From Chloroflexota bacterium (GTDB lineage: Bacteria; Chloroflexota; Anaerolineae; Promineifilales; Promineifilaceae), in NCBI GenBank assembly GCA_018004935.1, contig JAGNBF010000039.1, positions 1 to 55,523 on the forward strand: DNA of 55,523 nt, given 5' to 3'. The notes under the pieces are model-generated. The model made no database searches and had not been told where the DNA came from. It saw only the letters and a program-made list of their open reading frames with translations. Shown here piece by piece: positions 1 through 55,523 of this stretch; position 1 is the first letter of the stretch, and the number at the start of each line of letters is the position of its first letter. Both the position numbers and the translations under genes were made by a program.

Positions 1-403
1 TGAAACCTCCATTGAACGTAGCCAGGAGTATACCGGTGTCCTTGTGTTCCGCAGGTATCTGCCCGCGGCCGCGTGGCCCATCGGGCTGTGACGGTTCCTG
101 CGACCCCAGGACAAAGTGAAGTTGGGTCTGGGTCAAATCTATGGCGACCACCACCACCAGCGCAAAAGGGCGTTCCGGGTCGGGCTGGAAGAAGGTGCGA
201 TAAGCGACAGCCTGATTAGCCTCACCAAACAGATAGGGCGACCAGACATCTTCCCCTTCAAGCTGACCCAGGGTCGCGGCCGCGGGCGGTTGCCAGGGGG
301 TTGGGGTAGCCGTGGCTGTGGGGTGGGGGGTGGCCGTTGATGGCTGTGGGGTGGGGGTAGTGTCGGATGCGAGGCGAGTGAATGTGGGACGCGGCCGCGC
401 TGT
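1..403 (-). CDS. Phosphodiester glycosidase-like (NAGPA/DUF2233) protein, 3'-partial
   Basis: The minus frame from 403 runs off the left edge. It encodes a Thr/Pro-rich linker (TPTPQPSTATPHPTATATP) and then a domain with ALVVVVAIDLTQTQLHFVL and LLATFNGGF. That pattern matches the start of the phosphodiester glycosidase family, in which FNGGF opens the substrate-site region. The family cleaves GlcNAc-phosphodiester type bonds or related exported polymers. A TGA at 404-406 lies just ahead and no ATG, GTG or TTG start with a signal peptide is visible in this frame, so the 5' end is either frameshifted in the C-rich linker or decayed. The family call comes from motif memory only. Two GCGGCCGC sites fall inside. 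Confidence 0.5.
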
Positions 404-498
404 TCAGCCCACGCCAACCTGACGCGGATATGATGGCTAGATTGTCAAGACAATTTTGGGCAGGGGTTTAAGTCGGTAAATCTTAAACAGAGCCATAA

Positions 499-1404
499 TC
501 AGTTCGTTTTTACAATGACACCCAACGAGCCTAAAAAGACCGACTGCCCATTATTGCCGTAGGCGGCCGAACCGAAAAAGCCCACAATCTGTTCGTTTGC
601 TTCGACCTGGAAGCTAAAGGGGGTTGACGATTGCGCGTAAGCCATGTCGCCATAAGGGCCAAACACGTTAGATTTCGTGCGAATGGTGATTTGTAGGACA
701 TAACTTCCCCCAAACCAATACCCCGTATAACCAGAAACCGCGACGATAGGATCGTTTGTCAGGTTCACAACGGTAGCCCCGCCGCCGCCGCCGCCATGAG
801 CCGCGGCCGCAACCGGCGGTGTGCCGTAATAAGCCTGAATATGGTCAATAATGTTGCCGTGGCGAATGTTGAGTTGCGTGAGCGGCTGTCCCCCTGTGGC
901 CTCGCTGTTATCGTCGAAGGGCATTTGCCCGGTTGCACCTGCCGGGCCTAAACGGCGGTAGCTGGTGGTGGGTTGGGGGAAAAGTTGGGCGATGGCCGCG
1001 GCCGCATCGCTGGGGGAGTACGCGGCCGCGGTGAGTGCATCTTGCATTTGTTGGGCCGTAATGGTCGGGAATACACTGGTTGCTTTTAACACCTGCCCCA
1101 TTTGCAGGGCGGTGAGGTTGGGGAAGTTCTGGGGATCCTTCAATGCGATAGCCAGTTCAGATGGGGTGGTGTCCGGTAACGCGGCGACGGCAATGGCCGC
1201 ATAATAAATCGCGTCGGCGACCTCATCACCGGCGGCAAAAGATACGGCACTGACATCCTGTGATGCGGCCGCTTTCAGCACGGCAATAAGCTGTTTGGCC
1301 TCAATCAGCGGTGCCTGGGCCACGATATGCCTGGCCACCTGATCAATGCGATGACCGGCTTCTATGTCTACTCTAGCTAATTCAATAAGATATTCGCTCA
1401 TCAT
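499..1404 (-). CDS. Jacalin-like lectin protein with N-terminal helical repeats
   Basis: 301 aa. Residues 1-145 are Ala-rich helices ending in AAYSPSDAAAAIAQLFP, a repeat also found at the C-terminus of the giant protein just upstream (AAFSQSDTGTALSQLFP). Residues ~150-301 look like a jacalin beta-prism lectin: MPFDD, a LNIRHGNIIDHIQAYYG strand, a run of six Gly, a VSGYTGYW strand, FGPYGD and VGFFGSAAYG. Jacalin domains bind mannose- or galactose-type sugars at GxxxD loops, but I could not identify the sugar-binding Asp with confidence. ATG at 1404 or 1401 follows AGGAAG. The gene starts 21 bp after the giant's stop, so co-transcription is likely. No signal peptide is visible. The shared repeat suggests the two proteins assemble together or with a common partner (inference). 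Confidence 0.75.
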   Translation of the reverse strand: MMSEYLIELARVDIEAGHRIDQVARHIVAQAPLIEAKQLIAVLKAAASQDVSAVSFAAGDEVADAIYYAAIAVAALPDTTPSELAIALKDPQNFPNLTALQMGQVLKATSVFPTITAQQMQDALTAAAYSPSDAAAAIAQLFPQPTTSYRRLGPAGATGQMPFDDNSEATGGQPLTQLNIRHGNIIDHIQAYYGTPPVAAAAHGGGGGGATVVNLTNDPIVAVSGYTGYWFGGSYVLQITIRTKSNVFGPYGDMAYAQSSTPFSFQVEANEQIVGFFGSAAYGNNGQSVFLGSLGVIVKTN

Positions 1405-1425
1405 GTTTTCTTCCTGGATTTCAGA

Positions 1426-4400
1426 TTACGGGTTGTATACCGTGTCAAGGACGGTTGTCAGATCGGCGGCGGCACGCAAGGGGAAAAGTTGCGACAACGC
1501 AGTGCCGGTATCTGACTGACTGAATGCGGCCGCTTTCAGGGCCTGGGCCATTTGGGTAGGGGTCAGGACGGTTTCGCGGAAGTTCATCGCCAGCAGAACG
1601 GCCATCTGTAAAGCGTTGATACTTGGGTTGGCCGCATGAAGTTGTGCGGCCGCGTCCGTCCCACTGGTCTGTTGGCTGAGCAACTGCTGGATTTTCTGCT
1701 GTGTCGCGGGGTCAGGATAAGCCGCCTTAATCGCCCCTATGACATTGGCGAGGTTGGCGGAAACACCCTTCAAGGCAGTGGTGGCGGCCGAGGCAGTGTA
1801 ACCAGATGCACCCAGCGCCCAGGCCAGTTGCGTCAGACTCGTGGCCGACTCTGGGAAGTTGCTTTGTAACAATTGCACAAACCCCGCCGCATCATCATTG
1901 TAAGTGGCAAACGCCTGTTTAAGACGGGGTGCGGCATCCGCCGCCATGACCTGAACGGCATGGAACTGTTGGGCCATCCCTTGCGGCGTAGCCGGATAAG
2001 CCGCCCGGATAGCCGCCATAAAATCGGCCAGGCTATGCAATGGGAAGATTTCCGGCAGGGTACTCATGGCGCTGGCACTGTCATAACCGCCCTGGAACAG
2101 AGCCTGGGCCATTGCGGTGGGGGTGGGGACGGTATCCGCAAAATTCATTACCAGGAGAACCGCCATGGGCAGGGCATTCAGGTCGCTGTGCGCGGTATGA
2201 ATCAATTGGGCGGCTTTTTGCGCCGCAGTTTGTGAACTTTGTAATTCCGTAATCTGTTGTTGTACCGACGGGGTAGGATAAGCCGCCTTGATGGCCGCCC
2301 AAACAGCGGTTAAGGAAGACCCCGATAGAGCGGAAAGGGCCTGTGTGGCGACCTGGCTATCATAAGGCGTTTTAGCAACTGCCCATGCCAGTTGCGTCAA
2401 TGATTTGCTTGATTCGGGGAAGTACCCCTGCAACAAAGTCACCATGCCGGGCGCATTGGTAGCAAACTGAGTGGAGAAGGCGGCCATGATCTGCGGTGCG
2501 GCCAGAGGCGCAATGACGCCTGACGCATGGAGTTGCGTGGCGAGCTTCTCCAGGGTGAGATGCACCACCTGAACCGTGACCGGCGCACTCCAGGCACTTG
2601 TTTGCCCCTGCATGTTGGTTTGTACATGGCCCGGATAATTGCCATCGGCCACCTGACTAACGTCCAGAGCGTAGGTCAGGACTTGAATCTCGGGACGCAC
2701 AGGGATAAGGGGGCCATCGTCCGTGTCGCGTAGCACAAAATTATAAGAGTCGGCATAACTTACCTGATCCCAGTGGGCAACGACATTGGGGGATACATAT
2801 TCGAGCCGCAAACCGGTCGGGGGATCGAGAACCAGGAGGCTCTGATTGGGACTCCAGCCGCTAACCCCACCTGTAATGCCTGCGTTGACATGGGCGGTAT
2901 AGGTGACACCCCTGGTGAGGTTTGTCATATCAAACGTGGTTTGGGTGGCGGGGGGTGTTACCCCACTTTGTTGGGTTTCCCCGGTCGCCACGAGCCTTGC
3001 CCCGTCGTAGAGTTCTACGTTGTAGCGGGTTGCGCCAGTGACTGCCGACCAACTGATTGTTGTCACATTGTTAGCGTATTGAAGGGTGTTAATTTGGGGC
3101 GTGGTGAGCAGAACCAGGGTTATGGGTTCACTCCATGCGCTGGCAAGTTGATTGGCGGTCGCTTTGATAACGGCGGTGTAAATGTCAACCGGGACGCCTT
3201 GTACATCAACATTTACCGTTGTGGCGGGTGGGGCCGGTGGGATGGCGGGCGGGGTGGTGGCACTGCGGGTCAGTTGGGGATCGCGGCCGCGAATCTCCAC
3301 CACATATCCCGTTGCCATCAGCACCGACTGCCACGTCGCCTGCACCTCTGTGCCGGTGTAACTGAGCATCAAACCTGACGGAATATCCAGCAGTGTAACC
3401 GGAAGCTCAGCACTCCAGGGGCCAACTAAGCCATTGACGACAAGCTGGACACGCGCCATGTACTGCGCCCCTCGCGCTACCGTCGCCGGAATTGGCACTT
3501 GAAGCGTCGTTGGTGCAGGTGTCTGGGGATTGGGTTGGGCAACCGTACCAGAGGCGACAGCGGTGTTGGTGCTATCGCGCAGTTCAAAATGATAAGATTG
3601 GGCCAGGTTGCTCCCCGTCCATGAGGCAGAGACAACATTGTTGGCATAACTGACCCCTGTCAGCGTAATCAGACCAGGGACAAGCACCGTGGTAGATGAA
3701 GAGACGAACGGGCTGGGAATGGTTGTTTGTACTGCCCCGACCGCCTGTACCCGCACTTTGTAATTGCCTGTGGCGATACTGGTGGCAGGCACATTTATGA
3801 CCGGTTGTGCGGCGACGGGGATATCCGGGAACTCAGCAACGACCGTATCGTGTTCACCCGCCAGGTATTGCACCGTGTAACGGGTGGCCTGGTTGACATT
3901 CGCCTGCAAGGTGATGATCACCTCGCCATTGCTGAAGCTGAGTCCGGTGATGGTGGGGTGGTCGAGATTAAAAATTGAACTGTTGGAGTAGGCAATATCG
4001 CCCGCGGCCGCGCCAGGGGTCTGGGTAATCGCCTGGACGGATACAAACACCGGGCCAGCCGGGATACCTTCCGGGACATCAATCGAGAGACTCAAGGTAT
4101 TGGGTAGATTGGTAATCGTGGCCGAAGCGGGGGGGGTGATTGCTGTGTGAGCCGCGTTCACCAGTTGCCCGACGTATTGACTGGCATTGGGAACCCCATT
4201 GCTCCACTGCGCCGTAATTTTCCCGCTCCCATAACTGACACCTGTTATATTGACATGCCCCAGAACGGTGAGAGAGGTAGCGGCCCCCGGATCACTTGTG
4301 CCGCCATCACCCGCCGCCACAATCTGCACGGTGTATGTGTGTCCATCCTCTACCGGAATGGGTACAGAGAGCGCGGTTATCGCGTCGGTCTGTTTGTAGG

Positions 4401-7400
4401 CCGCACCATCCCGCTTGACAACAGCCGCATACCGGCTGGCGTTGGTTACGCTGGCCCAACTGACGGTCAGTTGACCCTGGCTGTAACTGAGTGTGGGCGC
4501 GGCCGGGGGGTTGGGGCGTGGGGTGGTGGGGGTGTGACCACTGCCCCCGTTATGATGGTTGCCATGTGAGTCAATGCTCCCGACCACCCCCCCGACGATA
4601 ATCCCAACAACACCCAAAATGGGAACGCCGATAGTCACGGCGGTGGCTCCGGCAGCACCCTCAACAAAAAGCTCTGCGGCCGCGGCCTCCACACCCTCAC
4701 AAATCAAGAAATCCTTAACCGCATCCATCCCCCAGACAATCCCTTCGACGGCCAACAGTTTGGCCAGGTTTTTGGGGTCTTTTACCAGATTATCGAAAAT
4801 GCTCGCGGCCGCGCTGGTAATACAATCCACAAAGCTGTTGCCAAGCGTATCCCAGGTAAACGCACCCGTCGCCGGAAACGGCACATTCAACAGGGCATTC
4901 ACAATATTGGCGGTGATCAACGGATCACTCGCATACGCACTGCTTCCGGCAACCAGATTCAACGTCCCATTGATCGTAATCTGTAAGAATGGGGAAGCGG
5001 TGGTTTGCCCGGATGGGGTGATCATTTTGATCGAAAAACTGGGCGTAATATCCACCTTCGAGCGGATCGGTATTTTTATGATACCCGCGGCCGGGCAAGC
5101 TCCATCCAGATTTAGATTGTTAAAATCGAAATCAGGCAACTTGATTTTGCCTAACCCCCAGTTGGTCACACGGAAACCATCATCATCCCAGACAAAATCA
5201 AACGAGGGGCGTCCAAACACGGGCACATCCTGGTCGAGGGTAATATGCCCATTCACGGTACTCGCCTTAACGCTCATAAGCAGGCTGGCGATGGGTGTCC
5301 CAAACAGCCCAAATCCCCCACTGAGCGTAAAAGTAGAGGTGGCACTATTGATTGAAACAACAGGCCCTTTGGTGGGATCGGCCAGGACTGGTTGATTGTT
5401 GCCATCGGTAAAGGGGCCACGATAGAACTGGATAAACCCCCAATCAATAGGTGTGAGATAACCGCCGGTGGCAATAATGCCGTTGTTGGTGACGGTGACA
5501 TCAATGTGGAAATCTTTAATAAAGAGAATGTCAACATCAGTCGCCGCCCGAAAGCCCGCCAGAAAATCAACCTTTGTCGTCTTCTTTTGCGCCCGATCCT
5601 CTAGCATCAGGGAAACAGGGTTCGGCGCGTAATACAACATCCCATTCTTGAGGCGGAGGGGCAACGTATCGCTGGGCCAGGTCGTGTTAAAAATTTTGCC
5701 AAAGAAAAGACCAATATCGAGGTTATCCAACTGGATAAGAACAACCGCCGGGGCGTTGTTCTTAAAATAGATAAACCCTCTTAAACTGAACACATCACTA
5801 AAGCTGACATCTCCCCCCAGAGCATATTGGGTGTCAGATTGTGTGCCGTCAAAATCATAGTTAAAGTCAAAAAACAGGGCATTGAGGCTGAGGGCGGGAA
5901 TCCCCAGCGGATTGTGAATGGCCTGGGTGGTGGCAATATGGGCGTTGGCCTGCGTCGTTGTAATGTTGTTGGCGGTGGTACGGACAACCTGTAGATCGCC
6001 ATGAAAGGTATAGGGCTGATCAATCGTTACGACAATATCGCCCGTCAGGGTGAAGGTGTTCGCCTGCTGAACCAGATATTTGAGAACAATATTCTTAAAG
6101 GATAGGAAACCCAGTAAGGTCAACTGGCCGAGACTTGCTTCAAATTCCGATTGCGTGGCATCAGGGGCAATATACCCCTTCACTTTGAAAGGGCCTTGCG
6201 TTGTAATGCCCAGTAATTGGGCCACCTGCGCCAGCAAACCACTGCCAAATTGCAGGGTGGCGTAGAAATTCAGCCCGCGTTTCGCCGTACTGCCCACCCC
6301 ATCCCCCAACTGCAATTTACCCATCATTAACTGTTGGGTGTTGGCGTCAACATCATAACTTGCCAGAGCTATCCCGGCGGCCTCGACCGTGATGATAGAA
6401 TCAACCACAGCGAGCTTCTGGCTGATTTGTGCAAAACGCCAATTTTTGAGTTGGGCCACGAGGACATAACCCCAGGTGGGATTGGCGGGTGTATCCGGGT
6501 TCACGGGCAGTTTTTGGATGAGCAGGGCGACAAGCCCATACATTGGTGAGGTGTCATTGGCCCCCACCACCAGTTCTCCCCATGCCAAAAAAATCTCTTT
6601 GGTGAGGTTGACTTCGATACCGGCCTGGAATTGGAGCGGTGACGGGAAATCGGATGGTTGCGGGGTTGCGGAGACAATGGTGGAATCGCCTGAAATTGCG
6701 GCCGCGAGCACCGCCGGACTAAGCTGTGTTGTATTACTGGCGGTCACGGTAATCACCGTATCCACCGTTCCCGCCCCCAGGGCCAGCGTAGCCTCACCCC
6801 AAATATTCTCCCCTATCGTAAAAATGCCATACAACTTCCCTGACGATGGTGTGGTTTCATCTGTACCGGAGCGATGAATTTCACCCCCAAGTGCCTGGAC
6901 AGCAAATTGCGATGACCCAAAACCAAACGACCATTCGGTTATGGCATCACCAACGAAATCAAATTTGCCCGTCGCTGGAACAAGCGTCGCTTCCGCCCCG
7001 ACAATGGTTAAACTCGTCGGAAAACCATAACCCGTAGGCAAGCGCCATTCTGACGACAAGAGGCGTTGCAACAACTCATTAAAATCAAACGTCACCTGAT
7101 GATCAAGTCTGCCGTTTAATAACCACGGCGATGACGCATCCTGACGGCTACCTTGCACCGTAAACCGGGCACTCCCCACCGCCAACGAACCGGCTATTAA
7201 CCCCGTGACAACCTTAGCCGCCGTGGCGTTGGCCTGGGTTATCTGCAAATCTATAACAATCGCCTCCAGCGCAAACAGATTAGGGATAATCTGCCAGTTC
7301 AGTTGGCTCCGCAACCCAAATTTTGCCTCGGTGATATACCCATTCACACTGTCATACGCCATGCCAAAAGCGACCATTTCAAAGCCTGCATCGGTTGGCA

Positions 7401-9495
7401 TGGCAGAAGGCAGGGCGGCTGTCACATTACTGGGTGAAGCAAAGTTAGAAATATCAGTTAAGGCAGTTATCTGCGCCGATTGTACGCCCAGGGCCAGACG
7501 CCAGATGCCTTGTTGGTCGAAGGATGTCATCACCCCAACTTGCACCGACCCCAATGTCATCAGCGACATCAACTCACCCGTAATCACACGATTGCCGTCA
7601 TTACGGGGATTAAGGACGTTTAGCCGCGCCCTGATTTGATCCATCTTAAACCAGGGCAAAGCCGCAATTGACCAATTTTGAATCTGGAAGGCAATCGAAA
7701 AGGCGGTGATTTGGGCCGTCGGTTCCAGGGTAACGGAAAGTCTGAGTTCTTCCAGGCTGAACCCACTTACCGTGCCGACTTTCGTCAGGGAACTACTCAG
7801 GGCGGTGCTGTTGTTGTTGACTAGTTGGGCTGTTTCCGCAAGGGAAAAGGGTTGGCTTACACTCGTTGCCGCAGTCAGCGTCCACGCGCCGTTCGCATCG
7901 GGCACCTGTAGTTGGGCATCAATGGGGTCAAGGGTACCGAGCTTAAAGCGGCCGCTAATAATGCCCGCTGTTTCAGTGAAATAATCATTCGCCGACTGAT
8001 AAACATTAACTTTAAGCCCAAAACCTAACTGCTCTAGTTCTAGTACGGTGGGGATAATCTTCCAGCTGGGAACGACTGAATTGTTTACGTCAGGAACCGG
8101 CGTCAGGGTTGCCGCGAGATACCATTTCCAGACACTACTCCCAGGGGGATGTTGCAGGGTCAACTGCTCAAGCGTTATTTGCCCCAGACTTTCAAATTCT
8201 GTGGGCACAGACAACTTGTTCCCCCCAAATAACGCATATATATCGGCTAAAGAGCCGAGGTAGAATGGCTTAGCCAGACCTAACTGCCAGGGCAGATAAC
8301 CTGTGGGCAACTGCAAATAAGCATCCAGTTCATGGGTGCTGTCTATATGAAGTTTTGTCACAAGACGGGGCACATAATATTTATCAGAGGTGCTTGTGAC
8401 TCGTGTTACCAGCAGTTGGGGTTTAAGTGACCCCAGGCTGATATTGGCTAACCCCAACACAGACCAGGTTGGTCCGGCATCGCTACTGGTCAAAACGAGG
8501 GAATTTGTCGCACTGTTAAACTGCAAAACCGCGTTATCAATGGTCGCCAACGAATCAACCCAACTCGTTGCCGCACCAACCGAATAAATATCGGCGGGGG
8601 CTAATTCGGCTGATTTCAACTGCGCGATACTCATACTGCCTAACGCTATTTCTAAATCAAGTTGTAGCATGGCAGATGGTACGGTAAAGACAAATGTCCC
8701 TTGAACACCTGTTTTGTTGTAAATATCCAGGTGGCCCACCACAGTTACAGAAGAAATCGTGGCACTAAGTTGTGCGTCACGAAGGGCGATTGTTTGGCCC
8801 GTTTGATTGAGTAGGGTAACAAATGGGGTGGTGATATTACCGGCTTTGACCATAGTGGCGTTCAGATCAAAGTTTGTCCCGGCTGTATGCAAGCGGTCGT
8901 ATAAGGCGCGTAGTACCGGATCAACCGGTAGCGATTTATCAATGAGAATCGTGGCATCGTCAGACCAGACACTGCGCGAATTATCAGCAACAGCCCGAAC
9001 CCGCGCCTGATAAGTAGCCCGCTCGCTCAACTCATTAAAGGGAACAAGCGCATGATATGAATTGTCTTTTGACGTATAGGTGTAGGGTGTTACCGTTGTA
9101 TCGGTACTGTTTTGCACGACCACATTGTATTGAGTGGCCTTATCAACCTTCGTCCAGTCCACATTCAAACCGGCCAACGTGAATTTGAGTGTTGGGGCCG
9201 CAGGTTTTGCCAGTGCGATGAGCGTAACCGGGGTGGGGGTTGAGGGTGGCGCAACCAGCCGTAAGGAGACATCTAATGTCGCACCCGCCACAATGGCACT
9301 CCCGGAAACGGTCGCGGTGTTATTGGCATAGGTGATGGTCGGCAGGGGTGTTAAATCTGCTCCCTGTCCATCCTTGACAATAACCTCTACCTCATAACCA
9401 TCCGGCACATCCCCTGGCTTCCAGGTAACATGGACTACCCCATCTTCAAAAAAGATTTCCACATCGCTTGGATTGATGATGTTTGATCCAGGCAT
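1426..9495 (-). CDS. Giant multidomain protein: FN3-like, beta-rich modules, helical repeats
   Basis: 2689 aa from ATG 9495, with AGGA nine bases upstream. Approximate order: two FN3-like domains (1-185); a very long beta-rich region (~190-1600) of repeated modules such as FTVQGSRQDASSPWLLNGRL; a hydrophobic Gly-rich stretch (~1613-1640, VTIGVPILGVVGIIVGGVVG); a His/Gly/Pro hinge near 1645; seven FN3-like domains (~1660-2315, each with an LSYxxxxLTVSWxxVxxAxxY-type core); then helical repeats with GYxxxxA and LFP signatures (~2320-2689). There is no Sec signal. I do not recognise the central modules as a named family. The architecture could suit a structural scaffold, an adhesin or a toxin exported by a non-Sec route; none of these is shown by the sequence. 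It lies in a five-gene run between the HNH-like and jacalin genes and holds only about seven GCGGCCGC sites in 8 kb. Confidence 0.85.
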   Translation of the reverse strand: MPGSNIINPSDVEIFFEDGVVHVTWKPGDVPDGYEVEVIVKDGQGADLTPLPTITYANNTATVSGSAIVAGATLDVSLRLVAPPSTPTPVTLIALAKPAAPTLKFTLAGLNVDWTKVDKATQYNVVVQNSTDTTVTPYTYTSKDNSYHALVPFNELSERATYQARVRAVADNSRSVWSDDATILIDKSLPVDPVLRALYDRLHTAGTNFDLNATMVKAGNITTPFVTLLNQTGQTIALRDAQLSATISSVTVVGHLDIYNKTGVQGTFVFTVPSAMLQLDLEIALGSMSIAQLKSAELAPADIYSVGAATSWVDSLATIDNAVLQFNSATNSLVLTSSDAGPTWSVLGLANISLGSLKPQLLVTRVTSTSDKYYVPRLVTKLHIDSTHELDAYLQLPTGYLPWQLGLAKPFYLGSLADIYALFGGNKLSVPTEFESLGQITLEQLTLQHPPGSSVWKWYLAATLTPVPDVNNSVVPSWKIIPTVLELEQLGFGLKVNVYQSANDYFTETAGIISGRFKLGTLDPIDAQLQVPDANGAWTLTAATSVSQPFSLAETAQLVNNNSTALSSSLTKVGTVSGFSLEELRLSVTLEPTAQITAFSIAFQIQNWSIAALPWFKMDQIRARLNVLNPRNDGNRVITGELMSLMTLGSVQVGVMTSFDQQGIWRLALGVQSAQITALTDISNFASPSNVTAALPSAMPTDAGFEMVAFGMAYDSVNGYITEAKFGLRSQLNWQIIPNLFALEAIVIDLQITQANATAAKVVTGLIAGSLAVGSARFTVQGSRQDASSPWLLNGRLDHQVTFDFNELLQRLLSSEWRLPTGYGFPTSLTIVGAEATLVPATGKFDFVGDAITEWSFGFGSSQFAVQALGGEIHRSGTDETTPSSGKLYGIFTIGENIWGEATLALGAGTVDTVITVTASNTTQLSPAVLAAAISGDSTIVSATPQPSDFPSPLQFQAGIEVNLTKEIFLAWGELVVGANDTSPMYGLVALLIQKLPVNPDTPANPTWGYVLVAQLKNWRFAQISQKLAVVDSIITVEAAGIALASYDVDANTQQLMMGKLQLGDGVGSTAKRGLNFYATLQFGSGLLAQVAQLLGITTQGPFKVKGYIAPDATQSEFEASLGQLTLLGFLSFKNIVLKYLVQQANTFTLTGDIVVTIDQPYTFHGDLQVVRTTANNITTTQANAHIATTQAIHNPLGIPALSLNALFFDFNYDFDGTQSDTQYALGGDVSFSDVFSLRGFIYFKNNAPAVVLIQLDNLDIGLFFGKIFNTTWPSDTLPLRLKNGMLYYAPNPVSLMLEDRAQKKTTKVDFLAGFRAATDVDILFIKDFHIDVTVTNNGIIATGGYLTPIDWGFIQFYRGPFTDGNNQPVLADPTKGPVVSINSATSTFTLSGGFGLFGTPIASLLMSVKASTVNGHITLDQDVPVFGRPSFDFVWDDDGFRVTNWGLGKIKLPDFDFNNLNLDGACPAAGIIKIPIRSKVDITPSFSIKMITPSGQTTASPFLQITINGTLNLVAGSSAYASDPLITANIVNALLNVPFPATGAFTWDTLGNSFVDCITSAAASIFDNLVKDPKNLAKLLAVEGIVWGMDAVKDFLICEGVEAAAAELFVEGAAGATAVTIGVPILGVVGIIVGGVVGSIDSHGNHHNGGSGHTPTTPRPNPPAAPTLSYSQGQLTVSWASVTNASRYAAVVKRDGAAYKQTDAITALSVPIPVEDGHTYTVQIVAAGDGGTSDPGAATSLTVLGHVNITGVSYGSGKITAQWSNGVPNASQYVGQLVNAAHTAITPPASATITNLPNTLSLSIDVPEGIPAGPVFVSVQAITQTPGAAAGDIAYSNSSIFNLDHPTITGLSFSNGEVIITLQANVNQATRYTVQYLAGEHDTVVAEFPDIPVAAQPVINVPATSIATGNYKVRVQAVGAVQTTIPSPFVSSSTTVLVPGLITLTGVSYANNVVSASWTGSNLAQSYHFELRDSTNTAVASGTVAQPNPQTPAPTTLQVPIPATVARGAQYMARVQLVVNGLVGPWSAELPVTLLDIPSGLMLSYTGTEVQATWQSVLMATGYVVEIRGRDPQLTRSATTPPAIPPAPPATTVNVDVQGVPVDIYTAVIKATANQLASAWSEPITLVLLTTPQINTLQYANNVTTISWSAVTGATRYNVELYDGARLVATGETQQSGVTPPATQTTFDMTNLTRGVTYTAHVNAGITGGVSGWSPNQSLLVLDPPTGLRLEYVSPNVVAHWDQVSYADSYNFVLRDTDDGPLIPVRPEIQVLTYALDVSQVADGNYPGHVQTNMQGQTSAWSAPVTVQVVHLTLEKLATQLHASGVIAPLAAPQIMAAFSTQFATNAPGMVTLLQGYFPESSKSLTQLAWAVAKTPYDSQVATQALSALSGSSLTAVWAAIKAAYPTPSVQQQITELQSSQTAAQKAAQLIHTAHSDLNALPMAVLLVMNFADTVPTPTAMAQALFQGGYDSASAMSTLPEIFPLHSLADFMAAIRAAYPATPQGMAQQFHAVQVMAADAAPRLKQAFATYNDDAAGFVQLLQSNFPESATSLTQLAWALGASGYTASAATTALKGVSANLANVIGAIKAAYPDPATQQKIQQLLSQQTSGTDAAAQLHAANPSINALQMAVLLAMNFRETVLTPTQMAQALKAAAFSQSDTGTALSQLFPLRAAADLTTVLDTVYNP

Positions 9496-9591
9496 AATCG
9501 GTTTCCTACTCTCTGGTATGAAGTGGCTGGCACTTCAAGGATTGTGGTGAGCAAAAACTGGCATACGACCTTGAATGGTTATCAAGGTGTC

Positions 9592-9651
9592 TTCTCAATA
9601 ACTTGGGGTGGCTCGGTCAGGAGACCGGCCACAGCCTCGAAATATTGAGAA
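9592..9651. repeat. Stem-loop repeat family SL1, copy 1
   Basis: Core 9608-9632: arm GTGGCTCGGTC, loop AGGA, arm GACCGGCCAC, a ten-pair stem with one bulged T. Outer arms TTCTCAATA (9592-9600) and TATTGAGAA (9643-9651) are perfect complements. It sits in the 182-bp gap between the giant gene and its upstream neighbour, inside the presumed operon. Other copies are at 18446, 22014, 46570 (degenerate) and 48305. Confidence 0.85.
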
Positions 9652-9677
9652 ATTTCAGATGGGACATATCAAATCCA

Positions 9678-10865
9678 TCAACCGAGGAAAGTTAAACGTG
9701 ATATATCCGTACCGGGTAGTACAGAGCGGATGGCAATTAAATCATTCCCGATGGGCGTACCAGCCATCAACTTAACTTGAGCAGCCATGAACCGTGTGTC
9801 AATTTCGTGCTCGATTAGCAGGCTTGTCAGTAGCAGGTTTCGGGCCAGTGCGGGAATGGTTTGCCAGGGCTGGGAAGTCGGGTTTTGCAGGTTCGCCTGG
9901 AAAATGGTTGCCCAAAGCGACCAAAATCCTACCGTTTGTAATGTGTGACGAATGGCAGTGACAAACGAGCTAACTACTGGCGTAAAAAGCACCTGGTTTA
10001 CATCAATCTGCGCCTGAACCAGTTGTTTCACCAGCGCATCCAGTTTTGCCCAGGCGTTATTGACAACATCCCATGCCTGAGTACGGTTGATAACGCGACG
10101 ATCTTTACCATCCGTGAGCGTAGGATTGTGGTAATTAAGGTTTAACCCTTTAAGCGTCGCCAGCACGCGTGTGTTCAGATCAGGTTGGTGGGGATTTTGG
10201 TTTTGGAACTGTTGAATCTGTTGGGTGTTGGGTGTCACCCAGACCATCGTTTGGGCGGTGTTGACCCAGGTTTGGAGACGCTCCGAAGGGGTTAAATTGA
10301 GCCAACCATTTTGATAGAGTTGGAGAGGGGTATAGCTCACTTTGGTATACGTGAACAAATTGAAGGTGTAATCACCGGGAATACTATAGAGGATCTGCCC
10401 CATTTCATCTGTAGAGAGATCCGGTGAAAGCCATGACAGCGCGGCCGCGGTAAAAAGTGCTTCCCAGTCAGTATCAGCCAGACGTTGCCGGTTCACGAGC
10501 TTGGGTTTAATCGTCTGCCAGAGACCATCGGCATTGGTCTGGAGAAACTGTATCGCCTCGCTCATACCCGGTTTCTCCCCTTTCGCCCGAAAACAAGCCG
10601 TACACATCAACTGTTGATTAACCCAGGCACGATCAAACTGGCGGCGATTGATGCCTATGGATAAGTCAACCAGTTGTCTATCTATCGTGATGGTTTCACT
10701 TTCATCGGCTACCGAAACCTTCCGCCCAGGGGGGATGTCTACGGATAGAGGTGACTCACAGTAGACGCAATAAGCACCAACGGCGTCAATCAGTTGATGC
10801 CGCAAACGTTTATCCGATTCATACGGACTGATGGTTTTGGTGGGCATTTTCAAAACTGGGCGCAT
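9678..10865 (-). CDS. HNH-like zinc-core protein 2, catalytic His absent
   Basis: 395 aa from ATG 10865 (MRPVLKMPTKTISPYESD), with GAGGGAG just upstream; a GTG two codons earlier is also possible. Residues ~35-120 hold two Cys pairs, CVYC and CTAC, the second in WVNQQLMCTACFRAKGEKP. This is the zinc and Asn part of an HNH endonuclease core, but the DH or EH dipeptide expected between the pairs is missing. The C-terminal half is helical and contains VGFWSLWATIF followed by LQN, a motif shared with the next protein upstream (AGFWGVWLNVF, then IQN), so the two are probably paralogues. It starts ten bases from that gene's stop, pointing to one transcript. A structural or DNA-binding role without cleavage is inference. 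Confidence 0.7.
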   Translation of the reverse strand: MRPVLKMPTKTISPYESDKRLRHQLIDAVGAYCVYCESPLSVDIPPGRKVSVADESETITIDRQLVDLSIGINRRQFDRAWVNQQLMCTACFRAKGEKPGMSEAIQFLQTNADGLWQTIKPKLVNRQRLADTDWEALFTAAALSWLSPDLSTDEMGQILYSIPGDYTFNLFTYTKVSYTPLQLYQNGWLNLTPSERLQTWVNTAQTMVWVTPNTQQIQQFQNQNPHQPDLNTRVLATLKGLNLNYHNPTLTDGKDRRVINRTQAWDVVNNAWAKLDALVKQLVQAQIDVNQVLFTPVVSSFVTAIRHTLQTVGFWSLWATIFQANLQNPTSQPWQTIPALARNLLLTSLLIEHEIDTRFMAAQVKLMAGTPIGNDLIAIRSVLPGTDISRLTFLG

Positions 10866-10875
10866 AGACACTCCC

Positions 10876-12267
10876 TCAGCCTTGCCATGTTGTAGGTGCC
10901 GTGCCAGGCATTACTTCACGTAAGCTATTCTGGATGGATGAGCCAAAAACATTTAACCAGACGCCCCAAAAGCCTGCGGCCGCGATTGTCTGTTTTAACT
11001 GTTCCAGCATGATGGGTTCAAGTGTTGGGTAATCCTTTAGCGTCTTAACCAGGAGGTCTCTCATTACAAGAGCCTTAAAATAGGCCAATGTCCGAAGTTC
11101 AACACGCCTGTCCAAAAAATTCGCTCCATCATAACCCGGCACAACGGCATTGAGCTTAAAAAGCTCGATAGTCGCTTTGATTGCATTGGCCCCAGGCAAA
11201 AATGACCTTGCGGCCGCATGCACCGCCAGGGTTATTTTCCGGTGTGTTTTTAGCTCATTGAGAACAGCCAAAAGCCTGGTCAGTGAATTGGTGATTTCTT
11301 GGGTGTTGGCTAAACGGAAATGCAGACGCAACCCATCAACTGTATATTCGTCTTCACCGCTCTCCGCAACATCCGCTAAAGAAAAATTTCTGAACTGGGT
11401 ATTCATGGCGTTAAACAAGGCACTTAAATTTTCAAGAAGGTTTTTAAGCGTGTTTAAGCCAAGTAACCTGGCTAAGTCATGCAACTGGTAAAGGCTATCG
11501 AATTTAGGAAACGGAACATTTTGCACGCCGTTATGAATGGAAACGAGATCAACCAAATCCACCACAACTTCGGCCTCCCTGAACAAAGCGGAACGATCCA
11601 CCCGTATGAACCCTAACTGACCAGCAAGAGCCAGAGTTGAGTTAATGAGTTCAGGGGGAATGGGGGTTGGGGTGAAGTCAAAACCCGAAGTTTTGGTTAA
11701 CTTGTATTCAAACGGCAGTAACGAGTTATTTTGAAGACCCTGCCAATAAGTTGTGGGTAAAGCATAAACCGTCGTGTCATTACGCCGGGGTTTATTTTCA
11801 CGTGCCGCATTGCAGGCCGGACATATAAGCAGTAAGTTGTTGGCGTCAAAGGCATTTCGGGGAAACCATTTTAAGGGTTTAAAAGGGGTTGCATTTAATC
11901 CCGAAGCGAACGGAGTATCACAAAATGCACAGTACCTGCCTGTTTGTGTCAACAGATCCGTGGTCGCATTTTCGTAACCTGCACCTGCATTCCCTACCAG
12001 GCGTTCCCAGGTTTGGCGATTATTTGTCGTATTCCATTTTGCCTGTGCATCCCAATTACCCGCCAGAAGGGCTTCTATACTTTCGATAACGGCTTCAACT
12101 GTCACGTCTTCAACCACGTGCCCTGTGTTACGCCTTTTTTTAGCCGGTGGCTCCTGGCCTTTATCGTAGCCAACATCATGAATCTTAGCCCGCACGACCT
12201 GGTTCAACTCTAATTGTTGGCTATAAAGATTGTGTTGGCTTTGTACATCAATGGTTATCGGACGCAT
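10876..12267 (-). CDS. HNH-like zinc-core protein 1, catalytic His absent
   Basis: 463 aa from ATG 12267 (MRPITIDVQSQHN), with GAAGGGG five bases upstream; a TTG at 12285 would add six residues. Residues ~130-185 carry CAFC and CPAC in NNLLLICPACNAARENKP, as in HNH endonucleases. Where an active enzyme has an EHFRPK-like segment this one reads ATPFKPLKWFP, so the catalytic His appears replaced by Pro. The C-terminal helical half has AGFWGVWLNVF and ends near VMPGTAPTTWQG. It resembles its downstream neighbour in N-terminus (MRP), Cys spacing and the GFW motif. It could be a decayed nuclease, a zinc scaffold, or a nuclease with a relocated active site. Confidence 0.7.
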   Translation of the reverse strand: MRPITIDVQSQHNLYSQQLELNQVVRAKIHDVGYDKGQEPPAKKRRNTGHVVEDVTVEAVIESIEALLAGNWDAQAKWNTTNNRQTWERLVGNAGAGYENATTDLLTQTGRYCAFCDTPFASGLNATPFKPLKWFPRNAFDANNLLLICPACNAARENKPRRNDTTVYALPTTYWQGLQNNSLLPFEYKLTKTSGFDFTPTPIPPELINSTLALAGQLGFIRVDRSALFREAEVVVDLVDLVSIHNGVQNVPFPKFDSLYQLHDLARLLGLNTLKNLLENLSALFNAMNTQFRNFSLADVAESGEDEYTVDGLRLHFRLANTQEITNSLTRLLAVLNELKTHRKITLAVHAAARSFLPGANAIKATIELFKLNAVVPGYDGANFLDRRVELRTLAYFKALVMRDLLVKTLKDYPTLEPIMLEQLKQTIAAAGFWGVWLNVFGSSIQNSLREVMPGTAPTTWQG

Positions 12268-12319
12268 AAGAACCCCTTCACTCAAACAGTTGGTTTACGA
12301 GAGGTAAATACAGTCTGGG

Positions 12320-12379
12320 GTTTAGAGCGAGAGGAAATTACTCTGGAAGACCCTCTAGCTCTGGCTCTGAACTCTAAAC
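12320..12379. repeat. 60-bp palindromic miniature repeat family H, copy 1
   Basis: Ends are GTTTAGAG and CTCTAAAC, and the interior includes GAGGAAATTACTCTGGAA. A second copy in opposite orientation lies at 37182-37248, and a degenerate trace near 39330. It separates the EEP nuclease gene from HNH-like protein 1. Confidence 0.8.
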
Positions 12380-12392
12380 TTAAGTACAGTGG

Positions 12393-13442
12393 TTAATCAT
12401 CAACTTGAATAAACACCGGCAGATGATCACTGACATAGTTGCGGTAATCAACAAAAGCATTGTTGATGTTGGCCCCATAAACTGTCGTGCCAGGAGGGTT
12501 GCCAATCGCTGTATCCGCAATCGCACCCAGCGGTGCTTCTAAATAATTGCCGCCAATGCAATCCTGGATCACATCATCGGTATAGGCAGGTTGATGATTA
12601 AGGGGTGCGCCAGCCGGGGCTGTTGTACGAAAGAATGCTTGATCAAACGGTTGGTTTTGGTAATTACCGGCAACCATTGCCGGGGGGGGAACCCAATGCA
12701 CGGCTTTAATGAGACTCGTTGCCGCATCAACAGGGTTCATAGCCTGGACAAAATTAGCCGCCACAAGGTTGCCAAAAGCCCCCGCCCCCCGAGAATTGAC
12801 GACAGCCGCATCAGATTGGTATTTAACGTTGAAGTCGCCAACAATAACACAGGTCTCTCCGTTATTATTGAACTCAGTGATGCGGGCTATATTTCTGGCC
12901 GCATCACGGGTATCTTTCCAAAAACCTGGTTCTGGCGAATGCATCACCGCCACCAGTACCTGACGGACTGCCGCATGAGAATCCGTTGCCTGGAAATAGC
13001 CCAAAAATGGAGAGCGATCACCGGTAATCTGGCGGGGGAAGCCAATTCTCGCTGGAGGAGGCGCAGGGTTGTTATACAACCACTGAAAAGGCACACTATT
13101 GGCAACACCCGTAACAGGGTCTGGGGCGCCGTTGTATGTCGTAGCAACATTGCTATTCCACACAAACAAATACTGTTCAAGCCGTTTTGGCACCATTTGG
13201 ATGCTGGCTCGTGAATGCCAGGTTCCTGCGGCCAAAGCCTGAATATTATCCAGCCGGGTGGCAAGCGCCGTTCCGATGGGGCCAGCCAGGTTGGAGCGCA
13301 TTTCGGAAAAGGCGGCGATGTCCACCTGATTCTGGTTTATCACTTGTGCGATAAACTCAATTAACTGCGCCCCATGCGAATTGTGTTTGGCTGTCCCAAA
13401 ATTCTCGATGTTCCAGCCCATCACAGTGAGTAATCTGGCCAT
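12393..13442 (-). CDS. Endonuclease/exonuclease/phosphatase (EEP) family protein
   Basis: 349 aa from ATG 13442 (MARLLTVMGWNIENFG), chosen because AGAGG lies eight bases upstream and the EEP fold begins at this strand; an upstream in-frame start would add 36 unlikely residues. Canonical EEP motifs appear in order: WNIENFG (metal-site Asn), FSEMR (metal Glu), VMHSPEPG (His), VGDFNV (Asp/Asn pair) and VSDHLPVFIQ at the C-terminus (Asp/His pair). The active site looks intact, so hydrolysis of a phosphodiester or phosphomonoester is expected; DNA, RNA or lipid cannot be told apart from motifs. No signal peptide. It is the first gene of the cassette that continues to 499. Confidence 0.85.
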   Translation of the reverse strand: MARLLTVMGWNIENFGTAKHNSHGAQLIEFIAQVINQNQVDIAAFSEMRSNLAGPIGTALATRLDNIQALAAGTWHSRASIQMVPKRLEQYLFVWNSNVATTYNGAPDPVTGVANSVPFQWLYNNPAPPPARIGFPRQITGDRSPFLGYFQATDSHAAVRQVLVAVMHSPEPGFWKDTRDAARNIARITEFNNNGETCVIVGDFNVKYQSDAAVVNSRGAGAFGNLVAANFVQAMNPVDAATSLIKAVHWVPPPAMVAGNYQNQPFDQAFFRTTAPAGAPLNHQPAYTDDVIQDCIGGNYLEAPLGAIADTAIGNPPGTTVYGANINNAFVDYRNYVSDHLPVFIQVDD

Positions 13443-13983
13443 AGATGCCTCTTGTTGTTTATTCTGTTTGTCGTTCAGCCAGTACAAAGAGAGTTGCGGC
13501 ACAACCACATCTAAACGCAAAGTTGACGCACGTGGAATTAGCGCGAGCAATTGCCCAGGCCATGGCCTACATCATGTTGCCGAATCATTCTTTTTGCTCC
13601 GGCAAAACATTAAATTACCAAAAATATTGGCTTGGCTTTACGACATGTTAGGGCTTATTTAGATGTAGAAGTGATTTCAAAACGGCTTGTGGTTAAGCGT
13701 TTGTGGCACAGTAGGATTGTAGCATTGCCTTATGGCTTGTCAATAACAGGAATTACAAGGAGTGCGGGTCAAATCTGTGGTTGTAGAACAAGATGCCATC
13801 TGGTTCGAACAAATTCGGCACTTTGTCCTTGCGTCGGTTCACAACACATCTCCCCATTCGAGCCTGTCCAGCCAATGATCCTGGCTCAAACGGGGTAGGG
13901 GGGACGGTTCACCGGTCAATGAAAAAGAGGATGTACGCGGCCGCAAACCATTCGTTCCTTCCTCAAATTCTTTGTTGTCAATG
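13443..13983. other. Gene-free stretch upstream of the EEP cassette
   Basis: No convincing gene on either strand. The AT-rich part 13590-13720 is the likely promoter region for the minus-strand cassette, but I cannot name -35 and -10 boxes. An inverted pair TTGCCG / CGGCAA lies near 13577-13608. One GCGGCCGC occurs at about 13937. Confidence 0.5.
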
Positions 13984-14300
13984 GGGAACGCGGCCGCACC
14001 ATCTGCCCATCCTCTTCATCCGTGTGCCACCTATCCGTGGCTCAGAAATTGTAAATGGTAAACGGTAAATGGTGAACGGTGAATGGGGGAACGCGGCCGC
14101 ACCATCTGCCCATCCTCTTCATCCGTGTGCCACCTATCCGTGGCTCAGAAATTGTAAATGGTAAACGGTAAATGGTGAATGGGGGAACGCGGCCGCACCA
14201 TCTGCCCATCCTCTTCATCCGTGTGCCACCTATCCGTGGCTCAGAAATTGTAAATTGTAAATGGTGAATGGTGAATGGTGAATGGTGAATGGGGGAACAG
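13984..14300. repeat. Tandem ~100-bp repeat with heptamer arrays and GCGGCCGC
   Basis: Three units share GGGAACGCGGCCGCACC, then CATCTGCCCATCCTCTTC and ATCCGTGGCTCAGAAATT, then a variable run of seven-base units (GTAAATG, GTAAACG, GTGAACG, GTGAATG). The marker ATCTGCCCAT starts at 14001, 14104 and 14200, so unit lengths are 103 and 96, differing by exactly one heptamer. The end of the ATPase/TPR pseudogene reads through this array and gains a repetitive tail. Confidence 0.85.
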
Positions 14301-15370
14301 GGGAACGCGGCCGCAAACGCCGTTTCTCCCATCATTGTCCGCACTGTCTCCAGGGTACTTGCGCGAGCTTCCTGCCACACCCACGGCAAAGGTGAACCGG
14401 TCTGCGCCCGAATTTTCTCCGCGGCCGCGTACAAAATCGCCATCCGCTCCCATTGTTGTTTAGTCAAGGCAATCGTTCCTAATGATTCCAATACACTGGG
14501 CAACCCCCACCGCTCCCGCAAATCGGCCAGGGCCTGCAAACATTGCCGGTACAACCGTTCCGCTTCCGCCAGTTGCCCTTCGGCCAGGGCCACATTGCTC
14601 AAATTCCACCGGGAAAAGTTGATGGCCCAGGGTTCGCTCAAGGCCTGTTTCAGCGCCAACGCTTCTTCCTGATAGGCGCGAGCGGCCACCAGATTCCCCT
14701 CGCACCAGGCCAGCAGACCCAGGTAAGTCAAGGATTCGGCCACATCCCGTTGGGCCACGGGGCCAAGTTCGCGGCGCAGTGTCAGGCTCTCCTGGTGGTA
14801 GGCGTGCGCGGCCGCGAACCGCTTCACCGCCGTATTCAGCCAGCCTAAATGGTGCAAAACAAAGGCCACCCCCGCCTTATCACCAAGCCCCCGGTACAGA
14901 TGTAACCCTTCCTGCAACACGGTTTCGGCCACCGTGTAATCACCCAGTTCATCAAGCCACGATTGTTGTTTGTCCGTCAACAACGCCTGGGAAGCGTGGA
15001 GTGCCAGTTGGGTAAACCAGGCCAGATGACGCTGGCGCACATGGGTTTCTTCACCGGACAACCATAATTTGTCCAGGCCATATTGCCGGATGGTGGTCAA
15101 TAGTTGATAACGAGGCCCGGTGGCGACCACGAGCGATTTGTCAACCAGCCGGGTCAAACTGTCCAGCACGAGGCTGGATGAATCAAGGCAAACGGCTTCC
15201 GCGGCCGCGAGGGTAAAACCCCCAGCAAAAACCGACAAGTGCCGGAACAAGGTCTGTTCGTCTGACTCTAGTAAATCATAGCTCCAGTCAAGGGCGGCAC
15301 ACAGGGTTTGCTGGCGGGGCAAGGCGGCCCGGCTTCCCCCGGTCAAAAGGGCAAATCGGTCATCCAGTTG
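14042..15370 (-). pseudogene. AfsR/LuxR-type ATPase-TPR regulator, truncated remnant
   Basis: Open from 15370 (after TGA 15371-15373) with LDDRFALLTGG, ALDWSYDLLESDEQTLFRHL and LSVFAGGFTLAAAEAV. This is the segment following the NB-ARC domain in large regulator ATPases. TPR repeats follow (YHQESLTLRRELG, YQEEALALKQAL). The P-loop half is missing, and SWLDELGDYTVAETVLQ looks like an internal deletion that fuses the post-ATPase domain straight to late TPRs. Its natural end is near ETAFAAAFP, which falls on a GCGGCCGC; the last ~80 residues are translated tandem repeat. It is probably not functional. Confidence 0.7.
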
Positions 15371-15585
15371 TCAGGATGTGCAGGTGAGGGCAGGCCGCTA
15401 ACTACAATGAGCAGATTAAGACCACCGGTTCGGAACAGCCCGTGGGCCACTACGGCAAACAGCCAGCGCAATTTAATCCAGGCTTGATTGGGAAAGGCGT
15501 AGCTAAATGGATCGGTAACAGGGAAACCATGCGCTATAATCCACTCGCCTGCCTTCAGTTGCCACCTTAGCCTGCAACCAACGGG
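15343..15585 (-). pseudogene. GT-C type membrane glycosyltransferase, N-terminal fragment
   Basis: The minus frame reads LRWQLKAGEWIIAHGFPVTD, then PFSYAFPNQAWIKLRWLF, then a hydrophobic helix VVSGL. Bacterial GT39-like membrane glycosyltransferases have a similar early loop (WWHLxxGxWIxxxGxPxxDPFS). No start codon is present (TAA at 15586-15588) and only about 65 residues survive before it runs into the ATPase/TPR remnant. This is a dead fragment; the family call is from pattern memory. Confidence 0.45.
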
Positions 15586-15684
15586 TTACAGCCCTGCCTA
15601 TCTGACGATTCAGGCGGTTGAACGGAATGGAATTGAGTTTTATAGCAATCTGCCTTCGGCTAGATTGACAACTTTACATAAGAT

Positions 15685-17073
15685 ATGAAACGACGTGAAT
15701 TTCTCCAAATAATGGCGGTCTGGGGCGCGGCCGCGATGCTGAACAGTTGTGCGCCCAAAAATGAAAACATAGAGGGGAGTCCTATGTCTGACAATGAGCC
15801 AATTGAGGTGATTGTGGTGGGGGCGGGGGTGTCCGGGCTTGCGGCCGCACGCCGTTTGCAGGACGCTGGGGTGAAGGTGTTGGTGTTAGAAGGGCGGAAT
15901 CGGCTGGGGGGGCGGGTGTGGACGGATCGTACCTGGGCCGATGCACCACTGGACCTGGGCGCATCCTGGATTCACGGCATCAAAGACAACCCCATTGCTG
16001 AACTGGCCGAAGAATCAGGTATCGCGACAGTGGCGACCGATTACGACAATATAGCCATCTATGATGCGGATGGCCGGGCCTTGAGCGATGAGGAGATGGA
16101 CGAGTTGGATGAGTGGGTGGAAGAGGTGCTGGAAGACGCGGCCGCGTTGGGGGAAGAACTAGACGTGGATATTGCTCTGGAAGAAGGGATCAACCGGGTA
16201 CTCGCTGAGGAGTCGTTGACCACAGCCGAACAACGCCAGATCAATTACGCCCTCAATACCTACATTGAACATGAATACGCCAACGACCTCAGCCAGATGT
16301 CCCTCTGGTATTGGGATGAAGATGAGAGTTTCACGGGTGATGATGTGGTGTTTCCCGGTGGGTACGATTGGTTGGTGCAGGCGTTGGCCAAAGGGCTGGA
16401 CATCCGCTTGAACCAGGTGGTAACGCAGGTGATTTATGACGAGACGGGGGTGCGGGTGGTAACGAGTGGGGGTGAGTTCGCGGCCGCGCGTGCCATCATC
16501 ACGTTGCCAGTAGGGGTTCTGCAAAAAGGGGGGGTGCAATTTGTGCCACCCCTCCCCCCAGCTAAACAAGCCGCCCTCCACAAATTTGGCTTTGGGGTGT
16601 TAAACAAGCTCTATCTCCGTTTCCCGGCGGTATTTTGGGATGATGAAGCGGTGTTGTTGGGGTACATGGCCGCTAACAAAGGGGAGTGGGCTGAATATCT
16701 GAATATTTACAAAGTGACCGGGCAACCGATATTGCTCTGTTTTAATGCCGGGGATTATGGGTTAGCCCTGGAGAAAATGGAAGATGAGGCTGTGGTTGCG
16801 GCCGCGATGCAGGTTTTACGTACTATCTACGGTCAACAGATCCCGGATCCCACCGCCTGGCTTATCACCCGCTGGGGTTCCGATCCCTTCGCCTGGGGGT
16901 CATACTCCTCACCCGGCGTTGGCGCCAGCAATGCTGACCGCGACACCCTGGCCGAATCCATCAGCGACCGCCTCTTTTTTGCCGGGGAAGCCACCATCGC
17001 TCACCATTCCGCTACTGTTCACGGCGCATACCTATCAGGAGAACGCGCGGCCGCGCAGATTATTCGTTTATAG
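15685..17073 (+). CDS. Flavin-dependent amine oxidase, exported lipoprotein-like
   Basis: 462 aa. The N-terminus MKRREFLQIMAVWGAAAML has a twin-Arg motif and then LNSC, a lipobox-like site, so Tat export with lipid anchoring is plausible. The FAD-binding start VIVVGAGVSGLAAARRL, LEGRNRLGGRVWTD and the C-terminal FAD contact LFFAGEATIAHHSATVHGAY are all present. These place it with monoamine/polyamine oxidases (flavin amine oxidase fold), which oxidise an amine to an imine with release of hydrogen peroxide. The substrate is not readable from sequence. No strong Shine-Dalgarno precedes the ATG. It holds six GCGGCCGC sites, mostly read as Ala-Ala-Ala. It is flanked by pseudogenes, with no operon partner. 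Confidence 0.85.
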   Translation: MKRREFLQIMAVWGAAAMLNSCAPKNENIEGSPMSDNEPIEVIVVGAGVSGLAAARRLQDAGVKVLVLEGRNRLGGRVWTDRTWADAPLDLGASWIHGIKDNPIAELAEESGIATVATDYDNIAIYDADGRALSDEEMDELDEWVEEVLEDAAALGEELDVDIALEEGINRVLAEESLTTAEQRQINYALNTYIEHEYANDLSQMSLWYWDEDESFTGDDVVFPGGYDWLVQALAKGLDIRLNQVVTQVIYDETGVRVVTSGGEFAAARAIITLPVGVLQKGGVQFVPPLPPAKQAALHKFGFGVLNKLYLRFPAVFWDDEAVLLGYMAANKGEWAEYLNIYKVTGQPILLCFNAGDYGLALEKMEDEAVVAAAMQVLRTIYGQQIPDPTAWLITRWGSDPFAWGSYSSPGVGASNADRDTLAESISDRLFFAGEATIAHHSATVHGAYLSGERAAAQIIRL

Positions 17074-17222
17074 TGGTTTGGGATTTACGCCTAATGTTTG
17101 ATGATGAGGGCGATTGCCAGAAATAATTGGGCTAGCAGGTTGTCGGAAAAGTGAAACTCTCCGCCCCTTGTGTCAATATAGAGTGAGACACGCCGAGCCT
17201 CGAATTTAGTGGAGAATGTCAG

Positions 17223-17337
17223 GCCCAAGTTGGTGAGAATTGTTTATCAACTTTAGAGGCCATTTGCAAAGCATTGGATTGTCAGCCAGGAGACATCCTG
17301 GAATACAAACATAAATCAGATTTCATTAACACCAAGA
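17223..17337 (+). pseudogene. XRE (YozG-like) HTH regulator, C-terminal remnant
   Basis: The plus frame reads ENCLSTLEAICKALDCQPGD and then ILEYKHKSD. This matches the last helix and tail of small XRE-family regulators, where STLEKICEALDCQPGDILEY is typical. The helix-turn-helix part upstream (17101-17222) is scrambled by stops, and reading continues past the natural end to 17462 without a recognisable domain. Only the tail is recognisable. Confidence 0.5.
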
Positions 17338-18183
17338 TATTATTCCTTCTAATTGCCATTTTTTGGCTATTTGCCGCACAAGGGGCAACAGCGCTACAAC
17401 GACTGAAACTGATACGGCAACTCGTAAGCCCAATGTTTCGGGAATACCCGCAGAAGTGGTGATATGAACGAGATTAAAAACGGTGTTGTTCAAAGTATGG
17501 GCTGACCACGAAGCCCATAGACTATTTGTTTTTTGATAGAAGTATCCCCAAACAAAACCAATTAACCCTGAAAGCAAAATATAACCTGCGGATATTCCTA
17601 CTGCCACCATTAAAGTTATGCGCCCATCCAAATAATCTCGAAGTGACCAGACAATGTGCCAAACGCCAAATAGACTTGCCTGAATGATGTTCGCTTTGGC
17701 ATGGCTCATCCGAGATCCCAAGTGCGTCATTAATATTCCGCGAAACAAACCTTCTTCCATAAAGGAGTTGATAATATTTCCGACTAAAAGGGTGATAGCA
17801 AAAAATAGCCCACCCTTTGCAACATATTCGGGTATTAATGTGTTTCCCTGCGCCTCAATCAGTATTTCTGGATTCAGCCCCCTGCCGTAAAGATATAACC
17901 ACTCTACTCCATAGCCCGCAACCAACCCGGCCGCCATAATAGAAAGACCAATCAATACGCTAACCTTCCAATTCTTCGCGTGAAGACCGATACCAGCCAA
18001 TGTGCCTTTAACGCTCCAAACGTAAGCAAAAACCAGAATCAACCCGACAACTTTTGTAAGAATTTGTTCACCATATAACTCATCGGAGCGTATGATAAAC
18101 ACATCAATAATTCTCAACAGAAAGATGCCAAAAACAAAAGAATAGGCCGTGTGTAAGGGATATTTTTCCGACAATCGCTTCAT
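17326..18183 (-). CDS. CPBP family intramembrane metalloprotease
   Basis: 285 aa from ATG 18183 (MKRLSEKYPL), with AAGGA about 12 bases upstream; a TTG at 18204 is an alternative. About eight hydrophobic segments. CPBP/Rce1-like motifs: SFMEEGLFRGILM (the Glu pair), SLFGVWHIVW (His) and WSAHTLNNTVFN (His/Asn). Family members cleave membrane proteins or prenylated substrates; the substrate is unknown here. It follows the HIT fragment by a few bases. Its last codons overlap the XRE remnant on the other strand. Confidence 0.8.
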   Translation of the reverse strand: MKRLSEKYPLHTAYSFVFGIFLLRIIDVFIIRSDELYGEQILTKVVGLILVFAYVWSVKGTLAGIGLHAKNWKVSVLIGLSIMAAGLVAGYGVEWLYLYGRGLNPEILIEAQGNTLIPEYVAKGGLFFAITLLVGNIINSFMEEGLFRGILMTHLGSRMSHAKANIIQASLFGVWHIVWSLRDYLDGRITLMVAVGISAGYILLSGLIGFVWGYFYQKTNSLWASWSAHTLNNTVFNLVHITTSAGIPETLGLRVAVSVSVVVALLPLVRQIAKKWQLEGIISWC

Positions 18184-18187
18184 TGTT

Positions 18188-18304
18188 CTATTGATTTCCT
18201 TCAAGGTGCTGATTTGGTGCTAACACAATCTGCCAATATTTCGTTTCATACAACAATAAATAGATGGGATTTTCTGATGACCATGAACAAACAGGACAAT
18301 TCAT
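18188..18304 (-). pseudogene. HIT-family protein, N-terminal fragment
   Basis: 38 codons from ATG 18304: MNCPVCSWSSENPIYLLLYE, then TKYWQIVLAPNQHLEG and a stop. The NCPVC start, YE followed by W.IVL and NQ resemble the first 40 residues of HIT nucleotide hydrolases, which normally continue to an HxHxH motif. That motif is absent, so the piece is truncated. It ends just before the CPBP start. Confidence 0.4.
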
Positions 18305-18418
18305 TTTGTATCCCTTAGTTTTGCACGAAGCCAGCCAACGAATTAAGAGATTGATGCGGCGCGATAAAGGCAAAAATGACTAAAGCTGATAATGAGCGGC
18401 CGCATAATCTTTGTTGAA
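18305..18418. other. Short intergenic stretch
   Basis: No gene seen. Contains one GCGGCCGC at about 18396 and leads directly into the repeat block. Confidence 0.4.
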
Positions 18419-18506
18419 CTAAGGGTTCACTCGAAATTAAGTTGGGTGGCTCGGTCGGGAGACCGGCCACAACAAACTCAAAAGTTATTTGCGAGCGAAC
18501 CCTAAG
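18419..18506. repeat. Stem-loop repeat family SL1, copy 2, with long outer arms
   Basis: Core 18446-18470 (arm GTGGCTCGGTC, loop GGGA, arm GACCGGCCAC). Outer arms CTAAGGGTTCACTCG (18419-18433) and CGAGCGAACCCTAAG (18492-18506) pair with two mismatches. The whole forms an 88-bp MITE-like palindrome without coding capacity. Confidence 0.85.
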
Positions 18507-18603
18507 TAATCGTCCAAGAATAAGTTCCGCGCAGACCTGACAGGTTTCCGAAAACCTGTCAGGTCTAAACCGGGAAGTTATTTTTAGATGTTCACTAAGC
18601 CGG
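18507..18603. repeat. Palindromic repeat family SL2, copy 1
   Basis: About 97 bp, nearly identical to 50820-50916. The centre is a perfect 15-bp stem, AGACCTGACAGGTTT with its complement and a four-base CCGA loop; outer AATAAGTTCC and GGAAGTTATT pair as well. The central stem is inverted relative to the second copy, while the flanks keep the same orientation. Confidence 0.9.
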
Positions 18604-18942
18604 GTGTGAGGTCTCGTTTCGTTTGAGAATTAAGGCCCAATTTATTGTTGACTCTGGGTGAGACGGGACCGATGGTGAACAAAAGTATAGCCAGGAGAGG
18701 TAAGAACTGCCAACGAGCGTGGATGATCCCGGCCCTGTCTGGTTATCGTGTTCGCCGACGAACAGCAACAACGAGTCGAAGGACAGGCAGAATCAGAAAG
18801 CAGGCTGGTATCAGGTAGGGGTAGACACTGGCCAAGGCCAGAAAAGTCCCATCTGAGCGGGTTTGGCGATTCGCGGCCGCGCCCTTACTCCCCTTACTTG
18901 TTGCCTTGAACGTGAACTGGGCTTAAGCAGGTTCGGGCACAA
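18604..18942. other. Gene-free stretch
   Basis: No gene with convincing family signal on either strand. One GCGGCCGC at about 18874. The segment ends where the duplicated block shared with 22.3 kb begins. Confidence 0.4.
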
Positions 18943-19105
18943 GGCTTCGTATAGGACGCGGCCGGAGAGGGTGTCGCGGCCGCGTACACCCTCACAAGCG
19001 CCAACTGGCAGACTGGCGACGACATGGGGATGCGGGGAACGGGCAGAGGGGTGGGGTGGTGCAAGGGTATTACGAGAATGGGACTGATGTGGGAAAGGGG
19101 TGGCA
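18943..19105 (+). repeat. Degenerate repeat family R5, copy 1 (duplicated at 22.3 kb)
   Basis: From CTTCGTATAGGACGCGGCC to GATGTGGGAAAGGGGTGG this segment matches 22321-22509 closely. Part of it (CGCCAACTGGCAGAC, then GGGCAGAGGGGTGGGG) also recurs at 38.6 and 47.2 kb. Translated it gives NWQTGD-like pieces, remnants of an ORF of unknown family. Confidence 0.7.
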
Positions 19106-19224
19106 GAGGTAGTTTGCGACCTGCACTCTACCCCGCAGTTTTGTATCGTCTTTCCCAAATTGCCCGTGATCTTTTTCCCTCTCAACCGTTATTATCTTTA
19201 GACGTCTACATCAGGAGAGTGACA

Positions 19225-19773
19225 ATGCCTGAACCAACCGAGCTTCGTGTGGTTGAAGCCGCCCGGCGGGGCGACGCGGCCGCGTTAACTGCCCTGTACG
19301 AACATTTTAAGCAGGATATATTCCGCTTCATCTTTTACCGTGTCCACCAGCGGGACGCGGCCGCAGACCTGACCGGCGATGTCTTTGAGCAAATGATCAA
19401 AGCCTTGCCCGACTACCGGCCCGAACGCCCCTTTGCCGCCTGGCTGTTCCAGATTGCCCGTCACCGGGTCATTGATTACTGGCGACAACAACAGATGCGC
19501 CAGGACGGGCCGCTGGATGAAGCCCTGCCCGATGCGGCCGCGTTGCCGGAACAGCAAGTGGCCCATCAGTTGACGGTAGAGCGGTTGGTGCGGGCACTGC
19601 AATATTTGAACGCAGACCAGTGTGATGTCTTGCTTCTGCGCTTTGTGGCCGGGATGCACGTGGCAACCGTCGCCACCACCCTGGACAAAAGCGAAGGGTC
19701 GGTGCGGATGTTGCAACAACGCGCCCTGGAAGCATTACGCACCCGGTTACTGTTGGGAGAGGAAATGCCATGA
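19225..19773 (+). CDS. ECF-type RNA polymerase sigma factor
   Basis: 182 aa from ATG 19225, with AGGAG nine bases upstream. Region 2: ALTALYEHFKQDIFRFIFYR, DLTGDVFEQMI and FAAWLFQIARHRVIDYWRQQ (the -10 recognition helix). Region 4: LNADQCDVLLLRFVAGMHVA followed by LDKSEGSVRMLQQRALEALR (HTH for -35). The linker contains PDAAALPEQQ. It is paired by an ATGA stop/start overlap with the FecR-domain gene, the usual sigma/anti-sigma arrangement, so the membrane protein likely controls its release. Three GCGGCCGC sites lie inside, all read as Ala-Ala-Ala. A broken second copy lies at 22505-22790. Confidence 0.9.
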   Translation: MPEPTELRVVEAARRGDAAALTALYEHFKQDIFRFIFYRVHQRDAAADLTGDVFEQMIKALPDYRPERPFAAWLFQIARHRVIDYWRQQQMRQDGPLDEALPDAAALPEQQVAHQLTVERLVRALQYLNADQCDVLLLRFVAGMHVATVATTLDKSEGSVRMLQQRALEALRTRLLLGEEMP

Positions 19774-21983
19774 GTGAAACAGAACGCCTGCAAATGTATC
19801 GGGCTGAATTAGACGCCTACCGGGAACTCCCGGAAGGAGTGGATGGGTTTGACGCGGAACCGGGTGTGCCGGAATTGGCGGCGGCCATTACCGGGCTGGA
19901 ACATCCGATACTGCCCGCGGCCGCGGACACCCGTTTTCAAGCTTATTTGGCGGCGCAAGGTAAGCCTGTCGCGGCCGCGCCCCATCCTTCACCCCCTGCA
20001 CGAAGCGGCTGGGATAATCTGCGTGCCTCGGTTGCCCAGGGGATGAATGGCCTGCGTACCCGCCTGACGCCGCTGCAAATGGCAAGTGGCTTCGCGGCCG
20101 CGTTTGTCATCCTGTTTCTCTGTGCCGGTTTACTGTTAACAACCTTCCTCATCAACAACAGCCGCATGAAAGTCGCCCGGGTTGCGGCCGCGGTGGGGCA
20201 GGTTGAGGTGCTGAGCGATGCCGGATGGACGCCTTTGCCGGTGAATGATAAGGTGCGGAGCGGCGACCGCATTCGCACCGGGGGCAATGGGTCGGTGACG
20301 GTGCGCTTTTTTGAGGGCACAACCACGACCCTGACCGCCAACGGGGAAGCCGTCTTAACTGAGGTGGCGGGCCGGTTGGGGAGTGCCTTGCAGGTAACGT
20401 GGACGCAGGTAGAGGGCGCGACGGAGCATGAGGTGGTGACTTTGCGCGGCCGCAGTTCCCATTATCTCGTCGAAACGCCCGGCGGCACGGTGCAGGTACA
20501 CGGCACAATCTTTGCCGTCACGGTGCAGGCCAACGGCCAGACCAACGTGAACGTGAACGAAGGGCAGGTCACGATGACCGGTTCCGGGGAGACGGTCACG
20601 GTGCAGGCGGGGCAGGCGACGGTGGGTGTTCCCGGTCAGGCCCCATTGGCTCCGGCGTATCAATTCGCCGGGCAAGGGGAACTGACCCAACGCGCCGGTA
20701 CAATCTGGACCATCGGCAATTTGCCGGTAACAGTCGTGGGGCAGACCACCATTGTAGGGAATCCGCAGGTGGGAGATTTTGTGACGGTAAGCGGCCGCAT
20801 TCTCTCCGGCAATATATGGCTGGCCGATGTGATCAGCGTCACGACGCCCGGCGCATCGAGCTTTAGCTTTACGGCTCCCATCGAAAACATGGGGCCGAAC
20901 TTCTGGCAGATTGGGGCGGTGTCGGTGGCCGTAACCAGCCAGACGGAGCTGATCGGCAACCTGGATTTGGGCACGTTGGCCCAAGTCACCTTCACCGTAT
21001 TATCGGATGGGACGTTGGTGGCGTTGGTGATTGAGGAAATCGGCGCACCCTTGCCCACGTCTACCCCAACCGCCACCATAACGACCACCGTCACGACAAC
21101 ACCCGCCACGGCTACAGCCACCGCCCCCGCTACGGCGACGCCTACCCAAACGCCGGTTCCGCCTATCATCATCAACTGCTACCAGATTACCTTCTTAGGG
21201 GTGGATTATCTGCCGGATAACAGTTCAACCTGGCGTTACCACGTGGCGGAGTTGCCCTGCGCCCAGGATTTGAGCAACTGGATGGTAGCCTTGCCGGGTT
21301 GTGCCCTGCCGCTGACGGCATCCCCGGAACCGTGGGAGTTCGTCAATCCTGACCCGAACTATCATCTGACGGGGGTGAAGTGGGAAGTGGGGGACGGTTT
21401 TGAGGAAGGGGTCTTCACGGTGACGGTGAATGGGCATTGGGCGATTGGCACGACGCAGGTGGGGGTGAAAGGGCCGGATGTCGGCTTTGGGGTGACGGCG
21501 GGGCCGGTTTGTACCCTACCCACACCAACACCCACGCCATTGGGAACCGTGACCGTCACAGCGACGCCTTCGGTGACGCCCACAGCTACCATCACAATGA
21601 CAGCAACGGCGACGGCGACGGCGACGGTGACAGCCACCGCCACGGTATCCGCCACGGCAACACCTGTGCCCACCTTCACCCCAACATTCGTGCCCCCAAC
21701 CGCAACGCCCGTGCCGCCCACGGCGACCCCAGTGCCACCACCGCCGCCTACCCAGCCGCCACCACCCCCGCCCAGCGGGCCAATTGTAGTGAATGAGAAT
21801 GATCAGACGCGGACGTATACCTGCAATGGCAACTCAGTAACAATCAATGGCAACAATAACACGATTACGTTGTTGGGCAGTTGTGGGGCTGTAACAGTGC
21901 GGGGGAATAACAACTGGGTTTCGATTCAGTCGGCCACGTCGGTCACGAATACGGGCAATAACAATACAATTGTGGGGCCTTAG
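19770..21983 (+). CDS. FecR-domain membrane protein, presumed anti-sigma, with DUF3060-like C-terminus
   Basis: 737 aa. Residues 1-100 are a cytoplasmic segment (the presumed sigma-binding part); one membrane helix lies at ~108-130 (FAAAFVILFLCAGLLLTTFL). A FecR domain follows (~145-255, GDRIRTGGNGSVTVRFFEGT and VQVHGTIFAVTV), then two DUF5666-like modules (VGDFVTVSGRILSGNIWLAD), a Thr/Pro linker, a globular insert with Cys pairs (~470-580), a long Thr/Pro/Ala linker and a final Asn-rich beta-helix-like segment (VTINGNNNTITLLGSCGAVT) resembling DUF3060. The outer face would sense or display something at the envelope. The start codon overlaps the sigma stop. Confidence 0.85.
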   Translation: MSETERLQMYRAELDAYRELPEGVDGFDAEPGVPELAAAITGLEHPILPAAADTRFQAYLAAQGKPVAAAPHPSPPARSGWDNLRASVAQGMNGLRTRLTPLQMASGFAAAFVILFLCAGLLLTTFLINNSRMKVARVAAAVGQVEVLSDAGWTPLPVNDKVRSGDRIRTGGNGSVTVRFFEGTTTTLTANGEAVLTEVAGRLGSALQVTWTQVEGATEHEVVTLRGRSSHYLVETPGGTVQVHGTIFAVTVQANGQTNVNVNEGQVTMTGSGETVTVQAGQATVGVPGQAPLAPAYQFAGQGELTQRAGTIWTIGNLPVTVVGQTTIVGNPQVGDFVTVSGRILSGNIWLADVISVTTPGASSFSFTAPIENMGPNFWQIGAVSVAVTSQTELIGNLDLGTLAQVTFTVLSDGTLVALVIEEIGAPLPTSTPTATITTTVTTTPATATATAPATATPTQTPVPPIIINCYQITFLGVDYLPDNSSTWRYHVAELPCAQDLSNWMVALPGCALPLTASPEPWEFVNPDPNYHLTGVKWEVGDGFEEGVFTVTVNGHWAIGTTQVGVKGPDVGFGVTAGPVCTLPTPTPTPLGTVTVTATPSVTPTATITMTATATATATVTATATVSATATPVPTFTPTFVPPTATPVPPTATPVPPPPPTQPPPPPPSGPIVVNENDQTRTYTCNGNSVTINGNNNTITLLGSCGAVTVRGNNNWVSIQSATSVTNTGNNNTIVGP

Positions 21984-21996
21984 TCATCTTCATTTT

Positions 21997-22046
21997 TAAC
22001 GTAGCGGTTTGCTGTGGCCGGTCTCCTGACCGAGCCACCTACGTTA
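21997..22046. repeat. Stem-loop repeat family SL1, copy 3 (inverted)
   Basis: Core 22014-22038 on the opposite strand to copies 1 and 2 (GTGGCCGGTC, TCCT, GACCGAGCCAC). Outer arms TAACGTAG (21997-22004) and CTACGTTA (22039-22046) are perfect complements and unrelated in sequence to the outer arms of the other copies. It lies just downstream of the FecR gene. Confidence 0.85.
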
Positions 22047-22084
22047 TTTCCGAACGATTACTACGATAAGAATGTAGAATAACC

Positions 22085-22509
22085 TTGGCCGAACTCGCGG
22101 CCGCGTGCCCGAGGCACACCCCGCGATAGATTTCTCCAGGGACTCTTGTACCACCAGACGAAACCTGGCTGGCCTGGGGTTTGGTCACATGGCTCGAAGG
22201 GTGTGGGGGTTATCACGGCCGCGAGTAACGTCCGGTGTGGAGTCTGCGGCCGCAACGCGGTTATGGGCGTCTGCATGGGGTGAGGGGAAAGATGGGGGTT
22301 GTGCCGTGTGCTGGGCAAATATTACTTCGTATAGGATGCGGCCTGGGCCTGGTTGCCGTTGTACGGCTAGGGTGGGGGCGGTGCGGCCGCGTACACTCTC
22401 ACAAGCGCCAACTGGCAGACTGCGACGACATGGGGACGCGGGGAACGGGCAGAGGGGTGGGGTGGTGCAAAGGTATTACGAGAATGGGACTGATGTGGGA
22501 AAGGGGTGC
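22085..22509 (+). repeat. Degenerate repeat family R5, copy 2
   Basis: The first half (ACCAGACGAAACCTGGCTGG, CCTGGGG, then a CACATGG block) matches 46735-46900; the second half (22321-22509) matches 18943-19105. Frames are broken throughout, so this is a decayed ORF of unknown family rather than a gene. Confidence 0.65.
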
Positions 22510-22790
22510 GACGCGGCCGCGTTAACTGCCCTGTATGAACATTTTAAGCAGGATGTATTCCGCTTCATTTTTTACCGGGTCCACCAGCGGGACGCGGCCG
22601 CAGACCTGACCGGCGATGTCTTTGAGCAAATGATCAAAGCCTTGCCCGACTATCGGCCCGAACGCCCCTTTGCCGCCTGGCTGTTCCCGATTGCCCGTCA
22701 CCGGGTCATTGATTACTGGCGACAACAACAGGTGCGCCAGGACGGGCCGCGCTGGATGAAGCCCTGCCCGATGCGGCCGCACGCCAACAC
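22505..22790 (+). pseudogene. Chimeric fragment of the ECF sigma factor gene
   Basis: Nearly identical to 19265-19545 (region 2 of the sigma factor, ALTALYEHFKQDVFRFIFYR to IDYWRQQQVRQDGP). The start region is missing, replaced by R5 repeat DNA. A CG insertion after GACGGGCCG shifts the frame, and sigma similarity stops exactly at the GCGGCCGC at 22773-22780, after which unrelated coding sequence begins. The left joint is within about five bases of the GCGGCCGC at 22513-22520. It cannot encode a working sigma factor. Confidence 0.85.
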
Positions 22791-22811
22791 CTGCTCCTGG
22801 CCCAAACCGCC

Positions 22812-23153
22812 ATGTACGAAATCGCTGTCCCCCTTGTCTCCCCGGATCGGGCACGGTTTCTGGCCCAACTCCCCCTCAACCAGCAGATTCAGGCGGCTCT
22901 GGCGGTCTGGCAGAAGCAGGTGACGGTGCAGTTGGTGCGGGCGGATGTCCCATTGGGGCGCAAACGCACCCCGGCTGATTACGTCACCATTACCTGGACC
23001 ATCTCAGCCCTGGAAGATGAAGCCATTGCCGATAAGACGGCCCGGCGGCAGGCGGTGGTGGCGAGAATGTTGAGGGACGCGGCCGCGCAAAACGCCGCTC
23101 CCACCGATGCTGATCTCGCCACTGCTTTGGGCGTCAGCCCACAAAAGCGTTAA
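22812..23153 (+). CDS. Winged-helix regulator-like fragment, C-terminal HTH incomplete
   Basis: 113 aa from ATG 22812, but the frame is open back to the seam at 22780 (ARQHLLLAQTAMYEIAVPLV), so the true gene is 5'-truncated. The middle LGRKRTPADYVTITWTISA and the end ARRQAVVARMLRDAAAQNAA followed by DADLATALGVSPQKR look like the linker and the first half of a recognition HTH in DUF1670-like or similar regulators; the natural protein would continue with a second helix. Likely non-functional debris. The family name is a guess. Confidence 0.4.
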   Translation: MYEIAVPLVSPDRARFLAQLPLNQQIQAALAVWQKQVTVQLVRADVPLGRKRTPADYVTITWTISALEDEAIADKTARRQAVVARMLRDAAAQNAAPTDADLATALGVSPQKR

Positions 23154-23210
23154 TCGTTACAAAAATTGAACCAACTATTATAGCTTTCAAGAAAAAGATT
23201 TTGGGTTTGT

Positions 23211-23260
23211 AGTAACCGCTTTAGCGGTCTCACGCTGGACGGCTAAAGCCGTTACTACCA
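23211..23260. repeat. Imperfect hairpin repeat downstream of the CSLREA gene
   Basis: GTAGTAACCGCTTTAGCGGTC pairs with the complement ending in CGGCTAAAGCCGTTACTAC, leaving about ten bases of loop. Both arms contain CTTTAGC / GCTAAAG. No T-run follows, so a terminator role is uncertain. Only one copy is in this window. Confidence 0.65.
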
Positions 23261-23330
23261 ACCAAAACCCCAAATGATTTTCTGAATATCTATAGTTTAA
23301 GCCATGGGCCAGGGGGCTAATAGGGTTCGC

Positions 23331-26300
23331 CTAGAAGCGGGACGGGATGCGGGCATAACGCACAACCCACACCGACACCGTCACCCCAACGAGCAGAAGG
23401 ATCATCAGAGGCAGGATGAGTTGGCGCGGGGTGTTTGTGTTTGCGGCTTGCAGGGTCACGGCGGTGGGAGATTGTGCACCATCCAAAGACCCCAGCGTAA
23501 AGTTACTGCCCAAGAGGGACACATCTATCCCCTGGAAAAGCACCTGATCACCTACGATGGCTGTTGCCGTCGCAATGTCGCTGAACGACCCGGTATCGAG
23601 TGTGCGTTTCAGCAGGCGATAGTTACTGATGGGGCCACCGGGCGGTAAACCACCATTCATCCCTGCCTCGCTGAAGTCAAAGACAATGTCAACAAAGCAG
23701 GTGCCTGGGGTAGCACAGTTGACACCCGCCGCGTCGGTTACATCAATGTACCAATGGCGTGCCCAACGCACATCATTGCTGCCGCTCCAGGCTCCACCCG
23801 TGGGCAACTCCGCTGTGGTGTTGCTGTTGACCAGGGTACGATGGCCGAAGAGCAGCCAGTCGCCATTGTCTTGCAGGAAATTGTCGTTGACGACGATCAT
23901 CCCGGCGGCATGGGCCTGGGTATGATTATTGCCCCCAAAACGGCCAATCCCGGCTACATCCAGGTCAAAGTTGCCATTGCCACCAGTATCTCCATCATAG
24001 ACATCGTTCGCGGCTAAAGGAATATTATATTTTGCCGAGAGGTAATTCTCTATCAGAATACGTTCTGTGGCGTTTAGAGGGGTATCGAAAACGATGAAAT
24101 CACCGATGTCTGCACTTAAGTAGGGATCAGGGTAGAGAGATCGCCCCAGATAATTCTGCGTAATGGTGCCTAAACTGTTGGGTGTCAGGGTATATGATGA
24201 ACCAGTTGCTTCTGGGTTGCCGTTACGGAGACCATTTCCGGTTCCACCCGATCCATCCCAAATCACCTCGGTGAGTTGTCCGCTCCCCAGGGGAATAGCG
24301 GAAGCAAATGTCAACCTTTCTTCGCCCGCAGCACCAGTTGTGGTAATGGCAAAGCGTGGCGTGCCTGTATCGCTATTAGGCGTGATGAAGGCATTTATGG
24401 TTGTATTCTGCCCAAAGTCCCAGAATCTTTGCCAGCCGTTAGCCGCATTCAAAGTTCCTGCGGTAAAGAAACTGAATGAGGTCTTGCCACTAATCACACT
24501 CAGAGGAATATTGAAATAATCATTCGTTCCATCCAGGCGCACAACGGGTAATCCATTGAGGGCTGACGTTTGGTAGTTAGGACGGTTTCCTGTTGTGATT
24601 TGAGTGGAATCTGCCCCAAAACCGCTTTTGTCTTCCCAACACTGCACGAGATCTCCGTTCGTCGTGGTTTCATTGCCTGAGATACAGGTCGCATCCGTAA
24701 AAGGCCCAGAATCAGCTCGTAGCCAGAGCACTAAGGGTGTACTCCCATCCGTATGGCCGACGCCACCGGGGCCAAGACCGCCCGCCGCGCCAGGGGTAAC
24801 GGCTGTTACCAGTTCGTAGGCTCCGATGTCGCAAGTGGTGTTTTGCGGCCGCGCTACCCCTCGTTGGTCTACATTGTTAATGGGCGCGGCCGCGCAAGTT
24901 GTATTATTGCCGCTATCTATGGCCTGGCTGCCGGTTAGCAAAGCATGTGTTTGCGTATGACCCCCGTTATCCTGCAACGGTCCCAAATTAGCCGTCCCAT
25001 CCGGAATATCATTCGCCTGAACCAGGTTACACGTACCATCACTATCCAGGTTGTAGTTATTGCTGACAAATGTCCCCCCAGTTATGGCCACACAATCGGG
25101 CGTTATACCCGTTTGGTCAGCAACAAGACTGTTTTCCATATTGATAACAGCAACATTGCCATTATCCCAGGCGGTAAGTGCTCCCACGGCGGCGAGGTTG
25201 TCATGGATGGTAGCATTCACCAGATTGACAGTCGCTGCACCCCCACCGCCGGTATAAGCCAGGATGGCGCCTCCGGCGAAGCCAGCGCTGTTGCCGCTAA
25301 AGGTGCTGTTGTAAACATTTAGCGTTGCTCCGCCACTAAAGGCTGTATTATCCACTCCACCACTGTTATTGACCGCACTGTTATCAGCAACGGTACTCCG
25401 CTCAATCGTTATAGTCCCCTGATAATTGAAAAAAGCGCCGCCAAAATTGGCCGAATTTTCGTTTATCTTGGCCTCGGTCATCGTCAAATTACCAGAGTTG
25501 TTATAAATGCCAGCCCCATTATCATTTACCCGCCCAAAACGAACGGTCAGACTTTCCATAACAACCGTGTCATTACTCCGAATATCAAAGACACGGTCAA
25601 TTCCGTTGAGGTTGGTCGTCCCGGCCTGGACTATCGTGTTCTCTGGGCCATTGCCGACAATTGTCAGGTCATCCAGAATATCGAGGTCGCCGGTCACATT
25701 CTGGTTTTCGCCCGTCCCGACAATCGAAAGCGTGATGGGTATGCCATTCAAACTTGCGGCAAAAGAGATGCTGTCGGGGCCAGGGGCGGCGTTCGCCGCA
25801 CAGATGGCTTCCCGTAAACTGGTAAACCCATCCGGCCCAGGCAGATTGACAATGGGCAAACCAGCACATACTCCCCCATTGGCATCAATAACATCACTCG
25901 CCGTTGTAACGACCAGGCCCGTGGGGTGATAGATGGCAACGTTATTGACCACGGTGGACAGAGTGCCTGCGGTGGCGAAAAAGCCACCCACATAAAGATC
26001 GTTATTCGCCGCATCATATTGCAGTGCATTGACCGTACCGCTGGGGGTTCCTTCCGGTAAGGCACGCCACCCATTACTCCATCGGGCCAGTCTGCTGGTT
26101 CCCGCCACGCCACCGGCACTGGTAAAACTGCCGCCCACGTACAAAACATTGTCTGGTGTGAAGGCCAGGGCATTGACACTGCCGCCCGATACTCCACTGC
26201 CGAGGGGTGTCCAGGTAGACCCATCCCACATGGCAATCCCGGCCGCCGGTGTACCCCCGTTGACACTGGTAAACGACCCGCCTGCATACAGATTGCCCAG

Positions 26301-27131
26301 GTTGTCAAAAGCCAGGGCATTTACCCGACCATTGTCAATGCCCGCCCCCAGGGGAAACCAGTTACTGCCATCCCACCGGGCGATTCGGGCTGTGTTCGCT
26401 TCCCCACCCGCGATTGTAAAAGCACCTGCGGCATAGAGATGGTTGCTACCATCTAAAGCCAGGGCACGGATATCTATAGGCGTATTAACGCCAACAATTG
26501 ACGTGGTGGCATCCTGTAAGCTAAAAAAAGTGGTGCTGGCATCAACATAGCGGGTGATACCCAATACAGTGATTTCTGTGTTGCCTGCCTGCCCAAACAC
26601 GCCCCCAAAGTATATGTTATTGCTGTTGTCCTGGGTCATAGCGAGTCCGGCGGCACTAAGAACAAAGTAATCAAGGGTAGGATCGAGCCATTCCCAGGCT
26701 GTGCCGTTCCACTTGGCCCCACTGCCCCGGTATGCACCTGGCAGCCCACCTACGGTAGCAAAGTCACCTGTGATAAAGAGTCGGCCTGTATTGTCTATAA
26801 GGAGCGCACTGACATAGCCTCCAGAGGCAAGCCCAGTGGCTGAAGGGCCAGTAAAACCAGACCAGTCCGTTCCATTCCACTGGGCAATATCGTTGACGGT
26901 TATGCCGCCTGCCGTAACAAAATCGCCACCGACATAGAGGTTATTGCTGTTATCTAAACCCAAGGCGTTGACCACGTCACTGGTGCCTGTACCAGAACCG
27001 CCTGTCAACGGAGTCCAACCTGGTGCGGCCGCATGAACGAATGGGGCCGGAACCCGATTCATGATGAGCAAAATCAAGAGCAGAAATCCTATCAATTGGG
27101 CTGTGGTTTTGAATAACCGCTGTTTGTTCAT
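23331..27131 (-). CDS. Secreted multidomain surface protein (propeller, CSLREA, LamG-like)
   Basis: 1266 aa from ATG 27131 with AAGGAG seven bases upstream. Signal peptide of ~35 residues (LIGFLLLILLIMNRVPAPFV, then HA-AA). Residues ~40-400: seven-plus kelch-like blades (NNLYVGGDFVTAGG, LARWSNGW). Around 410-470: a CSLREA domain (GFTSLREAICAANAAPGPDS). About 470-740: a right-handed beta-helix ending in the choice-of-anchor-Q pattern (IDSGNN, DQRGVARP, CDIGAYEL). About 760-1210: a LamG-like lectin fold (LVLWLRAD, VVRLDGTNDYFNIP) and a C-terminal module (YLSAKYNIPL). It ends with SPTAVTLQ, a membrane helix and an Arg-containing tail. It likely sits on the cell surface; the ligand is unknown. 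Confidence 0.85.
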   Translation of the reverse strand: MNKQRLFKTTAQLIGFLLLILLIMNRVPAPFVHAAAPGWTPLTGGSGTGTSDVVNALGLDNSNNLYVGGDFVTAGGITVNDIAQWNGTDWSGFTGPSATGLASGGYVSALLIDNTGRLFITGDFATVGGLPGAYRGSGAKWNGTAWEWLDPTLDYFVLSAAGLAMTQDNSNNIYFGGVFGQAGNTEITVLGITRYVDASTTFFSLQDATTSIVGVNTPIDIRALALDGSNHLYAAGAFTIAGGEANTARIARWDGSNWFPLGAGIDNGRVNALAFDNLGNLYAGGSFTSVNGGTPAAGIAMWDGSTWTPLGSGVSGGSVNALAFTPDNVLYVGGSFTSAGGVAGTSRLARWSNGWRALPEGTPSGTVNALQYDAANNDLYVGGFFATAGTLSTVVNNVAIYHPTGLVVTTASDVIDANGGVCAGLPIVNLPGPDGFTSLREAICAANAAPGPDSISFAASLNGIPITLSIVGTGENQNVTGDLDILDDLTIVGNGPENTIVQAGTTNLNGIDRVFDIRSNDTVVMESLTVRFGRVNDNGAGIYNNSGNLTMTEAKINENSANFGGAFFNYQGTITIERSTVADNSAVNNSGGVDNTAFSGGATLNVYNSTFSGNSAGFAGGAILAYTGGGGAATVNLVNATIHDNLAAVGALTAWDNGNVAVINMENSLVADQTGITPDCVAITGGTFVSNNYNLDSDGTCNLVQANDIPDGTANLGPLQDNGGHTQTHALLTGSQAIDSGNNTTCAAAPINNVDQRGVARPQNTTCDIGAYELVTAVTPGAAGGLGPGGVGHTDGSTPLVLWLRADSGPFTDATCISGNETTTNGDLVQCWEDKSGFGADSTQITTGNRPNYQTSALNGLPVVRLDGTNDYFNIPLSVISGKTSFSFFTAGTLNAANGWQRFWDFGQNTTINAFITPNSDTGTPRFAITTTGAAGEERLTFASAIPLGSGQLTEVIWDGSGGTGNGLRNGNPEATGSSYTLTPNSLGTITQNYLGRSLYPDPYLSADIGDFIVFDTPLNATERILIENYLSAKYNIPLAANDVYDGDTGGNGNFDLDVAGIGRFGGNNHTQAHAAGMIVVNDNFLQDNGDWLLFGHRTLVNSNTTAELPTGGAWSGSNDVRWARHWYIDVTDAAGVNCATPGTCFVDIVFDFSEAGMNGGLPPGGPISNYRLLKRTLDTGSFSDIATATAIVGDQVLFQGIDVSLLGSNFTLGSLDGAQSPTAVTLQAANTNTPRQLILPLMILLLVGVTVSVWVVRYARIPSRF

Positions 27132-27202
27132 CTCCAACTCCTTGTCTTGTATAACAAAAAATTGGGTGTGGTTCAGAAGTTAGCCCGTTGTGCTTAACCC
27201 TT

Positions 27203-27256
27203 TGTAGGGCGATTGGGTGAATTGCTCCGGGGACGATTTTTACCAAATCGCCCAAT
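27203..27256. repeat. Repeat family F (CGATTTGG / AAATCGCC hairpins), diverged copy
   Basis: TTTGTAGGGCGATTGGGTGA and the later GACGATTTTTACCAAATCGCC resemble the tandem unit at 54.8-55.5 kb and the single copy at 37080-37134. It lies just upstream of the CSLREA gene. Confidence 0.7.
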
Positions 27257-27262
27257 AAAGTT

Positions 27263-27376
27263 GGCTCTTTGGGAATTCAGGGGGTTGACACCAAATGTAC
27301 GGGCTGGCCTTGTGCCTGCCCAGTGTGGGGCAACCACAAGGGTTGCCCGTACCCCACGAAATCCCGAAGACCCATA
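27263..27376. repeat. 110-bp dispersed repeat family C, copy 1
   Basis: Nearly identical to 30659-30770. Contains GGGCTGGCCTTGTGCCTGCC and the hairpin GGGCAACC-ACAA-GGGTTGCCC, which also occurs at 52147-52207. Both long copies lie at the same place, directly upstream of a large surface-protein gene. Confidence 0.9.
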
Positions 27377-27551
27377 AAGTTGTCATGTCAACCTGAAGCA
27401 CGTCGAGAATTTCTGATATCCCACAAAACAATCCGCCTATTTTATTAAAAAACTGATTCCAAACTGATTCCAAACACCCGTTGTGGCCCCGAAAAAGGTT
27501 CGGATTTGGTTAGAAAATTGGGTGTGGGGGTTGAGGTCAGGTCCCGTGACA

Positions 27552-27592
27552 ACAAAAAAACCACCCCGGAGCCTGAATCGCTCCGGGGTGGT
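27552..27592 (-). terminator. Intrinsic terminator of the FG-GAP protein gene
   Basis: Reading the minus strand: a 12-13 bp stem, ACCACCCCGGAGC with its complement GCTCCGGGGTGGT around a six-base loop, followed by TTTTTTTG. It is placed 55 bp after the stop codon at 27647. Confidence 0.9.
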
Positions 27593-27646
27593 AAGTGAGT
27601 ATGGTTTAGATTGGTTCCATTTCTGAAAATTGAACCAATCATTTGT

Positions 27647-30622
27647 TTACGCGGTACGCGGCCGCGAAATAAGTACCACCCCGGTCAGCAGGAGCAGAAG
27701 AACCACCCCGCCCCATAAAACCAACGACTGCTCCACACCACCCGCCACCTGTTGCACCGTGATGGCGGTGGGGTTGGCTCCCGTTTGCCCCAACAAGAAG
27801 TGAGAAAAGCCAGGCGTATCTCCTTGAGCATAGCTGTAATTGCCCCCATCATTGCCCGTTATCCGGTTGGTGAGCAGTTCCGTCCAGCCGCTATTGTTAT
27901 GAAATACCGAAAGATTGGCCGGGGCGATGCCGTTTAGCTCATCGGCGGTGCGGGCATAGAGGCGCACGGTGGCGGGTTGGTTGTTGGTAGGGGTGATTTG
28001 ATAACAGCGGTGGGCATAAGTGGGAGAACCGGCCCCGGTTGCGGTGCAATATTCAGCGAAGTTTAACTCGCGCACGGTAACGGTGGTGGCTCCCAGGTTT
28101 TGGGCTGTGCCACTGCTGTCTACCAGGACACCCCGATAGTTGGTTTGGGTTAAGGCGGCGTTTTGCAGGTGCAAGAATTCCACCGCGGCATTGTTCACAA
28201 CTTGTGTCTGGCGCAGGGTGCCATCGTTGGCAACTGTCTTTTCCACCGTGAGGCTGTAGGTACTTAAGTCCAGGGTGCCGCCAGGGTAGACCCAGAGTTG
28301 GTCAATGGCCGCATTCCCGTTTAGGGTGACGGTATGGCCGGTATCAATACAGACGCCATCGGTGCTGACGGGAGCGACACCCGCCACCCAGGTGCTGGTG
28401 GTTTCCCAGGCCCCGCTCTGGGCCGAGTGTAGACACGAGGTATACAGATACACCGCCCCGGCATCGGTGGCGGCATTGTTGGCCTGGTTGCCATTGACGC
28501 CCGTGGCACTGCTGTCTTCAAAGCGTGCCCCCACCATCACCACATTCCCGGAGATAGCGACCGCATTGCCAAATACATCGCCTGCCCCGGTATTGCTGGC
28601 TTTCAGGTAGGCCTGTTGGCTCCAACTGCCCCCACTGCGAACAAAGACATAAGCCGCCCCGGAAGCCGAGGCCGAATTGTCCGCCTGGTTGCCATTGACC
28701 CCGGTGGTGATGCTATCTTCGCCGGTCGCCCCTACCACGACCATATCGCCGGAGATGGCGATGGCTCGACCAAAGCCGTCAAGGGCGGCGGTGTTGCTGG
28801 CTTTCAGGTAGGCCTGCTGGCTCCAACTGCCCCCACTGCGGACAAAGACGTAGGCCGCCCCGGCATTGTTCATCGAATTGTCGGTTTCTGTGCCGTTGAC
28901 GCCGGTGGCATTGCTGTTCTCGAAGTGGGCCCCCACCACCACCGTGTCCCCGGAGATGGAAACCGTATAGCCAAACTCGTCATCCGCCCCGGTATTGCTG
29001 GCTTTCAGATAAGCCTGCTGGCTCCAACTGCCCCCACTGCGGACAAAGACATAGGCCGCCCCGGCATTCGCCGCCGAGTTGTCGGTCTCATTGCCATTGA
29101 TGCCCGTGGCATTGCTGTCTTCTTCTTGCGCTCCTACCACTATGGTGTCGCCGGACACCGCAACATCATGGCCAAACCGATCCGTTGTCTCGGTGTTGCT
29201 GGCTTTCAGGTAAGCTTGCTGGCTCCAACTCCCCCCATTACGGACAAAGACGTAGGCCGCCCCGGAAGCCGAGGCCGAATTGTCTGCCTGGTTGCCATTG
29301 ACCCCGGTGGCATTGCTGGCTTCGGATGTTGTCCCAATTACCACGGTGTCCCCGGAGATGGCGGCCGCAGAGCCAAAAGCATCATCTGTATCGGGGTTGC
29401 TGGCTTTCAGGTAAGCCTGCTGGCTCCAACTGCCCCCACTGCGGACAAAGATGTAGGCCGCCCCGGAATTGAATCTTGAATTATTTGTCTGATCGCCATT
29501 GATCCCCGTGGCGTTACTGTCTTCGCCAGTTGCCGTCACCACCACGGTGTCTCCGGAGATGGCCACCGCAGTGCCAAAATAGTCATATATCTCGGTGTTG
29601 CTGGCTTTCAGGTAAGCCTGCTGGGTCCAACTGCCCCCACTGCGGACAAAGATGTAGGCCGCCCCGGCGTCAGGAGCCGAATTGTTGTTGGCCCCATTGA
29701 TCCCGGTGGCATTGCTGTCTTCGTAGGGTGTACCCACCACCACCGTATCCCCGGAGGCGGCCACGACATAGCCAAAATTGTCATCTGTTCCGGTGTTGCT
29801 GGCTTTCAGGTATGCCTGTTGGACCAGCGGGTCTATGGTCAGGGGGTAGGTGGCGTGTGTATCGTCTACCAGAATGTGTAGGGTGGTGTTGTGCAGGGCG
29901 AAACGGGCTGGGAGCGTTTGCCCGGTAGCATCCCAGACCTGTAATTTGTCGTAGGTAAACGCGGCCGCACCGCTTTCATCCCGAAAGGTGATCGTCTGGC
30001 CTACTTGCCGGGCCAGCAGGTCGCCCTGGATGGTCAGCGTCAACTGTAGGGGCTGGTTTTGAGGCTGTGTGGGGCGGGTTTGGAGGGTGAAACCCTGCTC
30101 CAGCCCGGCGGGGTCGTTGTGCCACCATTCGCTCAGGTTGCCATCCCACTGGTAGGTGAGGGTTTGCCCGGCGGCTAAGAGCGTTGGTTCCAGACCTGTC
30201 AGGTTTTGCCAGCCCTTCACGGCATTCAGGGCAGGCACTGGCAGGTCTTCACGACCATAGCCGTACCCGGTTAGCCGTAAGCCCCATTGCCAGGTGGCGT
30301 CTTGGGGTGTCAATTGAGTTGTGCCATTTGGGGTATAGCTGATCTGCCACCGTTGGGCCGGGTTGGTGGAAACATAAGCGCCCTGTTCGGAAGCATAGGG
30401 TTTGTAAGGTGCGGCAGTGATTTGGGTCTGAAGGTCATGCCATTCTTCACTGGTTAGCCCGTCGGGGACGAGGCCAGGGGAGATGTGTTGGGATTGAGGT
30501 GAGGAGGTAGGGGGCGCGGCCGCGTGGCTTATCGAGGTTGTGATGAGGGCCAGAATCAACAAAAGTAAACTCAGGCCTATTCGCCATACCGGCAAAAGGT
30601 TGTGATGGTTCTTCGTTTGCAA
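27647..30622 (-). CDS. Secreted FG-GAP (integrin-type) beta-propeller protein
   Basis: 991 aa if translation starts at the TTG at 30622, which has an ideal GGAGG seven bases upstream; an ATG at 30637 lies on top of that Shine-Dalgarno and is less likely. Signal peptide LSLLLLILALITTSISHAAA. After an N-terminal beta domain, seven nearly identical ~65-residue repeats follow (QQAYLKASNT, FGxAVAISGDTVVVGA, SGAAYVFVRSGGSW), typical FG-GAP propeller blades. A cell-wall-like module follows (GAWETTSTWVAGVAPVSTDG). The C-terminus has NPTAITVQ, a hydrophobic helix and an Arg tail, like the neighbouring surface protein. Surface display is likely; the partner is unknown. Confidence 0.85.
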   Translation of the reverse strand: MQTKNHHNLLPVWRIGLSLLLLILALITTSISHAAAPPTSSPQSQHISPGLVPDGLTSEEWHDLQTQITAAPYKPYASEQGAYVSTNPAQRWQISYTPNGTTQLTPQDATWQWGLRLTGYGYGREDLPVPALNAVKGWQNLTGLEPTLLAAGQTLTYQWDGNLSEWWHNDPAGLEQGFTLQTRPTQPQNQPLQLTLTIQGDLLARQVGQTITFRDESGAAAFTYDKLQVWDATGQTLPARFALHNTTLHILVDDTHATYPLTIDPLVQQAYLKASNTGTDDNFGYVVAASGDTVVVGTPYEDSNATGINGANNNSAPDAGAAYIFVRSGGSWTQQAYLKASNTEIYDYFGTAVAISGDTVVVTATGEDSNATGINGDQTNNSRFNSGAAYIFVRSGGSWSQQAYLKASNPDTDDAFGSAAAISGDTVVIGTTSEASNATGVNGNQADNSASASGAAYVFVRNGGSWSQQAYLKASNTETTDRFGHDVAVSGDTIVVGAQEEDSNATGINGNETDNSAANAGAAYVFVRSGGSWSQQAYLKASNTGADDEFGYTVSISGDTVVVGAHFENSNATGVNGTETDNSMNNAGAAYVFVRSGGSWSQQAYLKASNTAALDGFGRAIAISGDMVVVGATGEDSITTGVNGNQADNSASASGAAYVFVRSGGSWSQQAYLKASNTGAGDVFGNAVAISGNVVMVGARFEDSSATGVNGNQANNAATDAGAVYLYTSCLHSAQSGAWETTSTWVAGVAPVSTDGVCIDTGHTVTLNGNAAIDQLWVYPGGTLDLSTYSLTVEKTVANDGTLRQTQVVNNAAVEFLHLQNAALTQTNYRGVLVDSSGTAQNLGATTVTVRELNFAEYCTATGAGSPTYAHRCYQITPTNNQPATVRLYARTADELNGIAPANLSVFHNNSGWTELLTNRITGNDGGNYSYAQGDTPGFSHFLLGQTGANPTAITVQQVAGGVEQSLVLWGGVVLLLLLTGVVLISRPRTA

Positions 30623-30658
30623 CTGATTTTCCTCCATGAGTGTGCAGTGAATAATGGT
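30623..30658. promoter_or_regulatory. Shine-Dalgarno deciding a TTG start
   Basis: On the minus strand GGAGG sits within codons 2-3 of the ATG at 30637, seven bases before TTG 30622. This geometry argues for TTG initiation. Confidence 0.5.
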
Positions 30659-30770
30659 GGCTCTTTGGGAATTCAGGGGGTTGACCCAATGTACGGGCTG
30701 GCCTTGTGCCTGCCCAGTGTGGGGCAACCACAAGGGTTGCCCGTACTCCACGAAATCCCGAAGACCCATA
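30659..30770. repeat. 110-bp dispersed repeat family C, copy 2
   Basis: Matches 27263-27376 almost base for base. Further upstream, GATTTGGTTAGAA followed by ATTGG (near 30850) also matches about 27500, so the similarity between the two upstream regions extends beyond the repeat. Confidence 0.9.
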
Positions 30771-31018
30771 CTGGTGAGAAGCACGAGAGCCGATATTTTA
30801 TCGGGTAAAGCTTTCTAAACCGATTTCAAATAACGATTTTCACCTGTGTAAGATTCAGATTTGGTTAGAACATTGGTTGTGGGTTGTAATTTGCCAGCCG
30901 CAGGTATGGATGTCCCGGCTTATTGTGCGGTTTGTCACAACAGTTCCCCTTTTTGTCCGTTCTCACGATAACCAACTGATAGGCGTTTGCTAACTTGTGT
31001 CCATTGAGGAGTAGTGTC
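30771..31018. other. Upstream region of the FG-GAP gene and of a small broken gene
   Basis: No gene seen. The stretch around 30790-30890 resembles 27420-27540 and probably holds the promoter of the FG-GAP gene on the minus strand; box positions could not be fixed. Confidence 0.4.
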
Positions 31019-31221
31019 ATGGAACAGGAGCGATATGCCTTTATTGTTCGTGTCTGGCGGGAGCCGCCGGTGGATTTGTTGGACCCTTCCCCCAGGTAGG
31101 GGGTTCGATTCAGGCTGTCAACAGCGAACGGTGGCTTTACTTTAACTCGTTCGCCACTCTGCCCGATTTGTTAGCCCAATTGACCCATTGGCAGAATGCC
31201 ACTAAGAACGAAGGAGATTGA
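31019..31221 (+). pseudogene. Small protein gene with a single frameshift
   Basis: ATG 31019 follows GAGGAG. The first frame gives MEQERYAFIVRVWREPPVDL and LDPSPR, then TAG at 31097. A neighbouring frame continues sensibly: GGSIQAVNSERWLYFNSFAT, LPDLLAQLTHWQNATK and a stop at 31219-31221. One indel in the C/G-rich stretch near 31087-31105 would restore a ~66-residue protein. Function unknown. The next ATG (31224) has its Shine-Dalgarno inside the end of this gene, so they formed an operon. Confidence 0.6.
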
Positions 31222-31223
31222 TT

Positions 31224-31285
31224 ATGGTTTATCGCTGGCGTCGTTTATTCATCTTTTTGGGCCTGATGGCTTTGGTAACGTTACT
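31224..31285 (+). pseudogene. Signal-peptide stub of a lost secreted protein
   Basis: ATG 31224 with AAGGAG eight bases upstream encodes MVYRWRRLFIFLGLMALVTL, a clear signal peptide or membrane anchor. After that the sequence becomes the antisense of an integrase fragment. The downstream gene was cut off at about 31270-31290. Confidence 0.5.
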
Positions 31286-31588
31286 CCGCTCCACATATCG
31301 CCCTGGTGTCTGCATATTCGTCCAGCCCCTGGCATCGCGCAATACAAACGGGTTACTTTTCTTGGCCGCATGGGTGGCCCACGTGTGGCGCAGGTCGTGG
31401 GGGCTGAGTTCCCAGATGCCCAGGATGTCCCGCCCCAGGATTTTGATGCGGCCGCCCACCCCCCGTACCGACATCACCTCATCAGTTAGCTTTTCATTTT
31501 TACGGCTGCCACGAAGGAGTGTGCCCCGCGGCCGCAAATACGGTTTATACCCTACCATCGCCTGCACAATATCCCGCGACAATTCCAT
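31272..31588 (-). pseudogene. Tyrosine recombinase (XerC/D-like), C-terminal fragment
   Basis: The minus frame contains LSPHDLRHTWATHAAKKSNP (the HxxR catalytic box) and GWTNMQTPGRYVERSNVT (the Tyr nucleophile region, GRY). The N-terminal core-binding and first Arg parts are missing; the reading frame upstream (YLRPRGTLLRG) begins at a GCGGCCGC and does not look native. A second copy of only the tail lies at 38423-38505. Confidence 0.75.
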
Positions 31589-31653
31589 CCGGTCAACCGT
31601 ATCTGTTTTCTTCCGATAAACTTATTGTTTCGTCCTTTTGCTTCAATGTCTCC

Positions 31654-32298
31654 TTAGCCCAGGCCAGCTTCTCGTGCCCGGATGACAGCCTGGGCGCGGT
31701 CGGCTACCTGCAATTTGCTGTAGATATTAGAAACGTGGTTGCGGACTGTTTTCAAGGTGATACTCAATTGTTCCGCGATCACCCCATTCGTTTCCCCACG
31801 GGCAATCAGCGTCAATATCTCCCGCTCGCGGTCGCTGAGTTCGGGAAAAACCCCTTGAGGAACGAGGGTACGCGTTGTGGCAAAGTACTCCATCAGGCGG
31901 GTGGCAATCGCCGGGCTGAAAATGGCTTCACCCTCCCCCACCGCACGAATGGCACGCATCATTTCCTCTTCGTCGGCATCCTTCAGAATGTAGCCCCGCG
32001 CCCCAGCGCGTAGCGCGGCAAAAATGGATTCATCATCTTCAAAAAGGGTGACAACCAGGATGCGCATCGTTGGGCTACTCTGGCTCAGTTCACGGGTAGC
32101 CGCCAGGCCACTTCCATCCGGCATCTGTAAATCCATCAAAACGATGTCGGGTTGTAGGGCCAGGGCCAGGCTGACCGCTTCTTTGCCACTTTTGGCCTCG
32201 CCAACCAGCTCCATATCGGGCATGGTTTTGAGAAGCGCCTGCATCCCTTTGCGGAATAGGGGGTGATCGTCGGCGATCAAGATGGTGAGCGAATTCAT
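31654..32298 (-). CDS. NarL/FixJ-family response regulator
   Basis: 214 aa. Receiver domain 1-120 with ILIADDHPLFRKGM (acidic pocket), DIVLMDLQMP (phosphoacceptor Asp), VVTLFEDDES and GYILKDADEEE (Lys). LuxR-type HTH at ~145-210 (FPELSDREREILTLIARGET and TVRNHVSNIYSKLQVADRAQ). ATG 32298 lies 3 bp after the stop of the cognate kinase gene, with AAGG inside the kinase end. The pair should form a kinase-to-DNA-binding-regulator pathway; target genes are unknown. Confidence 0.9.
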   Translation of the reverse strand: MNSLTILIADDHPLFRKGMQALLKTMPDMELVGEAKSGKEAVSLALALQPDIVLMDLQMPDGSGLAATRELSQSSPTMRILVVTLFEDDESIFAALRAGARGYILKDADEEEMMRAIRAVGEGEAIFSPAIATRLMEYFATTRTLVPQGVFPELSDREREILTLIARGETNGVIAEQLSITLKTVRNHVSNIYSKLQVADRAQAVIRAREAGLG

Positions 32299-32301
32299 GG
32301 T

Positions 32302-34410
32302 TTACACCTTGGGGAGGGGTAGCGAAGCCAGTATCCGGGTTCCGCCGCCGGGTAACGGCCCAATCACACAAGTGCCGCCTAACTCTACCGCCCGCTCCCG
32401 CATCGAAAGGAGTCCCAGGCCACCATTTTGGCGACCACCAGCCGGTAGCCCCACACCGTCATCCCTGATCTCCACGTTCAAGGCCCCATTTAGCTCAAGA
32501 CGAACCAGGCAGTGCCGGGCCTGGGCGTGGCGAACAACGTTTGTCAGAGCTTCCTGGGCGATGCGATAGGCCGCTACTTCAACGGCCGCGGGCAAAGGGG
32601 GTAATTCTTCGGGCGCTTCGATCTCAACCTGTAATTGGACATAGCCATTCTCGCTGGGGCGGCCACATTGATTGGCATGGGCACGCACGGCCGCTACCAG
32701 GCCCAGTTGGTCCAGCGTCGGTGGCCGCAGGGCATAGACAAGGCGGCGAATATCGTCAATCATGGCGCGAATCTCTACCCGCAGTTCATCCACTAACGCT
32801 TCCGCTTCTGCCGGATCGCTCCGGATGGCGCGGCGCAGAACGCCAGCCTCCAGATTCAGGGCGGCCAGAGTGGCCCCTAGACCGTCGTGCAAATCGCGTT
32901 GCAGGCGACGACGCTCTTCTTCTCGCGCCCGCACCATCTGCAAACGGGAATGTTGTAGGGCGGCGGTTAGTTGGACGGTGTGAACGGCCGGGCCAGCCTG
33001 GTGGGCGATGTGTTCGAGCAGGCGGTGGTCTGTCTGGCTAAAGGGTTCGTCCACACTGCGGGAGCCAGCAATAAGCTGGCCCACCTTTTCCCCCTGATAG
33101 ATGAGAGGCAGACTCAGCGTGCTTTCGACTTCGGTGCCGACCGCCGCGGCCGCAGTCAATTCCTCACCGGTTTCTAGCGTGATGGCCACATAGGGCAGTT
33201 TCAAGGTCTGGGCAATCGCCTCTACCAATGTTGGTAAAACCACGTCCGGGGCCATGGCCGCTTCCAACCGTTTACCTAACCTGGAGAGAGCCGCCAAAGG
33301 TTCGTCTCGCTCGCCGTAGAAAAGCCGGTTGACACCACGTTGCAACCACTCCTGTAAGGGATGAAAGAGGACAGCCACCAGGCCGGTAGCCAGCAAGGCG
33401 ATGAACGGGTGGCCTTGTGCCTGAAACAATGCCCCCAACCCGCTAACAACGAACACGTAGATAGTGATTACACTGACTGATAATGCTCCGTAGAGCAGGG
33501 TGCGGTAAATAACGAGATTAATGTCGTAAAGCTGATGGCGTAGGATGGCAATGCCAGCGGCTACCGCAACCCCCAGGACGGTCAGGTTGCTACTGGTAAT
33601 GCTCAACTGTAATACCCATTCATTTGATGGCCAGACAAACATAGCCACGCTACTGCCGACCACACCCAGGAGAAATAGGCCCAGCGCATAAAGGATCCAC
33701 TTCATCTGTTCGCGCTCGATGCCCTGGGCGTGACGGAAACGCAGGCTAAAGGCCGCAATGGCGCCCAGAAAACCTACGGTTAATAGCCCCGCACCCACCT
33801 GATTGAGCCGGTCAAGGAGAGTCGTGGCCACCGGCAAAGCATAGGGGTTCGGGCCAGTTCGCCACATCTCCAACGGGCCGGGATGGAGAGCTACTCCGGC
33901 AGTGACCATTATCAAGCCGACCGCGGCCGCGCCGAAAAGGACGACCCACCGGCGGGATGGTAACCGGCCATCAGGAAACAAATAGAAGACAAATATCGTC
34001 GGCAAAAAGAAGGTGGGAAGCCAGAACCAGCTACCGAGCCAATTTGCCAGGGCATCATGGGTTACGCCAGTGCTTTGGGAAACAACTGGGTAGCGACCAT
34101 AAGCACCAACCGCGATATTCAAGGCAGAAAGTACAGCCACGGAGACGAAAATCCAGCCAATCGTATTGCGGGGATGCCGTGAGGCCACTAATGCGCCCAC
34201 AATCCCGTAGATGATGGCGATAAAAGGGTTCAACGCTGTGTGGGAAAGCAAACGGCTCATATCGCCAGTGGTGAGGGCGTAGTAGACGGTCACTACCACC
34301 CCGACCAGGGAGAGCGTAGCGGCGAGCAGGACCAGCGACCAGGCCAGGCGGCTCGGTGTCCGATTGGCAGTTGACGTGGATGTTGACTGAGGCTGATCTG
34401 ACCGTTTCAT
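32302..34410 (-). CDS. Membrane sensor histidine kinase (NarX/DesK type, HisKA_3)
   Basis: 702 aa from ATG 34410, which overlaps the TGA of the upstream gene (ATGA). About nine membrane helices occupy residues ~20-340 (WSLVLLAATLSLVGVVVTV; LFLLGVVGSSVAMFVW). A GAF-like domain spans ~375-470 (VEAIAQTLKLPYVAITL). Dimerisation/phosphoacceptor: REEERRRLQRDLHDGLGATL with the H. ATPase: AYRIAQEALTNVVRHAQARH (N box), IRDDGVGLP (G1), GGLGLLSMRERAVELGG (G2). It sits between a six-helix membrane protein and the response regulator in one operon. Confidence 0.9.
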   Translation of the reverse strand: MKRSDQPQSTSTSTANRTPSRLAWSLVLLAATLSLVGVVVTVYYALTTGDMSRLLSHTALNPFIAIIYGIVGALVASRHPRNTIGWIFVSVAVLSALNIAVGAYGRYPVVSQSTGVTHDALANWLGSWFWLPTFFLPTIFVFYLFPDGRLPSRRWVVLFGAAAVGLIMVTAGVALHPGPLEMWRTGPNPYALPVATTLLDRLNQVGAGLLTVGFLGAIAAFSLRFRHAQGIEREQMKWILYALGLFLLGVVGSSVAMFVWPSNEWVLQLSITSSNLTVLGVAVAAGIAILRHQLYDINLVIYRTLLYGALSVSVITIYVFVVSGLGALFQAQGHPFIALLATGLVAVLFHPLQEWLQRGVNRLFYGERDEPLAALSRLGKRLEAAMAPDVVLPTLVEAIAQTLKLPYVAITLETGEELTAAAAVGTEVESTLSLPLIYQGEKVGQLIAGSRSVDEPFSQTDHRLLEHIAHQAGPAVHTVQLTAALQHSRLQMVRAREEERRRLQRDLHDGLGATLAALNLEAGVLRRAIRSDPAEAEALVDELRVEIRAMIDDIRRLVYALRPPTLDQLGLVAAVRAHANQCGRPSENGYVQLQVEIEAPEELPPLPAAVEVAAYRIAQEALTNVVRHAQARHCLVRLELNGALNVEIRDDGVGLPAGGRQNGGLGLLSMRERAVELGGTCVIGPLPGGGTRILASLPLPKV

Positions 34411-35039
34411 GATCCCCATTTTACCAGATTACGTATGCCCTGGTGGCTCTCCTTGCCATCTGTCGGCCCCTGTTCGCGGGTCGTCCAGAGAGCCAACCCG
34501 AACCCGGCCAGGGCCAGCGCGAGCAGAAGGGCAAAGGTGGCGGAACTGATTTGGCCGACCGCCGCTGGCAAAAACTCGGCCACGAAAAAGGAGAAGAAGA
34601 ACCCGAACGTGGCCGCCAACAGCAGGATTCCCACCCGGCGCGGAAAAACAGCCGCACGAATGGTTGCGATTCCAGTCATAAGAAAGCCCAAAGTAAGGGC
34701 AATACCCAAGAAAAAAAACAGCGCGTTTTCACCGGGAACCAGGTTAAGTGAAGGATAGGCCAGGGATGGAGCGGCCAGAACGATCCAGAGAAGGATACCC
34801 GTTTCTAGCAGGCCATGACCCACCAGACCCAGCCACCCCGCCCTGTTTGCCTGCCGGGCATAGACGGCTGGCAGTGATAAAAGGAGAAATATCCCGGCCA
34901 GCAGGAAGAGAAGACTGACGCCCGGCGACAAAGATTGGTTCATCACCGGTTGCATCGCCAAGATGACCGTTGCCACCCCTTGAAGCGATGCGCCAACCAT
35001 TAAGAGAAGTCCACTCCAGCGAAAAGCGGTTTCAGTCAT
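34407..35039 (-). CDS. Six- or seven-helix membrane protein of unknown family
   Basis: 210 aa: hydrophobic segments at ~8-30, 40-60, 68-90, 103-125, 133-155 and 163-185 (for example VGILLLAATFGFFFSFFVAE). The C-terminal tail is short and polar. It is the first gene of the operon with the NarX-like kinase and response regulator, so it may be a co-sensor or a target (inference). Confidence 0.75.
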   Translation of the reverse strand: MTETAFRWSGLLLMVGASLQGVATVILAMQPVMNQSLSPGVSLLFLLAGIFLLLSLPAVYARQANRAGWLGLVGHGLLETGILLWIVLAAPSLAYPSLNLVPGENALFFFLGIALTLGFLMTGIATIRAAVFPRRVGILLLAATFGFFFSFFVAEFLPAAVGQISSATFALLLALALAGFGLALWTTREQGPTDGKESHQGIRNLVKWGS

Positions 35040-35244
35040 CAGTATGCATCCTTATGTTTTTCATGGGCACAAACATAGCCATGAAAACTCTCTAAACGCT
35101 CGGGCGTGAAAACTGCTGGCGGAAGCCCCGTCATATGCGCATCACCTTCAAGGGGCCGCGGCCGCGATCCTCCTTTGTGCCACCGACGCCTCTTCACCTG
35201 CGCAACCTGATTTCCTTAATTTCCCCGAACTTTCGGCCCGCCGT
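35040..35244. other. Intergenic region upstream of the kinase operon
   Basis: No gene seen; holds one GCGGCCGC at about 35158 and the likely promoter for the minus-strand operon. Confidence 0.35.
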
Positions 35245-36252
35245 TCAGATGACGAGCATTGAAAACCAGATACCCGCCACATTGAAAGGCATTTTTACCC
35301 AGGAATCACCATAATCGGTTGTGTGCCAGATGTCGCCGTTGTACAGCCCTGCGTACAGGTGGCCGGGGTTCCCGGGAACAGTGGTGAGAGCTGTCGGCGT
35401 TACGCGGAGTGGGTGAGCTTGCCAGCCGATGGGTTGCCAGCCAGTGCCCTCCCTGGTGCGGTAAAGATAGATTTCTGGCTCTTTGCCGAAGGCGTTATAA
35501 GGGCTGGGGGCGACACACATGTACCAGATTTCTGGGCTTGCCGGATCGGCCGCACATACCAGGCCATAATTTTTCGCCAAACCCTGCCTGGCTTTGCGAA
35601 AGGTTAGACCGCCGTCCTGACTAAAGGCGGCCCCACCACCATTCCCCCCTGCTTCATAGACCCAGTTTTCGTTGGTGGCATGATATTTGAGCGAATGGCA
35701 ATCACGTAACGCACCGCGCCGGTGACGAGACCAGGTTTGACCCCCATCATCACTCCGTACCACGGCCCCCAGTTCAACCCCTGCCAGTAGTGTTCCCGGT
35801 TTCGCTGGCGAAGGGGCGATGGCCTGGACATAAGGGCGCCGGTCGGGTAGCTCGGCTGGTGAGAACCACCACCAGCGGTTGGGTATGCGGCGGAAGCCTG
35901 TCAATTCGGCCCAGGTTTGGCCCCCATCGCCAGAGCTAAACATCAGCGCAGGCTTTGTGCCCGCATAAACAACGTTGCTATCGTGTGGGCTAACGGCCAG
36001 CGACTTAACGACCCAACCGTCCATACCACTGAGACGCCAACTTTGGCCCCAGTCATCTGAACGGAGTACCCCATTGCGCGTCCCGGCATAAACAATTTGG
36101 GGGTTAGATGGATCGTTTGCCAGGCAGGTGACCCGGTGATCGGCAACCAGGTGTTCAACGCGCCAGGTGCCGCTGGCGTCACAATGAGCGCGACTTATCC
36201 CGGCATCAAAAGCCGTCAAGAAAATTTTGTTTTTCATGTTTGTTGTACCCAT
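35245..36252 (-). CDS. BNR/sortilin-type beta-propeller protein
   Basis: 335 aa (an ATG 15 bases later, MKNKIFLTAFDAG, is an equally possible start). Repeated blades with SxDxGxxW motifs: VLRSDDWGQSWRLSG, MFSSGDGGQTWAEL, VVRSDDGGQTWSRH, AAFSQDGGLTFRKA and IWHTTDYGDSWVKM. These are BNR/Asp-box repeats of sialidase- or sortilin-like propellers; no sialidase catalytic Arg triad is visible. No signal peptide, so it is probably cytoplasmic or non-classically exported. Function unknown. Confidence 0.75.
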   Translation of the reverse strand: MGTTNMKNKIFLTAFDAGISRAHCDASGTWRVEHLVADHRVTCLANDPSNPQIVYAGTRNGVLRSDDWGQSWRLSGMDGWVVKSLAVSPHDSNVVYAGTKPALMFSSGDGGQTWAELTGFRRIPNRWWWFSPAELPDRRPYVQAIAPSPAKPGTLLAGVELGAVVRSDDGGQTWSRHRRGALRDCHSLKYHATNENWVYEAGGNGGGAAFSQDGGLTFRKARQGLAKNYGLVCAADPASPEIWYMCVAPSPYNAFGKEPEIYLYRTREGTGWQPIGWQAHPLRVTPTALTTVPGNPGHLYAGLYNGDIWHTTDYGDSWVKMPFNVAGIWFSMLVI

Positions 36253-36276
36253 TCCGGATTAATTAACGCAGACTGT

Positions 36277-36410
36277 TTATACAGATACTCGTTCCACGCT
36301 CTGCGTGGAATGCTCCCTACGACGCTCTGTGTCGCGTAGGACGCAGAGCGTCCCAGAGGGTATTCCCACGCGGAGCGTGGGAATGAGTGTGGACACCTGT
36401 ATAAATACTA
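36277..36410. repeat. Compound hairpin repeat (CGTTCCACGCTCTGCGTGG type)
   Basis: Successive inverted pairs: TTCCACGC/GCGTGGAA, CTACGACGC/GCGTAGG, GACGCTCTG/CGCAGAGCGTC and TTCCCACGC/GCGTGGGAA. Outer motifs ACAGATACTCG and GAGTGTGGACACCTGT roughly mirror each other. Repeats of this kind are scattered in many environmental bacteria. It lies between two genes, with no coding capacity. Confidence 0.75.
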
Positions 36411-36413
36411 GCC

Positions 36414-36974
36414 TCATCTGGTGGTTAACAGCGCAATGCCAATGGCGAGAGGGGCGGCATGGTGCAGTGCCGGGAAGTACATGTTATGAGGCGTAGCGAT
36501 AGGTAAGACGACCAACCACAACAGGTTCCAAATGATCGTCACCCAGGCGGCCCAGCCAGCTACCAGCCCGGTCTGGAGTAACGATAGGCCAAAAGCGGCC
36601 TGAGCCAGGAGAGCCAGTACCACATAAGCCACAATCTGCGGATAGACCCATTCACGGTTGTGGAGATAGGTTGTTTCCGCAACTACCAGGAGTGCCGCAC
36701 TGAGCAGGTAAATCACCAAAACTAACCGGGCGATGATTAAGTCGCCAGCGTTTCGTAGGAGATCCTCCAGGAGGACAAAACCCAGAACGTTAAGCAAAAG
36801 AGCCGCAAGAACAAAGCCGCGTTCCCAGAGTAGATAAACAGCACTTTGTCCGCTGGGCCATTTCCAGATAACCCGTCCGGTAAAGAGGATGCCGCCGACC
36901 AGAAAAATAAGGCCACAGGCAATCAGCAGAAGGGCTGTGATTTGGCGTTCGGATAATAAAGCCTGTGTGTTCAT
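36414..36974 (-). CDS. Five- to six-helix membrane protein of unknown family
   Basis: 186 aa. Hydrophobic helices at ~13-35 (ALLLIACGLIFLVGGILF), 50-72, 80-102, 115-137 and 140-160, plus a short C-terminal helix. No named domain recognised. It lies between the propeller gene and the cytochrome c gene, both on the same strand but separated by repeats, so co-transcription is uncertain. Confidence 0.7.
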   Translation of the reverse strand: MNTQALLSERQITALLLIACGLIFLVGGILFTGRVIWKWPSGQSAVYLLWERGFVLAALLLNVLGFVLLEDLLRNAGDLIIARLVLVIYLLSAALLVVAETTYLHNREWVYPQIVAYVVLALLAQAAFGLSLLQTGLVAGWAAWVTIIWNLLWLVVLPIATPHNMYFPALHHAAPLAIGIALLTTR

Positions 36975-37079
36975 GATGTTTCTGTGTCCTCTATTGGGTT
37001 GTGACAGGGCGAGAGATTGCCGATGCCCCGTCGCCGCCTCATTTTCTACCTTGGCATGGTTCAGGTCAGCTTTACAAAT

Positions 37080-37134
37080 TTGTAGGACGATTTTGTAAAT
37101 CGTCTCGTGGGCGATTTACCAAATCGCCCTACAA
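37080..37134. repeat. Repeat family F, single dispersed copy
   Basis: Two hairpins side by side: GACGATTTTGTAAATCGTC and GGGCGATTTACCAAATCGCCC, enclosed by TTTGTAGG and CCTACAAA. Same plan as the 105-bp tandem units at the right end of the window. Confidence 0.9.
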
Positions 37135-37181
37135 ACTGTTAAGCACAGTTTGCGGACTTTTGAACCATGCCTCTACCTTGA

Positions 37182-37248
37182 GTTTAGAGTTCAGAGCCAG
37201 AGGGTTTTCCAGAGTAATTTCCTCTCACTCTCTCCTCTCGCTCTAAAC
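37182..37248. repeat. Palindromic miniature repeat family H, copy 2 (inverted)
   Basis: GTTTAGAG to CTCTAAAC, 67 bp, the reverse complement of the element at 12320-12379 with a short internal insertion. Confidence 0.8.
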
Positions 37249-37255
37249 TCCAGTT

Positions 37256-38143
37256 CTACTCGTTAGCCGACGGTTGCGCGGGAAGTGATGTCAGGTACAG
37301 CCACAAAGCGCGTAATTCGCCATCGTCTAACTTGCCCACGGAGGGCCAGGGCATGAACATGGGGTTTAGCAGGCGATCATCGGGGGTCATACCCGTGCGC
37401 ATCGCTGTTATAAACGCTTCTTCTGTCCAATCTTGCAGGTCTCCGCCTGGTGTCAGGTTGGGTGCGGGCGGCGATTCCGGTTCGCCTGGTTGGCCGCCGG
37501 TTAGCTCTGTCCCATGACAGCTACGGCACAACCCGGCCAGATAGTGGCCATAAGCCTCATTGGCACCGACTGTGGGCATCTCGGGAAAGGGTAAATCATG
37601 GTTGATATACTCGGCGGGGAAGACATTACCCAATTGTCCCGCCCCCAGGAGAATACGGCCGAACAGGGCCAGTTCCGGTTCCGGTCTTTCATCGCCCTGG
37701 CGGGGTAGGGTCTGGAGATAGGCGATGATGGACCCCAGGTCGGTTTCACTGAGGTAGAGAAATACCTCGGCGGGCATGATCATCATCTGGCGGCCGTCAG
37801 TATCCAGGGCGTGGCGAATCGCTCGTACCAGGTCGGCAGTTGTGTGGGTCTCCGCTAAACCGGTGAGGTTAGATGAATAAACCGTGCCAATAGACGGGTC
37901 ATTGATCAGGGCCTGCCCGGTCAAGTCATCTCCATGACAGGATGTACAGGCTACATGAACCAGATGCTCGCCTCGCGCCGCGGCCGCATCGTCGGTGGGT
38001 ATGGTGATGGTTTCGGCCTGGATATCATCACGTGTTTTGTTGAGCCGACTCTCACCGGCAAGGCTCAAGGCGACAGCTGTAACGGCTATCAGAACGATGA
38101 GACCCCCCAGAGTAATCCCCAGCCACTTCAATACCTTTTTCAT
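37256..38143 (-). CDS. Membrane-anchored dihaem cytochrome c
   Basis: 295 aa. N-terminal membrane anchor (WLGITLGGLIVLIAVTAVAL) and two class-I cytochrome c domains: ARGEHLVHVACTSCHGDDLT (CTSCH, residues ~65-70) and YGHYLAGLCRSCHGTELTGG (CRSCH, ~205). Likely axial Met residues are in MMIMPAEVFLYLSE and MFMPWPSVGKLDDGELRALW. The protein would carry electrons on the outer face of the membrane; the redox partner is not encoded nearby. A GCGGCCGC in the ATG-proximal part reads Ala-Ala-Ala. Single gene, no clear operon. Confidence 0.9.
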   Translation of the reverse strand: MKKVLKWLGITLGGLIVLIAVTAVALSLAGESRLNKTRDDIQAETITIPTDDAAAARGEHLVHVACTSCHGDDLTGQALINDPSIGTVYSSNLTGLAETHTTADLVRAIRHALDTDGRQMMIMPAEVFLYLSETDLGSIIAYLQTLPRQGDERPEPELALFGRILLGAGQLGNVFPAEYINHDLPFPEMPTVGANEAYGHYLAGLCRSCHGTELTGGQPGEPESPPAPNLTPGGDLQDWTEEAFITAMRTGMTPDDRLLNPMFMPWPSVGKLDDGELRALWLYLTSLPAQPSANE

Positions 38144-38422
38144 GGTTAGTCAACCTCTCTTGTTGTACAAAGCGCTAATGATTTCGTCATTTTCACTGTA
38201 GCCGATCCCTCAATCCTTTGTCATGAGGCAGGGACCTTATTTCTCCTGGGAAAATTACCCGGACTGGGGTTGGGAAGATATCCCAACGAACCTGGGATAT
38301 CTTTCGTTTAAGACCGGAGCGATGCGTTGATACTGCCTCGAATCTGGGGTACTGTGCGTACAGGTTCTTCCAGGTACTCCAAATAATTCAATAATCAGGC
38401 GGGATGTACTCAAAGCAGACCC
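38144..38422. other. Gene-free stretch upstream of the cytochrome gene
   Basis: No gene seen. It probably holds the cytochrome promoter; TCCTGGGA and TCCCAACGAACCTGGGA-like short inverted bases occur near 38250-38300. Confidence 0.35.
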
Positions 38423-38505
38423 TCAGTACTCCCACTGAATCCCCTCGTTGACCACCTTACTCTGCTCCACATACCGCCCTGGTGTCTGCATATTTGTCTG
38501 GCCCG
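38423..38505 (-). pseudogene. Tyrosine recombinase, C-terminal tail remnant
   Basis: The minus frame reads GQTNMQTPGRYVEQSKVVNE and GIQWEY then TGA (38423-38425). It includes the Tyr nucleophile and a natural-looking C-terminus. DNA around CTCCACATACCGCCCTGG matches 31288-31320 closely. Everything upstream of the Tyr region is lost. Confidence 0.65.
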
Positions 38506-38574
38506 GCCACTATACCAGACCTACTACGTCTGGCAGTTGCCCAACAATTACTTCGGCCCTCAGACTCACACGAG

Positions 38575-38800
38575 TCGCGGCCGCTACATAATCGCCAACT
38601 GACAGACCTGCGATAACAAGGGGGTGGGGAACAGGCAGAGGGGTGGGGTGGTGCAGGGGTATTTTGGGAATGGGGCTAGTGCGGGGAAAGGATGGGGGAG
38701 ATGCGGCCGCGGGGTGGCGTATTGGTCGGGGAAAAAGGGTAGCGGGGTGGTGGTGTGGTGGGTGATGGAGGAGGTGGGGTGAGAGGGTGGAACGGAGTTG
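38575..38800 (+). repeat. Degenerate repeat family R5, copy 3
   Basis: GCGGCCGCTACATAATCGCC, then CAACTGACAGACC, GGCAGAGGGGTGGGGTGG, GGGGAAAGG and GCGGCCGCGGGGTGGCG follow the same order as 47140-47340. Strongly G-biased on the plus strand; no intact ORF. Confidence 0.65.
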
Positions 38801-39668
38801 CGGGGTTTCGAGGAGAGAAGAGGGGTGAGCTTTTAAGAGAGAGGTGGGTATGAGTGCTTGTTGGGCGGGAGTGGGGAGGTGATGCGGCTGGCGGAATAAT
38901 AAGTGGCCGCTTCATTACCGTCGGTGAGCTGTACACAACTTTTGAACACACCCCACACATGATAGCGTAATATCAGCGTAAACATTTTCTGCTAAATTAG
39001 CTCATGGTCACCAAGCTTTCACTTTCTTTTGTGCTGTGGTCATGGCCCAAACATTATTGTTAAGCCAGTCCCAAACTGTGCCCGAGGTCTGGCATGATGA
39101 TTTTTTTACCGTCCCGTACCCTTGCATCGCCAGATAATGCGCTTTTGTGGCATTTCATAATATGTTGAAGGCACCGTACAGTGCGCTCCCTCGTAACAAG
39201 AAAACAGTTACTATTTTCCCCGCAGGAACACTGAGTCAGGTAACAGGTGGTTTTGGGTTGTCCTATGGCCAGTGCGCCAGACTTTTATGACGAATACACC
39301 AATAATTTCGACAAGAATTCACTGGAGTATAGAGCGAGAGGGGAGAGCAAGAGGGAATTGCACTGGCAAATCCCTCTGTATTTATCGTTGAGTACCTGTG
39401 AATGCATCACCAGGCTTCGATTAGATTGAGTTTGTTATGAAATAAATCACCTCTTTATTGGCTTTTCGTTATTAGCCATGCCCGTTCCGATGCGTTACTC
39501 TATTTATAGTCACACGGGCAATGATTTGACACATTCGAGGGACTTGAACGTAGAAATGGGCAATTTCTATGTTCAAGCAAGAGAGGCCCATGGCAGTTGT
39601 CCCAAACAAGGTTTATTACACCGTTTGTAGCGGTATGATAAACACCAGACGATGGAGTCAGGCTTATT
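38801..39668. other. Gene-free stretch
   Basis: No gene supported on either strand. A degenerate trace of repeat family H (GTATAGAGCGAGAGGG) lies near 39325. AT-richer than its surroundings. Confidence 0.4.
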
Positions 39669-39854
39669 ATGAACGACCTACAGCCCCTGACTCCCCGTAC
39701 AACAGTTCCTTCACCTTTATATCAAGCGTTCCAACCAGATTTATTGACACAAGTGGAAGATTGGCTTCGTTTCTTTGTCAGTCTCGATCAGTTCAACCGT
39801 GCTATTCAGGGCACGAACGATGAAGATCAAACTCTGTTTCGTGAGATTGGATGA
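39669..39854 (+). CDS. Small hypothetical protein
   Basis: 61 aa: MNDLQPLTPRTTVPSPLYQA, with later QVEDWLRFFVSLDQFNRAIQ. Composition looks protein-like (amphipathic helix after a Pro-rich start), but no Shine-Dalgarno of quality and no family. It could be an N-terminal scrap of a recombinase. Real-gene status is uncertain. Confidence 0.25.
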   Translation: MNDLQPLTPRTTVPSPLYQAFQPDLLTQVEDWLRFFVSLDQFNRAIQGTNDEDQTLFREIG

Positions 39855-39904
39855 TGTGATGTTACTTATTTCTCGTTGCCACAATCCGTTCAAAGAGGGG
39901 AAAA

Positions 39905-42900
39905 ATGATAACGCTCAAGCATTTCATCTTGCCTGTGCCTCTAAAAATCGTTACCGTGTTCGCCATCCTATTGTTCCTTCGTTCATTGTCAATCTCTGCG
40001 CTTGCCTGGAATAATCCGGAGACAACAACCCCGCCGCTGAGTATCGATAAAGATACGCCACTGTTTGCCCCCCTCATTGCCCCGGACTTTAGATTTACCC
40101 ACCTGTCTCTTGGAGATGGGCTATCTCAAACGACCGTCATCTCCATCCTTCAAGATAGCCGTGGCTTCATGTGGTTTGGTACGCAAGATGGCCTCAACCG
40201 GTACGATGGCTACAGCTTTGTTGTGTACCGTCATGATCCCAACGATCCTAACAGCTTGGGTGACAACCGGATCAGGACTATCGTAGAAGATCCTTCAGGA
40301 ATTCTTTGGATTGGTACGGAAGCAGGTGGACTGAATAAATATGACCCAGACACAGATACCTTTACCCGCTACAGGTACGATCCTGACAACCCCAACAGCC
40401 TGAAAAATAATACAGTGTTGAGTGTCTGGCAGGACGAGGCTGGTTACTTATGGCTGTATATGGATGAAGGTTGGTTGACCCAATTTGACCCTGATAGTGA
40501 AACCTTCACCCATTATCAATTCACCCCACCTGAGTCAACCAATCTTGCCACAGGGCAGAACATCAAGGCCATTTATCAAGACAAAACCGGCATCTTTTGG
40601 TTGAGCAATGACGTAGCAGGTCTGGTCAGTTTTAACCGGGAAACCAGCCAGCTTACCTATTTCCAGCATGATCCTGAGGATGCCACCACGATTGGCCCTG
40701 GTGAAGTCTTGAATGTATACGAGGATGAAGCTGATAACTTGTGGATCTCCGCCGAAGGGGGTGGGCTTAATCTGCTGGATCGTGAAACTGGGCAATTTAC
40801 CCATTTTCTGCATGACCCGGATGACCCCTACAGTATCAGCGACAACACTGCTCGCCAGGTTTATCAGGATCACACGGGTACGTATTGGGTGGCTACCGCG
40901 AAAGGGTTAAACCTGTTTGATCCAAGAACCGGACAATTCATTCGCTACCAGAAAGACCCCACCAATCCTTATGCTTTGTCTGATGACAATATAAATACCC
41001 TCTATGAAGATCGTGGGGGTGTCCTTTGGCTGGGCACTAACGGAGGGGGCATCAACAAACTTGATCTGGAGGGAATACAGTTCACGCATTACAGAAACTT
41101 GCCCGATAATCCCAACAGCTTGAGCACCAGTTATATCTATTCCATTTATGAAGATAGAGACGGTATCTTGTGGGTGGGCGGCGATGACGGTGTGCTCAAC
41201 CGTTTTGACCGGCTCAATAATCAAGTGACCCGCTACCTGCCGGATGCGGCAAACCCTTACGCTCTTAACGAGAGTTGGTCGGTCAGCGCGATTTACGAAG
41301 ATAATACCGGTACGTTATGGGTTGGCACATTTGCGGGAGGTCTCCATATCTTTGACCGGGAGACAGAGCAATTTCAACGGTATTTGCATAACCCGGATGA
41401 GCCAAATAGCATTGCCAGTGACATCATCCTGGCGATTTATGAAGACAGCACCGGTACGTTATGGATTGGCACAGATGGGGGTGGGCTGAACCGTTTTGAT
41501 CGCCAGACCAGTGTGTTTCACCACTATCTCCCTGGTACCGGCGATCTGAACCCGTTCAGGCCTGGAACGATCAGAGGCATTTATCCTGATCAATTCGGGT
41601 TCTTATGGCTAACCAGTTGGATCGAGGGATTGACCCGCTTTGATCCAAAGACGGAGCAGTTTGTGAACTACCGGCATGACCCTAATAATCCGCAAAGTCT
41701 GGGCAGAGGAGAGGTCTACGTTGTTCATGAAGATCAGGAAGGAACCCTATGGGTAGGTACGAGCAGTGGATTGGATAAATTTGACCGCCAGCGTGAAACC
41801 TTTCGCCATTACACCGAAGAAGACGGCCTGCCCAACAGCGTGATTTACGCCATTATGGAAGATGTCACCGGTAATTTGTGGCTTTCAACCAACAAAGGGG
41901 TATCGAAATTCGATCCCCGTACTGACACGTTCCACAATTACAATGTTTATGATGGCCTGCAAAGTGACGAGTTCAATCAGAACGCTTATTTCCATAGCCA
42001 GAGCGGGGAGATGTTCTTTGGCGGTATAAACGGTCTGAATACTTTCTATCCCGAACAGATCACCGACAATTCGTATCGCCCTCCAGTGATCCTGACCGAT
42101 TTTCAGCTTTTTAATCAATCGGTCGCTATCGGAAAAGATTCGATTTTGCAAAGAGCCATCTGGGATACGGAACACGTTACTCTCAACTATGATCAGGACG
42201 TTTTTTCCTTCGCATTTGCGGCCCTCAGCTATGCTGCCCCCGAAGAGAACCGGTACCGCTACAAAATGGAAGGGTTTGAAGACAATTGGAACGAGGTGGA
42301 TGCCGAACGTCGCTTTGCTACCTACACCAGTTTACCGCCCGATGATTATGTCTTTCGTGTACAGGGAGCGAATGAAGATGGTGTATGGAACGAAGAAGGG
42401 GTGTCATTCAGCCTTACGATCACGCCGCCCTGGTGGGAAACATGGGGGTTTCGTGTCCTGGCTGGGCTGGCGGTTGTGGGTGCGGTTGCCGCCGGGTACG
42501 GGTATCGCGTCAGGAGCCTGCGCCAGAGAACCTGGGATCTGGAGCGTGAAGTAGTAGTACGTACCAGAGAATTAATTAATGCTAACCAACAGCTACAGGG
42601 GGCCGAAGAAGACGCAGAACAAGCCCGGGAGTTAGCCGAAGCGGCCAACCAGGCTAAAAGTGTCTTCCTGGCAAACATGAGCCATGAACTGCGTACCCCG
42701 CTCAACGCCATTTTGGGTTATGCCGACATCCTCAAACGGTATACTGATCACACCAGCCCCCTGAGCAATGGGCTAACCGTCATTGAGCAAAGTGGTGAAC
42801 ACCTGCTGACCCTCATCAATGATGTGCTCGACCTGGCCAAGATCGAGGCGGGCAAGATGGATCTGTCGCCCGCACCGGTACAGCTACCCACATTTTTGCG

Positions 42901-44089
42901 CCAGATTATTGACATCATTCACGCCCGTGCCGAAGCCAAAGAGCTGACGCTGAACTATGAAACATTGTCTTCTCTGCCCATTACGGTGTTGGCTGATGAG
43001 AAGCGTTTGCGGCAAGTCTTGCTCAACCTATTGGGTAATGCCGTCAAGTTTACCGATCAGGGACATGTCACGTTGCGCATCAGCAGTAGACAGCAAACGG
43101 TAGATAGTGGACAGGAAGGAAGCACATTCCCTCTCCCATCTACCGTCTGTCATCTACACTTTGAGGTGGAAGACACCGGTATTGGCATCGCAGATGATCA
43201 GTTGGAGCATATTTTTCAACCTTTTGAGCAGGTGAGTGGGGCTGAGCGACGGGTGGAAGGCACCGGACTGGGATTGAGTATCAGCCAGCAAATTGTGCAA
43301 CAGATGGGGAGCCAACTGCAAGTCAAGAGTGAGCCAGGGCGCGGTAGCACGTTTTGGTTTGAGGTGACTCTGCCGGTGATTGGCGCGGCCGCGCCAGATC
43401 AGCGAGTTTCAAGACGCGAAATCATTGGTTACGAGGGGCCACGGCAAAAAGTGTTGGTGGTTGACGACAAAGCCTTTAATCGCCAGTTGCTGGTTGATAT
43501 GCTAGCCCCGTTGGGCTTTGAGGTACATACGGCCGAGGATGGGCAACAAGCGGTGGAAGTGGCGCAACTATGGCAACCCCATCTGATTTTGATGGACCTG
43601 GTGATGCCGGTCAAGACCGGCATAGAAGCAACCCAGGAACTCAGACAACAACCCACGTTCGCCGAGGTATCAATCATTGCTGTCTCGGCGAGTGTACTGG
43701 AAGCGGATGAAGAAAAGAGCCGGGCGGTTGGGTGTGATGCCTTTCTACGCAAGCCCGTCCAAATGGACAACCTGTTAGATATACTGCAAGCACATCTCCA
43801 ACTTGATTGGATCTGGGTTGAACCAGGCGATCATAGCGAAACAACTGCCACACCGCTCATCGCTCCGCCCCAAGAGGAATTGACCATATTGTATAAGCTG
43901 GCCCAGTCGGGACGAATTTTGGATGTTCAAGCGCATGTGACCCACGTGGCTCAATTGGATGATGTCTATCATCCCTTCTGCGACCGACTCCACGGAATGG
44001 TCAGGGGGTTTGAAATTGACCAAATCGTGGCTTTTGTCGGGCAATTTATTATGGAGGCGCACAATGGGAAACCCTACCGAAGTAGATGA
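39905..44089 (+). CDS. Hybrid histidine kinase with two-component propeller sensor
   Basis: 1394 aa; ATG follows GAGGGGAAAA. Signal/anchor ~1-35. Residues ~60-740: about 14 propeller blades of the two-component-regulator type ([20 protein letters not shown]). Y_Y_Y domain ~770-845 ([20 protein letters not shown]), membrane helix ~855-872 ([18 protein letters not shown]), coiled coil, then [19 protein letters not shown] (phospho-His ~924), [23 protein letters not shown] and [16 protein letters not shown]. Receiver ~1180-1300 with LILMDLVMP. An extra loop of ~24 residues ([20 protein letters not shown]) encoded by heptamer repeats interrupts the ATPase domain. Overlaps the next kinase gene. Such sensors usually read carbohydrates or surface signals. 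Confidence 0.9.
43082..43160 (+). repeat. In-frame heptamer-array insertion inside the kinase ATPase domain
   Basis: GTAGACA GCAAACG GTAGATA GTGGACA start at 43086, 43093, 43100 and 43107, exactly seven apart. On the other arm CATCTAC CGTCTGT CATCTAC start at 43137, 43144 and 43151. The two arms are imperfect inverted repeats. The insertion separates GHVTLRIS from [11 protein letters not shown], normally adjacent in this fold. Confidence 0.8.
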
Positions 44090-46463
44090 CGCCCTCAATC
44101 ACACGATCTTGATTGTTGACGACAACCCGGTGAATCTGTCCATAGTGGTATATTATTTGATAGGGCACCATTTTCACATCATGGTCGCTCGAGATGGTGA
44201 AACAGGATTGCGATTGGCCCGGCAAGATCGCCCTGATCTGATCTTGTTAGATGTGCTCTTGCCTGGCATAGATGGGTTTGAGGTGTGTCGCCGCTTGAAA
44301 GCGGATGAACAAACACACAATATCCCTGTGATTTTTATGACGATTGTGGACAGGACGGAAGATAAAGTCAGGGGTTTTGTAGCGGGTGGCGTGGATTATA
44401 TTACCAAACCCTTTCAACATGAGGAAGTTCTGGCACGGGTCACCACCCATCTGCGTATTCGCGATCTGACGCAAAAGCTTAAAGAGGCGAAAGAGAGCCT
44501 GGAACTGCGTGTGATGGAGCGTACTTCAGCGTTGGCTCAGACCAATGCGAGATTGCAAGAAGAAATCGCCGAACGTAAGCAGGTGGAGGAGGAACTTCGG
44601 GCCAGCGAAGCCCGCTTCCGCACCCTTGTCGATCACGCGGCCGACGCCTTCTTCTTGCATGATGAGCAAGGCACCGTCCTGGATGTCAACCTTCAAGCCT
44701 GCGAGGGCCTGGGCTACAGCCGCGAGGAACTGGTAGGAATCACGCCGCCTGACTTTGACATGGATGCGACCCCAGGCTTCCTCGATCAGATCACGGCACA
44801 ACTCTCTACCGGGGGGGTGGTGGCGTTTGAGGCACATCATCGGCGGAAGGATGGGACCACCTTCCCGGTGGAGGTACGCATCCGCCCATTCTGGCAGGGT
44901 GGGCAGAGGTTCAGTGTTTCTCTGGTCCGGGATATCAGCGAACGTAAGCAGGCTGAACTAGAACGCGAATACCTGGTGAACCAGATCCAACAACAGGCGA
45001 AGGAAGTGCAATTTATCATTGACACGGTTCCCGAGGGAATGTTTTTGCTCAGTGCCAATGGGCGTGTCCGGCTGACCAATGGGATGGCCGAACAATACCT
45101 TAATCTGCTGGCACCAGATTGGGAAACGGAACAATTGACCCGTCTAGGACAATATGCTCTGGCGGATTTATTGACATCGCCCCCTAAAGGATTGTGGCAT
45201 GAGGTGGCAATTGAGGGGCAACGTTTTGAGATGATCGCCCGACCGGTGGAGAATGGCCCCACCAATGAGGGATGGGTTTTTGTCATTCGGGATGTAACCC
45301 GCGAACGGGAAATCCAACAGCATGTGCAGGCCCATGAACGCATGGCGGCGGTAGGACAATTGGCCGCCGGGATTGCCCATGATTTTAACAATACGCTGGC
45401 TGTCATCAGGCTTTATACCGATTTGCTTTTGCGAACGTTAGAACTCTCGCCACAAGCACAAGAGCGACTGCATATTTTGGAGCAGCAAACACAGCGGGCC
45501 AGTGATTTGATCCAGCAAATTTTGGATTTTAGCCGCCAGTCGGTGGTGGAAAGACGACCTTTGAACCTACTGCCGTTTTTGAAGGAGTTGGTACGGTTGC
45601 TACAACGAACGTTGCCGGAGAGTATTGACATCTTATTGCACCATACACGAGATGCATATGTGATTTATGCAGATCCGTCGCGTATCCAACAAGCGATCAT
45701 GAATCTGGCCGTGAATGCACGGGATGCGATGCCGGAAGGTGGGTATTTGGGCATCAGTCTGGCTCATTTGCGGCTGGGGTCCGCCGTTGTACCCCCAGTG
45801 CTGGAGATGACGCCGGGTGATTGGATCGAGGTCGCTGTGGCGGACAGTGGCACAGGTATTACTCCCGACGTGTTGGATCATATCTTTGAGCCGTTTTTTA
45901 CCACGAAGGAGAGGGGACAGGGCACTGGCCTGGGGTTGGCTCAGATTTATGGGATTATCCAGCAGCATGAGGGTTTTATCCGGGTAGATACGGAAACAGG
46001 GCAGGGAACGACGTTCCGGCTTTATTTCCCCATGTATGATGCACAGTGGCAGGTGATGATGCCCACACCCGCGGCCGCGCTGCCGCACGGGCAGGGTCAG
46101 GTGGTGCTAATCGTAGAAGATGAGGAAGCCATCCGTCAGGCATTGGTGGAGAGTCTCGGCCTGTTGAATTACCGGACGATGACAGCCCGCAACGGTCGTG
46201 AGGCGTTATCACTCCTGGCCCAGTCCAGTGATCAGATTGCCCTGGTGCTGAGTGATGCCGTCATGCCCGAAATGGGGGGGGTGGCCTTGTTTCATGCCAT
46301 GCAAGAACGGGGGTTTATGAGGCCCTTTGTGATTATTACGGGGCACGCGGTAGAAAAGGATATGGAGAACCTGCGGGCACTTGGTTTGTTTGGTTGGCTG
46401 AAGAAACCTTTGGATCTATCTAAACTGGCTGGTTTGTTGGCTGAAGGGTTAAGTGGTAGTTGA
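44064..46463 (+). CDS. Hybrid histidine kinase/response regulator (REC-PAS-PAS-HK-REC)
   Basis: 799 aa from ATG 44064 with GGAGGC six bases upstream, inside the end of the previous gene (26-bp overlap), so the two are translationally coupled. REC 15-130 ([17 protein letters not shown]; Lys in [10 protein letters not shown]). Coiled coil ~135-185. PAS ~188-305 ([20 protein letters not shown]) and a second PAS ~325-435. His[22 protein letters not shown] (NtrB-like). ATPase: [49 protein letters not shown]-terminal REC ~680-795 ([17 protein letters not shown]). Together with the propeller kinase it forms a phosphorelay; the output regulator is not in this window. Confidence 0.9.
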
Positions 46464-46734
46464 CTGTTACGGAACATTAGAAAGACGCTGACGACAACCT
46501 AAACAGCCAGAGCCGAACGTTTGCAGGCTCTACATAAGGATCGAAGATTAAATAACTTACGAAACTGCTGTGGCTGATCTCTTGACCGTGCTACCCGAAG
46601 TCGCCCTATGCCCACTACGTATTTTATCTGCACCACCCATCAAAACGGCCAATTCCGCCCTTTCGCCTCCAGCGCCCACCCATTCTGGCGGGAACAGGGT
46701 GTCATCGTTGGCGTGGTATTACGCCCCGAATGCG
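46464..46734. other. Intergenic debris with degenerate SL1 copy 4
   Basis: A diverged SL1 core (GTGGCTGATCTCTTGACCG, 46570-46594) lies here. Translated plus frames from 46608 give TTHQNGQFRPFASSAHPFWR-like pieces that connect to the R5 remnant downstream. No intact gene. Confidence 0.45.
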
Positions 46735-47395
46735 CTCTATCCTTTGCGGCACTCGCGGCCGCGTGTCAGAGGTACACCCGCAACCGATTTTTCCAGCCAC
46801 TATTTCACCACCAGACGAAACCTGGCTGGCCTGGGGCTTGGGCACATGGCTTGAATGGACATGGTGGTCGGCGCTGGTGATCGCGGCCGCGAGTGTCATC
46901 ATCGCGGGCTAGAAGGCCTGCGACAACAAGGGAATGGGCAGGGGGAGGGGGTGGCTGTCGAACGCAACCTGGCGGTGAGGTCTGCCGTCGGGCCGTCTGT
47001 GCCCAGGAGCAGGCGTGGCGGCAGGGGCGGGCGTTGTTTCCTTTTACGGACTTCCGTGGCAAGAAGGGCAATGCGGGGCAGACCTACCACGCCTGGCAGT
47101 TGCCGAATACCTACTTTGGCCCACACGCGCACTTGGGCGCGGCCGCGGACGCCACCATAATCGCCAACTGGCAGACCTGCGACACAAAGGGGACGCGGAA
47201 CGGGCGGGTGGGTGATTTGGTTCAGAGGTATTTTGGGAATGGGGCCAGTGCGGGGAAAGGGTGGATGAAGTGCGGCCGCGGGGTGGCGTATTGGCCGGGG
47301 AAGAAGGGACGAAGGGTGGTGGTGTGGTGGGTGATGGAGGAGGTGGGGGTAAACGCGGCCGCGACACCATTCCGCCTGCACGACAATGCGTCCTG
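46735..47395 (+). repeat. Degenerate repeat family R5, longest copy (decayed ORF)
   Basis: Several frames show protein-like pieces that shift by indels: PPDETWLAWGLGTWLEWTWW, FRGKKGNAGQTYHAWQLPNT, ADATIIANWQTCDTKGTRNG and VAYWPGKKGRRVVVWWVMEE, ending in NAAATPFRLHDNAS and a stop at 47394. It may descend from a replication or mobile-element gene; I do not recognise the family. Five GCGGCCGC sites. Parts recur at 18.9, 22.1 and 38.6 kb. Confidence 0.55.
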
Positions 47396-47441
47396 ACTAT
47401 GGAGAATCCTCTGGTGTGAGTGAGCATCTTATCCATTAACA

Positions 47442-47759
47442 TCATCTAGCATAGGCCTGGATTTCATCAATTAACCCACGTTCATACGCTTTTTTGACGA
47501 TAAGCCAATCACCTCTTCTATTGAAAAACAAAGAGCAGTAATTACGCTGTATCTGTGTGCCATTGAACAGGTAATATTCTATTCTCTCCACACCCGTATC
47601 AGTTTCTACAAGGCTTAATGTGTAGTCAACAAATTTGGTCATAGACAAAGTGACATCTGGCGTCAGGTGGCCCAGGATGTAATCAACATCCTCTGTGGTT
47701 CCTCGATTGGCTCTATCAATCAATTCCCGGACTTTGCCCGAAAAATATTTATCTGACAT
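47442..47759 (-). CDS. Small conserved-looking hypothetical protein
   Basis: 105 aa from ATG 47759 (MSDKYFSGKVRELIDRANRG), with AGGA seven bases upstream; a longer in-frame start is less likely. Pattern of one N-terminal helix pair and several short strands (VTLSMTKFVDYTLSLVETD; SLFFNRRGDWLIVKKAY), reminiscent of a SnoaL-like or immunity-type small fold. Family not recognised. Base composition is more AT-rich than its neighbours, suggesting transfer. Confidence 0.55.
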   Translation of the reverse strand: MSDKYFSGKVRELIDRANRGTTEDVDYILGHLTPDVTLSMTKFVDYTLSLVETDTGVERIEYYLFNGTQIQRNYCSLFFNRRGDWLIVKKAYERGLIDEIQAYAR

Positions 47760-48081
47760 AACGAATCCTTTTACAGCGAGGCTTTGATCACCCATCTCCC
47801 TTCCAGACACAGACCATGGCCAGGGTGATCTTAACAAAGAAATTGGTTATGTCGCGGCCGCAATGCGGAAAAATGGTAAATGGTAAATGGTGAATTGGGA
47901 ACGCGGCCGCAACTCACACATACCATATCAAGTCTAACGGTTTGTGTTACCTGCGCTGGGGTGGGGACGGCGAATCCGTCCAGCCAGAAAAAGGTTACGG
48001 CGGAGAAAACTGCTTGAGATTGCCGCAGAATCCCCAGCGTCAGGTGCACGCTTTGTTGGCACGCTTTTAACCTAAAGATAC
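47760..48081. other. Intergenic stretch with an octamer-bounded heptamer array
   Basis: GGTAAATGGTAAATGGTGAA heptamers near 47873-47897 lie between GCGGCCGC sites at about 47855 and 47902. From 47930 the plus strand reads YLRWGGDGESVQPEKGYGGE and LRLPQNPQRQVHALLARF, a possible scrap of a lost gene. Confidence 0.45.
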
Positions 48082-48779
48082 CTATGCCGAAATAGCAGGA
48101 ATTAGTTTTTCGGATTTCCACATTTTATAAGCGGCGCGGGCATTTATTTCATGTGTTGCGTGCCAGTTTTTCATATCATCAAGTGCCCAATATTTTAACG
48201 CATGACCTTCATGAGATGTCTTAAGTTGACCGCCAATAATTTCACATAGATGAACAATGGAAACGCTAGTAGTGCGACAGACAAGATTTGTCGGTTGGAA
48301 GGTGGTGGCACGGTCAGGAGACCGGCCACAGCTATTCGACGGAATAAGTTTGTTGAACTACTAGTATGCACACCCATTGTAGCACTTGGTTTGCGAGTAA
48401 ATATGCCTACCAATTGATTAACCTTAATTTCAAGCCCAGTTTCTTCACGGACTTCTCTAACAACCCCTTCAACTGGCGTTTCATTTGGCTCAACAAATCC
48501 GCAAGGCAAACACCAACCGCTTCCATCAGACCTTTCCATCAAAAGGATTTCACCACTTTCATTGAAAATTGCGGTGTCCGTTCCAACTTTTGGCGTTATG
48601 TGACCAATTTCATCACGGAATCTTTCCTTTATAAATTCTTCTGGGGCAGATAAAAGTTCGCTATAAGTTTTTGTTGCTAACCCTAAAAGACGTTCATATC
48701 TTTCTTTGTCAAATTCACTTGTGGGATACCGTAATCCATTAAGCCAAAAACCGTTTCTTAATTCTGTTTTTGTGACACC
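48082..48779 (-). pseudogene. Nudix hydrolase gene broken by a mobile stem-loop
   Basis: The reading begins TELRNGFWLNGLRYPTSEFD, continues to GWCLPCGFVEPNETPVEGVV and REVREETGLEI, a full Nudix box, then MGVHTS. There a 95-bp insertion interrupts it, and after it the frame resumes as SVSIVHLCEIIGGQLKTSHE to KMWKSEKLIPAISA and TAG 48082-48084. A second lesion is at the 5' end: no start codon is in frame, but one extra A in the A-run at about 48769 would give GTG as M-S-Q-K-T-E-L-R. An intact enzyme would hydrolyse nucleoside-diphosphate-linked compounds. Confidence 0.85.
48270..48360. mobile_element. Stem-loop family SL1, copy 5, inserted in the Nudix gene
   Basis: 91-bp element flanked by CTAG (48266-48269 and 48361-48364; CTAGTA if six bases are counted). 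Removing the element and one flanking copy restores the reading frame exactly. Imperfect inverted ends TAGTGCGACAGAC and GTTTGTTGAACTA. The SL1 core is at 48305-48329. No coding capacity, so it would be mobilised by a transposase in trans. Confidence 0.85.
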
Positions 48780-48789
48780 TTAAATCGCC

Positions 48790-48822
48790 CTTAACAGAGC
48801 GTTGATAAAGCCTGTTTATGAT
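48790..48822 (+). promoter_or_regulatory. Putative Pho box and -10 of btaA
   Basis: CTTAACAG-agc-GTTGATAA-agc-CTGTTTAT: 8-bp units with 3-bp spacers, 11-bp period, followed by TATGAT (48817-48822) about 8 bp past the second unit. This is the geometry of PhoB/SphR-type promoters. The match to CTTAACCT is partial. Confidence 0.45.
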
Positions 48823-48842
48823 AGGGCAAACTTACCAGAGGT

Positions 48843-50042
48843 ATGCCCCTTATGCCGGATGTCGCCCTTTCTCTGCCCGTACATCGTCGCCTGACCGGTG
48901 TCTTGCACGATAACCTGTTCCAACAAATTCATCGCCAGAGTCTCATTTACAATACCTGTGTGGAAGACCCTCACATTGACCGCCAGTTAATGCAACTAAA
49001 CAGCACCAGCCGGGTGGTGGTGATTACCAGCGGCGGCTGTAATGCCCTGGATTATTTGTTGGATGGTCCGGAAGCGGTGTTTGCGGTAGATATGAACCCA
49101 CGCCAGAATGCCCTGCTCTGGCTCAAGAAAGCCTTGCTCCAGCAGGGGCATTTTGGGGATTTGTTTGCCTTTTTTGGGCAGGGGCATCACCCAGCCTACA
49201 GAGAGGTATACCGGGCTTTACGCAGAGAACTGCCGGAGTTCGCGGCCGCGTTCTGGGACACCAAAATCCACTTTTTCGACGGCACACGGGGCAAACGTTC
49301 CTTCTACTACCAAAGCACCACCGGGAGCGTCGCCTGGTGGCTCAAACAATATTTGCTCCACATCCACCGCCGTATCGGCCATCTTCTTTTTGATCTCATC
49401 GAAGCAGAAACCCTGGATGAACAACAGGCCATCTATCACCAGATCGAACCCCATCTCTGGCACGGTTTTGCCCGCTGGGTCATGGATCATCCCTTTGTGA
49501 TGGCGTTGTTGGGTGTACCCCGCGCCCAAATCCGGCTGATTCAAGCCACCTCGCCGCAGGGTATCAGCCATTATGTGCGGGAACGGCTTCACAAAGTGTG
49601 TACCACCATCCCCATGCGCGACAACTATTTCTGGCGCGTCTATATGACCGGCTCCTACACCCTTTCTTGCTGTCCTAACTACTTAAAGCGGGAAAACCAG
49701 CCGATACTCCAGGAGACCCTCGCCCGCCTGCATATTTACACCGGGGCCTTATCTGATTTCCTACGCCAGCACACCGGCGCTATCTCCCATTTTGTTCTGC
49801 TGGATCATCAGGATTGGCTGGCCTGGCATGATCCTCACGCTCTGGAACAGGAGTGGTCGCTCATTCTGCAACGGGCGGAACCAGGCAGTAAAATTTTGTG
49901 GCGTTCGGCCTCTGAGGATGCCACTTTTCTGCCGGAATGGGTGCGCGGCCGCATCCGTTTCCACCCTGAACTCACCACCCCCCTGCATGAACAAGACCGC
50001 CTGGGGATGTACCACAGTTTGCATCTGGCGGAAGTGCAGTGA
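48843..50042 (+). CDS. btaA: S-adenosylmethionine:diacylglycerol 3-amino-3-carboxypropyltransferase
   Basis: 399 aa (ATG 48852 has better Shine-Dalgarno spacing to AGAGG and would give 396). Whole length resembles the BtaA/DUF3419 family (~400 aa). AdoMet-binding region: VVVITSGGCNALDYLLDGPE followed by VFAVDMNPRQNALLWLKKAL. Later family landmarks: YYQSTTGSVAWWLKQYL, MRDNYFWRVYMTGSY and SKILWRSASED. The enzyme moves the 3-amino-3-carboxypropyl group of AdoMet to diacylglycerol, giving DGHS, the first step to the betaine lipid DGTS, a phosphorus-free membrane lipid. Followed by btaB, with a phosphate-binding protein gene next, so phosphate-stress induction is likely. Confidence 0.85.
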   Translation: MPLMPDVALSLPVHRRLTGVLHDNLFQQIHRQSLIYNTCVEDPHIDRQLMQLNSTSRVVVITSGGCNALDYLLDGPEAVFAVDMNPRQNALLWLKKALLQQGHFGDLFAFFGQGHHPAYREVYRALRRELPEFAAAFWDTKIHFFDGTRGKRSFYYQSTTGSVAWWLKQYLLHIHRRIGHLLFDLIEAETLDEQQAIYHQIEPHLWHGFARWVMDHPFVMALLGVPRAQIRLIQATSPQGISHYVRERLHKVCTTIPMRDNYFWRVYMTGSYTLSCCPNYLKRENQPILQETLARLHIYTGALSDFLRQHTGAISHFVLLDHQDWLAWHDPHALEQEWSLILQRAEPGSKILWRSASEDATFLPEWVRGRIRFHPELTTPLHEQDRLGMYHSLHLAEVQ

Positions 50043-50148
50043 ACAGTGAACAGTGAACAGTGAACAGTGAACAGTGAACAGTGAACAGTGAACAGTGAAC
50101 AGTGAACAGTGAACAGTGAACAGTGAACAGTGAACAGTGAACAGTGAA
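50037..50148 (+). repeat. Perfect heptamer microsatellite, 16 copies of CAGTGAA
   Basis: Uninterrupted seven-base units from the btaA stop codon (the TGA is in unit 1) to 50148, with two further bases of unit 17. A second, degenerate seven-base array on the other strand (ACCAGTT, ACCAATA, ACCAGTA, ACCCATG, ACCCGTG) continues to about 50215. Confidence 0.95.
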
Positions 50149-50237
50149 CAATAACTTATAACCAGTTACCAGTTACCAATAACCAGTAACCCATGACCCG
50201 TGACCCATTTACCGCCAGTAGTGAACAGGAAGCGCGG

Positions 50238-50822
50238 ATGGAGCGATACTACCAGTTCCATGCCCGCTTGTATGATGCCACGCGCTGGAGTTTTTTGTTT
50301 GGCCGCAGTACCATCCTGCAACAGACGGCTCGTTTCACTCAGCCCCGGCGGGTGCTGGAAGTGGGGTGTGGCACGGGGCGTAATCTGCGTGAGATGAGCC
50401 GGTTGTTCCCGCAGGCAGAACTGACGGGACTGGATATTGCGGCGGCTATGTTGCAACGGGCAGAACGGAATTTGCGGCCGCGATCCCCCCACATCCATCT
50501 CCAACAAGGTGCTTATCACCAACCCCTGCGCGGCGATTTCGACCTCGTGCTCCTCTCCTACTCCCTGACCATGATGAACCCTGGTTGGGAAGCGGTTTTA
50601 CAGACCGTCCACGCCGATTTACGCCCTGGTGGCCACATCGCTGTCGTGGATTTCCATGATTCCCACTGGCCGCTTTTTAAGCGGTGGATGGGCGTCAACC
50701 ATGTACGCCTGGACGGTCATCTCCGGCCTGTTTTACAAGACCTCTTCCCGCCACGTCTCAACCAGTCCCGCCCTGCTTATCTGGGTTTGTGGCATTACCT
50801 GCTTTTTGTTGGCACTAAGTAA
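50238..50822 (+). CDS. btaB: Diacylglyceryl homoserine N-methyltransferase
   Basis: 194 aa from ATG 50238, chosen because AGGAAG lies seven bases upstream; ATG 50193 (209 aa) falls within the degenerate heptamer array. Class I methyltransferase: VLEVGCGTGRNLREM (motif I), LTGLDIAAAMLQRAE, FDLVLLSYSLTMMNPGWE and HIAVVDFHDS. Length and neighbour fit BtaB, which methylates DGHS three times to DGTS using AdoMet. The stop codon overlaps the start of repeat SL2. Function is inferred mainly from context, since motifs alone give only methyltransferase. Confidence 0.75.
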   Translation: MERYYQFHARLYDATRWSFLFGRSTILQQTARFTQPRRVLEVGCGTGRNLREMSRLFPQAELTGLDIAAAMLQRAERNLRPRSPHIHLQQGAYHQPLRGDFDLVLLSYSLTMMNPGWEAVLQTVHADLRPGGHIAVVDFHDSHWPLFKRWMGVNHVRLDGHLRPVLQDLFPPRLNQSRPAYLGLWHYLLFVGTK

Positions 50823-50916
50823 TCGCCCAAAAATAAGTTCCGCACAGACCTGACAGGTTTTCGGAAACCTGTCAGGTCTAAATCGGGAAGTTATTTTTAG
50901 ATGTTCACTAAACCGG
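50815..50916. repeat. Palindromic repeat family SL2, copy 2
   Basis: Matches 18507-18603 except for the orientation of the central stem (AGACCTGACAGGTTT, loop TCGG). Placed directly after the btaB stop. It could act as a transcript-end hairpin, although no T-run follows. Confidence 0.9.
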
Positions 50917-50968
50917 AATAAGCCCTTTCATCCGTTCTTCCTACCCCCTTCACGCCCTTTTCACCGGT

Positions 50969-50998
50969 CTTAACCATCCGTTAAAAAGACCTTAACTC
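50969..50998 (+). promoter_or_regulatory. Putative Pho box upstream of pstS
   Basis: CTTAACCA-tcc-GTTAAAAA-gac-CTTAACTC: three 8-bp units with 3-bp spacers, the layout of cyanobacterial SphR Pho boxes (CTTAACCT repeats). TATAAT at 51029-51034 may be the -10. The distance of 30 bp from box to -10 is longer than usual. Confidence 0.6.
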
Positions 50999-51120
50999 TC
51001 CGATGACGGGAGCTTCTCTCGCCCAAACTATAATTTTCTCATTGTTTAGCCCGTTTACCCGGCATGGTTGCTCTTGCCTCATGCCCACGCATCGTTCACA
51101 ACATCTTAAATGAGGTTCTT

Positions 51121-52143
51121 ATGCGCCTGTTGCATCGTTTTTTCTGGCTCATGGTGCTGGGGCTGGTCGCCTGCGGCCGCGCCGCCACCCCTACCCCCAC
51201 CCCTTCTGCCACCATTCCCCCTGCCGACAACCAGACCATCCTGGTAGACGGTTCCAGCACCGTTGGCCCCATCACCCAATTGGTCGCCACCACCTACCAG
51301 GCAACCGACCCCGCCTTCGCCATCAACGTCGCCATCTCCGGCACGGGGGGTGGGTTCCGCCGCTTCTGTGCCGGTGAAACCGACATCTCCGACGCTTCAC
51401 GCCCCATCAAAGAAAGCGAAGCGGCTGAATGTGACAGCAATGGCATCACCTACATCGAACTGCCGGTGGCCTTTGACGGCCTGGCGGTGCTGGTTAATCC
51501 CAGCAACGACGCCGTCACCTGCCTGACCCGCGCCGAATTACAAAAAATCTGGCAACCCGACGCCTGGCAAACTGTGACCAACTGGCAACACATCCGTGCC
51601 GACTTTCCCGATCAACCGCTGGTGTTGTATGGGGCGGGGGCGGCTTCTGGCACGTATGATTATTTCACCGAGGCCATTGTGGGGGAAGAAGGGATGAGCC
51701 GCCCCGATTTTTGGGCCAGTGAAGATGATGATCTCCTGGTCAAAGGCATCAACGACGACCCCAACGCATTAGGTTTTTTCGGGCTGGCTTATTACGAACG
51801 GAATCGGGATCAGGTGAAACTGGTGGCAGTGGATAACGGCACGGGTTGTGTGGAACCCAACACGGAAACGGTCGCCAAAGGGTTGTATCAGCCGTTGTCG
51901 CGGCCGCTATTCATCTACATCAACGTTGCCAGCCTGACTAACAAACCGGCCCTACGCGAATTTGTCACCTATTACCTGAGTAACGCCCCCCAACTGGTGG
52001 ACGATGTTGGCTACATCCCCCTCACCGACGCCATTTACACCCTGGCCCAACAACGGTTTGAAGACCAGACCACCGGTTCCGTGTTTGAAGGCGGCTCCTC
52101 GGTGGGCGTTTCCCTGGCCGATTTGCTCATGCGGGAGCAGTAG
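51121..52143 (+). CDS. pstS: Phosphate-binding lipoprotein (PstS/SphX type)
   Basis: 340 aa from ATG 51121 with GAGG six bases upstream. Lipoprotein signal [18 protein letters not shown] (Cys at 18), then a Thr/Pro linker. PBP-like domain: [68 protein letters not shown] and [14 protein letters not shown]. The STVGP, GTGGGF and SGTYDYF loops are those that grip phosphate in PstS. No PstCAB genes are adjacent; the permease would lie elsewhere, or the protein acts as a sensor or scavenger. The neighbouring btaAB and kinase genes support a phosphate-stress role. Confidence 0.85.
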
Positions 52144-52146
52144 CCG

Positions 52147-52207
52147 GTAGGGGCTGGCCTTGTGCCTGCCCTGCCACGAGAGGGCAACCACAAGGGTTGC
52201 CCGTACC
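52147..52207. repeat. Dispersed repeat family C, short copy 3
   Basis: GGGGCTGGCCTTGTGCCTGC and GGGCAACC-ACAA-GGGTTGCCC, shared with 27283-27360 and 30676-30752. It fills most of the gap between pstS and the sensor-kinase gene. Confidence 0.9.
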
Positions 52208-52226
52208 CGAGAATCATCGCCTCATC

Positions 52227-54722
52227 ATGTTTGCCAAAACTAGTCTACGCACCAAATTATTGCTGGCCTTCCTGGGGCTGGTTGTGGTTGCCACGGGTCT
52301 GGTTTCCTTCTTCAACAGCCGCGTCATTCAGGCCCAACTCATTCGTGACGCGGGCGAAAGTTTGCACAATCTGGCCCAGAGCAAAGCCCAGGCGGTGGGT
52401 GATCTCATCGCCAAACAAGCCGATACGTTGCAGGCGTTGAGTGTCAATCGGGTGCTCCAGGAGCAATTGGAGCAACTGGCGGAACTACCTGCACCCACCC
52501 CCACCGAACGAGCGGCGCAGGAACAGGCCTGGCTGACGGGCCGTTCCAACGACCCATTGGTTAAACTCATCCTCGAGAACGAAAGCAGTGCCGAACTTCT
52601 GCGCTTCCGCAACACCTTCCCCGACAACCGGCAGATGCTGATCACCGACGCGCAAGGGTATCTCATCGCCGCCACCAACCAGACCCCAGCCTTACAGTAT
52701 GCGGATGAAGCCTGGTGGCAGGCGGCGTATCGGGAAGGGCGGGGAGGTCTTTACATCGGGCAGGCCCCGGACGCGGCCGCGCTCATCATCGCCCTGCCCA
52801 TTTATGGCCGCCAGACCCAGGTGGCTGTCGGTGTTTTGCAAACGACCATTCCCCTGAACGTGCTGTTGGACATTTTCCTGGAAGAGGCCACCGGACAGCC
52901 GGGTGCGGTAGATTTACTCCTGTCTGGCGGGGAAGTGGTGCGGCCACAAGCCAATGGTTTTATCGCGGCCGCGTCACCCACCCTCGACCTCACCCCCCTT
53001 ATCACCGGCACCCAACCCTACGGCGAAATGATCTACCCGGAAACCGCCAGCCTGGTCAGTCCGGCTCCCGTTTCATCCTTCGACCCTGGGGCACGCCTGC
53101 CTATCGCCGCGCTGAACTGGTACGTCATCGCTTATCAGGATCGGGACGATGTGTTACAGGTGGTGCAAACATCCCTGCAAACCACCTTGATGACCGGTGT
53201 TGGCGTACTGCTCCTGGCGGGTGTGCTGGCCTTTGTGGTGGCCCAACTGCTCACTATCCCCATCATCCGCCTGACGATGACGGTGCGCCAGCTTGCGGCC
53301 GGTGATCTGACCGTTCAGGCCCCGGTGCTGGTTCAGGACGAGATTGGCACGTTGGCGGAGACGCTGAACTGGATGACGGGCCGGTTAAGGGAAACGGTGG
53401 AGAATGTGCAGGAACGCGGCCGCATGTTGCAGGCCAGTGCCGGTGTCGCCCGTACCGCTTCCGCCACCCTGGACCTGGACACCGTCTTACGAAGTTCCGT
53501 CCAACAAATTTGTGAACAGTTCGGCTTCTACCATGCCTCGGTTTTTCTGGTGGAGCCGGGTAGCCAGATGGCTGTTTTGCGCGAAACGACCCAGGAGAGT
53601 GGGGCCGCGCTTAAGGCCAGCCACCACCAACTCGAAATTGGCTCGCGCTCACTCGTCGGGACGGCCACCGCCACCCGCCAACCGGCCATCGCTCAGGATG
53701 TCGCCACCAGCCCATTGCATTACAAACAACCCTTGCTCCCGGCCACCGCCGCCGAGGCCGCCTTCCCATTGGTGGTCGGGCCAACGCTTTTGGGGGTGCT
53801 GGATGTACAGAGCAAACAGGCGCATGTCTTTACGCCCGATGTCGTCACCGCGCTCCAGACATTAGCCGATCAGATTGCCGTCGCCGTGCAGAACGCCCGC
53901 CTTTATGAAGAACAGAGCCGCACCGTAACCCGCCTGGCCGAAGCCGACCGGCTCAAGACGGAGTTCCTGGCGAGTATGAGCCACGAACTGCGTACCCCGC
54001 TCAATTCCATCATCGGTTTCTCGCAAATTATGCTGAAAGGGATGGATGGCCCCTTGTCGGAGATGCAACGGCAGGATATTGAGACGATTTACACCAGCGG
54101 TCAGCATCTGCTGGGCATCATCAACAATTTGCTGGACCTGTCCAAAATTGAGGCGGGTATGATGGAGTTATCCCCGGAAGCCGTGGATGTGAAACCGCTT
54201 GTGGAAATCACGCTGGCGACGTTGGTAGGGTTGACGAAAGAGAAGCCGATTCGTGTCTACCACACCCTGCCGGACGTTTTGCCCCCCGTGCTGGGGGATA
54301 AGACCCGTCTGCGGCAGATTTTGCTGAACCTGATTTCTAACGCGGCCAAGTTTACGGATGAGGGGGAGATTGAGATCGCGGCCGCGTACAACGATCAATT
54401 TGTCACCCTGCGTGTGCGCGACACCGGCATCGGTATCGCCCCGGAAAAACAGGCCGAGATATTCGAGCAGTTTACCCAGCTTGATAACTCCAACACCCGC
54501 CGCTACGAAGGGACCGGTTTGGGTCTGCCCATCACCAAAAGATTGGTTGAACTGCACAACGGCACGGTCAACGTGCAAAGTCGGCCTGGGGCTGGCGCTA
54601 CGTTCACCGTTGCCATTCCTCGTTACCAGACCACCTTCAGCACCAACGGCCACAATGCGGCCGCGCTCGAATTGGCGGAGTCATTTGAACCAAGTCTCTC
54701 CTGCGAAAATAGCCACGGATGA
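52227..54722 (+). CDS. Sensor histidine kinase (Cache-HAMP-GAF-HisKA-HATPase)
   Basis: 831 aa from ATG 52227 (MFAKTSLRTKLLLAFLGLVV); no strong Shine-Dalgarno. Helix ~10-32, extracytoplasmic double-Cache-like domain ~35-320, second helix ~325-350 (MTGVGVLLLAGVLAFVVAQL), HAMP ~350-400, GAF ~420-575, HisKA with [20 protein letters not shown] (phospho-His), ATPase with ILLNLISNAAKFTDEG, DTGIGIAP and EGTGLGLPITKRLVELHNG. The last eight residues come from repeat DNA (CTCCTGCGAAAAT, as in the 105-bp array). It follows pstS on the same strand, so it may report on phosphate or a related signal (inference). No response regulator is adjacent. Confidence 0.85.
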   Translation: MFAKTSLRTKLLLAFLGLVVVATGLVSFFNSRVIQAQLIRDAGESLHNLAQSKAQAVGDLIAKQADTLQALSVNRVLQEQLEQLAELPAPTPTERAAQEQAWLTGRSNDPLVKLILENESSAELLRFRNTFPDNRQMLITDAQGYLIAATNQTPALQYADEAWWQAAYREGRGGLYIGQAPDAAALIIALPIYGRQTQVAVGVLQTTIPLNVLLDIFLEEATGQPGAVDLLLSGGEVVRPQANGFIAAASPTLDLTPLITGTQPYGEMIYPETASLVSPAPVSSFDPGARLPIAALNWYVIAYQDRDDVLQVVQTSLQTTLMTGVGVLLLAGVLAFVVAQLLTIPIIRLTMTVRQLAAGDLTVQAPVLVQDEIGTLAETLNWMTGRLRETVENVQERGRMLQASAGVARTASATLDLDTVLRSSVQQICEQFGFYHASVFLVEPGSQMAVLRETTQESGAALKASHHQLEIGSRSLVGTATATRQPAIAQDVATSPLHYKQPLLPATAAEAAFPLVVGPTLLGVLDVQSKQAHVFTPDVVTALQTLADQIAVAVQNARLYEEQSRTVTRLAEADRLKTEFLASMSHELRTPLNSIIGFSQIMLKGMDGPLSEMQRQDIETIYTSGQHLLGIINNLLDLSKIEAGMMELSPEAVDVKPLVEITLATLVGLTKEKPIRVYHTLPDVLPPVLGDKTRLRQILLNLISNAAKFTDEGEIEIAAAYNDQFVTLRVRDTGIGIAPEKQAEIFEQFTQLDNSNTRRYEGTGLGLPITKRLVELHNGTVNVQSRPGAGATFTVAIPRYQTTFSTNGHNAAALELAESFEPSLSCENSHG

Positions 54723-54772
54723 AGGAAACACGGATAGGAAGAAACACGGATGAGGATGAAAATTGTGGCGTT

Positions 54773-55523
54773 GTTTTCATCCATCTTGGTGCGTCGCGGA
54801 CCCATGGGGAACTCCTGCGAAAATGTAGGGCGATTTGGTAAATCGCCCTGTGGACAATTTACCAAATTGTCCTACAGGTTTTCATCCATCTTGGTGCGTC
54901 GCAGACCCATGGGGAACTCCTACGAAAATGTAGGGCGATTTGGTAAATCGCCCGGTGGACGATTTACCAAATCGTTCTACAGGTTTTCATCCATCTTGGT
55001 GCGTCGCAGACCCATGGGGAACTCCTACGAAAATGTAGGGCGATTTGGTAAATCGCCCTGTGGACAATTTACCAAATTGTCCTACAGGTTTTCATCCATC
55101 TTGGTGCGTCGTAGGCCCATGGGGAACTCCTACGAAAATGTAGGGCGATTTGGTAAATCGCCCTGTGGACAATTTACCAAATTGTCCTACAGGTTTTCAT
55201 CCATCTTGGTGCGCCCCAGACCCATGGGGAACTCCTACGAAAATGTAGGGCGATTTGGTAAATCGCCCTGTGGACAATTTACCAAATCGTCCTACAGGTT
55301 TTCATCCATCTTGGTGCGTCGCAGACCCATGGGGAACTCCTACGAAAATGTAGGGCGATTTGGTAAATCGCCCGGTGGACGATTTACCAAATCGTTCTAC
55401 AGGTTTTCATCCATCTTGGTGCGTCGCAGACCCATGGGGAACTCCTACGAAAATGTAGGGCGATTTGGTAAATCGCCCTGTGGACAATTTACCAAATTGT
55501 CCTACAGGTTTTCATCCATCTTG
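54773..55523. repeat. 105-bp tandem array of double-hairpin units (family F), runs off the edge
   Basis: CCATCTTGG starts at 54781, 54886, 54991, 55096, 55201, 55306, 55411 and 55516: seven full units of exactly 105 bp. Each has TGTAGG, hairpin GGGCGATTTGGTAAATCGCCC (9-bp stem), hairpin GGACAATTT-ACC-AAATTGTCC, then CCTACA, forming a cloverleaf-like fold. No ORF. The array continues past the window. Confidence 0.95.

Follow-up and report, generated by a model that had tools for sequence, protein, structure and literature searches.

The window analysed here, a 55,523-nt stretch (positions 1-55523 of contig C186 in genome G000), belongs to a fragmented assembly of 7.98 Mb in 229 contigs. It carries an intact ECF sigma factor gene at 19225-19773 (forward strand, as are all features below unless indicated), with matches to Pfam Sigma70_r2 and Sigma70_r4 and to the NCBIfam ECF sigma-70 entry. 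A copy of the repeat R5 lies upstream of this gene (18976-19102). A second R5 copy (22383-22508) is followed by a sigma gene fragment, which is a pseudogene (22508-22780), and the palindromic word GCGGCCGC (hereafter the octamer) recurs throughout, with 85 occurrences in the window where 1.6 were expected. A preliminary description of this DNA held that a copy of the sigma gene at 22505-22790 is joined to R5 DNA. Alignment of the 18.9-19.6 kb region with the 22.3-22.8 kb region (global alignment of 18900-19545 with 22250-22785) confirmed both copies: the R5 parts are 96.9% identical, and the sigma fragment is 96.4% identical to 19268-19541, with the blastn alignment starting at 22505. The fragment has neither promoter nor start codon, and contains a 2-bp insertion at about 22748-22749. 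Absent from it is a 165-bp segment (19103-19267) that at the parent-like site comprises the R5 end, the sigma promoter, the start codon and the first codons. R5 and sigma gene occur in the same order at both sites, 165 bp further apart in the parent, and diverge from 18976-19541 to a similar degree (3 substitutions in 127 bp of R5; 8 substitutions in 276 bp of sigma, plus an indel). This points to one duplicated block. The genome holds at least 11 members of the R5 family, including 18976-19102, 22383-22508, 38574-38711 and 47138-47271 in the window; most carry two octamers about 126-138 bp apart, and the octamer at 22383 belongs to this family.

At the left joint (22508-22509), R5 identity stops at 22508 and sigma identity begins at 22508, 4-5 bp before the octamer at 22513. 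The distance agrees with the earlier proposal that R5 is joined within about five bases of this octamer, but the implied joining by means of the octamer probably does not hold. The sister R5 copy (18976) has GGCAGAGG instead of the octamer at this place, and the same sigma gene follows 165 bp further on; therefore, the left joint is best read as one end of a 165-bp internal deletion of the duplicated block, and not as an octamer-by-octamer join. We estimate that roughly one in ten random joints would fall this near an octamer, given that there are three in 546 bp of the sigma gene. Some ambiguity is attached to this reading, because in 8 of the 11 R5 copies a second octamer is located about 126-138 bp into the element, near the place of the octamer at 22513, and an octamer joint of earlier date, since obscured by minor changes, retains a small probability. 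Both ends of the fragment would then be octamer joints, the left one having arisen between the second octamer of R5 and the sigma octamer at 19276 and having been obscured by later indels. This we regard as doubtful: the sister R5, 97% identical, has no such octamer and itself precedes the sigma gene, sigma identity in the fragment extends 5 bp to the left of the octamer, and alignment to an R5 copy through its octamer needs a 4-bp deletion plus substitutions.

The right joint is of a different kind. Sigma homology extends through the octamer at 22773-22780 and no further, and the sequence from 22773 to 23139, fused to the sigma fragment, is the C-terminal part of a TPR/HTH protein gene and likewise a pseudogene. 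A single close copy of it exists genome-wide, C132:16721-17087, the C-terminus of an intact gene in which TPR, DUF1670 and HTH were found; the window sequence is 89% identical to it, aligning to C132:17087-16721 with about 11% divergence over 367 bp. Three-way alignment placed the octamer in register in the sigma parent (19534-19541, in a D-AAA-L frame), in the chimera and in the TPR parent. The sigma parent reads ...CTGCCCGAT-GCGGCCGC-GTTGCCG, the chimera ...CTGCCCGAT-GCGGCCGC-ACGCCAACACCTG and the TPR parent ...GGGGATGTC-GCGGCCGC-GCGCCAGCACCTA. Both parents read the octamer in the same Ala-Ala-Ala frame. They share 9 bp, GCGGCCGCG, at 22773 and no flanking homology; the chimera keeps the octamer, followed by A in place of G. 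Thus, the claim that the copy switches to an unrelated gene exactly at this octamer was borne out, and 22773 is a true octamer-by-octamer joint, with the short identity between otherwise unrelated parents that characterizes microhomology joining. No octamer is present at the far end of the TPR fragment (23139).

Other truncations in the window had also been said to coincide with the octamer. On the reverse strand, an octamer at 14307-14314 lies where an ATPase/TPR remnant ending in FAAAFP meets a tandem array (13983-14314), and an octamer joint at this site is plausible, since the octamer occupies the same place in a paralogue (C64:5449), within FAAAW, and the array units start with it. This array consists of about 100-bp units, each opening with the octamer, and begins at that of the ATPase gene; it may have arisen by slippage between octamer-containing repeats. 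A second array, at 54668-55511, has 105-bp units with inverted repeats (TGTAGGGCGATTTGGTAAATCGCC) and belongs to a family that is widespread in the genome. The integrase truncation placed near 31530 proved to be wrong. The octamer at 31528-31535 (reverse strand) lies within the fragment, and homology to an intact integrase from a relative (G010) runs through it to about 31621; a breakpoint at 31528 was consequently rejected. One further case, additional to those of the preliminary description, is the octamer at 391-398 (reverse strand), which ends a gene fragment with homology to C39:223-621; at this place C39 reads GCAGCCGC, one mismatch away, and an octamer joint is plausible. The examples first put forward thus comprise one clean octamer fusion, one plausible joint, one probable internal deletion and one mistake.

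The abundance of the octamer is a property of the entire genome. There are 12,040 copies of GCGGCCGC in the 7.98 Mb and 2 of the reversed word, a density of 1,509 per Mb, which lies within the range of about 500-2500 per Mb given for highly iterated palindromes (HIPs; PMC4390886). Its abundance and palindromy place the octamer among HIP-like words. In a 2.39-Mb sample, 3,205 of the 3,570 octamers (~90%) lie within ORFs of at least 120 aa, and 60% of those read GCG GCC GC, that is, Ala-Ala. Among one-base deviants, GTGGCCGC occurs 76 times and GCGGCCAC 62 times, against 30-34 for changes at the end positions; as raw counts, free of any expectation, these do not favour the first or last positions. 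Several C5 and N4/N6 methyltransferases are encoded in the genome. A search of part of the literature did not turn up GCGGCCGC as a described iterated palindrome, which is weak evidence. Genome G016, of the same family, is equally lopsided (1,462 copies versus 2 of the reversed word). Outside the octamer, several palindromic hexamers are nearly absent from the 2.39 Mb (GTCGAC, 5; GAGCTC, 5; CTGCAG, 11; GCCGGC, 16; GGGCCC, 26), and GCAGC/GCTGC stands at 8-9% of expectation in the same sample; this scarcity suggests restriction or repair pressure. A repeat with the stem GGTTATCGAGC/GCTCGATAACC and the octamer at its centre is found on contigs C3, C58, C74, C84, C90 and C112.

If this word provided the microhomology by which gene pieces are shuffled, as had been suggested, joints throughout the genome should be enriched in it. 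Breakpoints were analyzed in the 2.39-Mb sample, which represents 30% of the genome. A first profile of distances to the octamer had a peak at distance 0 (29 versus about 6 per 5-bp bin), which was discarded because a few repeat families caused it, namely R5, a 106-bp tandem repeat and a hairpin repeat; hence, clustered or independent joints were tested instead. A chimeric joint was defined as two unrelated homologies that abut, and the null was obtained from shifted positions. The octamer was present at 14 of 1737 chimeric joints, against 20.1 (sd 4.0) in the null, and at 6 of 817 deletion joints, against 10.4 (sd 2.8). There is therefore no octamer excess at either class of joint in this sample, and the comparison of breakpoints with random positions, proposed earlier as a check, revealed no clear preference for the octamer. 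The proportion of clusters with switched rather than continuous flanks was likewise similar at the octamer (ratio 0.28-0.35) and at offsets of 60-300 bp (0.22-0.31). These joints lie mostly in non-coding repeats, which leaves little power for genes alone, and at the available power the claim of genome-wide shuffling is not supported.

Low-copy and protein-level subsets gave a slight signal. Low-copy homology ends carried the octamer in 8 of 90 cases, against about 3.4 expected (Poisson P about 0.02); under looser thresholds the count was 15 of 223, where about 8.8 were expected (P about 0.03). As the test was run with a number of thresholds and subsets, all of them reported, not too much should be read into these marginal P values. 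Without the contig that generated the hypothesis (C186), the counts fell to 5/78 (P about 0.10) and 12/204 (P about 0.09), with P at about 0.09-0.2 overall, and the excess is thus weak and not significant. Only 27 low-copy coding chimeric joints were obtained, and the octamer occurred at 2 of them, both in the window (null 1.0). Truncations at the protein level coincided with the octamer in 29 cases, against 17.9 (sd 3.8), a number to which repeats and the window itself contribute.

A coincidence of joint and octamer can also be judged against how often unrelated genes share this word. Of the words shared by random gene pairs, those containing the octamer make up 6% at 8 bp, 38% at 10 bp, 52% at 12 bp and 70% at 14 bp or more; for the sigma and TPR genes, they account for 39 of the 87 shared words of at least 8 bp. 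The octamer is therefore one of the long identities that unrelated genes most often have in common. Any process that joins DNA at short identities will often land there, and since the octamer supplies 38-70% of the chance identities of 10-14 bp, generic microhomology joining suffices to account for the joint.

It is likely, in our judgement, that the locus is a small pseudogene island produced by ordinary duplication and illegitimate recombination, with no need for an octamer-specific system. That the R5-plus-sigma block and the tail of the TPR/HTH gene adjoin is directly observed; the steps that led there can be proposed. The block at about 18976-19541 would have been duplicated. The sigma end of the copy would have been joined to a TPR paralogue, older and diverged, through template switching or microhomology-mediated recombination over the shared 9 bp, and 165 bp would have been lost from the copy, earlier or later than the TPR fusion, at a short imperfect match rich in G. 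The copy would have decayed afterwards. Counting against this explanation are the weak low-copy excess, the surplus of protein-level truncations, the second octamer in most R5 copies and the further octamer ends at 391 and 14307.

Some of the same observations would fit an octamer that actively promotes rearrangement. A nuclease, of a mismatch-repair or restriction-like type for instance, would nick or cut it, and the broken ends would join at another octamer, so that gene pieces are shuffled in frame. The exact joint at 22773, the plausible ones at 14307 and 391 and the low-copy excess point in this direction. So do the proposal that HIP1 promotes rearrangements, made after the smtB deletion (Gupta 1993, cited in PMC6331805), and work cited in PMC4390886 that links HIP1 to excision and to site-specific recombination. 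We consider such an activity unlikely: the chimeric and deletion joints are without excess, the flank-switch ratio resembles that of the control offsets, and many octamer joints are already predicted by the abundance of the word among shared identities. A restricted form, in which the octamer would be a preferred site of breakage or template switching in low-copy genes of this lineage, perhaps through methylation-linked nicking, with the Ala-Ala bias starting some fusions in frame, is kept in view by the weak low-copy excess and appears equally improbable. An assembly or library artefact, through a chimeric contig or NotI linkers, was rejected as highly improbable: GCGGCCGC is the NotI recognition site and the assembly is fragmented, but the copy number, the location and frame bias of the octamer in ORFs, the divergence of both arms from their parents and an overlap of 9 bp, too short for an assembly join, speak against it.

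On the preferred reading, ordinary duplication and illegitimate recombination, the fusion resembles microhomology-mediated joining as known in bacteria, with a 9-bp shared word at the joint and no flanking homology; it differs from it in general in that the shared word is the commonest octamer of the genome. Gupta et al. in 1993 reportedly described a smtB deletion at HIP1 within one locus in Synechococcus PCC 6301. As there, a rearrangement joint lies at an iterated palindrome inside a gene; unlike that deletion, the joint studied here fuses two unrelated genes and has left only a pseudogene. HIP1 (GCGATCGC) of cyanobacteria (PMC4390886) is, like GCGGCCGC, a GC-rich palindromic octamer with about 1,500 copies per Mb, found mostly in coding DNA, far above expectation, and with a proposed link to rearrangement. 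In contrast to HIP1, the present word has a GGCC core and occurs in a genome outside the cyanobacteria of that study, the text of which does not contain it. Alternate HIPs accompany matching methyltransferases (Elhai 2015, PMC4390886); the methyltransferases present here are at most candidates for such a partner.

At this locus the fusion of two genes at an iterated palindrome, a type of word familiar above all from cyanobacteria, can be followed clearly in a three-way alignment. The quantitative test indicates that octamer joints are about as frequent as the abundance of the word predicts, which argues against taking octamer coincidences as a shuffling mechanism. The analysis also documents that a large genome carries a strong word of the HIP type, GCGGCCGC, which would be kept abundant for some other reason than recombination.
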